Positions 1-44,781 of a DNA stretch of 44,781 bases are shown here, one piece after another. The notes below the pieces were generated by a model, which ran no database searches, had not been told where the DNA came from, and was given only the letters and a program-made list of their open reading frames with translations. Each line of letters starts with the position of its first letter. Within the stretch, counting starts at the first letter, position 1. The DNA is taken from NCBI GenBank assembly GCA_019637955.1, contig JAHBUS010000014.1:1-44781 (forward strand), given 5' to 3'. The translations under genes and the position numbers were made by a program. Source of the stretch: Pseudobdellovibrionaceae bacterium. Lineage in GTDB: Bacteria; Bdellovibrionota; Bdellovibrionia; Bdellovibrionales; Bdellovibrionaceae.

Positions 1-55
1 AGTCTTTGTTTTGAATTGAATTTCACTCAAAAAATCAATCACGAAAACGCTTCCG

Positions 56-76
56 ACTAGCAAACGATTTGCTAGT
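56..76. repeat. 9-bp inverted repeat downstream of the first gene
   Basis: ACTAGCAAA (56-64) and TTTGCTAGT (68-76) are perfect reverse complements around a 3-base centre. TTGCTAGTG occurs again at 81-89, directly repeating 69-77. The element lies just past the stop of the minus-strand gene at 91-669. It could be a transcript-end hairpin or a protein-binding dyad; no clear T-run follows, so a simple terminator is not favoured. Confidence 0.5.
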
Positions 77-90
77 GGTATTGCTAGTGT

Positions 91-669
91 CTAGCCAGCG
101 CGTTCGCGCTTATCATTCATCCATTGCTCGATGGACTCAACACCACGGCTCAAGTAGATCGGCGCTGTTAGAGGGTTCTTAAGCCACGCTTCCATCTCGC
201 CAAAGTCCACGGGTCGCTCCCATGAAGGATAGCTGACTTCTTTCATTGCACGAGAAATGCTGTTGAAGATGTACTGTTGATTCGCAATGAAAACGACGAT
301 CTCAATTTCTTTGGTGGCGGCGAAGCTGTTCATCACTTTCTTGTACCGATCAAAAGTCTTCTTCGATTGCTCGATCTCAAGAGCCACCGTGCCGAACTTT
401 GCGGGGCTTGAAAGCCGCAAGGTCAGGTCGGGAAACTTAGCATCCTTGCCATCCTGTGTGGTTTTCATCCACAGCCAGTTCTTGCGTTTCAACTCAGCTT
501 CCGTCGTAAAGCCATCCAACACCTTTTCACGCTCAAGGCTTAAAATGATGTTCGCGACTTTCTCGTCATGGTCGAATTGACCAAGATGAGGTTTCGTAAC
601 AGCCACGATCCCGCGTCGCTCAAGTTCCGCCAACGAGCGATTTCCTAAAATCAGAACGTCGGGCAGCAT
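91..669 (-). CDS. replication-relaxation-like protein, probably N-terminally truncated
   Basis: 192 aa. The order 'GQFDHDEKV', then a Pro-Asp ('KFPDLTLRL'), then 'ALEIEQSKKTFDRYKKV' resembles the nuclease-like part of plasmid/mobile-element replication-relaxation (Replic_Relax) proteins, where a conserved His-Asp and an acidic-basic helix follow a winged helix. Here the protein starts near the end of what would be the winged helix (RSLAELERRGI), so 60-100 residues seem missing. The frame stays open upstream to about 778 but has no ATG and no obvious ribosome-binding site. No signal peptide or membrane segment. Likely a mobile-element gene; the family call is from pattern only. Confidence 0.5.
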   Translation of the reverse strand: MLPDVLILGNRSLAELERRGIVAVTKPHLGQFDHDEKVANIILSLEREKVLDGFTTEAELKRKNWLWMKTTQDGKDAKFPDLTLRLSSPAKFGTVALEIEQSKKTFDRYKKVMNSFAATKEIEIVVFIANQQYIFNSISRAMKEVSYPSWERPVDFGEMEAWLKNPLTAPIYLSRGVESIEQWMNDKRERAG

Positions 670-834
670 CTTTGAATCGTGGAGGACGGCAGTATCCGTC
701 CTCCACGAAGCGATGCCAAATCCGCGAGTTCCGGCTATAGGATCGCGTGGTAAAAAAAATATGCCAAAGGGCCTTGCTCAAGAATCCGATTTCCGCCGCA
801 AAGCTGATCTCTTTAAGTGGAACGTGCTTTGTGC

Positions 835-1080
835 TCACTGTGCGTTCCAGCGAGTCGGTTCCGTGATGATGTACTCGAAATGCCCTTCGATGTAGCGGTT
901 GTAGTATCTGTCCCACGAGAACATCCAAAGGCGCAGACTAAAAATGTTCTGTCCGTCTTTGAGATAGGCCATGCCTACGCTCTTGGTTTTCTTTATTTTT
1001 CCGGAGCTGTCTTGCTCGCCCTGATAGACTTGGAAGCGAAAGTATTGACCGGAGTCTTCGATATTGGTTTGATTTTTCAT
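835..1080 (-). CDS. small hypothetical protein
   Basis: 81 aa, starting at an ATG with AGGAT about 6 bases upstream on the minus strand. It lies 9 bases beyond the stop of the sigma-like gene and is probably co-transcribed with it. The product is soluble and rich in aromatic residues (FRFQVYQ, LRLWMFSWDRYYNRYIEG), with no recognised domain. The size and neighbours fit an accessory gene of a mobile element. Unrecognised; real on the basis of start signal and operon position. Confidence 0.5.
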   Translation of the reverse strand: MKNQTNIEDSGQYFRFQVYQGEQDSSGKIKKTKSVGMAYLKDGQNIFSLRLWMFSWDRYYNRYIEGHFEYIITEPTRWNAQ

Positions 1081-1089
1081 ATTTATCCT

Positions 1090-1377
1090 TTAGGCCGCGA
1101 GGCCATTTTTTAATTGATATATTTTTGCTGACTTACCCGTGACAGGTAGGCCCGCGTACTGAAGTAGTCTGACTCTTAAATGGTTGATCGCTGATTGGAT
1201 CAGGTCGTCCGTGGACTGCCAGTTAAGCCTAATTCGGTTGGCAATTTCTTGGATACTCATGTCCTGCCAAAATCGCATTTCGATGACGATTTTTTGCATC
1301 TCCGATAAGTAGGCCAACGCCTCACCAAGCTGAGCGAACTGTTCGTGACTTAACGAGCTTGGCTTCTTTAGGAGCAT
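1090..1377 (-). CDS. sigma-70 region 4-like helix-turn-helix protein
   Basis: 95 aa with a strong AGGAGG ribosome-binding site. Residues about 22-70 (LSEMQKIVIEMRFWQDMSIQEIANRI...SAINHLR) follow the sigma region 4 pattern: 'L.e.q..Vi.mRF...s..EIA' followed by a second helix and a terminal 'LR'. Region 2, the core-binding and -10 part, is absent, so this is a free-standing DNA-binding module and not a complete sigma factor. Its start overlaps the end of the upstream 50-residue gene by 10 bases, so translation is probably coupled. Likely a transcription regulator of the accessory element. Confidence 0.6.
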   Translation of the reverse strand: MLLKKPSSLSHEQFAQLGEALAYLSEMQKIVIEMRFWQDMSIQEIANRIRLNWQSTDDLIQSAINHLRVRLLQYAGLPVTGKSAKIYQLKNGLAA

Positions 1378-1520
1378 AAATCCTCCTGTGAGCCACGCTC
1401 GTTGCTGTTCGGAGTGGGTTTATTGAACTCAATTCGCTTCCATTGTTCTAGTCCGTCCTCGTGAGGCCGGAGTAACTGTGCTGGAAGCTGGCAGAGCCAG
1501 CGCATAAATTTTTTGACCAT
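1368..1520 (-). CDS. small basic hypothetical protein upstream of the sigma-like gene
   Basis: 50 aa. The ATG at 1520 is chosen because AAGGAGG lies 6-12 bases upstream. A longer in-frame start at 1568 exists but lacks that signal. The product begins MVKKFMRWLCQL and is short and basic, with no recognised domain. Its stop overlaps the start of the sigma-like gene, whose ribosome-binding site is inside this gene. It could be a leader peptide controlling the downstream gene or a small partner protein. Confidence 0.45.
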   Translation of the reverse strand: MVKKFMRWLCQLPAQLLRPHEDGLEQWKRIEFNKPTPNSNERGSQEDLCS

Positions 1521-1801
1521 GTGGCCTCCTTCTTTTTGGAGAGCTTCATTGCTCTCTTGAGAAGGCATATTTCAAGAGGCGCACCAGTGCGCCAGATTGA
1601 GCGCAAACTATTGTTATCTTTCGTTTTTTGCGAATCCGAAGATTTTCGGCTCAGGATTATTTATCGAATTTTGACCGCAGTTACGATCAGCACGCAGTAC
1701 GAACTAAATAAAAATCAGATAGTTAAGACGAAGTTGGAAATGCGATCAGTGTTGAGTTTCCGATCAATGACAAATCAACTCAGATCAACGAATTTTTTAG
1801 A
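1521..1801. other. gene-free upstream region of the small-gene unit
   Basis: About 280 AT-rich bases without a credible gene. They contain the GGCGCA hairpin (listed separately) and a second small dyad CCGAA-GATT-TTCGG at 1636-1649. The region should hold the promoter of the minus-strand unit 1520 to 91, but I could not place -35 and -10 boxes convincingly. Confidence 0.4.
1578..1593. promoter_or_regulatory. 6-bp-arm dyad upstream of the small-gene operon
   Basis: GGCGCA (1578-1583), loop CCAG, TGCGCC (1588-1593): a perfect dyad about 60 bases upstream of the ATG at 1520. It could be an operator for an autoregulator such as the sigma-like protein, or a 5' leader hairpin. Position and symmetry are seen; the function is inferred. 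Confidence 0.35.
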
Positions 1802-1912
1802 TTAGCTTACGGTAAGAACTGGCTTGGGCATCACTCTAATACCCATTGCGAGGCACTTGTCCTGAATGGTCTTTGAGTTGTAGGAGTTTGTAATCAGGAT
1901 TGTATTACCTCG
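1802..1912 (-). pseudogene. C-terminal fragment of a response-regulator receiver domain
   Basis: The minus strand reads 'TILITNSYNSKTIQDKCLA' then 'GIRVMPKPVL' and a stop at 1802. This looks like strand beta-4, helix 4 and the conserved Lys-Pro of beta-5 in a receiver domain. The frame meets a stop upstream and the phospho-acceptor half is absent, so this is a remnant. It lies on the same strand as, and about 240 bases beyond, the histidine kinase at 2151-3416, so it may be what is left of that kinase's partner. Confidence 0.4.
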
Positions 1913-1916
1913 TTGT

Positions 1917-2069
1917 TCGACGCCACAAGAATATCTAGAGCGCGCAATAGCTGCGGGTGCCAAAATTCTCTCACCTTTGGAAAGACGCGATTGGGGCGAC
2001 GAGGCGCCCTACGTTGCTGATTTAGACGGGCACATAATAGCCTTCGCCCGTCGGCTTGACCGCAGTTAA
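1917..2069 (+). pseudogene. C-terminal fragment of a VOC (glyoxalase/bleomycin-resistance fold) protein
   Basis: Plus-strand codons from 1917 read 'STPQEYLERAIAAGAKILS', then 'WGDEAPYVADLDGHIIAFA' and a stop at 2067-2069. The Trp-Gly, Tyr-x-x-Asp and Asp-Gly-His spacing is the classic last beta-alpha-beta unit of VOC proteins. No start codon or N-terminal half is present: upstream, the sequence switches at once to the opposite-strand receiver fragment. It is a decayed gene joined at a rearrangement point. Confidence 0.55.
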
Positions 2070-2150
2070 CCAGTTCATGCGCGTTGGATTCTGGATCCCC
2101 TGCCATTGTGGCAACTTACCAAAAAGGGCTACATTGAGATCGATAAGAAT

Positions 2151-3416
2151 TTATTTTGTCTTCGCTACGGGAATCCAGAAGCTAAAAGTAGATCCTTTTC
2201 CGACTTCGCTACTCATAGATATTTGACCACCGTGTTGCTCGACGATCTTCTTAACAATCGCAAGCCCAATTCCCGAACTGCTTTCTCCTTCAGTTGGACG
2301 AACACTAGTTTTTCCAAATTCTTGAAACAGCTTTGGGAATTCGCCCTCGGGAATCCCCAAGCCCTGGTCTATAACATCAACGTGAAGCTGTTCATTGCGA
2401 GCGTTGATAACCAGACGGATACTAGTATCTCGGGCAGAATACTTTACTGCATTTGAAAGCAAGTTATCTATCGCTCGTCGGATTTTTAAAGGGTCAAAGA
2501 AAGTTTTTTCAGGCAAATCGCAACCGCATTCTAATCTGAATGAAATTGATTTTTTAGATGCTAAATCTTGTGCCGCAGTTGCGATTTCGGAAAAGAACTC
2601 TTTTAGAACCACTAGGCATTCTTCTGCTTTGTTTCCGTGAAAATTGAGATGGTTAAGTTCCGCCAATTCATTAAGAAGGTCATGCATATGAAATGCATTT
2701 CTTTGCAAAGTCTCGAAAACTTTCTTGGCATCTTGATCTAGGGCTTCATACCAGGCCTCGTCTTGTGCAATCTGAAGAAAGCCCTGAATGACTCCCAATG
2801 GAGACTTAAGATCGTGGAGAAGCATCCGAACATTCTGACTTGTAGATCTGCCGTGAACCGCCTCCCGGCGAATACGATCTTGACTAATGACGAAGGAGAG
2901 TTCGTCAGCTATCTCGAGATACGTTTCAATATGTTCTGACTTATATGTATCGGGCTTTCCGCTTGAGAAAAACACCACACCGACTGGCGCGCCATCTGAG
3001 TAAACTGGGCAGGTAAGGCTGGACTTAATTCCGTCTTTGAGTGCAAGTTTCGTAGATTCCGATTCGGGCTTTTGAAGGCCATATCGAACTAGGTCATTGA
3101 TAATTCTTGGCTGACCAGTTTCTAAAATCTGCTTTAAGCTACTTCCGGCGAGAGGCCCACTGTATCCAGGACCTAAATTACCACTCGGCAACTTCGACCT
3201 CATCCACTTTGCACAGAGCTGACCGTCTTCAATCAGTGCGATCCCAATACGATCATAGGGAATGATTGTGTCGAGTGAATCAAAGAGAAAGTTGAGGATA
3301 CTTTTGAATTCATCACCAGCAGTTATTTTGTGATTGATCTCCCGCATGAGCCGTCCGAATTGAAACTGTGCCTCTCGTATTTTGGACTGAGATGGACCTT
3401 CAACTGATAGTGACAT
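2151..3416 (-). CDS. GAF-domain sensor histidine kinase
   Basis: 421 aa, cytoplasmic, with no membrane segments. An N-terminal GAF domain spans about residues 30-180. The HisKA H-box is 'LLHDLKSPLGVIQGF' with phospho-His 201. The ATPase domain has the N-box 'DNLLSNAVKYS' near 317, G1 'DQGLGIP' near 350 and G2 'SSGIGLA' near 380, so it is catalytically intact. It is the last gene of the nir/cco minus-strand operon, 30 bases after the SCO gene, which suggests it senses a redox, gas or NO signal through GAF. No intact response regulator is adjacent; only the fragment at 1802-1912 remains. The ligand is unknown. Confidence 0.9.
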   Translation of the reverse strand: MSLSVEGPSQSKIREAQFQFGRLMREINHKITAGDEFKSILNFLFDSLDTIIPYDRIGIALIEDGQLCAKWMRSKLPSGNLGPGYSGPLAGSSLKQILETGQPRIINDLVRYGLQKPESESTKLALKDGIKSSLTCPVYSDGAPVGVVFFSSGKPDTYKSEHIETYLEIADELSFVISQDRIRREAVHGRSTSQNVRMLLHDLKSPLGVIQGFLQIAQDEAWYEALDQDAKKVFETLQRNAFHMHDLLNELAELNHLNFHGNKAEECLVVLKEFFSEIATAAQDLASKKSISFRLECGCDLPEKTFFDPLKIRRAIDNLLSNAVKYSARDTSIRLVINARNEQLHVDVIDQGLGIPEGEFPKLFQEFGKTSVRPTEGESSSGIGLAIVKKIVEQHGGQISMSSEVGKGSTFSFWIPVAKTK

Positions 3417-3446
3417 CTGGACTCTCCTTTGCTTGTGACCGACCTC

Positions 3447-4025
3447 TTAAAGATTCTTTCTTATTTTCTTAATGAATTCTCCTCGAGGTGATTTAATTCC
3501 TTCTTTTTGCGCAACAACTTCGCCATTACTGTTTAAGAAATAAATGATGTTAGAATGGATAAAGTCGCCACTGGGAAGACGCTTATACCGAACACCCAGA
3601 GACGCTGCGAGTTCTGCCACCGCATCGGCGTTCGACACATATAGGCCCCAGTGAGAGGGCAATTTTCTTTTTACGGAAAAGGCCGAAAGTGATTCCGGGG
3701 TCTCTCGGAATGAATCCAAGGAGAAAATCGATACGTCGATCTTGGCTGTTCGCTTTGCATCTACGTCCTTAACGATTTCCTTTAGGTCTTCAACAATGAG
3801 TGGACACGCTGTATCGCATCTCGTGAATAGCATAACTACAATGCGAGGGCTCCCTCGGAGACTGGCCAGCTTCGTGCTTTCTCCCTTTTGATTTTTCCAT
3901 TCTGATTCCAATTGAAAAATGGAAGCGCCCGGCAGCGGAGCTTTTGCCCTTAACTCGGGTCCATGCTCGTCATGCGCAAATGAAGCATTCGAAAAAATCA
4001 GAATCAATAAAAAGATTAACTTCAT
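3447..4025 (-). CDS. SCO1/SenC-family copper chaperone
   Basis: 192 aa with a signal peptide (MKLIFLLILIFSNASFA). The thioredoxin-like fold carries the copper-binding pair in 'TRCDTACPLIV' (Cys-x3-Cys) and the distal His in 'FIHSNIIYFL'. The family delivers copper to, or reduces, CuA/CuB sites of haem-copper oxidases in the periplasm. The ATG at 4025 overlaps the stop of nirV (ATGA), which supports this start over a longer ATG at 4169. Placed behind nirK and nirV and close to ccoI, it probably supplies copper to NirK, the cupredoxin or the cbb3-type oxidase. Confidence 0.9.
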   Translation of the reverse strand: MKLIFLLILIFSNASFAHDEHGPELRAKAPLPGASIFQLESEWKNQKGESTKLASLRGSPRIVVMLFTRCDTACPLIVEDLKEIVKDVDAKRTAKIDVSIFSLDSFRETPESLSAFSVKRKLPSHWGLYVSNADAVAELAASLGVRYKRLPSGDFIHSNIIYFLNSNGEVVAQKEGIKSPRGEFIKKIRKNL

Positions 4026-4759
4026 TTGGGTCCTTCCATATTGTCTCTCACGCATCGAAATCCAAGATTGGCCGAGTCGTATTTGGCAGCGAGGCTGCTT
4101 CGAAAAGCAAATCTCATAAACGTCGCATAAAGCTTTGGATCTTTTGCCTTCAGTGCAGCTCCTCCACAAAAGAGTGAATCAGTCGAAGATCCTCCTCGAG
4201 AATCTCCAGACATAATGGCTTCGGCAAAATTATCGACCCACTCCCAGATAAGGCCGTGCGCATCCTTTACGCCAAATTTATTTCCGGGTTCTTTTCCAAC
4301 ACTTCTTAGTTTTGACCCAGGCTCGGCATACCATTCGAGAATTCTGGCCTCGATTTTTGGATTTTGCGAGTCACTCGCTACCTCCCATTCAGCAATGGTG
4401 GGGAGCCGTTTTCCCTGGGCTGCGCAATACTTTCTAGCGGCAAACCAAGATACGTGTGTGACAGGAAAATTGGCTTCGGATTTTTTAAATGCAGTATCGC
4501 TAGTCCAATGCGAAAGATATCCCCCATCGGCATAGAGTGCTGGAATTTTTGATTTTGCGAACTGAGGATGCTTTTTAATAAATGAGAGAAATTCTTGATT
4601 CGTAACCGGAGTCTCATCAATGAAGAGCGGTCCAACCGCCACGTCGGTTTCACCAGGATCACGAAACACCGGAACGTAAACTTCCCTCGTTAATTTGACT
4701 TCCTTCCCCAGTGCGCTGAGGGAGAAAGCCAAAAATAGAAGGAAGGTTACAGATTTCAT
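4022..4759 (-). CDS. nirV: NirV-like formylglycine-generating-enzyme-fold protein
   Basis: 245 aa with a signal peptide (to about ALG at residue 18). FGE-sulfatase fold landmarks are 'DETPVTNQEFLSFI', 'FPVTHVSWFAARKYCAAQGK', 'RLPTIAEWEVA' and the C-terminal 'NLGFRCVRD'. In several denitrifiers a gene of this family, nirV, lies directly downstream of nirK, as here: start and nirK stop overlap by 4 bases. Its exact role is unknown; a part in NirK maturation or activity has been suggested. True formylglycine synthesis is unlikely since no sulfatase gene is nearby. Confidence 0.85.
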   Translation of the reverse strand: MKSVTFLLFLAFSLSALGKEVKLTREVYVPVFRDPGETDVAVGPLFIDETPVTNQEFLSFIKKHPQFAKSKIPALYADGGYLSHWTSDTAFKKSEANFPVTHVSWFAARKYCAAQGKRLPTIAEWEVASDSQNPKIEARILEWYAEPGSKLRSVGKEPGNKFGVKDAHGLIWEWVDNFAEAIMSGDSRGGSSTDSLFCGGAALKAKDPKLYATFMRFAFRSSLAAKYDSANLGFRCVRDNMEGPK

Positions 4760-6228
4760 TTTACACTTTTCACTTCATCGACCGTAACTGCGTCGCCCTT
4801 ATTGCCGAAGCTATTTCGAACGAATGTTAAAACGCTAGCAATGTCGTCATCCGACAAACCTAGGGCTGGCATAGTGCTGTTATAGGTCTTCTCATTGACG
4901 GTAATTGCACCTTCAAGTCCATGCTTTACGATTCTAATGGAGCGCTTTTTATCCGCCATTAAATAATCAGACTTAGCAATGGGCGGGAATGCATTGGGAA
5001 TACCCTGACCGTTCTCTTGATGGCAGGCTGCGCAGTTTGTTTTGTAGACAATAGCTCCGGCCTTCATGCGCTCCTCGAAATTTGTCGGTGCTGGAGCTTT
5101 TTTCTGATCCATTGAGATGGGCTGAATCGCTTGGCCTTCCGGAAGGTAAATCGCATCTACTGTTTTTCCCGTATAGATTCTTGGATTGTTTTCTCCTTCA
5201 ACTTTTAACATGCCAATTGCGCCTTTGTTGAAAGCGCGAAAGAGAGAGTGGTCCACCAGAATTAGATTTCCAGGACCGTCCACTTTGAAATCAACCGTTG
5301 CGGCGCCGCCTGCCGGTACAATAGTAGTTTGGACATTTTTTTGATTCGGGATGATGCCGCCCTCTTGATAGACGTGATCAAAAATTTCTCCAATGACATG
5401 GAAAGAGGAAATAAGACCGGGGCCACCGTTACCGACAAAAAGCCTCACTGTTTGTCCTATGTCCGCTTTTAGAGATTGCTCTCCTGCAATTGCGCCAACC
5501 GCACCATTAAAAACGACATATTCGGGCTGCTCGCGAATCGCTTTTTCCATATCAAACGATTGAAGGCCTCTCTCGCCAAATTTGCCTTTGGTGTAGAACT
5601 CGCCCTGAACGACGTAGTACTCGCGGTCGACTTTTGGCAGTCCCTCTTCGGGCTCAACAAGAATTAAGCCGTACATGCCATTGCCCACATGCATACCGAC
5701 AGGAGCGGTCGCGCAGTGGTAAATATAAAGTCCGGGGTTTAGCGCTCTAAAAGAGAAAGTGGATTTGTGTCCCGGAGCCGTGAATGATCCCTCGGCGCCG
5801 CCTCCCTGACCCGTGACTGCGTGAAGATCGATATTGTGCGGAACTTTATTAGAAGGGTGATTCGCCAAAGTAAAGTCGACGTAATCGCCGACCCGGATTC
5901 TGAGCATCGGCCCTGGAACAGTTCCGCCGAAAGTCCAAAAAGTGTAATCCACACCATCAGAAAGCTTCATTATCGTTTCACGAACTTCAACTTCGATAGC
6001 AACACGTGCGGGCGTTTTTCTGGTAATTGGTGGTGGAACTTGTGGCGGTGGAAGTAGTTTGAAAGTTTCTTTCGGGAGCTTATCCAGATCGATATCATCG
6101 GCGGCAACTTTGGCAGAAGAAGCTTCCCACTTGCCTCCGGCGCTTCTGTCGAAACAAGAAACCAAAGCAACGGTTGCGAAAACGCCAATTGCTACAGCCA
6201 CCAATGTTATTAAAGATTTTTTTTTCAT
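4756..6228 (-). CDS. nirK: copper nitrite reductase (class II, AniA-like) with C-terminal cytochrome c domain; lipoprotein
   Basis: 490 aa. A lipobox LVSC gives an anchored Cys25. Two cupredoxin domains follow. Type 1 copper ligands are His131, Cys172, His180 and Met185. Type 2 ligands are His136, His171 and His327, and catalytic Asp134 and His277 are present. The loop 'HCATAPVGMHVGNGMYG' is the short class II/AniA version. Residues about 385-490 form a cytochrome c with CAACH (399-403) and a likely distal Met453. It reduces nitrite to NO in the periplasm; the tethered haem should feed electrons to the type 1 copper, as in three-domain Ralstonia-type enzymes. An AGGGGGAG ribosome-binding site precedes the ATG. 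Confidence 0.97.
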   Translation of the reverse strand: MKKKSLITLVAVAIGVFATVALVSCFDRSAGGKWEASSAKVAADDIDLDKLPKETFKLLPPPQVPPPITRKTPARVAIEVEVRETIMKLSDGVDYTFWTFGGTVPGPMLRIRVGDYVDFTLANHPSNKVPHNIDLHAVTGQGGGAEGSFTAPGHKSTFSFRALNPGLYIYHCATAPVGMHVGNGMYGLILVEPEEGLPKVDREYYVVQGEFYTKGKFGERGLQSFDMEKAIREQPEYVVFNGAVGAIAGEQSLKADIGQTVRLFVGNGGPGLISSFHVIGEIFDHVYQEGGIIPNQKNVQTTIVPAGGAATVDFKVDGPGNLILVDHSLFRAFNKGAIGMLKVEGENNPRIYTGKTVDAIYLPEGQAIQPISMDQKKAPAPTNFEERMKAGAIVYKTNCAACHQENGQGIPNAFPPIAKSDYLMADKKRSIRIVKHGLEGAITVNEKTYNSTMPALGLSDDDIASVLTFVRNSFGNKGDAVTVDEVKSVK

Positions 6229-6258
6229 TCTTAAGCTCCCCCTACCTCATCGTAGAAA

Positions 6259-6696
6259 TTATTTTACAGTTAAAATGCCCTTCATCGTCATCGCATGGCC
6301 TGGAAATGTACAAACAAATGGATAATCACCAGGTTTTGTAGGAGCCACGAACTCAATCGTGTCGCTTTTTTTGGGATCTACGAGTTTTGTATGGGCAAGT
6401 ACATTCGGTCCGAGTGCAAGCCAACCTTTTGCAGCGCCAGCAGTGATACTATCTTGCGCAATTTTATCAGCGGTGCCCGGCATAACTAATACCCAGTTAT
6501 GCTGCATTCCCGAAGTGTTGTTGAGAGTGAGCTTTACTTTCTCTCCCGCTTTCACAGTGAGAGCTGTTTTATCGAACAACAGCTGCTCACCTTTTGGAGC
6601 AATAGTTAAACTTGCTGCTTCAGCAGCGGATGCCATCAACAGCGTGAAAAACACGCTAGCTGCAATAGCCATAAGTTTGTGTGATTTTGATTTCAT
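6259..6696 (-). CDS. azurin-like periplasmic cupredoxin
   Basis: 145 aa with a signal peptide ending near AEA (residue 27). Type 1 copper ligands are His66 ('GMQHNWVLV'), Cys129, His134 and Met138 in 'CTFPGHAMTM', with azurin spacing Cys-x4-His-x3-Met. The N-terminal disulfide of classical azurin is absent. It is a small soluble electron carrier, probably shuttling electrons from the bc1 complex or a cytochrome to NirK or the oxidase. Its start overlaps the nsrR stop by 4 bases, and nirK begins 30 bases after its stop. Confidence 0.93.
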   Translation of the reverse strand: MKSKSHKLMAIAASVFFTLLMASAAEAASLTIAPKGEQLLFDKTALTVKAGEKVKLTLNNTSGMQHNWVLVMPGTADKIAQDSITAGAAKGWLALGPNVLAHTKLVDPKKSDTIEFVAPTKPGDYPFVCTFPGHAMTMKGILTVK

Positions 6697-7133
6697 AGGA
6701 TCTCCTTCAGGTTGTTGTTAATATTAGTTTTATTCGAAATAGGTGTCACATCGTTTAGCGTTGTCTGAGACAGAGAATTCAGAAATGCATGCAACGCATC
6801 AGAAAGGCTCCTTTTGAGCGAGCAACGGCTTCGATAGAGACATTCACAATTCTGACCAGAAAAGCATTGGGCGATATAAAAAGAAGGCTCTGTCTTCATT
6901 ATGATGTCCTTAAGACTTCGGCGCCCCGTTTCATCCTTGATCACTAGGCCGCCGGTTCTCCCTCGGGATGTCTCAATAAAATCTAATTTAGCGAGTTGGT
7001 TCGAGACTTTGATTAGGTTATTTTTCGACACCCCAACTTTTTCCGAAAGCTCATTCAAAGTGATAAGCCTTTTCTGCTCATTTAAGTACATGAGCACTCT
7101 TAGCGAATAATCAGTATGATCTGTTAAGCGCAT
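6693..7133 (-). CDS. nsrR: Rrf2-family NO-sensing repressor, NsrR-like
   Basis: 146 aa. The N-terminal winged helix is typical of Rrf2 proteins ('MRLTDHTDYSLRVLMYLNE', 'GVSKNNLIKVSNQLAKL', then 'RGRTGGL'). A Cys cluster in 'CFSGQNCECLYRSRCSLKRSL' is positioned as the iron-sulfur ligands of NsrR. The family binds an Fe-S cluster that reacts with NO and releases DNA. It sits inside the operon it probably controls, which implies autoregulation. The C-terminal tail after 'TLND' is Asn/Thr-rich and variable. IscR or RirA are less likely given the denitrification context. Confidence 0.9.
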   Translation of the reverse strand: MRLTDHTDYSLRVLMYLNEQKRLITLNELSEKVGVSKNNLIKVSNQLAKLDFIETSRGRTGGLVIKDETGRRSLKDIIMKTEPSFYIAQCFSGQNCECLYRSRCSLKRSLSDALHAFLNSLSQTTLNDVTPISNKTNINNNLKEIL

Positions 7134-7145
7134 TTTGCATGTCCT

Positions 7146-8267
7146 TTAACAAGAGGGTTTAGCTTGCGGCCCTGGCTTGAAAATCCTTGGCAAAAATGTC
7201 CAGCACCAGCTTCCGACGGCAAGAATCCAAAATGTTGCAGCCAAATGGAGATAGCTCGTTTTCCATAGGCCATCAGAAAAGCCATACAAAACTCTAGAGA
7301 CAATCCCCAAAACTAGAAATGTTACGAGGCACCACAAAGCTGGTGATTTCATCTCAAGATCAATCGAGTAAGATCCATGCGCCAAAGTCACGCGCGTAGC
7401 GACCGCAAAAGTAATCAAACCAAAACAGCCGATAAAGAGAAGATGAAACCAGGTGACGAACATCAAAGGCTGCAGCCAGATGAGAAAAAAGCTCGCTGGG
7501 ATCATAGCGGCGACAATACGAACACCATACTTTAAGGCCGATGGACGTGCAGAGGGTCTTTGGATTTGCCAAATTTTAAAAAGGTATACGAGCGAAAGTA
7601 TCGCCAGACCAAGATATGAAACCGTCACTCCTCGGCCAGCTAAGTAGAGAAGAATCCCAATTGAAACTCCGGAGCCATGAAACATGATGCGTGGCCAAAT
7701 CGAGGTGACATTTTCGAAAGCGGAAGGAAGTCCGGAAAGAAACGAGAAAAACCGTGTTCCGATTCCTAACACCAACAGCAATGTCGTACCGACGTGGTAA
7801 AGATGAATCCCCATTAAGGAATTTCCAATAAAGTGATAGTACGACCCTAAGAGAGCAAGGATCATCGCCATCCCCACATGAGAGAAAAAAACGGGGATGG
7901 ACTTTGTTAGCTTAAGAACTCTCCTGCCTCCATAAAAGATTAGAAAGAGAATCAGCAGCGCTTGATTCGCGTAAAAGAATCTTGCGTCTAGCTGCCAAGA
8001 AAAAACTGTCTGGCCAATAAGCAAAGCGGAAGCAGCGACGTACTCGAATCTGTTAGCGCCTGAAGTTCCAGTCATGCGCGGAACTGCCGTCATTAGAAAT
8101 CCCACGATAAAGCTCCATAAGAATCCGCCAATGATCAGTTTCGAATGGATCAGAAGCGCAGGAGCTTCAAACCATCCTAAATTTTGGATGAACCAAACTC
8201 CGACCGCAAGTATTGCATTTAAAATACCTAGCGGAAAAAACAGCTGGTAGGGCGCAAGGTTTTTCAT
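7146..8267 (-). CDS. nnrS: NnrS-family haem/copper membrane protein (NO tolerance)
   Basis: 373 aa, about 11-12 hydrophobic segments. The N-terminus 'PYQLFFPLGILNAILAVGVW', then 'HSKLIIGGFLWSFIVGFLMTAVPRMTG', and later 'HLLFIGCFGLITFAVATRVTL' with 'LAHGSYSID', are hallmarks of NnrS. NnrS proteins accompany NO-producing systems and limit damage from nitrosylation of metal centres. The start overlaps the ccoI stop by 4 bases and nsrR follows after 12 bases, so all are one transcript. Confidence 0.95.
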   Translation of the reverse strand: MKNLAPYQLFFPLGILNAILAVGVWFIQNLGWFEAPALLIHSKLIIGGFLWSFIVGFLMTAVPRMTGTSGANRFEYVAASALLIGQTVFSWQLDARFFYANQALLILFLIFYGGRRVLKLTKSIPVFFSHVGMAMILALLGSYYHFIGNSLMGIHLYHVGTTLLLVLGIGTRFFSFLSGLPSAFENVTSIWPRIMFHGSGVSIGILLYLAGRGVTVSYLGLAILSLVYLFKIWQIQRPSARPSALKYGVRIVAAMIPASFFLIWLQPLMFVTWFHLLFIGCFGLITFAVATRVTLAHGSYSIDLEMKSPALWCLVTFLVLGIVSRVLYGFSDGLWKTSYLHLAATFWILAVGSWCWTFLPRIFKPGPQAKPSC

Positions 8268-10411
8268 TTTCTGACCTCTTGAACTTTACTAAGACGGGAA
8301 ACGCTTAAGAGCATGATCAAAAAGCTCGCGAGCATCGAGAGGACCGCACCCAAGGGGCTAAACTTCCCAAGGCCTGCAAGCGTAAAGGCGAGCGCATTGT
8401 AAATAAAGGCCGCGCATCCCGTCTGGATTAAAACCGTTCGATATTTTCTTGAATACTGAATCGTGGCTAGAATTAAATCGAGATTGGGCGTCTGAAGATG
8501 GAAATCAACTGGCGCAAATCCAAGTATTCTGTGACCGAGTCTGAAACCGACGTGGGCCTTTGCGAGAGCTAAAGTATCATTGAGCCCATCTCCTACGAAC
8601 ACTGAGGGACCTTGGATTCTTTCAGACTTCCCTTCAGGAGTGAGATTGCCAGAGTAAGAAATTCTGTTATCCAGATTAGTAAATGAGCCACCCGCGCCGA
8701 CTGTCGGATCTCCAGAGAGAATTTCAATCTTTGTGTCACGTCCGAGAGCCAATAGATTTTTAAGAAACTGGTGGGCATTCGAGTCGTAAATACTCTTTAC
8801 AATAATTTGTCCTACGACCAATTGATTGATTGAAACAAATGGATGAGAAGATTCATTTGAAACCTCTAATCCCATTTCTTTCAAAAAACTGGCTCTACCA
8901 ACTATAATTCTTGTTCCGTCACTTGCTTTGGCTTCAAGTCCTTTTCCAGAATGCTCGACGATTTCATCAATAAACTTTTGCTCTCCGGTAACCTTCAGGC
9001 CACGCAAGATAGGGTGCTTCGATTTTTCAGCGAGAGAATTCAAGTAAGGAGCTGCGAACTCGCCATCTTCATTTATCGGCAGGAAGCTAGACTCAATGGC
9101 TTCAAGCGTTCCTGTCTTATCGAAATAGAAATTTTTCGCTTTAGCAAGATCCAGCAGAGCATCGGCTCGAGAGAGCATAACGCCGCGTTTTTGTAGCGCT
9201 AGATGAACCATCTGCTTCATTAATGGAATGATACTCGCAAAAAGGCAGGGGCAAAAAATTAGAATGCCTACAAAAAAAGATTCTACTATGAATCGCGCTT
9301 CGGCACCTCTCAACGCCTGAATACATGAAATCAAAATAGCGCCACAGAAGGCGAATATCACAAGACCACTTTCAATTTTCGAAAACATTTTCATGTGTTG
9401 CGTCTTATTGTTCTCCGAAAGAAGCGCAGCTTCGGCCCAAGCATCAATCTTGCGCGCTCCTTGAGGAGAGGTGACGGAAAGTTCAAAATCGCTTTGCGCA
9501 ATGGCGCCTGCAAAAATATAATCACCTTTTTTAAGATAAATCGGACGTGCCTCTCCGCTCATAAGATGGTTATTTATTTCGCCGCTCTCGCTTTCAAGTG
9601 CCCCATCAAATGGAATTGTCTCCAGTCGAAAAACCCGTACAAGATCGCCTCTTTTAATTTGTGGAACCTCAGCGGGAACCCACTGATTTTTCCTAAAAAC
9701 TTCGACCGTTTTCTTTTTTGGATGAAGCTGGAAAAGAATATTTGAAGTAAGGGACGTCGTGATGGTGTTCTCGATTTTTTTTGCAAGCAGTAAAATTGCG
9801 ACAATCATCGATCCGGAGTCCGCATAAGTTACATTGGAGCCAGAGAACAGAGCGATCACCGAAATCGCGAGTGCTGAAAGCCCACCGAAGAAAATGAAAA
9901 AATCCAAAGTCAGGAGTTTGCTAAACCAGAGGGCGCGAAGGCCTGACTTTCCAAATGGGGTAATCCCCAATAGAATTGCGGGAAGACCAAATGATGATGA
10001 AGCAATGGCCAGAAAATAGAGTTCTCCCTGGGAAAGATCTCCACCTATATAGCCAGCAAATGCGAGCATTGAAGACCACATCGCCAGAAACCAAACGAGG
10101 CTGATGAGGGTCCAAGGGATTTTGCGATTTGATTCCCGCTTGAGGCTTTCGTGAAAGTTCAAAATCCAGCCTTCAGACTGTTTTTTAATACCGAATCCAA
10201 TGCGCGCGACTTCGGTCTGAATGGATTGATCAAGTGGGCCACTATCTTCTATAGTTGGATTGGGTCGTACTAATAGGAGCTTGCTCGCATAATTCAGATC
10301 AGCCGAATGAACGCCCTCAAGCTGTGAGACAGATTCGCGGATATTTTTCGCGCAAGTCGAGCACCACATGCCGGAAACAAAATAGATAAGTTGGGGCGCC
10401 TCAGCAGACAC
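8264..10411 (-). CDS. ccoI: copper-exporting P1B-type ATPase, CcoI/FixI type
   Basis: 715 aa from a GTG start. N-terminal metal-binding domain with 'GMWCSTCAKNI' (Cys17, Cys20). About eight membrane segments with the copper motif 'FCPCLFASIIP'. Phosphorylation site 'DKTGTL', histidine motif 'KHPIL' and hinge 'GDGLND' are all present. CcoI enzymes transport copper needed for the CuB centre of cbb3 oxidases. As the first gene of the minus-strand operon, back to back with ccoN, its role is almost certainly oxidase assembly, possibly also NirK copper supply. The region between phosphorylation site and hinge is shortish compared with CopA. Confidence 0.95.
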   Translation of the reverse strand: MSAEAPQLIYFVSGMWCSTCAKNIRESVSQLEGVHSADLNYASKLLLVRPNPTIEDSGPLDQSIQTEVARIGFGIKKQSEGWILNFHESLKRESNRKIPWTLISLVWFLAMWSSMLAFAGYIGGDLSQGELYFLAIASSSFGLPAILLGITPFGKSGLRALWFSKLLTLDFFIFFGGLSALAISVIALFSGSNVTYADSGSMIVAILLLAKKIENTITTSLTSNILFQLHPKKKTVEVFRKNQWVPAEVPQIKRGDLVRVFRLETIPFDGALESESGEINNHLMSGEARPIYLKKGDYIFAGAIAQSDFELSVTSPQGARKIDAWAEAALLSENNKTQHMKMFSKIESGLVIFAFCGAILISCIQALRGAEARFIVESFFVGILIFCPCLFASIIPLMKQMVHLALQKRGVMLSRADALLDLAKAKNFYFDKTGTLEAIESSFLPINEDGEFAAPYLNSLAEKSKHPILRGLKVTGEQKFIDEIVEHSGKGLEAKASDGTRIIVGRASFLKEMGLEVSNESSHPFVSINQLVVGQIIVKSIYDSNAHQFLKNLLALGRDTKIEILSGDPTVGAGGSFTNLDNRISYSGNLTPEGKSERIQGPSVFVGDGLNDTLALAKAHVGFRLGHRILGFAPVDFHLQTPNLDLILATIQYSRKYRTVLIQTGCAAFIYNALAFTLAGLGKFSPLGAVLSMLASFLIMLLSVSRLSKVQEVRK

Positions 10412-10529
10412 TTCGAATTCCTTTCGGGACCAGTTGACGGCTCAAATTAAATGTTGTCTCTTATATACAATAATACAACAAAATTTGCGAACTCGCCGCA
10501 AATTCAAGAGCTTTGGTAGGGGCCGCACA
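10412..10529. promoter_or_regulatory. divergent promoter/operator region between ccoI and ccoN operons
   Basis: This 118-bp AT-rich gap must drive both operons. Two dyads stand out: TGTTGT (10452-10457) with ACAACA (10475-10480) around 17 bases, and a perfect AATTTGCG (10482-10489) with CGCAAATT (10497-10504) around 7 bases. TATA-like stretches lie between TGTTGT and ACAACA. The dyads are candidates for NsrR or a CRP/FNR-type regulator; neither matches the canonical TTGAT-N4-ATCAA FNR box. GTAGGGG before the ATG at 10530 is the ccoN ribosome-binding site. Confidence 0.6.
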
Positions 10530-12065
10530 ATGGATGCAAAAGTGGTTTTCGTGATTCTGACATTTTCGATTTCGGTTCTTGGAATGTTAGCTTTCGTGAT
10601 TGCCCTCATCCAAAAGCAGGTTTTAGTCCCTCCATCCGCCGCTAGGTCAATTTTTGGGGACGATGAACTGGGGCATCCAGAGCCCGATGGCAAAACGCGC
10701 ATGAGTGACCAGTGGCGCCTTTTAGATCAATCCGCGAAGATACCGATTCTCCTTTTCATGGTGTCATCAGTTCTGTGGCTTGTTCTCGGATCTATTTTCG
10801 GCCTCTTAGTTTCATTTAAGTTTCATGCGCCCGAGTTTCTTGGAACACAGGCACTTTTAACATTTGGAAAGCTGAGACCCCTTCATTTAAATATCATCGC
10901 CTACGGCTGGCTCGCACCAGCAGCCCTTGGCGTCGCAATGTGGCTGGTTCCTCGTTTAACCAAGGTCCCACTACAACACGTAAAAACGCTTTCTGCGGCA
11001 GGAATCCTTTGGAACATCGGAGTCATCCTTGGCTGCGTTGGAATTCTCTTTGGATATACGGACGGCTTAGAGTGGCTAGAGTTTTGGTGGCCCATAGATA
11101 TTCTCCTCGCTGTAGCAGGAGCAATGGTCGCCCTTCCGCTTTTCAGAACGATTTACTTGAGCAAAGAAAGGCATCTGTACGTGACCATGTGGTACACGAT
11201 TGCAGCCCTCATTTGGTTTCCTGTCCTTTTTGTCATCGCCAACTCCCACTTTCTTCATTCGGGAGTCCAACAAGCCATTGCAAATTGGTGGTTCGCTCAT
11301 AATGTCCTCGGTCTGTGGGTCACGCCTTTAGGACTCGGAATTATTTATTATTTACTTCCGAAAATTATTGGGCATCCCATCGCTTCGTATCAGCTTTCTC
11401 TTTTCGGATTTTGGGGGCTCGCCCTATTTTATTCGCAAGTGGGAATGCACCACTTGCTCGGCGGACCCATTCCTACGTGGCTTGGTAATTTATCGGTTGT
11501 AATGAGTGTCGGGATGGCAATTCCTGTCATTACGGTTGCTATCAACCATCACGTTTCAACTTATCGTCACTTTCATGTTCTGAAAGAGTCCGTGGTGCTG
11601 AGGTTCATCGTTTTTGGGGCGATGTCGTATACCGTTAGCTCTCTTCAGGGATCGCTTCATTCGCTCAGAACTTTCAATTACATCACTCATTTTACGCATT
11701 GGACAGTTTCACACGCGCATCTTGGACTCTATGGGTTCACAACAATGGTTCTTTTCGGAGGAATTTATTTTGCCCTGCCGCGAATCGTGGGGCGAAATTT
11801 CAAACACCCGCAACTTTTAAATCTTCACTTTTGGGTCGCGGCCTTCGGAATCATTATCTACGCTGTGGGACTTGGCATCGGCGGATGGTTGCAAGGTCAG
11901 GAACTCAGAAATGTTAACGGAAGTTTCGAGCAATCGGTGCGACTCACGATGCCTTATCTGGTTGTCCGTAGTGTAGGTGGAATGCTTATGCTTCTGTCCC
12001 ATGTCCTCATGCTTTACAACGTCATCAGTATCCTGCGTCCCGAGAAAGCAGAGGTGGCAAAATGA
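10530..12065 (+). CDS. ccoN: cbb3-type oxidase catalytic subunit CcoN with CcoS-like N-terminal extension
   Basis: 511 aa from the ATG at 10530. Low-spin haem ligands are in 'RPLHLNIIAYGW' and 'HWTVSHAHLGLYGF'. The active-site His is in 'WWFAHNVLG' and the CuB pair in 'GMHHLLGGPIP'. The Tyr of 'ALFYSQVGMHH' lies 44 residues after the first His, the same spacing as the His-Tyr crosslink of cbb3 oxidases, so oxygen reduction is expected and NorB is unlikely. The first ~55 residues, one membrane helix then 'ARSIFGDDELG', resemble CcoS, an assembly protein usually encoded beside ccoI. The stop overlaps the ccoO start by 4 bases. Confidence 0.95.
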   Translation: MDAKVVFVILTFSISVLGMLAFVIALIQKQVLVPPSAARSIFGDDELGHPEPDGKTRMSDQWRLLDQSAKIPILLFMVSSVLWLVLGSIFGLLVSFKFHAPEFLGTQALLTFGKLRPLHLNIIAYGWLAPAALGVAMWLVPRLTKVPLQHVKTLSAAGILWNIGVILGCVGILFGYTDGLEWLEFWWPIDILLAVAGAMVALPLFRTIYLSKERHLYVTMWYTIAALIWFPVLFVIANSHFLHSGVQQAIANWWFAHNVLGLWVTPLGLGIIYYLLPKIIGHPIASYQLSLFGFWGLALFYSQVGMHHLLGGPIPTWLGNLSVVMSVGMAIPVITVAINHHVSTYRHFHVLKESVVLRFIVFGAMSYTVSSLQGSLHSLRTFNYITHFTHWTVSHAHLGLYGFTTMVLFGGIYFALPRIVGRNFKHPQLLNLHFWVAAFGIIIYAVGLGIGGWLQGQELRNVNGSFEQSVRLTMPYLVVRSVGGMLMLLSHVLMLYNVISILRPEKAEVAK

Positions 12066-12655
12066 ATAAGGCGTATATTTTTGTTCTTGGCGGAACGAGC
12101 ACGATCACTCTTTCGATCTTTCTCTTCGTACTAGCTCCGCGTATTCAAGTTTCTGCAATTGATAAAGACGCCATCAGCGCTCAACTGCCTTATACTGAAG
12201 CCGAATTGAAGGGCCGTAAATCCTACATCGAAAATGGTTGCATCTATTGCCATTCTCAACAAGTTCGCGATCCGGTGGCCGGTGCAGATAAGCATTTCGG
12301 TTGGGGCCGCCCGAGCCTTCCCTCGGATTATATTTACGATAAACCACATTTGCTCGGCACAATGCGAACAGGGCCGGACCTCTCAAACATCGGCACAAGG
12401 CAACCCAGCCGTGATTGGCAACATCTCCATCTCTATGATCCCAGAAGCTTGGTTGAATGGAGCATCATGCCTGGATTTCCGTTTATGTATGAAGTTGTCA
12501 CTTCTACGGATTCGCCTAAGCCTGGGGCTATTCGGATTCCTGGCAAGACCGATCAATGGATCGTTCCAGATGATGAGGCGGAGAATCTGGTTTCATATTT
12601 GATGAGTTTAAAACGCGACCGTGAACCGATGAAAGCGTCCGAGGTGAAACAATGA
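12062..12655 (+). CDS. ccoO: cbb3-type oxidase monohaem cytochrome subunit CcoO
   Basis: 197 aa. An N-terminal membrane anchor (residues 5-27) precedes a periplasmic cytochrome c domain with 'YIENGCIYCHSQQVRD', the typical CcoO haem site. 'WGRPSLPSDYIYDKPHLLG' and 'RTGPDLSNIGTR' follow, and 'PGFPFMYE' supplies a possible distal Met. It passes electrons to CcoN. It overlaps ccoN and the next gene by ATGA junctions, so the three are translationally coupled. Confidence 0.93.
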   Translation: MNKAYIFVLGGTSTITLSIFLFVLAPRIQVSAIDKDAISAQLPYTEAELKGRKSYIENGCIYCHSQQVRDPVAGADKHFGWGRPSLPSDYIYDKPHLLGTMRTGPDLSNIGTRQPSRDWQHLHLYDPRSLVEWSIMPGFPFMYEVVTSTDSPKPGAIRIPGKTDQWIVPDDEAENLVSYLMSLKRDREPMKASEVKQ

Positions 12656-13278
12656 CGTTCAAACAAGATCGACTAGAAAACGAAAAGAATGATCCGTCCG
12701 AAGCGTCATCGCTTAAATTCATTAATATTCCAATTATTTTAATTTCTATCTTTGTCGGCTTTGGAATTTCTTATTTGGCTTTGAAAACAAAAGACGCTGC
12801 GATGACTCCTGGAGACAGTCGAACTGTTCCCGCAAGCGGTGGCACTAGCGAGAATGCCGCAGCCCAGGGAAATATGGCCGATCTTCTAAGCTTAATGGAA
12901 AAAGGGAAACAGGTGTTCACGACAACCTGTCAGGCCTGCCACCAAGCCACTGGCGCAGGAATTCCTGGCGCATTTCCTCCAGTTTCAGAGTCGGAGTGGG
13001 TCAGCGGACCGCCGAAACGATTGGTCGCGATCATACTTCATGGTCTGCAAGGCGAGATCTACGTTAAGGGGCAAAAGTTTCAAGGTGTAATGCCTCCTTT
13101 TAAAGATCAATTAAAGGCGGAAGACATCGCTGCGGTAGCAACATATGTTCGCAATTCGTTTGGCAACAAGGCAGATCTTGTCTCAGTTGAAACAGTGAAT
13201 CAGGTCAAAGAGGCGACAAAGTCCAGGGCCGCGCCCTGGAATGGAGAATCCGAATTGAATGGGCAGAAGTGGGATTGA
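12652..13278 (+). CDS. membrane-anchored monohaem cytochrome c, CcoP-position third subunit
   Basis: 208 aa. One membrane helix (about 22-42), a flexible Ser/Gly/Ala linker, then a single cytochrome c domain with CQACH and a distal Met in 'GVMPPF'. Normal CcoP has two haems; this has one. The domain is closely similar to the C-terminal cytochrome of NirK in this window: both share 'AFPP', '-H-G-L-x-G-' and 'VRNSFGNK'. It is the probable electron entry subunit of the oxidase. The next gene starts directly after its stop. Confidence 0.85.
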   Translation: MTFKQDRLENEKNDPSEASSLKFINIPIILISIFVGFGISYLALKTKDAAMTPGDSRTVPASGGTSENAAAQGNMADLLSLMEKGKQVFTTTCQACHQATGAGIPGAFPPVSESEWVSGPPKRLVAIILHGLQGEIYVKGQKFQGVMPPFKDQLKAEDIAAVATYVRNSFGNKADLVSVETVNQVKEATKSRAAPWNGESELNGQKWD

Positions 13279-13728
13279 ATGAAGCAAGAGAACCAATCAA
13301 GCGCAGAGAAAACTGTGAACGTGAATGGTGTCGAGTTCGCCCACGACGATATATTTCGTGTTGTAGACGACTTTTATACTCGCATTCAGCGCGATCCCAT
13401 CCTTCAAGTGCCTTTTAGATCTGTTGGTGATTGGCCCGAGCATATCCAAAAACTGACTCACTTCTGGTGGGTTCGCTTCGGCGGAAAGCCCTACCTCTTC
13501 AACCATTACAACCCTGTCGCAAAGCATTTTTTCGCGGGATTCAATCACGAGCTTTTAACGAGATGGCTTTTCATTTTTCATGACACTCTTCAAATGCATT
13601 TGACACCTGAACAAGTCGGTCTTTGGAAGTTGATCTCGGCACAGATGGGTAAAGGCTTGTCCGTGAAAAATGAACTTTTCAGGAGAGAATATGAATCACG
13701 AGAGCGAGAAGTTAGAACAAAGAGCTGA
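13279..13728 (+). CDS. group 3 truncated haemoglobin
   Basis: 149 aa. The pattern 'VVDDFYTRIQRDPILQVPF', then 'DWPEHIQKLTHFWWVRFGGK' and 'LLTRWLFIFHDTL', is that of group III truncated globins. These bind O2 and NO and are often found with respiration or NO-stress genes. It has a 15-20 residue N-terminal and a 20-residue charged C-terminal extension relative to the shortest members. It starts immediately after the cytochrome gene stop. It is likely to dioxygenate or scavenge NO in the cytoplasm, or deliver O2 to the oxidase. Confidence 0.88.
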   Translation: MKQENQSSAEKTVNVNGVEFAHDDIFRVVDDFYTRIQRDPILQVPFRSVGDWPEHIQKLTHFWWVRFGGKPYLFNHYNPVAKHFFAGFNHELLTRWLFIFHDTLQMHLTPEQVGLWKLISAQMGKGLSVKNELFRREYESREREVRTKS

Positions 13729-14311
13729 ACTTCGTAAAATCCGCATCCACGAGCCGTTCGCCGAATTTCTGCATTCCCAACCCAGCATGCATAGTTTTGA
13801 TATTTCGTTATTGGATTGTTACCGTATGTCCGGTCATGCGTGCCACGCAATAACAGGAGCGTATCTAGTATCAGAGGCCGCAATTAGGCGGCTCTTCAGT
13901 GAAACAAAAGTCTGCGAGCGAGGTGATCTTGTCGTGGAGTTCGGATCAAATCTTGACGAGAGAGCGACTGGCCCGAGATCAAATGTCATTAGCTTTATCA
14001 CTGGTGCTTGGGCTTCAACGGGATTTCCCGGCTTGAAAGGAAATTTCAAACGGAAGGATTTAATGTCTTATGGACATTCTGAACTTGGCCCAAGCGCAGT
14101 CCGATTTCGCAGAATTTCTACTGGTAAAAGCGTCATTGTCGAATACGACCCGAGTGATTTCGTGAAGAAGCTTGACCTCAAATTGGAGTTCCCAGCGAAA
14201 TGGCGAGCTGAAATCTGCGCTATTTTAGATAACCCCGTCGAAGTTCTAAATATCTCGGACGAGGATACACAAACCTCGTGCGATTCCGCTGGATCGAATG
14301 GCTGTTGTTAA
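13691..14311 (+). CDS. FmdE-like family protein
   Basis: 206 aa. The ATG at 13691 follows AGGAGAG and overlaps the globin gene by 38 bases. 'MSGHACHAITGAYLVSEAAIRR' is split across a motif like the 'GHxCPG..xG' of FmdE (formylmethanofuran dehydrogenase subunit E family). It is followed by 'VISFITGAWASTGFPG', 'KRKDLMSYGH' and 'RRISTGKSVIVEYDP', all in the expected FmdE order. The tail ends in a Cys pair (NGCC). The substrate is unknown; a metal or cofactor-binding role linked to NO or haem handling is inferred only from operon membership. Confidence 0.65.
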   Translation: MNHESEKLEQRAELRKIRIHEPFAEFLHSQPSMHSFDISLLDCYRMSGHACHAITGAYLVSEAAIRRLFSETKVCERGDLVVEFGSNLDERATGPRSNVISFITGAWASTGFPGLKGNFKRKDLMSYGHSELGPSAVRFRRISTGKSVIVEYDPSDFVKKLDLKLEFPAKWRAEICAILDNPVEVLNISDEDTQTSCDSAGSNGCC

Positions 14312-14678
14312 AAGCCGGCTTGTCCGATCTTGTATTTTGATTCTTGGAATTTTATCTGTAGCACTTGGAACCGTTGGAGCTTTTTTACCAGTGCTGCCAA
14401 CGACACCTTTTATTTTACTTGCCGCTTGGTGCTTCCTGAAAAGTTCCAAGAAGGCACATAGTTGGATTTATCGGCAGCCACTTTTTGGCAAGATGCTAAG
14501 GGACTGGGAAAGAGACCGATCCATTGCGAGGCCCACGAAGGTGCTCGCGGTTTCCATGATCATTCTTTCAGTCGTATTTATTTGGTTAAAGGTCAGCAAT
14601 ATGTGGATCAAATATTTAGTGACGGCCTTGCTTCTATTCATTTCTATCTTCATTTCCACGCGAAACGAAGGAAGATAG
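14298..14678 (+). CDS. DUF454/YbaN-family inner-membrane protein
   Basis: 126 aa with about three membrane helices. 'GTVGAFLPVLPTTPFILLAAWCFLKSS' (key LPTTPF and CF..SS) and 'FGKMLRDWERDRSIARPTK' are the family signature. Function is not established; homologues are often near haem or nitrite/nitrate respiration genes. It overlaps the FmdE-like gene by 14 bases and is the last gene of the plus-strand operon. Confidence 0.9.
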   Translation: MAVVKSRLVRSCILILGILSVALGTVGAFLPVLPTTPFILLAAWCFLKSSKKAHSWIYRQPLFGKMLRDWERDRSIARPTKVLAVSMIILSVVFIWLKVSNMWIKYLVTALLLFISIFISTRNEGR

Positions 14679-14749
14679 TTATTTGATTGAAATGAGAATT
14701 GCGTGGACAGCTTTCCAGCCGAACTGGCTTGCTGACTGACCTTTGAGAT

Positions 14750-14771
14750 AAGAGGCCTTAGGCCCCCTCTT
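14750..14771. terminator. possible terminator after the cco operon
   Basis: AAGAGG (14750-14755) pairs with CCTCTT (14766-14771), with an inner GGCC-TTA-GGCC. The following GTTCTAT is only moderately T-rich. It lies 70 bases beyond the DUF454 stop. It may act on both strands. Confidence 0.35.
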
Positions 14772-14880
14772 GTTCTATGAAATCTTTGAGCGATTGAGTG
14801 CTGTAGTAAGTAAATCCGCCATCGAAAGAAACCTCATTTTGCCCTACGCTATCTTTTGACTGGTAGGAGCATGGTTTTAC
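14758..14880 (-). pseudogene. coding-looking frame continuing a small gene after a frameshift
   Basis: On the minus strand, a frame offset from the 56-aa gene at 14849-15019 reads 'VKPCSYQSKDSVGQNEVSFD' then 'GGFTYYSTQSLKDFIEQEGA' and a stop at 14758. The composition looks protein-like. It has no start codon of its own in a good context. It may be the original C-terminus of the 56-aa protein, detached by an indel near 14850-14880, or a separate relic. Confidence 0.35.
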
Positions 14881-15019
14881 CCCACTTGGACGCTTGCGAG
14901 TCTTTAAGGAGCTGATACTGCGCCACACGCACGGTCTGGATGAACTTCGGTAACTGTCCAGTAGCAGCAGCTAAAAGAGCGGCAGCAACAGCGGTTTGGA
15001 CGAGTTTATTCGGAATCAT
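14849..15019 (-). CDS. small hypothetical protein with hydrophobic N-terminus
   Basis: 56 aa, starting at the ATG at 15019 behind AAAGGAGAT. It begins MIPNKLVQTAVAAALLAAATG, a hydrophobic N-terminus that could be a weak signal or anchor, then a basic, amphipathic stretch (PKFIQTVRVAQYQLLKDS) and a basic end. Not recognised. The end may be altered by a frameshift because the next frame (14758-14880) also looks coding. Confidence 0.45.
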   Translation of the reverse strand: MIPNKLVQTAVAAALLAAATGQLPKFIQTVRVAQYQLLKDSQASKWGKTMLLPVKR

Positions 15020-15151
15020 AAAATATCTCCTTTGATTTTCTAAAAATCTTAATTGTGGTTTTAGACAGACGCACCAAGGGGCCAAGCCTTCCTTGCTCGT
15101 CTCTTTAGAAAAGATTGAATCGAGTTCTAGCCCCGCACTTTCAGAGGCATG

Positions 15152-15184
15152 GGTGACAAAAGATCCTTGTCACCTATGTCACCC
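15152..15184. repeat. nested GGTGACA / TGTCACC repeats
   Basis: GGTGACAA (15152-15159) pairs with TTGTCACC (15167-15174) around 7 bases, and a further TGTCACCC follows at 15177-15184. Repeated TGTCACC-type words are common in the terminal regions of some insertion sequences, and the IS3-like OrfA start is only 58 bases away. An operator is the alternative. Confidence 0.4.
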
Positions 15185-15241
15185 TAAAAGGTGAAATGGC
15201 GTGAATTCGAGTGAAAAACTGATGAGAAGAAGTGATTCTGA

Positions 15242-15283
15242 ATGAAGAAGAAAAAACGCGAATACACTCGTGAATTTCGTTAA
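15242..15283 (+). mobile_element. IS3-type transposase OrfA N-terminal remnant
   Basis: ATG at 15242 followed by MKKKKREYTREFR and a stop. 'KKREYTREFR' is the usual opening of IS3-family OrfA (normally continuing with 'LEAV'). Homology ends abruptly at 15280, where a different, opposite-strand frame begins. This is a remnant of an insertion event at the island edge. Confidence 0.5.
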
Positions 15284-15459
15284 ACCTTCGAGACTACTGG
15301 GATATTGGTTTTCGTTGTTTTGACCTCGGGGAGTTCGGGCATTCGACGATTATACTGTCGATGCTTTTGACGGACCAGATCTTTCTTACCGGGCCAGAAG
15401 CGTGTGAAGCCGCAAGAGCCAAGAATACGCGGCACCAGCCCTGCAATGGCACCCCCGCA
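15280..15459 (-). pseudogene. broken reading frame of unknown origin
   Basis: The minus strand is open for 59 codons and includes 'GLVPRILGSCGFTRFWPGKK' and 'DLVRQKHRQYNRRMPELPEV', ending at 15280. There is no start codon in a sensible position. The basic, Arg/Lys-rich character resembles a transposase end, but I do not recognise the family. The MPELPEV word is discussed under rejected items. Confidence 0.25.
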
Positions 15460-15914
15460 TGAATGGATTCAAATTCGTCACCTTGATCATGGTTTTGATC
15501 TCGTCGGTGGCGGGTGCCAGCACGGATTTCGCGCTTGGACCCGGCCCCTTAACCCCGGCTCAAATCCAAACCGCTTTGACCGCGGCCCGTCCCGTCGCCG
15601 AAATCGCCTCGCAAAACATGCCGTTTTATCGCAAGCGCCATGTCGAGGGCTGGACTCTCACCATCGACAATCCGCAAAAACCCCTGGCCGAGCCGGAGTG
15701 GCAGGTGATCCGCATCTTTGTTCGCAGAGGCGTGACCCGGGTCGCCGTTCGCGGCCTCGTGAATGCGGTGTCTCCCGAAGGACATATCCGTTGGGCCGCG
15801 AGTTCATTTCGCATCCTCATGGACCTTTCTCCTGAGGGCGAACTGATCGGCGCCGCCGAATCCAATCTTTTCAACAACCAATTGAGCCACGACCCTCAGC
15901 CGTTCTTCTTCTGA
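15459..15914 (+). CDS. secreted hypothetical protein
   Basis: 151 aa with a clear signal peptide (MNGFKFVTLIMVLISSVAGA). The mature part has 'MPFYRKRHVEGWTLTIDNPQ', 'EWQVIRIFVRRGVTRVAVRG' and 'WAASSFRILMDLSPEGELIG', suggesting a small beta-rich periplasmic domain, and ends in aromatic residues (PFFF). No known family. It is the first gene with backbone-like GC-rich codon use. An overlapping longer frame from 15404 is rejected because it lacks a signal peptide and natural composition. Confidence 0.7.
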   Translation: MNGFKFVTLIMVLISSVAGASTDFALGPGPLTPAQIQTALTAARPVAEIASQNMPFYRKRHVEGWTLTIDNPQKPLAEPEWQVIRIFVRRGVTRVAVRGLVNAVSPEGHIRWAASSFRILMDLSPEGELIGAAESNLFNNQLSHDPQPFFF

Positions 15915-15989
15915 CGTCTCCACTCTTGGCACGATGAAGTTTTCTCCACATCGCTTTAATCTAAGGCCCTTTTTGACGAAAAAGAGCCT

Positions 15990-18548
15990 ATGCGGACGTC
16001 GTGGCCCCGGTGGGGATTTCGAATTGGAATTCTGGCCTTCCTGAGCATCTCGCTGTTTTGCTATCTCAGCATCACGCAGCTCCTCAGTGCTTCTCGTTGG
16101 ACCGAGCACACCAATCTCGTTTTGCAGAGGCTCAAATCTATCGAGGCCGTGCTCGAGCGTCTCGAGAGCAGTCAGCGCGGGCACCTTATTTCGGGTCACC
16201 AATCTTTCATGCCCCTCTTCGAAAAGAACAAGCTCGAAGCCGCGGATCTCATCAAAGAACTCAAGGTTCTCGTTGGCGACAACCCCCCGCAAGTTCAGCA
16301 TCTCCGGGCCCTGGAGGAGCTGATTCAAAAACGCATTCAGAAAATGGACCATGTGATCGCCCTTCGCGATCACGGCGCGAGCCCGCACGAGCTCTCTCGC
16401 GCCATCGACGTCACGGTGATGCAACAGATCCGCGAACTCACCGCGCGAATGGAGGCCGACGAGGCCAAGCTTCTCGCCGAGCGGCGCGAAACGGTGGATT
16501 CGCAGGCGGATCTGGTTTTGAACTTGCTCGTCTTCGGCGGCATCGTGGCCTTCTCGCTGACGTTGATTTCGCGCGTGTCGCTGAACCAACAGTCGCGCGC
16601 AAAAGAGCAGCAGACGAACATTCTGAACTCCGTGATCAGCAGCCTGAGCGATGGACTCATTGTTTGCGACGATGCCGGCCGCCTGATGCACTCAAATCCG
16701 GCCTCGCACAAAATTCTGGCGACCAACGATCTTGTGGCCGACCCAAAACTGCGTCCGCAGCGATTGGGATTTCACCATCCGGTCACGCACCAGCCGATGG
16801 GGCCGAACGAGACGCCCTTGGCCCGCGCCGTGCGCGGCGAGCAACTCGACGACGTTGAAGTCTTTGTGAAATCAGACACGATTCCCGAGGGGATCTACAT
16901 CAACGTGAGTTCCCGCCCCATCCGTGGCCATGCCGGCGAACTTATCGGCGGGCTGGCCTTGTTCCGCGACATCACCTCCCGCAAGAGCGCCGAAGACGAG
17001 TGGACGCAGGCGCGCGAGAGCGCGATCGAAGCCTCGCGCCTCAAGTCCGAGTTTCTGGCCACCATGAGCCACGAAATCCGCACGCCCATGAACGGCGTGA
17101 TCGGGATGAGCACGCTTCTGCTCGACACGAACCTCGACGACGAGCAGGTGTCGTTCGCCAAGACGATTAAGAACTCGGCCGAGTCGCTGCTCATGCTCAT
17201 CAACGGGATTCTGGATCACGCCAAGATCGAATCCGGCAAGCTGACCCTGGAAAATCGAGATTTCGACCTCTCGCTCGTCACGGCCAACGTTCGCGATTTG
17301 TTTCTGTACACCGCCCGCACCAAGCAACTCGATTTCAAAGTGGACATCGAAGCCCCGATGCACCGTCTTTACAAGGGCGACGCCGAACGCCTGCGCCAGA
17401 TCCTGATTAATCTTCTGGGGAATGCTTTTAAGTTCACTGAAAAAGGTGGCGTCTCTCTTCGCGTCACGGCGAGTGAGTTCACCGAACGCGAAACCGAGCT
17501 TCTGTTTGAGATCACCGACACGGGTATTGGAATGTCGGCGGAGGGTCAAAAGAAGCTTTTCCAAAAGTTTTCGCAAGTGCACTCCAGCAAGTTCGGCGGC
17601 AGCGGCTTGGGCCTGATGATCTCGCAAGAACTCGTGCGCCACATGGGCGGCGCGATCTCGGTCGAAAGCGCCGAAGGCGTCGGCACGCGCTTTTTCTTTT
17701 CGATCCGGCTTGAAAATTCGATGGCCACCACCGTGGACGAAAAACCCGATGCGCAGTTTTTGGATAAAAAACTCACCGGTCACATTCTGGTGGCCGACGA
17801 TCAGCACGTGAATCGTGTCGTGGCCAAAAGCTATCTTGAAAAAAGCGGCCTTCAGTGCACGCTCACCGAGAACGGTGACGAGGCGTTCAATGCTTATGTT
17901 AAGCGGCCTGACTACTACGGCTTGATCTTGATGGATTGCCAAATGCCCATCGTCGATGGATACGAGGCCACCCGCCGCATCCGTGAATTTGAACGCCAGA
18001 ACGGACTGCCTCCCGTTCCGATCGTGGCCTTGACGGCCGAGGCGCGCGCGGCGGACCGTCGCCGCTGCATGGAGGCCGGCATGGACGATTTCTTGGTCAA
18101 GCCCATTGATCTTGAACAGTTCAACCAAAGCGTTTCGGCCCACCTGCGCGCCTCGGTCTCGTTTTGCGACCATACGGCTTTGCGCAAGCTTTCAAAGTTC
18201 AAATCGGACGACTCCACGCTGGATCTGGTGGTGATCGAAGAGTTCCACCGGTCATCGCCCGATCAAGTCAAAAAGATCTTACAGGCCTGCGAGACGGAGG
18301 ACTTCGAGCAGATCCGCAACGTCACCCATGCCATGAAATCGGCGACTTTATCATTGGGCCTGGGACCCTTGAGCGAGGTCCTCGAGAAGATGGAGTTTCG
18401 GGCCGAAGAAAGACAGGACGTCAGCGACCTGCAAAAACAAATTCTGGGACTTTATGAGGCTTCGCTCGAGGCCTTGGATGCTTACGTTGGCGACGGCGCA
18501 CATCGATCCGCGCCGAGCTATGGACTTAAGGCCCGTCATGCGGCGTAA
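15990..18548 (+). CDS. hybrid sensor histidine kinase (CHASE3-like, PAS, HisKA, ATPase, receiver, HPt)
   Basis: 852 aa. Membrane helix 12-32, an extracytoplasmic helical sensor of CHASE3 type ('[17 protein letters not shown]'), and a second helix near 177-197. Then a PAS domain (about 210-335), H-box '[15 protein letters not shown]', N-box '[14 protein letters not shown]', G1 'DTGIGM' and G2 'GGSGLGL'. A receiver follows with the acceptor Asp in '[16 protein letters not shown]' and Lys in 'DDFLVKPID'. The C-terminal HPt domain has His in '[12 protein letters not shown]'. All phosphorelay sites are present in one chain. The response regulator 24 bases downstream is the likely output. Confidence 0.95.
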
Positions 18549-18572
18549 ACAAAAGGCCGAAGAGAAGAGAGT

Positions 18573-19271
18573 ATGGCAAGAATTCTAGTCGTCGAAGATC
18601 AGCAGAGCGCGCAAAAGTTGGCGGAGTCCATTCTCCAATCGAAGGGTCATTCCGTGACCTGCGTCCCGTCTCCCTTGGACGCGTTTGAGGTTTTGCGCGA
18701 GTACCCGATTGATCTCATTATCACCGACGTGATGATGCCCGGTGGCGTGAACGGGTTCGATTTTACCAAAACCGTGCGCGGCATGGAAAAATACGCGAAG
18801 GTCCCCGTGATCATCGTGACCGGTCGACGCGAGATCAAAGACGTGGAAAAAGGCATCCAATCGGGAGCTGACGACTACGTCATCAAACCGATCGATCCCG
18901 ACATCCTGGTTGCGAAGGTCGACTCCCTTCTTTCGAAAGCGCCCGCGAAAGACAATGATTTCATGTCCCTGACGATCGCGACCAGCGCGACTTGGGATAC
19001 GAACTTACAGGTCATCAAGATTTCGGAAATGGGCATGACCTTGCGTTCGGATCTGCCCGCCCAAATCAGCTCCAAACTCCGTATTAAAAGTGAAATTTTC
19101 GAAGAGATCGGCATTCCCGCTCCCGCGCTGCGCGTGGTGGGCTGCGAAGCCGCCAAAGAGTCCAGCGTGCCGGCCTTTAACATCGACCTGCATTTTATCG
19201 GCTTGAACGAAAAATCGCTGCAGCCGCTGCGTCTCTGGATCCGCCAACGCCTGATGAAAAAAAGCGCTTAG
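18573..19271 (+). CDS. response regulator with degenerate PilZ-like C-terminal domain
   Basis: 232 aa. An N-terminal receiver has 'ILVVEDQQ', acceptor Asp in 'LIITDVMMPGG', Thr in 'VTGRRE' and Lys in 'DDYVIKPID'. Residues about 130-232 ('KISEMGMTLRSDLP', 'FNIDLHFIGLNEKSLQPLRLWIRQR') have the shape of a PilZ barrel but lack the N-terminal RxxxR c-di-GMP motif. It is probably activated by the hybrid kinase just upstream and acts by protein contact. A good ribosome-binding site (GAGAAGAGAG) precedes the ATG. Confidence 0.85.
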   Translation: MARILVVEDQQSAQKLAESILQSKGHSVTCVPSPLDAFEVLREYPIDLIITDVMMPGGVNGFDFTKTVRGMEKYAKVPVIIVTGRREIKDVEKGIQSGADDYVIKPIDPDILVAKVDSLLSKAPAKDNDFMSLTIATSATWDTNLQVIKISEMGMTLRSDLPAQISSKLRIKSEIFEEIGIPAPALRVVGCEAAKESSVPAFNIDLHFIGLNEKSLQPLRLWIRQRLMKKSA

Positions 19272-19275
19272 ACCT

Positions 19276-20301
19276 TTACTGACGGGGCCAGAGCACTTCG
19301 GTCGCCTTCCAGAACTTCTCGGGAGCTTCAATAAAAGGAACGTGTCCGACGCCTTCCATCTCGATGAGCTTGGATCCCGGAATCAATTTTTGCGCCGCTT
19401 TGCCGAGCTTGGTGTAAAGACCCATTTTCTTTTTTATGTCGTCGCTCGCCATGTCCCGCCCGATCGCCGTGCGGTCTCGAAGCCCGATGACCAGCGTGGT
19501 GGGAACCGCGATGTTTTTAAACTCATAGAGCACGGGCTGAGTGAAGATCATGTCCGAAGTGAGCGCCGAGTTCCACGCCACCAGAGGGTACTCGCGGTTT
19601 TTCAGCCATCCGGTGAGAGGCTGCAGAAGCTCTTCGTAAGATTCGGACCAAGCGCCGTCGTAATAACTTTGCTTCTGGTAGTCGCGCGCCTTGTCCACGG
19701 TTTGCGACAACTCGACCTGGTACAGCTCCCCGACCGTTTTGTAAGGAACCATCGTCTTCCAGTCCTCGAGACCGATGGGATTGATCAGCACAAGCTGAGT
19801 CACGTCATGGGGGTGCATCAGCGCGTAGCGCACGGCGAGCATCCCGCCCATCGAGTGCCCGACCAATTGGAATCTCTGCACACCTAAACTCTGCAGGAGC
19901 GCCCGCGTGTTCGAGGCCAAAGACTGAAACGTGAACTGGTACGCCCGCGGCTTAGAGGATTTGCCGAAGCCCACTTGGTCAACCGCGATCACCCGGTAAC
20001 CGCGGCTGACGAGCTCGGCGATCATGCTCTTAAAGTAAAAACCGCCAAAGTTCTTACCGTGCAAAAGAACGACGATCTCACGCGGTGCGCTCGGGGGCGA
20101 GATGTCCATGTAAGACATTTGCAGATCTTGATCTTGAGACTTCAGAGAATAGTTTTGAACCGCAAAAGGGTACTCGTAGCGTGACAACCGGGCATCGTAG
20201 CCGTCGCCGGGGGCCTGGCTTTTGAGTGCCGTTGCCGCGCAGCCGAGAGCGGCCAACGCGAGCGTGAACATCAAAGAAACAGAAAGGGCACGTCTCGCCA
20301 T
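19276..20301 (-). CDS. alpha/beta-hydrolase lipoprotein
   Basis: 341 aa. A lipoprotein signal ends in ALGC (Cys 21). The hydrolase core has 'VVLLHGKNFGG' as oxyanion region, nucleophile Ser in 'LVGHSMGGMLAVRYAL', Asp in 'GLRDRTAIG' and His in 'GVGHVPFIEAP'. Substrate unknown; related lipoproteins act on esters in the cell envelope. AAGGAGG precedes the ATG. It converges with the response regulator: the stops are only 4 bases apart. Confidence 0.9.
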   Translation of the reverse strand: MARRALSVSLMFTLALAALGCAATALKSQAPGDGYDARLSRYEYPFAVQNYSLKSQDQDLQMSYMDISPPSAPREIVVLLHGKNFGGFYFKSMIAELVSRGYRVIAVDQVGFGKSSKPRAYQFTFQSLASNTRALLQSLGVQRFQLVGHSMGGMLAVRYALMHPHDVTQLVLINPIGLEDWKTMVPYKTVGELYQVELSQTVDKARDYQKQSYYDGAWSESYEELLQPLTGWLKNREYPLVAWNSALTSDMIFTQPVLYEFKNIAVPTTLVIGLRDRTAIGRDMASDDIKKKMGLYTKLGKAAQKLIPGSKLIEMEGVGHVPFIEAPEKFWKATEVLWPRQ

Positions 20302-20354
20302 AGGGCCTCCTTAAGAACTTGCGTGCCCGGCGATTTTCATCCATGCTACCGGGC

Positions 20355-21050
20355 ATGTCATCAAATGAAAATTGGTTCGTCAGCCTCCTCGCCAATATCT
20401 TTCTCCCGATCCTGATTTTGAATAAACTGTCCTCGAAACTGGGGCCACAGTTGACCGTCGTGGTGGCCCTGCTCTTTCCATTCGCGTACGGGGCTTACTA
20501 CCTCGCGAAAAATAAAAAGATCAGCCCGATTTCTGTTTTGGGCCTTTTGAACGTTGTCGTCACCGGCGGGCTCGCGCTTTCGGGTCTTTCGGGAATTTGG
20601 TTCGCGGTGAAAGAGGCCGCCTTCCCCGCGCTGGTCGGTTTGTTCGTTCTTTTCAGCAGCCGCAGCCGCAAACCTTTTATGCAGGCTTTGCTGCTGAACC
20701 CTCAAGTGATGCAGGTGCAAAAACTTGAAGACAACCTCAAGCAGCGAGCGGCCGAACAGGACTTTCACGAGCTCTTGGTGGTGGGAACCCGCTGGCTGTC
20801 CCTGAGCTTTTTCTTGAGCGCCGTTTTGAATTTTGTTTTGGCGGCGCGGATTTTCACGCCGCTCGACCCCAACATGGGCGAAGCCGAACGCTCGACCCTC
20901 CTCAATGAGCAAATCGCTCACATGACCGGCTGGTCGGCGCTCGTGATTGTGGTGCCTTCGATGATCTTGATGACCATCTTGCTTTTGTATCTGCTCAAAC
21001 GCCTCGAGAAAATCACGGGCGAATCCTGGCAGAACTTCATGAAGAGCTAG
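20355..21050 (+). CDS. VC0807-family integral membrane protein
   Basis: 231 aa from the ATG at 20355; an earlier in-frame start exists at 20319 but would add a charged stretch. About six membrane segments. 'NIFLPILILNKLSSKLGPQL', 'KISPISVLGLLNVVVTGGLA' and 'WFAVKEAAFPALVGLFVL' match the VC0807-like family, whose function is unknown. Transcribed divergently from the hydrolase at 20301. Confidence 0.8.
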   Translation: MSSNENWFVSLLANIFLPILILNKLSSKLGPQLTVVVALLFPFAYGAYYLAKNKKISPISVLGLLNVVVTGGLALSGLSGIWFAVKEAAFPALVGLFVLFSSRSRKPFMQALLLNPQVMQVQKLEDNLKQRAAEQDFHELLVVGTRWLSLSFFLSAVLNFVLAARIFTPLDPNMGEAERSTLLNEQIAHMTGWSALVIVVPSMILMTILLLYLLKRLEKITGESWQNFMKS

Positions 21051-21062
21051 CTGCCCCGGCCG

Positions 21063-21275
21063 TTAGCGTCCTGCCGCTTCAACAGGCGCGGGCGGCGGCG
21101 ACTCAAGACTGCGTCCGGTCACCCGGTTGGCCGCCACGGCGATGATGATCGCGGCTGCGGCGAGACCCGTAAAGAGATACAAGAACATCTTCCAGGCGAC
21201 GACGTCGGTGGGACGTCGGCGCATCCAATTGTGTGAGTGCTTGATGCTGTTTTTCCAATGATAAGCTTCAGCCAT
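21063..21275 (-). CDS. small single-pass membrane protein
   Basis: 70 aa from the ATG at 21275 behind GAGGAGG. The N-terminus (MAEAYHWKNSIKHSHNWMRRR) is basic and His-rich. It is followed by one membrane helix (LYLFTGLAAAAIIIAVAANRV) and a Pro-rich tail (SPPPAPVEAAGR). Not recognised. The stop lies 12 bases from the stop of the convergent VC0807-like gene. Confidence 0.65.
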   Translation of the reverse strand: MAEAYHWKNSIKHSHNWMRRRPTDVVAWKMFLYLFTGLAAAAIIIAVAANRVTGRSLESPPPAPVEAAGR

Positions 21276-21367
21276 AAAGCCTCCTCTCTGTGTCCTTATT
21301 ATGAGGATTTCAGAGAGAGAAAGCCTTAAGTTCAGCACCGAAAGCGGTGAGGATTTCTTAAGAAAAC

Positions 21368-22075
21368 TTAGAACTCCGGCGGCTCGTCAAAAACGGGCGG
21401 CGGGATGGGTTCGTCAAACTGACCTCCCGGAAACCCCGGCTCGCCCATCATCGGGGGCGGAGGGGGTGGAGGTGGAGGCTCCGCTTCATAGAAATCCGGG
21501 GGCGGAGGTGGCGGGATGGTTCCCATGAACTCCGAGGGCGGCGGCGAGCCTTGACTGCCCCCAGGACTGCCCGAGAAGCGGCCCCCGCCACTGGACGTGG
21601 CGGCTCCAGGGGGCCCCGCGAAGAGTTTTCGTTTTTTCCAGTCGACGCGCGGGGGATCGCGGTCGATTCCCAGTTCGCGCTCTTCGGACAGCGTGATGGT
21701 CGCACGCTCTTCGCGGCGCCGGGCATCGCGTTCTTGCACCTGATCGCGGCGGGCCTTGTCCAGGCGCAATTGGTCCTCGCGCTTCTCGCGCACATCTTCA
21801 CGGTATTCAGGAGAGCTTTCGCCGAGACGGGCCTTGAGCTTGGCGCGCTCGCGCTTGTGCTCCTCAAGCTCTTCGAGCTTGCGCTTCTCCCATGCCCGCC
21901 GCTCACGGTGCACCTCATCGACGTCGGCCAGACGTTCTTTGTCGTAGTCGCGGATTTGCTTCACGTGAGGGCCAAAGCCGCGCAGGCGCTCGAGGTCCTC
22001 TTTCGAGTTCACATCACGCGCCAGTGCCGGGAGGGTCAGCCCCATCAAAATAAGAAGACGACAAACGTGCCGCAT
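21368..22075 (-). CDS. secreted coiled-coil protein with polyproline tail
   Basis: 235 aa. Signal peptide (MRHVCRLLILMGLTLPALA). Residues about 25-135 are extremely charged and heptad-like (ERRAWEKRKLEELEEHKRER and similar), a long coiled coil. From about 165 the chain is Gly/Ser then Pro-rich with runs of 6 and 9 prolines, ending FDEPPEF. Probably a periplasmic or envelope spacer or scaffold. No catalytic features. No homologue recognised. Confidence 0.7.
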   Translation of the reverse strand: MRHVCRLLILMGLTLPALARDVNSKEDLERLRGFGPHVKQIRDYDKERLADVDEVHRERRAWEKRKLEELEEHKRERAKLKARLGESSPEYREDVREKREDQLRLDKARRDQVQERDARRREERATITLSEERELGIDRDPPRVDWKKRKLFAGPPGAATSSGGGRFSGSPGGSQGSPPPSEFMGTIPPPPPPDFYEAEPPPPPPPPPMMGEPGFPGGQFDEPIPPPVFDEPPEF

Positions 22076-22193
22076 ATCATCAGATTCCGACCTAAACCCT
22101 TGGCCTGCAAGGCATTTCGCTTGGCCTGGGGCCCAAGAAGTGTTTGAATCCGCGTCTGACGTGAGGCCCTGGACCTAGGGCTGAAGGGACAGC

Positions 22194-22209
22194 GCGCATC
22201 GTGATGCGC
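22194..22209. promoter_or_regulatory. perfect dyad in front of sohB
   Basis: GCGCATC-GT-GATGCGC is a perfect 7-bp-arm dyad ending 17 bases before the ATG at 22227, adjoining the GGAG ribosome-binding site. As RNA it would form only a tight, 2-base-loop hairpin, so a DNA-binding site is as likely. Function inferred. Confidence 0.35.
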
Positions 22210-22226
22210 CAAAGAGACGGAGACTC

Positions 22227-23252
22227 ATGGAAATGCTCATGGAACTACTGCTTTTTGCCGGCAAGGCGTTCGTGATCCTGCTTTTGATCGGCGGCTTGAT
22301 CTTGCTCATCGCCTTTATCGTCGCCCGCGCCAATCAAGCACAAGAACTCGAAGTCGAGCCTTTGCACGACCGCCTCAAACAGGTTGGCTTTTTCTTAAAA
22401 AGCTTCCGCCTCAGCAAAGAAGATCTCAAAGCCGAGAACAAGAAACGCAAAGAAGAGAAAAAGAAAAAAGAAAAAGAAGCGAGCAGCGCCTCGCAAAAAC
22501 AAGTTTACGTCCTGCGCTTTGACGGTGACGTCAAAGCCTCGCAAGGCGAATCGATGCGGGAAGAGGTGAATGCGATTCTGCAAGCCGCCGAAGCGGGCGA
22601 TGAGGTTCTTTGCTGCGTTGAATCCCCTGGCGGCGTCGTGCATGGTTACGGTTTTGCGTCCACTCAGCTCTTGCGTCTGCGCGAGGCCGGCCTTCGCTTG
22701 ACCGTGGCCGTGGATCAAGTCGCGGCGAGCGGCGGCTACTTGATGGCCGTGGTCGCGCATGAAATCATCGCCTCCCCTTTTGCCATCGTCGGCTCGATCG
22801 GCGTGATCGCCCAGGTTCCCAATTTTCACAAAGTTTTGAAAAAGCACGACGTCGAATACAAAGAGTACACGGCAGGCGAATTCAAACGCACGGTCAGCAT
22901 CTTCGGCGAGATCACGCCCAAGGGTGAAGAAAAGTTCCTCGAGCAGCTTGAGGACACGCACGTGCTGTTCAAAGCCTATGTCGCACGTTTTCGCCCCTCT
23001 TTAGATCTGGCGAAGGTGGCCACCGGCGAATACTGGTACGGCGAGCAGGCTGTGGCTTTGGGCCTCGTTGATAAAATCAAAACTTCCGACGACTTTGTTT
23101 TGGAAAAACTCAAAGAAGACGCTTCGATCCTCGAGGTTCGCTACCAAAAATCGCGCTCCTTCCAAGAGAAGATTGCTGACATTATGGGCAAGTCGCTCGA
23201 AAAAACTGCTCTGAAAGTGATCACCGGACTCGAGAAGCAAAAGTATTTCTAA
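22227..23252 (+). CDS. sohB: SohB/SppA-type membrane serine protease
   Basis: 341 aa. N-terminal membrane helix (8-33), a Lys/Glu-rich linker (ENKKRKEEKKKKEKE), then an S49 protease domain. Nucleophile Ser is in 'VDQVAASGGYLMAVV' and the general-base Lys in 'EYTAGEFKRTVS'; 'SPFAIVGSIGVIAQVPN' is the family oligomer loop. It cleaves residual signal peptides or membrane-protein fragments on the periplasmic face. Length matches SohB and not the double-domain SppA. Confidence 0.92.
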   Translation: MEMLMELLLFAGKAFVILLLIGGLILLIAFIVARANQAQELEVEPLHDRLKQVGFFLKSFRLSKEDLKAENKKRKEEKKKKEKEASSASQKQVYVLRFDGDVKASQGESMREEVNAILQAAEAGDEVLCCVESPGGVVHGYGFASTQLLRLREAGLRLTVAVDQVAASGGYLMAVVAHEIIASPFAIVGSIGVIAQVPNFHKVLKKHDVEYKEYTAGEFKRTVSIFGEITPKGEEKFLEQLEDTHVLFKAYVARFRPSLDLAKVATGEYWYGEQAVALGLVDKIKTSDDFVLEKLKEDASILEVRYQKSRSFQEKIADIMGKSLEKTALKVITGLEKQKYF

Positions 23253-23353
23253 TACCTACTCTTGATGAAACTTCTTTGATTTTTGCCAGGTGCCTTGTTA
23301 AGGAACCTCACCCTGGAGTTGAAGCTCCATTTTAAATTCGCGGAGGATGCGCA

Positions 23354-24316
23354 TTGTCAAACCCGGTTTTGAGTGTTCGAAACCTTGAAACGACGTTCAC
23401 AACGAAGCTCGGGCCTTTCCGCGCGGTGAATGGGGTCTCTTACGACATCAACGCGGGCGAAACCTTGGGCATCGTGGGCGAGTCGGGTTGCGGCAAGTCG
23501 GTCACCTCCTTCTCATTGATGCGCCTCATCGAAAAACCGGGCCGCATCACCAACGGCGAAGCCATCTTGAATGGCCGGGATCTTCTGAAGCTCTCTGAAT
23601 CCGAGATGGAACAGGTTCGCGGCGGCGAAATGGCGATGATCTTCCAGGAGCCGATGACGGCCCTGAATCCGGTCCTCACCATCGGCCGTCAACTCGACGA
23701 ACAGATCCTCAAACACCGCCATGTCTCTAAAAAAGAAGCGCGGGACCGCTCGATCGAGATGCTCCGCCTGGTCGGCATTCCGTCTCCGGAAAAGCGCTAC
23801 GAAGCTTACGCCCACCAACTTTCGGGCGGAATGCGACAGCGCGCGATGATCGCCATGGCTCTGTCGTGCGATCCCAAGTTCTTGATCGCCGATGAGCCGA
23901 CCACGGCCCTGGATGTGACCATCCAGGCGCAGATCCTCGAACTCATTCAAGACATCCAAGAAAAGTTCAACATGACCGTTCAGTTCATCACGCACGATCT
24001 TGGGGTGATCTCCGAGATCTCGGACCGCGTGATGGTGATGTACGGCGGCCAAACCTGCGAGACGGCGACGGCCAAAGATATTTTCAATTCTCCCCGCCAC
24101 CCGTACACCGTGGCTTTGATCAATTCGCGTCCCAAGTTTGGCCACCGTGTGGACAAGCTGCAGACCATCGAGGGTTCCGTCCCGGCGCCGCACGAGCTTC
24201 CACGAGGATGCCCGTTTCAAAACCGCTGCCCGAACGCCTTGGAGATCTGCAAAACCAATCGACCCCCTTTAGAGAAGATGGGCGCCAACTTGGTGGCCTG
24301 CTTCAACCCGATGTGA
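23354..24316 (+). CDS. dppD: dipeptide/oligopeptide ABC transporter ATP-binding protein (D-type)
   Basis: 320 aa from a TTG start, preferred because GGAGG lies 7 bases upstream and the nearby ATG is out of frame. Walker A 'GESGCGKS', signature 'LSGGMRQR', Walker B '[11 protein letters not shown]', switch His in 'ITHDLG'. The C-terminal oligopeptide-type extension has Cys in '[16 protein letters not shown]'. It powers peptide import with the F-type partner. First gene of the D-F-A-B-C operon; the upstream gap holds a CCAGGTG...CACCCTGG stem. Confidence 0.93.
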
Positions 24317-24323
24317 GGCCGCC

Positions 24324-25310
24324 GTGAATGACGTGATTTTGGATGTTAAACATCTCAAAAAACATTTCCCGGTGAAGCAAGGCCTGCTCATGCGCGAAGT
24401 CGCGCAGGTGAAAGCCGTCGACGACATTTCGCTCGAGATCAGACGCGGTGAAACCATCGGCCTCGTCGGTGAGTCGGGCTGCGGAAAATCCACGCTCGGC
24501 CGCGCCTTGATCCGCCTCTACGAACCCTCATCGGGAGCCGTGACCTTTAACGGCCGCGACTTCTTGAATCTTAAAGGCGAAGATCTGCGCCGCGAACGCC
24601 GCAATATGCAGATGATCTTTCAAGATCCGTACGCCTCCCTCGACCCGCGCATGACCGTGGGCCAGATTTTATCGGAACCCTTCGAGATCCACGGCATCTT
24701 GAAATCCAGAGAGCGCGAAGCCAAGGTCAAAAGCTTGCTCGAGACCGTGGGCCTCAAAGCCTCGCACATCAACCGCTACCCGCATGAGTTTTCGGGCGGA
24801 CAAAAACAGCGGATCTGCATCGCACGCGCCTTGGCGCTTGAACCTTCTTTGATTATTTGCGACGAGCCCGTTTCGGCGCTCGACGTGTCGATCCAGGCCC
24901 AGATCCTCAACTTGATGAAGGATCTGCAGAAGAAGTTCAATCTGACTTACGTGTTCATCTCGCACGACCTTTCGGTGATCGAGCACATCTGTGACCGCAT
25001 CGCCGTGATGTACCTGGGCAAAATCGTCGAGATCGCCACCCGTGAGGAGCTGTTTAAAAATCCGCAGCACCCCTACACGCAGGCGCTGATTCAGGCCATT
25101 CCACGCATTGGCGAGGGCAAACGCCGGATCAAGAAATCTCTCGGGGGCGAAGTCCCCAGTCCTCTGAACCCGCCGTCGGGCTGCGCCTTTCACCCGCGCT
25201 GCCCGCACCGGATGGATATTTGCGACAAACGCGTTCCAACTTTAAAGAATCACAACCCAGCGGACCCGGCCCATCAGGCGGCCTGCTGGCTGTACGAGAA
25301 ACAACCATAA
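24324..25310 (+). CDS. dppF: dipeptide/oligopeptide ABC transporter ATP-binding protein (F-type)
   Basis: 328 aa from a GTG start 7 bases after dppD; the ATG just inside is out of frame. Walker A '[14 protein letters not shown]', signature '[15 protein letters not shown]', Walker B '[12 protein letters not shown]', 'SHDLSVI'. C-terminal Cys motif '[16 protein letters not shown]'. Forms a heterodimer with the D-type ATPase. Next gene begins 10 bases on. Confidence 0.93.
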
Positions 25311-25320
25311 GGGGAAACCT

Positions 25321-27006
25321 ATGAAACTTTTGAAAGTTCTGGTTCTGGGCCTGTTCGTAACGGCCTCTGTGAATGCACCGGCAGCGGTCAGCAATGACGA
25401 ACTCAAAATCGGGATCACGCAAGAGTTCGAAAATTTGAACCCGCTCATCATGACGATGTCGGCAACGACCTACATCTACTCGATGGTCGGCCGCAGCCTC
25501 GTGACCTTGAGCCCGGATGGCAAATGGATCACCCAGCTCGCCAAAGAGATCCCCACCATCGAAAACAAGAAAGCGTCTTTCTCGCCCGATAAAAAACACA
25601 TCGTGGCGACTTGGGAAATTCTCGACAACGCCAAGTGGTCGGACGGCAAACCCGTCGTCTGTGCGGATTTCGATTTTGCCCTGACCGTGGCGGCCAGCCC
25701 CAACGTGTCGGTCGGCGAAAAAGAGACCTACACCCAAGTGAAAAAGATCTCTTGGGACGAGAAAACGCCCAAGTCCTGCACTTTCACTTACGAAAAAGCG
25801 AAATGGGACTTCAACCAACTGGCTCAGTTCCGTCCGCTCCCCAAGCACTTGGAACAAGCCGTTTGGGACAAGTATAAAAACCAAAAAGAGGGCTACGAGA
25901 AAAACTCGATCTACAACAAAGCGCCCTCGACTCCCGGCCTGTACAACGGACCTTACAAAATTTCGGAAGTGAAACTGGGCTCGCACGTGACCCTGGTTCC
26001 GAACGAACACTTTTACGGACCGGCGCCGAAGATCAAGAAAATCATCGTCAAGCTGATCCCCAACACCGGCACGCTCGAAGCCAATCTGCGCTCGGGCACC
26101 ATCGACATGGTGTCGTCGCTGGGCTTCTCGTTCGACCAAGCCGTGGCATTCGAAAAGAAAATCAAATCCGAATCGCTGGGTTACAACGCCCAATTCAAGC
26201 CCTCGATCACTTACGAACACATCGACTTGAACCTCGAAAACCCGATCCTGAAGGATGTCAAAGTCCGCAAAGCTCTGGTTTACGCGATCAACCGTGACGA
26301 ACTCATCAAAGCGCTCTTCGACGGCAAACAACAGGTGGCGATTCACAACGTTTCGCCCATCGATCCGTGGTACACCAACGACCCCAAAAAGATCACCCTG
26401 TACCCCTACTCCAAACGTGAAGCGGGCCGCTTGCTGGACGAAGCGGGCTGGAAGCTCAATAATGCCGATGGCCTTCGCTACAAAGACGGTAAAAAACTGT
26501 CGCTGCAATTCATGACCACCGCGGGCAACAAAACGCGCGAGACCGTTCAGACGTTCTTGCAAGGCCAGTGGAAATCGGTCGGTGTTGAAGTGAACATCAA
26601 AAATGAACCCGCGCGCGTCTTTTTCGCGGACACCACCAAAAAACGCGAGTACGGCGGCATGGCGATGTACGCGTGGGTGTCTTCGCCCGAAAACAGCCCC
26701 CGCTCGGTTCTCCACAGCTCGAACATCCCGTCCGAGAAAAACGGCTGGTCGGGTCAGAACAACATGGCTTACGTGAACAAGAAGGTCGACGAGATCATCG
26801 AAAAGATCGACACCGAGTTCGATTCGAAAAAACGCACCGCTTTGGCGCAAGAGATCTTGAAGTACTACACCGACGAAGTTCCCGTGATCCCGCTCTACTA
26901 CCGTTCGGACGTGGCGGTCACGCCCACGGCGCTCAAAGGTTTCCGCTTGCCCGGTCACCAGTTCGCCGAAACGAACGAGATCGAGAACTGGTCGCTGCAG
27001 AAGTAA
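25321..27006 (+). CDS. dppA: peptide ABC transporter substrate-binding protein (SBP family 5)
   Basis: 561 aa with an Sec signal peptide (about 21 residues) and no lipobox, so a soluble periplasmic protein. 'LKIGITQEFENLNPLIMTMS' opens the mature chain. 'YNGPYKISEVKLGSHVTLVPNEHFYGP' (split motif) and 'LRSGTIDMVSSLG', 'VRKALVYAINRDELI' are SBP-5 landmarks. It captures peptides for the B/C permease. The ribosome-binding site AAGGGGAAA precedes the ATG. Peptide length preference cannot be told from sequence. Confidence 0.93.
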   Translation: MKLLKVLVLGLFVTASVNAPAAVSNDELKIGITQEFENLNPLIMTMSATTYIYSMVGRSLVTLSPDGKWITQLAKEIPTIENKKASFSPDKKHIVATWEILDNAKWSDGKPVVCADFDFALTVAASPNVSVGEKETYTQVKKISWDEKTPKSCTFTYEKAKWDFNQLAQFRPLPKHLEQAVWDKYKNQKEGYEKNSIYNKAPSTPGLYNGPYKISEVKLGSHVTLVPNEHFYGPAPKIKKIIVKLIPNTGTLEANLRSGTIDMVSSLGFSFDQAVAFEKKIKSESLGYNAQFKPSITYEHIDLNLENPILKDVKVRKALVYAINRDELIKALFDGKQQVAIHNVSPIDPWYTNDPKKITLYPYSKREAGRLLDEAGWKLNNADGLRYKDGKKLSLQFMTTAGNKTRETVQTFLQGQWKSVGVEVNIKNEPARVFFADTTKKREYGGMAMYAWVSSPENSPRSVLHSSNIPSEKNGWSGQNNMAYVNKKVDEIIEKIDTEFDSKKRTALAQEILKYYTDEVPVIPLYYRSDVAVTPTALKGFRLPGHQFAETNEIENWSLQK

Positions 27007-27031
27007 CTTTTAAGGATCGGGACAAGGGCTC

Positions 27032-28003
27032 ATGACAAACTTTATCATCAGACGATTGATCCAGACCGTGATTGTCATCGCGCTCTTGTCCTATTTCTGT
27101 TTTTACCTCATGACCTTGATGCCCGGGGATCCGGTGGATTTGATGATCCAATCGAATCCTCGCATCACGTCCGAGGACGTCGCGCGCCTGCGCAATCTGT
27201 ACGGGCTGGATCAGCCCACTTACGTTCGTTACTGGAATTGGATGTCGGGCATTCTTCAAGGAGATCTTGGTTACTCAAGAACTTACCGCATCCCGGTCTC
27301 TGACATCATGGGACCGAAGCTCGTGAATACGTTCGTGCTCTCGTTCGCGTCGCTCGCGCTGGCCTTGATCATCGCCATCCCCCTCGGGGTCTGGAGCGCG
27401 CTTCGGGCCGGAACGAAAACCGATTACGTGATTGGATTTTTCGCGTTTAGCGGGGTCAGCATGCCCTCGTTTTGGTTGGGTCTAATTTTAATCATCGCCT
27501 TCGCCGTTTGGATTCCGTGGTTTCCGGCCGGCGGCACCGAGACCATCGGCGTCGATCACGGCTCTTGGTGGTCGATCGTCACCGACCGCGCTTACTATCT
27601 GGTTCTTCCGACCGTCACGCTGGCCTACATCTCGATCGGCCGCTTCTTGCGCTTCACGCGCTCGGCGATGCTCGAAGCCATGCGCAACGATTACATCCGC
27701 ACCGCACGCGCCAAAGGCCTCTCTCGCGTGGTGGTGATTTGGCAGCACGGATTCCGCAATGCCCTGCTTTCGCTCATCACGATGGTCACCCTCAGTTTTT
27801 CGGGCGTCTTCTCGGGCGCCACGATCACCGAGACGGTGTTCGCGTACCAAGGGGTCGGTAAACTCGTTTACGACTCCATCATCGCCAATGACTTTAACGT
27901 TGCCATGATCAGCTTCATGATCTCGGTTTCGATGGTTCTGATCTTCAACCTGATCGCGGACATCATGTACAGCTTCGCCGATCCTCGCATCAGCCTGAGC
28001 TAA
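27032..28003 (+). CDS. dppB: peptide ABC transporter permease (B-type)
   Basis: 323 aa, six membrane helices. 'MPGDPVDLMIQSNPRIT' in the first periplasmic loop is typical of DppB/OppB. The EAA loop is 'TRSAMLEAMRNDYIRTARAKGLS'-like (EAMRNDYIRTARAKGL), contacting the ATPases. Lies 25 bases after the binding-protein gene and 15 bases before the C-type permease. Confidence 0.93.
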   Translation: MTNFIIRRLIQTVIVIALLSYFCFYLMTLMPGDPVDLMIQSNPRITSEDVARLRNLYGLDQPTYVRYWNWMSGILQGDLGYSRTYRIPVSDIMGPKLVNTFVLSFASLALALIIAIPLGVWSALRAGTKTDYVIGFFAFSGVSMPSFWLGLILIIAFAVWIPWFPAGGTETIGVDHGSWWSIVTDRAYYLVLPTVTLAYISIGRFLRFTRSAMLEAMRNDYIRTARAKGLSRVVVIWQHGFRNALLSLITMVTLSFSGVFSGATITETVFAYQGVGKLVYDSIIANDFNVAMISFMISVSMVLIFNLIADIMYSFADPRISLS

Positions 28004-28018
28004 GAAAGGAGCCGAGTC

Positions 28019-29224
28019 ATGCAAGCCGCCACTCAAGACCCGTCTCCCCAGTACTCGTCGAAAGATTTGGCCTCCGCCGAACACGCGCAGTCGTTTTGGA
28101 AAATCGTCTGGGAACAATTCATCACGCACAAAGCGGCGCTGATCGGACTGTTCATCATCACGTTGTTCATCTTGATCGCGCTGCTCGCGCCCGTCATCGC
28201 GATGGTCACCGGGCAAAATCCCGAAGTGCAGAACCCGATGAACCGGTACGCAAAACCCATGACCGAGGCCACCCTCTCGGCCGACCAGCGAGAGAATGCC
28301 GTCACCCGTTTTCAAGAGTTGAACCCCGAACCCTCGGCGCAGATCCGCAAAGAAATCGCCGAGAAGCAGCTGTTCACCTTCGTCCGAGAAGAAGACGCTC
28401 TTTATGACTTGGCCAATGCCGAGCCCGACGTGCAAAAAGAGGTTTTCGCGAAGCTCGAGAGCCCCGGACACCTGGAGCTCAAGCAAACCTTCGATCAGTT
28501 CTCGCGCTTTCACCTTTTTGGGACCGACGAATTGGGCCGTGACGTCTTTATCCGACTGGTCTACGGCACGCGCGTTTCGATCGGGGTCGGCATCTTGGTC
28601 GCCCTGGCCTCGGCGGTGATCGGTCTTTTGATCGGAGCCATGGCCGGCTACTACGGCGGCTGGGTGGACACGCTTTTGATGCGCGTGACCGATGCCCTGC
28701 TCTCGCTCCCGACGCTCCCCGTCCTGATTGTTGTGTCAGCTGTCAGCGTCGACAAAGTCCCTGGACTTAGGAGCATCATTACCCAAAGTAACGAGAACAT
28801 CATGAAGCTCGTCTTCATTTTGGTTCTCTTTTCTTGGATGACGGTGGCCCGCTTGGTTCGCGCCGAGGTTCTCTCGCTGAAAGAGCGCGAATTCGTTTTG
28901 GCGGCGAAAACATTGGGCGCCCGCGACCGCACGATTCTCTTCAAACACCTTTTCCCGAACGTAATCGCCCCTCTGTTGGTGAGCGTTTCGCTCGGAATCG
29001 GCGAGTCCATTCAGTTCGAGGCGGCGCTCAGCTTCTTGGGTCTCGGGATCCAACAACCCACGGCGTCTTGGGGAAACATGCTGTTCAATGCTCAAGACTT
29101 GATCACCGAAGCTCCTTTCTTGGCGATCTTGCCTGGGATCTTGATTTTGATCATCACTATCTGTTTCAATTACCTTGGTGATGGACTTCAAGACGCAATT
29201 AATCCAAAGTCCATCCGCCGTTAA
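28019..29224 (+). CDS. dppC: peptide ABC transporter permease (C-type) with long periplasmic insert
   Basis: 401 aa, about 100 longer than the usual DppC/OppC. Helix 1 is near residues 39-62. An insert of about 90 charged residues (65-155, for example 'LSADQRENAVTRFQELNPEP') precedes the conserved 'LFGTDELGRDVFIRLVYGTR'. The permease core has the EAA loop 'EREFVLAAKTLGARDRTILF'. The insert probably faces the periplasm and may contact the binding protein. The operon ends here or reads into kup 33 bases later. Confidence 0.92.
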   Translation: MQAATQDPSPQYSSKDLASAEHAQSFWKIVWEQFITHKAALIGLFIITLFILIALLAPVIAMVTGQNPEVQNPMNRYAKPMTEATLSADQRENAVTRFQELNPEPSAQIRKEIAEKQLFTFVREEDALYDLANAEPDVQKEVFAKLESPGHLELKQTFDQFSRFHLFGTDELGRDVFIRLVYGTRVSIGVGILVALASAVIGLLIGAMAGYYGGWVDTLLMRVTDALLSLPTLPVLIVVSAVSVDKVPGLRSIITQSNENIMKLVFILVLFSWMTVARLVRAEVLSLKEREFVLAAKTLGARDRTILFKHLFPNVIAPLLVSVSLGIGESIQFEAALSFLGLGIQQPTASWGNMLFNAQDLITEAPFLAILPGILILIITICFNYLGDGLQDAINPKSIRR

Positions 29225-29257
29225 GGTTTGGATGGGCGCCCGCTGCCCTTGGGATGT

Positions 29258-31144
29258 ATGAAAAACAATCAAGATTCTCGGATCTGGGCTCTGACATTTG
29301 GCGCGCTTGGTATCGTCTTCGGTGATATCGGAACGTCGCCGCTCTACGCTATTCGTGAGTGCTTCTCGGAGCACTTTAACATCCCGGTCACACCCATCAA
29401 TATCCTGGGCCTGCTGTCCCTTATTTTTTGGTCGATGGTGCTGGTCGTTTCGATCAAGTACATCTTTTTCGTTCTTCGTGCCGACAACAAAGGCGAGGGC
29501 GGGATTTTGTCGTTGCTGGCGTTGGCGGTACCCCCGACAAACAAAACCTCGGGCGGGCGCAAAAAGTGGATCGTGTTCGTCGGCCTCTTCGGCGCCGCCC
29601 TTCTCTACGGCGACGGGATGATCACGCCGGCGATCTCTGTCCTCTCGGCTCTAGAAGGCCTCAGGGTCGCCACCGATGCCTTCGATCATTACATCGTCCC
29701 GATGACCGTGGTGGTGCTCTTCACGCTTTTTTACGTGCAAGAGTACGGCACCAGCAAAATCGGCTTCGTGTTTGGTCCGGTGATCACGGTCTATTTTACG
29801 ATGCTGGCCGCGCTCGGTATTCCGCATATCATCACCAACCCCGGCGTTCTCGCGGCGCTCAATCCCTACTACGGGCTGCATTTTCTGCTCAATAACGGCG
29901 CCTCGGGATTTTGGGCGATGGGTTCGGTCTTCCTGGTGCTGACCGGCTGTGAGGCTCTTTACGCCGACATGGGCCACTTCGGTCGCAAGCCCATCCGCCG
30001 CGCGTGGTTTATGTTCGTCTTTCCGGCCCTGGTCCTGAATTACATGGGCCAAGGCGCCATGTTGCTTGAAAATCCCGAGAACATCGTCAACCCCTTCTAC
30101 CGAATGGCCCCCTCGTGGGCGCTTTACCCCGTGGTGATCATCGCGACCCTTGCAACCATCGTCGCCTCGCAGGCCTTGATTTCGGGCGTGTTCTCGCTCA
30201 CACGGCAAGCCATCTCGCTGGGCTTCTGCCCCCGCATGCAGGTTGTGCACACGTCGAGTGAAGAGATGGGTCAGATCTACATCCCACAGATGAATTGGGC
30301 CCTGATGATTTGCACGATCTGGCTGGTTCTCAGCTTTAAGACCTCGAGCAACTTGGCGGGCGCCTACGGGATCGCCGTCGCGATGACGATGCTGATCACC
30401 ACCGTGCTCGCCTGCTACGTGGCTCACCGCCGCTGGAAGTGGAAACTGGCGACGACACTCATTCTGGGTGCCGGCATGATCGGGATCGACATGGTCTTCT
30501 TTGTGGCGAACACCATCAAAATCCCGCATGGCGGCTGGTTCCCGCTCTTGATCGGGGGCATCATCTTCACGCTGCTCACGACCTGGAAGCGCGGACGCCG
30601 CATCTTGGCCGTTCGCCTTCGCGAACAGACGATGAACTTTATCGACTTCGTCAAAGACGAGTGCGAACACCCCGTTCACCGGATCCCGGGCACAGCGGTT
30701 TTCATGACGTCCGATCCGGAGATGACTCCACCCGCGCTCGCGCGAAATGTGCAGCACAACCGAGTGCTCCACAACCGCGTTGTCCTTTTAAGTATTATGA
30801 CTCGCGAAATCCCACGCGTTCCGCGGGCCACGCGCGCGCAGGTCGAGACCTTCCCCGACGGCTTCTTTCGAGCCACGGTCTTTTTTGGTTTTATGGAGTC
30901 GCCGAATTTGAACGAGATCTTAGAATCGCTGCGGCTCAAAGACCTGAACATTGAGATGGCCGAAATCACGTTCTTCCTGGGACGCGAGACGCTGATCGCG
31001 TCGAATCAGCGCGGCGTTGGCTCGATGCGGATGTGGCGCAAGCACCTGTTCAGTTTCATGTCCCGCAATGCCCAACGAGCCACGCAGTTCTTCCAGATCC
31101 CACCGAACCAGGTGATCGAAATCGGAAGTCAGATCGAACTTTAA
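29258..31144 (+). CDS. kup: Kup-family low-affinity potassium uptake protein
   Basis: 628 aa from the ATG at 29258; an upstream TTG at 29228 is in frame but the family starts close to the signature. 'LGIVFGDIGTSPLYAIRECF' is the Kup hallmark, followed by 12 membrane helices with 'GDGMITPAISVLSALEGL' and 'ALYADMGHFGRKPIR', then a cytoplasmic C-terminal domain. It imports K+, probably with protons. Close spacing to dppC may allow read-through, although functions differ. Confidence 0.96.
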   Translation: MKNNQDSRIWALTFGALGIVFGDIGTSPLYAIRECFSEHFNIPVTPINILGLLSLIFWSMVLVVSIKYIFFVLRADNKGEGGILSLLALAVPPTNKTSGGRKKWIVFVGLFGAALLYGDGMITPAISVLSALEGLRVATDAFDHYIVPMTVVVLFTLFYVQEYGTSKIGFVFGPVITVYFTMLAALGIPHIITNPGVLAALNPYYGLHFLLNNGASGFWAMGSVFLVLTGCEALYADMGHFGRKPIRRAWFMFVFPALVLNYMGQGAMLLENPENIVNPFYRMAPSWALYPVVIIATLATIVASQALISGVFSLTRQAISLGFCPRMQVVHTSSEEMGQIYIPQMNWALMICTIWLVLSFKTSSNLAGAYGIAVAMTMLITTVLACYVAHRRWKWKLATTLILGAGMIGIDMVFFVANTIKIPHGGWFPLLIGGIIFTLLTTWKRGRRILAVRLREQTMNFIDFVKDECEHPVHRIPGTAVFMTSDPEMTPPALARNVQHNRVLHNRVVLLSIMTREIPRVPRATRAQVETFPDGFFRATVFFGFMESPNLNEILESLRLKDLNIEMAEITFFLGRETLIASNQRGVGSMRMWRKHLFSFMSRNAQRATQFFQIPPNQVIEIGSQIEL

Positions 31145-31145
31145 A

Positions 31146-31679
31146 CTATTTTGAGAAATCGGCGTCGAAATGGGCGCCGAACTGATTCCAGTCGCTGACG
31201 AACGTGGGGTGCGGCGCTTTCGCGTGCGGCAAGCCCGCCATCGACATGATCTCGGCGGGCGCGACGGAGCCGCCCGTTTTTTTGAGAAAGCGGGCCTTGA
31301 TAAAAGCCGCCGCAAAACGTTGATCGCGAACCCAGAACTCTTGGCGCATGACGAAGAACTTGTCGTCCCAACCAATGACCTTGCTTTTCAACGTGAATTT
31401 TTGAAAAGGCCCGAGCGAGCGCCGAAAGCGGATGGTCTCTTCAGCCACGACCGGGTAGTAACCCGCCGCCTCGAGCTTCGCCGCCAATCCGCAGCGGATC
31501 ATCAGGTCGATCCGCCCCAGATCCATCAGGGTGAGGTAGCGTCCATTGTTCATGTGGCGAAGAACATCAAGATCGGGGACCCAAACACGAAAGTCGATCG
31601 CCGCCTCATCGAGCGGCGCGATTTTCGAACGAAATCGAGAGAACAGCAAAACTTTGAAGAACCGCATCCACAGATTCAC
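31146..31679 (-). CDS. hot-dog-fold acyl thioesterase family protein (THEM6-like)
   Basis: 177 aa from a GTG start with GAGGATGA upstream. 'RVWVPDLDVLRHMNNGRYLT' followed by 'LMDLGRIDLMIRCGL' is the hot-dog thioesterase signature, with Asp and Asn in the active-site region. Then 'FRRSLGPFQKFTLKSKVIGWDDKFF'-type strands (split here). Likely cleaves acyl-CoA or acyl-ACP. Starts 10 bases after the upstream hydrolase gene, so they form an operon. Confidence 0.85.
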   Translation of the reverse strand: MNLWMRFFKVLLFSRFRSKIAPLDEAAIDFRVWVPDLDVLRHMNNGRYLTLMDLGRIDLMIRCGLAAKLEAAGYYPVVAEETIRFRRSLGPFQKFTLKSKVIGWDDKFFVMRQEFWVRDQRFAAAFIKARFLKKTGGSVAPAEIMSMAGLPHAKAPHPTFVSDWNQFGAHFDADFSK

Positions 31680-31688
31680 GCTTCATCC

Positions 31689-32588
31689 TCACGCATTCGC
31701 GATTTTGCGAACGTCGCTGAATCGATCTTCGAGAACATCAAACAAGAAATCAATGATATCCTCGCGGACCTCTTCCGACCGCAGAATGCGGCGATGACCG
31801 AGCCCCCGCGTTTCGAGAAGCCGGGCCCGGGGCAGCGCGCGCATCAGTTGCTCGGCATGTTCAAAGCGAACGGCGTCGTCATCGCGGTCGTGAACGATGA
31901 GCGTCGGCGTCTCGAGAACCGCCGCGAAACCCGTCGGAAAATCGCGGCGCGGGTGGATTTGCGTTTGATCGATGATCTTTTGCTCGAACCGGCGGCGCGC
32001 GGGACCACGCATCCCGACCAACCGGTAAAATCCCTGAAAGATGTCGGCGATATAGTTCGGCGAGCCGATGACGACGTAAGCTTTTGTCTTAAGCCGGCCC
32101 TCCATCGCGCCCGCCAGCAGGCTGGCGGTGCCGCCAAGCGAATGCGCGATCACGGCATCAAAGCCGCCAAAGGTTTCGGAAAGATCCCCGAGCACGGTCA
32201 TCCATTCGCGCAGATGAGTGCGTTTGCCCGCCGACTCCCCGTGCGCCGGGAAGTCAAAGACAACGACCTCGAATCCCTTCTCGACCAGCGCCGGAACGTA
32301 GCGGCCCAATTGCGAGCCGCGGCCATCCCAGCCGTGAACCAGCAAGGCCCGTTTCGGCCCATGGCCAAACTTCCAAACCGCCAATCCGCCAGGGTGATCG
32401 ATCCTCTCGCCATGGGCCTGCAGAAGCTCGTCCTCCCAGCCGGGGCGGCGGTGACGCCGCGGACGCAAGAAAAGCTCAAGTCCCTGGCGCGCGGCCAGAT
32501 TCGGCGCGAGATACGATGTCACGTGAAAGAAGCCCTGAAGGCTCCACTGCTGAAGGTTCTGGCTGCGGAAAAACGATTTCTTCGCCAT
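31689..32588 (-). CDS. alpha/beta hydrolase
   Basis: 299 aa from the ATG at 32588; the in-frame TTG at 32597 is less likely. 'ALLVHGWDGRGSQLGRYVPA' (oxyanion loop), 'VVVFDFPAHGES', nucleophile Ser in 'AVIAHSLGGTASLL', acid in 'VHDRDDDAV' and His in 'RGLGHRRIL'. No signal peptide, so cytoplasmic. No Shine-Dalgarno sequence is visible; instead a palindrome touches the start. With the thioesterase it suggests lipid or ester turnover under TetR control. Confidence 0.87.
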   Translation of the reverse strand: MAKKSFFRSQNLQQWSLQGFFHVTSYLAPNLAARQGLELFLRPRRHRRPGWEDELLQAHGERIDHPGGLAVWKFGHGPKRALLVHGWDGRGSQLGRYVPALVEKGFEVVVFDFPAHGESAGKRTHLREWMTVLGDLSETFGGFDAVIAHSLGGTASLLAGAMEGRLKTKAYVVIGSPNYIADIFQGFYRLVGMRGPARRRFEQKIIDQTQIHPRRDFPTGFAAVLETPTLIVHDRDDDAVRFEHAEQLMRALPRARLLETRGLGHRRILRSEEVREDIIDFLFDVLEDRFSDVRKIANA

Positions 32589-32590
32589 AT

Positions 32591-32603
32591 ATAACAATGT
32601 TAT
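32591..32603. promoter_or_regulatory. palindrome, candidate operator of the divergent TetR regulator
   Basis: ATAACA-A-TGTTAT is a perfect 13-base palindrome. It lies 2 bases upstream of the ATG of the minus-strand hydrolase, in the gap shared with the tetR-like gene. Size and place fit a TetR-family operator. The function is inferred. Confidence 0.5.
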
Positions 32604-32684
32604 GTGATTGAATCAGAGAAATCAAGCTGGCAATGTTGGGCCTGGAAACCATTGATTTTCCTTAATTTTTTGTAAAGGAAGCCC

Positions 32685-33257
32685 ATGTCGAAGGATCGCG
32701 AGGAACTCTGCAAGAAAGTCGTCGGACTGGCCGCCAAGATCCTCTCGGACGAGGGCCCCGAGGCTTTGACCGTGCGGCGAATCGCCCAAGAATCAGGCGC
32801 TTCCACGCAACTGGTCTACACCCTGTTTGGTGGCAAGTTCGGACTCGTTGATGGTCTTTATCGAGAGGGCTGCCGACGCATGGAAGAGTACATGCAGTCG
32901 AGACAAGACATGCAAGACCCCCGCAAGAATCTCGAAAATCTCCTGCGCGCTTACCGCGAATTCGCGACCATTCAAAAGCCGTTCTTCACTGTGATGTTCA
33001 CCCGCCCCGTTCCCGAGTACACGCCGCCCGAAGAAAGCCTGAAGATGGCGTGGACCTCCTTCGAATTTGTGGTGAAGGCCATCGAAAGCGTTCAGCCGTT
33101 GGGGTACCTACAAGGAGACCCCACGTTTATGGCGCGCAAGCTTTGGAGCCAAATTCACGGCGTGGTCGCTCTGGAGATGATCGGTCACCTCTGGGACAAT
33201 GCGGGTCAGCGGATCTTTGATGATTTGATGGCCAGCCTCTGGAAGACCTCCCACTAG
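32685..33257 (+). CDS. TetR-family transcriptional regulator
   Basis: 190 aa. The N-terminal helix-turn-helix 'LTVRRIAQESGASTQLVYTLFGGKFGLVDGLY' (read in two halves) is typical. The C-terminal half (residues 60-190) is a helical ligand domain with the WHG-type feature 'KLWSQIHGVVALEMIGHL'. The gene is divergent from the hydrolase/thioesterase operon and probably represses it and itself, releasing on an acyl or hydrophobic ligand. GGAAG precedes the ATG. Confidence 0.92.
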   Translation: MSKDREELCKKVVGLAAKILSDEGPEALTVRRIAQESGASTQLVYTLFGGKFGLVDGLYREGCRRMEEYMQSRQDMQDPRKNLENLLRAYREFATIQKPFFTVMFTRPVPEYTPPEESLKMAWTSFEFVVKAIESVQPLGYLQGDPTFMARKLWSQIHGVVALEMIGHLWDNAGQRIFDDLMASLWKTSH

Positions 33258-33438
33258 ACACTTCTGAAATTCTTACCTTTGTGTTTTCCGCGCGCCGAAT
33301 AGAGCGCGGCTGGTGTCACTTTTTCTTGGCTTGTCGATTGCTCTCATAGCCGCTCGAACGAAAACAGGTGGATTCGGTGTCAGAATGCCCGACCCGCCTC
33401 TTTATCTGCCGTGCTCGGGAGCCGGCAAGGGAGTTTCC

Positions 33439-33963
33439 ATGAAAATGATGTCTGTTGTGTTCGCCATCGCGACTCTTGTGGGAGTCGCGGCTCAAGCTCA
33501 GAACCACTTCGGTGGTCGTAACGAAAACCGCGGCCCACAAATCGAAGACCGCCAAGATTTCGGCCGTGGCCCTGGTTATGGCCGTGGTCCCGGTTGGGGT
33601 CGTGGCCCTGGTCACGGTGGCCCTGGTTGGGGTCGCCCCCCCGGACCTGGACGCCCCCCGATGCCTCCTCCTCCGCCCCGTTTTAATCCCTGCCAAGGAA
33701 CCATCCAAGGCACTTGGGGTTACAAAGGTGGCCGTCCGATGACTTTGCAAATCATCCATCAAGGTTACGAATACGTGACCGTGAACGTGTCGACTGAGCG
33801 TGGTGGCGAAAGCTTAAGTGGCTACTGCCGCGTGACCGGTTACGGCGACTCCGCGAACATCGAGTTCTCGGGTGGCATCAATAACGGAAACATCTCGATC
33901 GACGGCGCTGGCCGCGCTCAAGGGATTGTTTCGGGCTTCTCGTTTGTTGGTCAGCGCTACTAA
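33439..33963 (+). CDS. secreted Gly/Arg/Pro-rich protein with C-terminal beta domain
   Basis: 174 aa from the ATG at 33439 behind AAGGGAG; an earlier in-frame start at 33313 is rejected for lacking a signal peptide. Signal peptide ends near AQA. Residues about 35-85 are a tandem low-complexity stretch of GRGPGxGRGPGW-type units ending in polyproline. The C-terminal ~90 residues (FNPCQGTIQGTWGYKGGRP..., GYCRVTGYGD) look like a small disulfide-bonded beta domain, with two Cys. Function unknown. A duplicated 3' end and strong terminator follow. Confidence 0.75.
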   Translation: MKMMSVVFAIATLVGVAAQAQNHFGGRNENRGPQIEDRQDFGRGPGYGRGPGWGRGPGHGGPGWGRPPGPGRPPMPPPPPRFNPCQGTIQGTWGYKGGRPMTLQIIHQGYEYVTVNVSTERGGESLSGYCRVTGYGDSANIEFSGGINNGNISIDGAGRAQGIVSGFSFVGQRY

Positions 33964-33993
33964 GTGCTGACCCTGTTGGCGAGCGCTACTAAG
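33945..33993 (+). repeat. 20-bp direct repeat across the stop codon
   Basis: TGTTGG-TC-AGCGCTACTAAG (33945-33964) and TGTTGG-CG-AGCGCTACTAAG (33974-33993) match at 18 of 20 positions, 29 bases apart. The first copy holds the natural stop; the second is a duplicated stop region just beyond it. Confidence 0.6.
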
Positions 33994-34014
33994 CCAGCCA
34001 ACACGGACCTCTTT

Positions 34015-34050
34015 AAAAACCCGGACCTCTTCGCGAGGCCCGGGTTTTTT
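34015..34050 (+). terminator. rho-independent terminator
   Basis: AAAAACCCGG (34015-34024) pairs with CCGGGTTTTT (34040-34049), with an inner CCTC-GAGG stem and a run of six T. It ends the transcript of the Gly/Arg-rich protein gene. Confidence 0.9.
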
Positions 34051-34087
34051 ATTTTGAGCCGAGCGCATGTCGCTTTAGACTAATGAC

Positions 34088-34963
34088 ATGAAAGCACTCG
34101 CACTCACTCTCGGCGCTCTTCTCCTTTTGTTGACCTCTTGCACTCATAAAACCTTGCGTGAACCTGCGCAGGCGGCCAGCGCCCGTGTCCAGTGCGGCAC
34201 CGGGAGCCTCGGCTGGATGAGCTCGTACTCGTGGTGCGTGTCGACACCGGCGGGCGCCCCGGCTTCGGGTCACGTGCTGTATTACCTCCACGGGAACGGC
34301 GGCAACGAGAAAAGCTGGGCCACGGCCGAACACGATCAACTCGCGTCGCAGTGGCGCAAGCACGCGAACGCGCCGAGCGCGGTCGTGACCGTGTCGTTCG
34401 GAAGCAGCTGGTTTCTCACCCAGAGCGCTCAAGAGAACTTTGTCCGCAAGGTCATGCCCGAGGTCGAAGCGCGTCTGGGCTTCGCGGTCAAGAAGCGCAG
34501 CCTCTTGGGAGAATCCATGGGCGGCTTCAACGCCAGCGTTCTGGCGTTGGCACCCCAGCGCCCTTTCGAGCGCATCGCCATCGTCTGCCCCGCAGTTTAC
34601 AACATCAATCCGCACGCCTCCGCCCGCGAGATCAGTCAGTTCGTGGCGCGCCAACCGGCCGGCACCAACACGAAATTCATTCTGAAATGGTTCGACAAGC
34701 AGCGCGGCTTTTACCGAAGCGCCGCCGAATTTGAAGCCCTCAATCCCGTTCGCATGCCCGAACGCCTGACCTCCTCCTCGACGCCGCTGTTTTTACTGGG
34801 CGACGAGAAAGACTCTTTGGGCGTGTATGAAGGCGCGCTGGTGATGGCTAAGGCCGCCCAGAAGCGCGGGCTCAACGTGCAGTGGCTGAGTATCCCCAAT
34901 GCCGATCACTGCCAGCACACCCCCGCCTCCTCCGAAGCCTTGGCCGCCTTTCTGGCGCGCTGA
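34088..34963 (+). CDS. esterase-family lipoprotein (alpha/beta hydrolase)
   Basis: 291 aa. Lipobox LTSC gives an anchored Cys 18. 'VLYYLHGNGGNEKSW' is the oxyanion loop, 'KRSLLGESMGGFNASVLA' carries the nucleophile Ser, Asp is in 'LLGDEKDSLG' and His in 'IPNADHCQHTP'. The architecture is that of the putative esterase (esterase D-like) family. Acts in the envelope on an unknown ester. Confidence 0.85.
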   Translation: MKALALTLGALLLLLTSCTHKTLREPAQAASARVQCGTGSLGWMSSYSWCVSTPAGAPASGHVLYYLHGNGGNEKSWATAEHDQLASQWRKHANAPSAVVTVSFGSSWFLTQSAQENFVRKVMPEVEARLGFAVKKRSLLGESMGGFNASVLALAPQRPFERIAIVCPAVYNINPHASAREISQFVARQPAGTNTKFILKWFDKQRGFYRSAAEFEALNPVRMPERLTSSSTPLFLLGDEKDSLGVYEGALVMAKAAQKRGLNVQWLSIPNADHCQHTPASSEALAAFLAR

Positions 34964-35032
34964 CAATTGCCGTGACACCCCGATAGATTTTTCAAGGCCC
35001 GGGGCCTGTACTCGCCCTCGGGCGACGTGCAC

Positions 35033-35048
35033 TTGGCACTGTTCTTGG
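35033..35048 (+). promoter_or_regulatory. sigma-54-like promoter
   Basis: TTGGCAC-TGTTC-TTGG keeps the -24 TGGCAC element and the spacing to a -12 TTGG, one base from the consensus TTGC. It lies 46 bases before the ATG at 35095. No enhancer site was identified, so this is tentative. Confidence 0.35.
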
Positions 35049-35094
35049 AGTTCAACAACGAAAGAAACCCCACATTTGAACCGGGAGGTTTGAA

Positions 35095-35565
35095 ATGAAA
35101 AAGGTGATCTTCGGTCTGTTGGGCCTCATGACGGCGTCGAGCGTGGCGCTGGCGCAAAATCAACAGCCACCAGAGTACGAACTTCTTTGCCGCATCAAAG
35201 CCAAGGAAGCGGCGGCCGAGAGCTACCGTGGCTGCGTGACCAACTCACGCGCCCAACACATCGACCAACTCAAAAAAGAATACCAAGATAAACTCCGTGC
35301 GATGAAAAACGAGTACGAGAGCGAGCTCAAACGTCTCGCGCCGACGAAATCGACGTCATCACCAATGCCCTCGAAAAAACAACCGGGCAAAAAGATGGCC
35401 AAGCTGAAGCCGAGCGCGAAGCCCGAGCCGATCGCCAAGCCCGAAGGCACGATGGAAGACATCACGGTTGAAACCAAAAACACGATGGTGCCGACCGCGG
35501 ATGAGTCGATGCTCGACATTCCCGAGCCCACGCCGATCGAAGATGTCCCCACGATCGGTGGTTGA
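35095..35565 (+). CDS. secreted coiled-coil / Lys-Pro-rich protein
   Basis: 156 aa, GGGAGG upstream. Signal peptide (MKKVIFGLLGLMTASSVALA). Two Cys at about residues 33 and 49 flank the start of a charged helix (QLKKEYQDKLRAMKNEYESE). The second half is a basic Lys/Pro linker (KKQPGKKMAKLKPSAKPEP) and an acidic Asp/Glu/Pro tail. Likely a periplasmic structural protein; no family recognised. A possible sigma-54-type promoter is upstream and a terminator follows. Confidence 0.75.
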   Translation: MKKVIFGLLGLMTASSVALAQNQQPPEYELLCRIKAKEAAAESYRGCVTNSRAQHIDQLKKEYQDKLRAMKNEYESELKRLAPTKSTSSPMPSKKQPGKKMAKLKPSAKPEPIAKPEGTMEDITVETKNTMVPTADESMLDIPEPTPIEDVPTIGG

Positions 35566-35587
35566 TTCAAGAACCGAAATTTCAACG

Positions 35588-35616
35588 AAACCCCGGCCTA
35601 AAAACCGGGGTTTTTT
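35588..35616 (+). terminator. rho-independent terminator
   Basis: AAACCCCGG (35588-35596) pairs with CCGGGGTTT (35605-35613), followed by a run of T (35611-35616). Ends the gene at 35095 and overlaps the stop of the convergent diesterase gene, so it may serve both. Confidence 0.9.
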
Positions 35617-36364
35617 ATTTTTCAGGGTACGCAAGATCCGTGATGACCGAGTCCATGCCCCAGCGGCGGAATTTTTCGATTTGTGACATCTCGTTGACAG
35701 TCCAAACCACGGCTTTAAAACCTTGCGATTTCCACTGACGAACCGAAGCTTCGGTCGGGTACATTGACTGGTCCAAATGAACCAGATGAATTTTCAAGAA
35801 CGGCGCGAGCCACATCTCTCGCAGCGCGCGCTGCTCGAGATCGGGCGCGACCAAAAGACCCCGGGGAACCGCGGGCAAAAGACTTTCCATTTTCCAAAGA
35901 CTGAAAGGATTAAAGCTTGAAAACAAAAGGCGGTTCTCGGCGCCGCAAGATCGAATCACGCCCGCGATTCGGCGTTCGAGTGGATCGTTCCAGATCTCGG
36001 TCGATTTGATCTCGACGTTCAAATACGGCGGAACGTCAGGGTGTTTGAGCACCTCTTCAAGGGTGGACACGGCGAAAAAGGCGCGCAGATCGCGCAAGTT
36101 CGTGTCGCGCAAAAGGCCTTCGCGGTCCGCGAGGCGCGCGAAGCCGTCATCATGAAAAAGAACGGGAACCTGATCTTTCGTGACGCGGACATCGAACTCG
36201 GCCATCCGGGCGCCTCGACGTGCCGCTTCGATCAGCGAGCCCAACGTGTTCTCGACGTGGCCTTCATCAACAAAACCGCGGTGCGCCTGCCAATCCGGCA
36301 GGTCGAATTCGGCGGTCCACTTTTGAGCGCGCAGACGCTTTTGCAGCAACGAGGCCGGCGTCAC
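35615..36364 (-). CDS. glycerophosphodiester phosphodiesterase
   Basis: 249 aa from a GTG at 36364, whose GTGA overlaps the stop of the AsmA-like gene; an ATG at 36418 in the same frame is the alternative. 'WQAHRGFVDEGHVENT' has the catalytic His-Arg and the Glu-Asn-Thr. 'GARMAEFDVRVTKDQVPVLFHDD' (read in two parts) gives the metal-binding Glu/Asp and second His. 'YLNVEIKS' follows. Hydrolyses glycerophosphodiesters to glycerol-3-phosphate. No signal peptide, so UgpQ-like and cytoplasmic. Confidence 0.92.
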   Translation of the reverse strand: MTPASLLQKRLRAQKWTAEFDLPDWQAHRGFVDEGHVENTLGSLIEAARRGARMAEFDVRVTKDQVPVLFHDDGFARLADREGLLRDTNLRDLRAFFAVSTLEEVLKHPDVPPYLNVEIKSTEIWNDPLERRIAGVIRSCGAENRLLFSSFNPFSLWKMESLLPAVPRGLLVAPDLEQRALREMWLAPFLKIHLVHLDQSMYPTEASVRQWKSQGFKAVVWTVNEMSQIEKFRRWGMDSVITDLAYPEK

Positions 36365-38334
36365 GGGCGTGACTCGATTTCGAATTTCGGCGTGGCCCGC
36401 GTTCCGCGGATCAGCCATTTGGTCTCGCGGCCTTGCTGCGAGCGCACGACTTCACCTGTTAGAAGGCCGCCGTCATCCCAAGCCCCTTCCGAACGCAGGG
36501 AAACGGCGCCGACTTTCACGGCCGGCATTTTCCACTTCAGAGTTTTGAAATCTTTCGATTCAATTTGAAGCTTGAGCTGGTCCGAAGAGCCGGACTCAAA
36601 ATTCTCACTGAAGAACGGCTGGATCGCGCTCACCAAGGGCGATGGCCGGCTCAGATGCAAACGCTTCCCAACAAAGTCAAATTTCAATGCCTCGGGGCCG
36701 CTCGAGATGTGGAGCGTGCCGCGCGCGATGGCCAGATTCTCGATCATCACGTCGGTCACCAAAATTTGTCCGCGCAGCTGTTTCACGGTTCCAGATTCCA
36801 CTTCGCCATCGAGCTGCCCGCTCCAGATGCCGAGACTGCCTCCGCCGGTCATGAGCTTTTGCACGTCCGGATGCAAAGACATCTCGTCGATATCCAAGTG
36901 CGCGCGCACGCGTTTCCATTCTTTATCGGCGCGCAAATTGATGCCGCCCAGAAAGAGGCCCTCGAGCGGACGGATCCGGTCGATGACAACTGACCACTCG
37001 TTCTTGCGGAAGGCCGCCCGCCCGCCGATCAAACTCAAGGTCTGCACCTGACGCGTACCCAAGTTCGAGAAGATAAATTGCAGACCCGAGTGCTCCCCCA
37101 CCATTTCGTAGTCGTCATCATTGACGTAACTGAAAAGGCCGTTGAAGCTTCCGAGCTCACCCAAGATCGGAGCTTCGGGTTTGATCATCAAAAAACTGAA
37201 CAGCTTTTCGAGACGCACACCCCTGAGGCCCATCTTGAACGGCTGTGCTTTGAGGGGCGAGATTTGGCTGAGGTGAATCCGGTCCGCCTCAACCTCCCCC
37301 AGATCGCCTTCAAGTTTCAAACCCTCGATCACGGCCGGCATTTCGGGACCCACCATGACCGGGCCTTCCGTGCGCATTTTGAAAGAGATCCAGGCCTGCT
37401 TGCCGCTCAGATCCGAACTCACCACGCTCTCGCGGTGGAGCAAAGTCACCAACGGCGAGAGCGGCAAATGCTCGGCGGCAAAGTCGATCTCGGCCTTTTT
37501 TGTGGCGGGATCGCCTTTGGCTTTCAGGCGGTAGAGACCTTCACGCCACGTGCCTTGAGCTCGCAGCTCCAGCTCGGGCTGTGGTGAGCCCTTGTAGTCC
37601 AAAGTAAAATCCGCACTGGAACCGTAGTCGCCCGCGAGACTCTCGGTCGGGAGGATCAAGGTTCCGCGGGCATTGACGGTTTTCGTGTCGGGGCGTGCGT
37701 TCACGCGCACGCGGCGAAGCTCCAGGCCCGAAAAACGCTCGTTCGGCGACTGCACGCGGATCGAGCGGATCAAGACGTGCTCGACGGGGTTTCGTTTTTC
37801 GGCCGCGACATTGAGCTCCTCGGTTCCAGGATCGTTGCGCTGAGGTGACGGCAGATCCGCGGTGTTCTCCTCGCTGAGCTCCGAGGCGGGTTTGCGCTTG
37901 CAAGACTCCGGGATGTCTTTGAGGACCAAGTCTCCGTGTCCAACTTCAACCGTTGCCAAGCGCACGCGGCCGCGCACGAGCTCCATCATCTCCAGAGGCA
38001 AGCGCACCTCATCGACGCTCAGCTGCGGACTCATCTCGCAGGGACGGTCCACCGTGGCTTTGACATTTTCGACAACGACGGTGAGCTCCGGAAAGAGCCC
38101 ATCGGAAAGGCTTAAGTAGGCCCGGTCGAAAGTGATTTTGATATCTTTATGAACTTGCGAAGCCGCGCGCTCGACGAGGGCGGTGATTTTTTCGGGGGCG
38201 AACGTCGCACGGAACGCGAGGCCGACAAAAACCGCGGTGAAGACGCCGACGAGAGTCCAAACAAGTCCGGGCTGCTCGGCGACGAGACTGCGGCTATCAT
38301 CGGGATCTGGGGTTCGCACCGGGCGCGGATTCAT
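36361..38334 (-). CDS. AsmA-like envelope protein
   Basis: 657 aa. One N-terminal membrane helix (about 24-44), then a large beta-rich periplasmic body. 'ITFDRAYLSLSDGLFPELTV' and the later AsmA-type C-terminal region (about 520-600, 'LDGEVESGTVKQLRGQILV', 'MIENLAIARGTLHISSGPEA') fit the AsmA/TamB-like class. Such proteins bridge inner and outer membranes in lipid transport. In an operon with greA (27 bases upstream) and the diesterase (overlapping). Confidence 0.7.
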   Translation of the reverse strand: MNPRPVRTPDPDDSRSLVAEQPGLVWTLVGVFTAVFVGLAFRATFAPEKITALVERAASQVHKDIKITFDRAYLSLSDGLFPELTVVVENVKATVDRPCEMSPQLSVDEVRLPLEMMELVRGRVRLATVEVGHGDLVLKDIPESCKRKPASELSEENTADLPSPQRNDPGTEELNVAAEKRNPVEHVLIRSIRVQSPNERFSGLELRRVRVNARPDTKTVNARGTLILPTESLAGDYGSSADFTLDYKGSPQPELELRAQGTWREGLYRLKAKGDPATKKAEIDFAAEHLPLSPLVTLLHRESVVSSDLSGKQAWISFKMRTEGPVMVGPEMPAVIEGLKLEGDLGEVEADRIHLSQISPLKAQPFKMGLRGVRLEKLFSFLMIKPEAPILGELGSFNGLFSYVNDDDYEMVGEHSGLQFIFSNLGTRQVQTLSLIGGRAAFRKNEWSVVIDRIRPLEGLFLGGINLRADKEWKRVRAHLDIDEMSLHPDVQKLMTGGGSLGIWSGQLDGEVESGTVKQLRGQILVTDVMIENLAIARGTLHISSGPEALKFDFVGKRLHLSRPSPLVSAIQPFFSENFESGSSDQLKLQIESKDFKTLKWKMPAVKVGAVSLRSEGAWDDGGLLTGEVVRSQQGRETKWLIRGTRATPKFEIESRP

Positions 38335-38361
38335 CCGCCTATTGTGGCGCGAACCTCGAGA

Positions 38362-38850
38362 TTAGACAAATTTGAAAGAGAGGATTTCGTAGTCGTGATC
38401 GCCTTTGGGGCTTTGCACCGTGACGGTGTCGCCTTTTCGTTTGCCGATCATCGCGCGCGCCATGGGTGACAAGATCGAGATCTTGCCCGCTTTCACGTCA
38501 GCCTCATCGAGTCCTACGATTTGGTAAGTGCTCTCGGTTTCATCATCCAGGTTTTGCAAAGTCACGGTCGCACCAAAAACGATGCGGTCCGAAACGATTT
38601 GCGAAGGAACGATGACTTCGGCCATCGCAACCTTGGCTTGCAGTTCGGCGATACGGCCTTCGATCATGGCCTGACGGTCTTTGGCGGCTTCGTACTCCGC
38701 ATTCTCGCTGATATCGCCGTGGGAACGGGCCTCTTCAATGGCCTTGATCACGGCTGGACGTTCCTCGTGGATCAGACGTTTCAACTCGAGATCGAGCAAG
38801 GTCTTGCCATGAGCTGTCATCGGGAGTTTATCTACGCTATCAACGGCCAT
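38362..38850 (-). CDS. greA: transcription elongation factor GreA
   Basis: 162 aa behind a CAGGAGGAC site. The N-terminal coiled coil carries the acidic tip in 'SHGDISENAEYEAAKDRQ', which reaches into the RNA polymerase channel to trigger transcript cleavage. The C-terminal FKBP-like part has 'ISILSPMARAMIGKRKGDTV'. Length is normal for GreA. First gene of a three-gene minus-strand operon. Confidence 0.95.
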   Translation of the reverse strand: MAVDSVDKLPMTAHGKTLLDLELKRLIHEERPAVIKAIEEARSHGDISENAEYEAAKDRQAMIEGRIAELQAKVAMAEVIVPSQIVSDRIVFGATVTLQNLDDETESTYQIVGLDEADVKAGKISILSPMARAMIGKRKGDTVTVQSPKGDHDYEILSFKFV

Positions 38851-38998
38851 ACCGTCCTCCTGAAAATGGGACCAGGAACCCTACCAAATTGTGGTCCCCA
38901 AGAGCAAGACCCCCGTCTAGATATGCCGCGTTAACTATGAAGTGCCTGCCCCAACTGGCCGAAAAGTGAGGAGATCATCATGAGGAACGGAGCTCCGG

Positions 38999-39994
38999 TT
39001 GAAACATCTGGCAGAACGCATTTCGAAAGCAAAAACCCTCCTGCTCACCACGCACCGCCAATGTGATGGCGATGGCCTCGGGGCCGAACTCGCTCTGGGC
39101 TTCGCCCTTCGCAAACTCGGCAAAACCGTGCACATCGTCAACGTCGATGCCACTCCCAAAAAATACCGCTTTCTCAAGCCCGACAACTGGATTCAATACT
39201 ACGAAGACAACCAGACCCTTCCCGAGAGTGTCGACCTTGCGCTGATCTTCGACACCAACGATGAGCGGCTGATCGAGCCCATGTGGCCTCACCTGGAGCG
39301 CATTTCCAAAGCGATCGCCTTCGTCGATCACCACCCCGTCTTGCAGCAAGGCCCGGCGCCCACGCGGGAATCCGTGATCGACGTTCGCGCGGCCAGCACG
39401 GGCGAACTCGCCCACCGGATTATCAAAGAACTGCAGATCCCGCTCGACCGCGAGATTGCACGCTGCCTGTACACCAGCATCACCTTTGACACTCAACTTT
39501 ACCGTTTCATCCGCAACTCCCCGAATTCGCACCGGATCGCGGCCGAGCTCTTGGAGTTTGATATCGACCCCGAGGAGATCCACCGCCACTTATTCGGCGG
39601 ACAAACCGTGCAGAAAATGGCCTTCTTGGCTCGCGCCTTGGGTCAAATCGAGTACTTCGCCGATGGCCGCTTGGCCCTGCTCAAGCTCCAAGATCGGGAT
39701 TTGTTCCATTACAACTTGGAACCGGATGAATCGCGTGATGTGATCGACATGGTGATGACGATCGAATCTCTCGAAGCGGCGGCTCTTTTTCGTGAAGAAG
39801 CTCCCGGCCAGTACCGCCTCAGTCTGCGCAGCAAAGGCGAAATCGAGGTGCTTTCGGTCGCCGAATCACTGGGCGGCGGCGGGCATGTGCACGCGGCGGG
39901 CGCCTCGATCCGCGGCCCTTACGAAAAGATCAAAGATCAAGTCGTGCGCGATATGACCCAGAAACTGCTCCGGACCAAGAAGACAGGAAGCTGA
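38999..39994 (+). CDS. DHH-family phosphoesterase (NrnA/RecJ-like)
   Basis: 331 aa from a TTG start; the nearby ATG at 38980 is out of frame. Metal-binding motifs are 'THRQCDGDGLGAELAL', 'IFDTND', 'VDHHP' and the DHHA1 motif 'GGGGHVHAAGAS'. The first motif reads CDGDG instead of the usual NPDAD-type, which may alter metal binding. Expected to hydrolyse nanoRNA, pAp or cyclic-dinucleotide products. A BFD-like gene begins 6 bases after its stop. Confidence 0.9.
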   Translation: MKHLAERISKAKTLLLTTHRQCDGDGLGAELALGFALRKLGKTVHIVNVDATPKKYRFLKPDNWIQYYEDNQTLPESVDLALIFDTNDERLIEPMWPHLERISKAIAFVDHHPVLQQGPAPTRESVIDVRAASTGELAHRIIKELQIPLDREIARCLYTSITFDTQLYRFIRNSPNSHRIAAELLEFDIDPEEIHRHLFGGQTVQKMAFLARALGQIEYFADGRLALLKLQDRDLFHYNLEPDESRDVIDMVMTIESLEAAALFREEAPGQYRLSLRSKGEIEVLSVAESLGGGGHVHAAGASIRGPYEKIKDQVVRDMTQKLLRTKKTGS

Positions 39995-40000
39995 GGTTTT

Positions 40001-40261
40001 TTGAAACCCAAACAACGCTCCGAGATCATTTGCCGATGCAACAACGTCAATCGAGAGACGATTGAAAAGTGCATCCGCGATGGAGCGAAAACCTTGAACG
40101 AAATCTTCGACCAAACCAGCGCCGGCGTCGGCCCCTGCGGCGGTTCGTGCCGCCGAAAACTGGGCCCCATGCTCGAGCACTACCTCACCACCGGAACCTT
40201 TCCGGAAAAACTCACGACCGATATGACGGGTAAAAAACCCGGCGGTTCGCAGGCCTGTTAG
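40001..40261 (+). CDS. BFD-like [2Fe-2S]-binding protein
   Basis: 86 aa from a TTG start, 6 bases after the DHH gene. 'IICRCNNVNRETIEKCIRDG' and 'TSAGVGPCGGSCRRKLGPML' give the four cluster Cys of a bacterioferritin-associated-ferredoxin domain (C-x-C...C-x2-[GS]-x-C type). The C-terminal 20 residues are a Lys/Gly-rich tail ending in a Cys. It may carry electrons or sense iron. It is one of two BFD-like proteins in this 2-kb stretch. Confidence 0.85.
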   Translation: MKPKQRSEIICRCNNVNRETIEKCIRDGAKTLNEIFDQTSAGVGPCGGSCRRKLGPMLEHYLTTGTFPEKLTTDMTGKKPGGSQAC

Positions 40262-40375
40262 CCTCACGACCCAAAATAAGACGGACCCGAACGAGATGGG
40301 GTCTTCCATTCTTACTCCATCCTCCCCGCCTATTCTGATCAGGTGAAAAACTGGAATCGTTCGGGAAGGAATCAA

Positions 40376-41209
40376 ATGAAAAAACAAACCGATTTAGGGG
40401 TCGACCTTCATGAGGACGACGATTTTGTTCACCCGCTCAAACTCGCGCCCGTTCCTCCCTCGCCGCGCGCTGACCGTCGGCGAGTGTTGGCCCTTCTGGG
40501 ATCGTTCGGAGCGCTCGCGCTTCTTTCCTCTTGTGGCAACGGCGTTAAAACGACGCTGACCTCAGCCGGGACGACCTCAGGAAGTACCGCCGGGAATGAC
40601 GGAGACACCTGCTCCGTGGTCCCCAGCGAAACCGATGGCCCCTACCCTCTGTACAGCGCACAGAGCGGGATCTACCGAAGCAACATCATCGGCAGCGATA
40701 TCACGAACACCTCCGGCATCCCTCTTCAAATTATTTTGAATCTCCTGAATACCAACAATGCCTGCCAGCCCGTGATCAATGCCGCCGTTTATGTTTGGCA
40801 TTGCGATCAGTATGGACAGTATTCGGGATACTCGAGCTCGCAGAATGGATCTCATTCTGGAAAAACCTTCTGTCGGGGAATCCAGGTCAGCGACAACAAT
40901 GGCCAAGTCTCTTTTACCTCCCTTTTTCCGGGATGGTATTCAGGGCGAATCACGCACGTGCACTTCGCCATCTATCTTAACAACAATCTGAACGCGAGCC
41001 CGAAAGTGAGCCAGTTTTGCTTTCCGCAATCTGTCGTCAATGCCGCCTACACGGTCAGCCCATACTCCTCCCACGGACAAAACATCTCAGTTTCCAGCAT
41101 TTCAGCCGACGGCATTTTTAGTGATGGATCTTCATTGCAGACGGTGTCGGTCACCGGATCGGCGAACACATCGTATATCGCGACTCTTAAAGTTGGGGTC
41201 CCGGCCTGA
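40376..41209 (+). CDS. intradiol-dioxygenase-like lipoprotein with Tat-type signal
   Basis: 277 aa from the ATG at 40376 behind GGAAGGAAT; a GTG at 40343 is in frame but has no such site. The N-terminus has a long charged lead, then 'RADRRRVLALLGSFGALALL' and SSC, a twin-arginine-like signal with a lipobox. The mature part matches the intradiol dioxygenase fold: 'SETDGPYPLY', 'AAVYVWHCDQYGQYSGYS', 'FPGWYSGRITHVHFAIY'. Tyr, Tyr and the His-x-His of the iron site appear kept. Substrate unknown. Confidence 0.85.
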   Translation: MKKQTDLGVDLHEDDDFVHPLKLAPVPPSPRADRRRVLALLGSFGALALLSSCGNGVKTTLTSAGTTSGSTAGNDGDTCSVVPSETDGPYPLYSAQSGIYRSNIIGSDITNTSGIPLQIILNLLNTNNACQPVINAAVYVWHCDQYGQYSGYSSSQNGSHSGKTFCRGIQVSDNNGQVSFTSLFPGWYSGRITHVHFAIYLNNNLNASPKVSQFCFPQSVVNAAYTVSPYSSHGQNISVSSISADGIFSDGSSLQTVSVTGSANTSYIATLKVGVPA

Positions 41210-41216
41210 AGACGCG

Positions 41217-41651
41217 CTAAGACGCGCGTGTTTTTAAACGGTAATCCAAGATCTTTTGTACTTCGGGGCGGCAGGTGCCGCACGCCGTGCTCGCGGATGT
41301 GCGGCGCGAGACTTTTTCGCATGTGTGCGCGCCCGATAAGATCGCCTGATCGACCACCTCCGTGGGGACCGAGCGGCAATGGCACAGTTCGAGATCCTGA
41401 TAGGGGTACACCCACTCCCCGCGCGCGCGCAGAATCAACTCGCGCACCAGAAGCGCGGAGTGGCCGTCACCCTCGGGAAGATCCCACCTGGTGAGATCCT
41501 CACCGTGCGCGGTTTTGAGCGACTCGACCAGGCGTGTGATTTCGGCGCAGCCGATCACTTCAACGGTCCAACCGCTGGCAACAGGCGTCGCCGTGAGCCG
41601 ATCACGTCCGGGCATCTCAACTAAAATTTGCTTTCGCTCGAGGGTCGCCAT
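41217..41651 (-). CDS. protein with C-terminal BFD-like [2Fe-2S] domain
   Basis: 144 aa from the ATG at 41651. The N-terminal ~80 residues ('RKQILVEMPGRDRLTATPVA', 'WTVEVIGCAEITRLVESL') are not recognised. The C-terminal part has 'DLELCHCRSVPTEVVDQAI', 'GAHTCEKVSRRTSASTACGT' and CRPEVQ, a BFD-type cluster site. Converges with the dioxygenase-like gene (stops 7 bases apart) and diverges from the ATP-grasp gene with only 13 bases between start codons. The promoters must lie inside opposite genes. Confidence 0.75.
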   Translation of the reverse strand: MATLERKQILVEMPGRDRLTATPVASGWTVEVIGCAEITRLVESLKTAHGEDLTRWDLPEGDGHSALLVRELILRARGEWVYPYQDLELCHCRSVPTEVVDQAILSGAHTCEKVSRRTSASTACGTCRPEVQKILDYRLKTRAS

Positions 41652-41664
41652 ACTTTTATTCTCG

Positions 41665-42534
41665 ATGAAGCTCAAAATCTTGGCAAGCACCGCCCAAGCC
41701 GAGTCGACCCTCTTGATCCAAAAGGCAGCCCAAAGCCTGGGGATCGATTTTGAGGTCTTGCTCCTGGATCATATCCAGACGAGCGCGGGCGCGATTTTTC
41801 ACCAAAACGTCGAACTTGTCGGCAGCCCCGACCTGATGATCTGGCTTCGCCTAGGAACGCTCTCGCGGCGCCGCGGTCTTGAGATCGCGCGTTTGATGCA
41901 AATGCGCGGGCTGCGTTTGATCAACAGCGCCGAAGCGGTGGAACTGGCTTCGGATAAAATTGAGAGCTACGAGCGTCTGCACAAGATCGGAGCTCCGGTG
42001 CCGCGCACCTGGCCCTTCTCACCAGAAATTCGCATCAGGGCGTCCGAACTTCACCATGTGAAACCTCGAAGTCCCGTCAGTTTCTGGATCAAGACCCGCA
42101 TCGGCTCGCAAGGCATCGGCGTGAGTTGGGCGGCCGATGCCACGCACGCGCTGGCGCAGATGGATTTGATTCGCGTGAGCGAAGGCTCGGGCGTGATCCA
42201 AGAGCATGTTCCCGGAGAAGATCTTCGGCTCCTCGTGTGCGAAGGCCGCATTTTAGGAGCGATGAAGCGCACGGCCGCCGCGGGTGAGTTCCGCGCAAAT
42301 CTGCATCAAGGCGCCAAGGCCGAGCCCACCGAACCGACACCGGCCGAAGCCGCGCTTGCCTTGCGAACTACGCACGCGATGAATCTTCGCGTGGCGGGCG
42401 TGGACATGATCCGCCACGAAAACAGCGCGGTGGTTCTTGAAGTCAACCCGTCACCGGGCCTTGCCGGCATCTCCGCGTGCCTGGGCAAGAATCTCGCTGT
42501 CGAAATCCTGACGAATTTCAAAACCAATTCCTAA
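41665..42534 (+). CDS. RimK-like ATP-grasp ligase
   Basis: 289 aa from the ATG at 41665. 'RGLRLINSAEAVELASDKIE' and 'LHKIGAPVPRTWPFS' are the start of an ATP-grasp domain. 'FWIKTRIGSQGIGV' is the nucleotide loop, 'VIQEHVPGEDLRLLVCEGRILGAMKR' (read in two halves) and 'VAGVDMIRHENSAVVLEVNPSPGL' the metal site. RimK-type enzymes ligate glutamate or other amino acids to proteins or small molecules. The substrate is unknown. Confidence 0.88.
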   Translation: MKLKILASTAQAESTLLIQKAAQSLGIDFEVLLLDHIQTSAGAIFHQNVELVGSPDLMIWLRLGTLSRRRGLEIARLMQMRGLRLINSAEAVELASDKIESYERLHKIGAPVPRTWPFSPEIRIRASELHHVKPRSPVSFWIKTRIGSQGIGVSWAADATHALAQMDLIRVSEGSGVIQEHVPGEDLRLLVCEGRILGAMKRTAAAGEFRANLHQGAKAEPTEPTPAEAALALRTTHAMNLRVAGVDMIRHENSAVVLEVNPSPGLAGISACLGKNLAVEILTNFKTNS

Positions 42535-42568
42535 TTTTTCATCGCCGTTTTTGTTTTAAGCTTTTCGC

Positions 42569-43267
42569 ATGCAAAGACTGATGTCCGTCGGAAAAACGTT
42601 GTCGATGTGTGCCCAGACTTACGGTTACCTTTCACGTTCCCGCCGACCAGGGGCGGATCTTGCTGCCCTTAAACAATCCTGGGCCGAAGAGATGCTCTCG
42701 CGCCTTGGCGTGAAGGTGCAAATCACTGGTGAAATTTCGCTCAAGCCGGGCCTCTTGTACGTCGGCAATCACATCAGCTATCTCGACATCCCGCTCTTAA
42801 TGGCGGCAGCTCCTGGCATCGCGTTCGTCGCAAAAAAGGAGATCGGCGACTGGCCTTTGTTTGGCGATGGAGCCCGCGCCCTCGAGACGATTTTCGTTCA
42901 GCGAGAAAGCGCGGCCAACCGGGGCCAGGCCCGGCAAACGATCGCGGCGAGCCTCGAACAAGGCCGTCGCATTGCGGTCTTTCCTGCGGGAACGACCAGC
43001 CTGAATGAAACCAAAAGCTGGCGCCGGGGCGCCTTTGAGATCGCACAAGAGAAGAACGCCGAGATTCAGCCCTTTCGCCTTCGGTACTCTCCGCTCAGAA
43101 CGGCGGCGTTCATCAACGACGATGCCCTGATCCCGCACATGTCAAAATTGATGCGCTCACAAAACATCTCGGCGCAGATTGAGTTTCACCCACCCGTGCG
43201 CGTGAAGAATGCGGCAGAATGCTGCGAGCACTGGCAGGCGTGGGTGCAAGAAGGAATTCACGGTTGA
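42569..43267 (+). CDS. plsC: 1-acyl-glycerol-3-phosphate acyltransferase (PlsC-like)
   Basis: 232 aa. 'YVGNHISYLDIPLLMAAAPG' is the acyltransferase His-x4-Asp block, 'VAKKEIGDWPLFGDGARALE' the substrate block, and 'RIAVFPAGTTSLN' replaces the usual FPEGT. It makes phosphatidic acid from lysophosphatidic acid or acylates a related alcohol. No long membrane anchor is seen. 34 bases after the ATP-grasp gene. Confidence 0.88.
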   Translation: MQRLMSVGKTLSMCAQTYGYLSRSRRPGADLAALKQSWAEEMLSRLGVKVQITGEISLKPGLLYVGNHISYLDIPLLMAAAPGIAFVAKKEIGDWPLFGDGARALETIFVQRESAANRGQARQTIAASLEQGRRIAVFPAGTTSLNETKSWRRGAFEIAQEKNAEIQPFRLRYSPLRTAAFINDDALIPHMSKLMRSQNISAQIEFHPPVRVKNAAECCEHWQAWVQEGIHG

Positions 43268-43278
43268 GAACTTTTGGG

Positions 43279-44781
43279 TTAGTTTTTACGGCAGAGCAAG
43301 AGAGCAACATACGGCTGACGAGTGTCCACCGTATGGGAGTGAGACCCATCGGCTGAAAGGGAGTGGGTATGACCCGCTCCACTGCCATTCGCCTGAATTG
43401 AAATCCCGGTCCCGGCAGCATAGATCCCGATCCCGGTTGTGCTGACGCTCGTTCCGGAACTGTGACCAGAGCCGCCCCGCCAGTCAGGTTCATTCCCGGT
43501 GGCGGCGTAACAGCATCCATCATCATTGATCGTGTGAGAATGGCCTGGGTCATAGACACCGTGGGTGTGTCCAGGATCGTTCACTCCGTGAGTATGGGAT
43601 GGCATTTGCGCAACCGAAATGGCCGTCGATCCGGTGTTGCCTGAGTGCGAGTGAGAACCATCGGTTGAGGTCGTGGCCGAATTGGCTCCGCCCGTCACCC
43701 CTAATGCGTAACTCCCGCCAGACCCGACGATCACTCGGTTTTGCCCCGAGGCGTAAGCCGTCCAACCGGTGGGACAGCTGGCAAGATCGAAGGCCATCAC
43801 GGCTCCCGAAGGGACAAGACCAGTGCCTGTAAACGACTGCCAAGCAATGCCATCGCAGAACTCCATGATCTTCAATGTCGAGTTGTACCGTTGACTGCCT
43901 TCTTGAGCTGATGCACATGCCGTCATTGATCCCATCTTGATTGCACCGTTCACTTCGAGTGCGGCTGCCACCGTGCCTCCAACCCCGATCCCGACTTTGC
44001 CATCGTTCTGGATCGTCATGGCGGCCGCACTCGTGGTGGTGCCACTGGAAGTAACCGTAAACTGAAGTGCCGACCCGCGCGCCGACGCCGAGTGCGCGCC
44101 CGAAGCAATCGAGCGGATCTCCGCCGCGTTGCTGGTGTTGTCGATTGAGTTTCTAAAGCTAATCGCACCCAGCGTGTCGCCATCAGCCGGGTACGCGGCC
44201 GTGGTCAGATCGCCCTGCCCGCGCTGCAAAATTAAATTCGGATTTGCCGTCGCCGAGTTCGTCATCAGCACAACTGCCGAGTCCGCATCTTCGCGTCTGA
44301 CTAAAATATTGCCGCCGTCCACGGTGAGCTTCCCCGCACCCGGGTTCTGCGCGCCGATCACCATCGATCCCGCCGGGAACGCGATGCGCTTGGCGCCCGT
44401 CGTGCCTGCGGGGTGCGCGAACATGAGCGTCGACACGGGATTGGTACCGGTGCCCATTTGATTGCTAATTGTCCAGCGGTCCACCGTGCTGGCGGTGCCG
44501 TTCCAGAAGTTCGCCGTCAGCGCCAAGTTCGGTGAACTTTGATTGGCGCCCGCGGTGGCCGCCGTTGTGGTTTGTGCCGTGATCCCGCCCGAGCTTGTGA
44601 AGCTCGCCGCACTCACCGAGTCTTGCACGTTCACCGCTCCCCCCACACCAAGGCCGCCGTTCACGACAAGTGCGCCCGAGGACGGAGTTGAGGAGATCGT
44701 GGTTTGATTGATGATCACTGAGCCGCCGCTTTGAGGCGTCATGGTGATGCTGCCACCCGCATTGGCGATCGAAGTGATCCC
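43279..44781 (-). CDS. tail-fibre-like surface protein with phage tail-collar C-terminus, partial
   Basis: At least 500 codons; the N-terminus is beyond the right edge. The body is Ser/Thr/Ala/Gly-rich beta repeats ('GALVVNGGLGVGGAVNVQDS', 'NDGKVGIGVGG'). The C-terminal domain begins 'VPSGAVMAFDLASCPTGWTA', a tail-collar start. It is full of His pairs ('GSHSHSG', 'PSHTHGVNDPGHTHGVYDPG', 'HSHTVDT') and ends QPYVALLLCRKN. Phage fibres with this plan bind metal and sit as trimers. In Bdellovibrio, chimeric fibre proteins of this kind act in prey recognition, which would fit here. Confidence 0.85.
   Translation of the reverse strand, partial: GITSIANAGGSITMTPQSGGSVIINQTTISSTPSSGALVVNGGLGVGGAVNVQDSVSAASFTSSGGITAQTTTAATAGANQSSPNLALTANFWNGTASTVDRWTISNQMGTGTNPVSTLMFAHPAGTTGAKRIAFPAGSMVIGAQNPGAGKLTVDGGNILVRREDADSAVVLMTNSATANPNLILQRGQGDLTTAAYPADGDTLGAISFRNSIDNTSNAAEIRSIASGAHSASARGSALQFTVTSSGTTTSAAAMTIQNDGKVGIGVGGTVAAALEVNGAIKMGSMTACASAQEGSQRYNSTLKIMEFCDGIAWQSFTGTGLVPSGAVMAFDLASCPTGWTAYASGQNRVIVGSGGSYALGVTGGANSATTSTDGSHSHSGNTGSTAISVAQMPSHTHGVNDPGHTHGVYDPGHSHTINDDGCCYAATGNEPDWRGGSGHSSGTSVSTTGIGIYAAGTGISIQANGSGAGHTHSLSADGSHSHTVDTRQPYVALLLCRKN

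Follow-up and report, generated by a model that had tools for sequence, protein, structure and literature searches.

Does the truncated gene at the edge of this contig encode the tail fiber of a phage, or does it encode a surface fiber with which the bacterium itself takes hold of prey or of some other surface? The gene is a minus-strand open reading frame at positions 43,279-44,781 of the window, by which we mean the whole stretch of DNA analyzed (44,781 bases). This window is the entire contig C6 of a source genome of 3.77 Mb in 14 contigs (G000), and thus the fiber gene has been cut by assembly: 500 codons and a stop are present, whereas the start is missing and the frame is open at the contig edge. 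Rightward extension of the gene was ruled out, as the contig stops at position 44,781. On the strength of sequence comparisons, we assign a probability of about 0.7 to the reading that the fragment is the outer part of a fiber of the mosaic adhesive trimer (MAT) type, of the kind that lacks an S74 domain, bearing a phage gp37/gp12-type needle tip that is probably stapled by metal ions.

The encoded protein has three parts, all read from the minus strand. A repetitive beta shaft (residues 1-262, positions 43,996-44,781) is followed by a linker module (residues 263-319, positions 43,825-43,995, GSMTAC..EGSQRYNSTLKIMEFCDGIAWQSFTG) and by a tip of about residues 320-500, which has VPSGAVMAFDLASCPTGWTAYAS at its opening and TRQPYVALLLCRKN at its close. 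The opening sequence marks the start of a collar-like domain (residues 323-345, positions 43,747-43,815), the C-terminal strand (residues 484-500, positions 43,282-43,332, ..DTRQPYVALLLCRKN) corresponds to the second half of that collar, and a needle region (residues 376-484, positions 43,330-43,656) lies between the two.

The needle carries six HxH motifs, with histidine pairs at residues 377/379, 396/398, 405/407, 414/416, 471/473 and 481/483, and these hold 12 of the 15 histidines of the fragment. Six such motifs arose by residue shuffling in 0 of 20,000 trials with the whole fragment and in 1 of 20,000 with its last 180 residues, a test that speaks to composition rather than to descent. 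The preliminary description was therefore right to call the tip rich in histidine pairs. It had also proposed a tandem repeat of two DPGHTHGVYDPG-like units; a repeat does exist, but it consists of three nine-residue units with one HxH each (MPSHTHGVN-DPGHTHGVY-DPGHSHTIN, residues 393-419, positions 43,525-43,605). Because these units are reported in the DNA by neither of two repeat finders, the repeat is present only at the protein level.

The tip is the part of the fragment that resembles phage proteins. Specifically, the fragment matches the tail-fiber family PHROG 8469 (E 1.1e-18) and, weakly, a tail-collar PHROG family, and it matches no Pfam family; the Pfam Collar domain (PF07484) is absent from the fragment and from the source genome alike. 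The earlier naming of a tail-fiber or tail-collar protein thus agrees with PHROG families but not with Pfam Collar. When the whole fragment was compared with 50,697 phage records, 11 matched, of which ten are Burkholderia phages, and the best place was always in the tip; Burkholderia phages also give the best of these matches; DC1, for example, is 42.9% identical to the window protein over 98 residues. A contig scan with the whole fragment gave 15 loci, mostly matching in the tip only. They come from bacteria that are unrelated, apart from a single record with the title Nanoarchaeota, and none is titled Bdellovibrio. Similarly, a scan of viral contigs with the last 120 residues yielded 36 relatives; in the best of them, L139, identity is 39.6% over 197 residues and the number of HxH motifs is again six. 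The choice of loci was guided in part by the sequence AQMPSHTH, and the constancy of that HxH in alignment A4 is accordingly in part a product of selection.

Among solved structures, the single sequence reaches the phage long tail fiber 8kec (E 7.7e-4) but not T4 gp37 (2XGF). A 20-row tip profile, in which the window sequence is joined by 19 others taken from viral contigs or other genome contigs, reaches 8kec at 1e-16, T4 gp12 (1ocy) at 0.0013 and T4 gp37 (2xgf) at 0.0047, the last of these over nearly the whole profile, and newer phage fibers are reached as well. Since most rows are of phage origin and seven of the 20 match Pfam Collar, the gp37/gp12 match places the family of the tip and not the window sequence alone. 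The tip therefore combines several C-terminal HxH motifs with a similarity to gp37 that is indirect, carried by mostly phage rows. When 200 residues of the tip were modeled by AlphaFold as one chain, with 20 rows, the result was poor (mean pLDDT 56.9), and the fold accordingly rests on sequence. The only parts near 80 are the opening and closing segments of the collar, as expected if the two ends of the needle close it, which is weak evidence.

The comparison with the receptor-binding tips of T4 gp37 (2XGF) and gp12 (1OCY) brings out both likeness and difference. A collar and an HxH-rich stretch are common to all, whereas the window tip belongs to no phage particle and its genome lacks a Tfa-type chaperone (PF02413). 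In gp37, paired histidines of three chains hold iron ions (PMC11705849, PMC8174754), and seven metal ions are cited for that protein (PMC11705849), against six HxH motifs in the window tip. Runs of HxH also characterize the needle fibers of Burkholderia DC1, BcepIL02 and E094 and of Alteromonas R22Y, which, unlike the window fiber, are phage-borne; the likeness to R22Y, with six HxH, and E094 gp23, with seven, is drawn from their published description (PMC11705849, PMC8174754).

The shaft points elsewhere. It is rich in Ser, Thr, Gly and Ala and contains VGIG-type blocks, and its best matches among solved structures are 8on4 (E 3.9e-6) and 8oml (E 8.3e-6), both of which represent Bd1334, a MAT fiber of Bdellovibrio bacteriovorus HD100 (PMC10769870). 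These blocks and the homology to the beta-helical region of Bd1334 confirm the low-complexity beta shaft noted at the outset. A printed segment of Bd1334 is found at 100% identity in G036, one of ten genomes searched, which belongs to the same family as the source genome and to a different genus. The window protein is matched by 23 of 59 genomes searched, the source genome included.

The MAT N-terminus, a signal peptide plus a conserved domain of about 130 residues (Bdello_MAT_N, NF053851), offers a further view of this kinship. The comparison covered 20 stretches around matches, the N-domain loci of the source genome and the G075 locus, in which 26 open reading frames give a match to the window protein at E<=1e-5; with one exception, these frames come from relatives, at places that had matched before. 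Eight of them carry the MAT N-domain (E<=1e-4), and six of the 26, being cut at the 5' end, cannot tell on this point. Together, the matches to 8on4 and 8oml and these eight N-domains tie the shaft to the beta-helical shafts of MAT fibers. As in the HD100 MATs without S74 (Bd1334 and Bd2133; NF053851), a long fiber with a homologous beta-helical shaft has many copies per genome, on whose kept shaft the tip is swapped; the fiber region of Bd1334 and Bd2133 is 75% identical, yet their tips are unlike (PMC10769870). What differs is that the window fiber ends in a collar of phage type from which an HxH needle extends, and that the N-domain of the window gene lies off the contig.

The MAT tips that we found described do not include one of phage type. 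Those reported are S74, two new beta-sandwiches, a TNF-like and a C-type lectin fold, and further tips are expected in other bacteria and, according to the discussion, tabulated in the supplement (PMC10769870). A tip of the window type is on none of the six crystallized MATs described in the sections of that paper covered here. The words MAT, fiber, fibre and adhesive do not occur in the main text of a comparative genomics paper (PMC11656739), and our literature search joining Bdellovibrio with tail collar found only cyanophage work.

The block structure of the gene is best demonstrated by alignment with two relatives. Relative to its own paralogue (C12), the window protein is identical at 92 of 97 residues (95%) in shaft residues 84-180 and at 53 of 81 in residues 181-262; identity then falls to 15 of 52 in the linker, which is at shuffle level (score 39, while shuffles reach 52), and returns with 21 of 23 at the collar start and 85 of 171 in the needle. 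The paralogue differs most at residues of about 420-470. A gene of G075, which belongs to the same genus as G036 (Bdellovibrio), gives the reverse picture, with a weak shaft match (19 of 46), a linker identical at 45 of 56 residues (80%) and a collar start at 16 of 23. The linker, absent from the genome's own paralogue, is also common to MAT-type genes of other genomes (L135, 31 of 58; L119, 29 of 56), and L119 has a MAT N-domain. Thus, judged by sequence identity, the window gene is a block-wise mosaic in which exchange is visible module by module: the same shaft and tip occur with another linker, and the same linker with another shaft and tip. These block identities are the pattern of a conserved fiber with an exchanged C-terminal tip. 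The G075 gene (L102 2696-4386) itself has a tip of collar type at its end (..ETRPKNVAVLFCRKN). Immediately ahead of the gene, in another frame, comes part of a MAT N-domain, its first half only (NF053851, 100 bits, profile positions 4-81). The locus is probably a MAT gene in decay whose tip is of phage type, and among our finds it comes closest to combining a MAT N-domain with a collar tip.

If the fragment is the outer part of a MAT fiber, then where is its anchor? The fragment has no match to NF053851, as its N-terminal region lies off the contig. The source genome has eight matches to this family, seven of them over the cut-off, whereas none of 14 control genomes has any. The eighth (G000:C1:761418-761753) falls below the cut-off at 30 bits and lies in a 695-residue frame. 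When all 28 contig ends of the source genome were read, ten proved to lie in MAT-type fiber genes, and evidently the assembly broke inside these repetitive genes. N-domain pieces, all four scoring over the cut-off, run off the end of C1, the start of C2, the start of C4 and the end of C14, while C-terminal pieces without a start lie at the starts of C1 and C3 and at the ends of C6, C7, C11 and C12, so that four N-terminal pieces face six C-terminal ones. Two C-terminal pieces end in an S74 chaperone (C7 and C11) and two in HxH tips (C6 and C12); the C1 piece has an internal C1q match, and the end of the C3 piece is nothing that Pfam recognizes. The MAT-type piece of C2 also ends in S74, and the same contig holds an unbroken frame of 2316 residues (L101 4479-11426) that has a MAT N-domain and, close to its end, an S74 chaperone. 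The pieces at the C1 start and the C7 end share their first 40 residues, which suggests that a repeat was collapsed.

Joining the fiber fragment to one particular N-terminal piece was dropped, since neither overlaps nor synteny pair them. Exact suffix-prefix overlaps are absent both between the four N-ends and four C-ends (10-399 bases) and among all pairs of the 28 contig ends (15-299 bases), and the C6 and C12 shafts have no blastp match to the N-terminal pieces at 1e-5. Pairing through the acyltransferase that adjoins the fiber gene, with 12 loci (L203-L214) from 59 genomes searched, produced no flanking frame matching the neighbors of the N-terminal pieces and no MAT N-domain in the flanks.

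The missing half could in principle hold a different anchor, such as the type IV prepilin-like helix that some shorter related frames carry within this order. In G056 (L118 3816-9599), a helix of the GFSLASVMVGVAIVGI type opens each of four neighboring frames, which are 349-525 residues long and resemble the shaft and linker region of the window protein, and by eye the short frames L123, L128 and L130 also begin with a hydrophobic helix. We regard such an anchor as unlikely here, because four MAT N-domain pieces in the source genome await C-terminal halves and because the fragment already measures 500 residues even though further shaft lies off the contig; the prepilin assignment, moreover, was made by eye and with a simple pattern rather than by family search. 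The G056 frames are of interest in themselves as a possible second way to anchor tips of this kind.

A prophage, or the remnant of one, with the rest of its genes past the edge of the contig, would account for the tip, which matches phage tail-fiber families and many viral contigs, and the 5' side of the fiber gene does lie off the contig. The genes that can be read, however, are cellular. An acyltransferase gene (PF01553, positions 42,569-43,267, plus strand), which is no part of the fiber, runs toward the fiber gene, the two stops being 12 bases apart, and the 3' neighbors recognized by Pfam are this acyltransferase, a RimK-like ligase, a dioxygenase, BFD, DHH, GreA and GDPD; the next ten window proteins are respiratory, transport or signaling proteins wherever any match exists. 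No tail, baseplate, head or capsid gene occurs among 20 window proteins scanned with Pfam, five of them also with PHROGs, all on the 3' side. PHROGs applied to these five and to two neighbors of the paralogue found DHH phosphoesterase and RimK-type ligase families and nothing else, and the two frames convergent with the paralogue have no PHROG match. The paralogue's contig end likewise adjoins cellular genes, as judged from translations. Upstream of the four N-terminal pieces, ten proteins include no tail or head PHROG family, and a single one of them matches protease and unknown-function families. Given in addition a MAT-like shaft and the lack of a PF02413 tail-fiber assembly chaperone in the source genome, we consider a prophage origin of the gene very improbable. 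The earlier statement that no phage structural genes surround the fiber holds for the scanned 3' side; the 5' side lies off the contig.

A MAT-type fiber with a phage-type tip is thus the preferred reading. The original guess of a Bdellovibrio-type chimeric surface fiber is well supported by shaft homology, by membership in the family of the Bd1334 genome, by seven N-domains and by the absence of phage genes among the neighbors scanned, and its putative role in prey recognition follows the MAT fibers studied, which act at predator-prey contact (PMC10769870); the further idea that the tip decides specificity is a hypothesis. Members of the MAT family are characterized as trimers on the predator surface, placed where prey is touched or in the prey-deposited vesicle. 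An alternative would have a MAT-type fiber bind kin of the cell, a surface or a food particle, or serve to capture metal. Nothing in the present analysis demonstrates predation by the source organism, and HxH needles in phages have been proposed as iron carriers (PMC11705849). With the fibers studied acting at prey contact, we nonetheless hold a role other than prey recognition to be unlikely, and in the window fiber we probably see another exchangeable grappling hook of a family already known.

The fiber could operate as follows in this member of the Bdellovibrionaceae from outside the genus Bdellovibrio. The fragment would be the C-terminal part of a trimeric surface fiber of MAT type, whose missing 5' part would most likely encode a signal peptide and the conserved N-domain that holds the fiber on the cell. 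By homology to Bd1334, three chains would wind into a long beta-helical shaft. Toward the chain end, the first and last segments of the tip domain would supply the halves of a collar from which a thin needle emerges. With six HxH motifs per chain, each set of three could bind one metal ion, which is iron in T4 gp37, and so pin the trimer. The loop at residues of about 420-470, between the outgoing and returning HxH motifs, would form the far end of the needle and contact prey or another surface. Finally, the tip appears to be exchanged as a block, with phage as its probable ultimate source. More broadly, we offer tentatively, at somewhat less than even odds, the view that predatory Bdellovibrionaceae arm their MAT fibers with working receptor-binding phage needles of the gp37/gp12 type. 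On this view, collar and HxH needle were acquired together from a phage as one block, which was duplicated in the genome, diversified at its far end and shuffled with a separate linker block, such that phage host-range parts, along with their metal staples, are reused and prey range is widened.

MAT fibers are leading candidates for the basis of prey choice in Bdellovibrio-type predators, and few of their tip folds have been described. If a phage-type HxH needle indeed serves as such a tip, predator host range would be tied directly to phage host range, and phage receptors such as lipopolysaccharide and porins would become the first ligand candidates, which makes the role of the tip testable. 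Because this assembly breaks inside MAT genes ten times, the MAT repertoires of other draft genomes may also be under-counted.

The complete HxH tip is rare in the genomes sampled. With a two-row tip profile, which would miss distant tips, two of 66 family genomes match, the source genome with two full copies and G075 over profile positions 9-70 only, so that the full tip occurs in one of 66. In a sample of the phylum, 12 of 368 genomes match, all partially except the source genome, and a viral scan with this profile gave one locus. A 341-residue frame from G041 (L133 986-2008), of the same order, has a VGVG-type shaft and a phage-collar-like C-terminus (ETRPKNVALLYCEKD), and is a further candidate for a collar-tipped bacterial fiber. 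In viral contig L138, at least four separate frames (4004, 4535, 5875 and 6598) carry the collar-start motif AVM(S/A)F(N/D)LA(S/A)CPTGW or a sequence near it, and these copies are a repeated or shuffled tip cassette.
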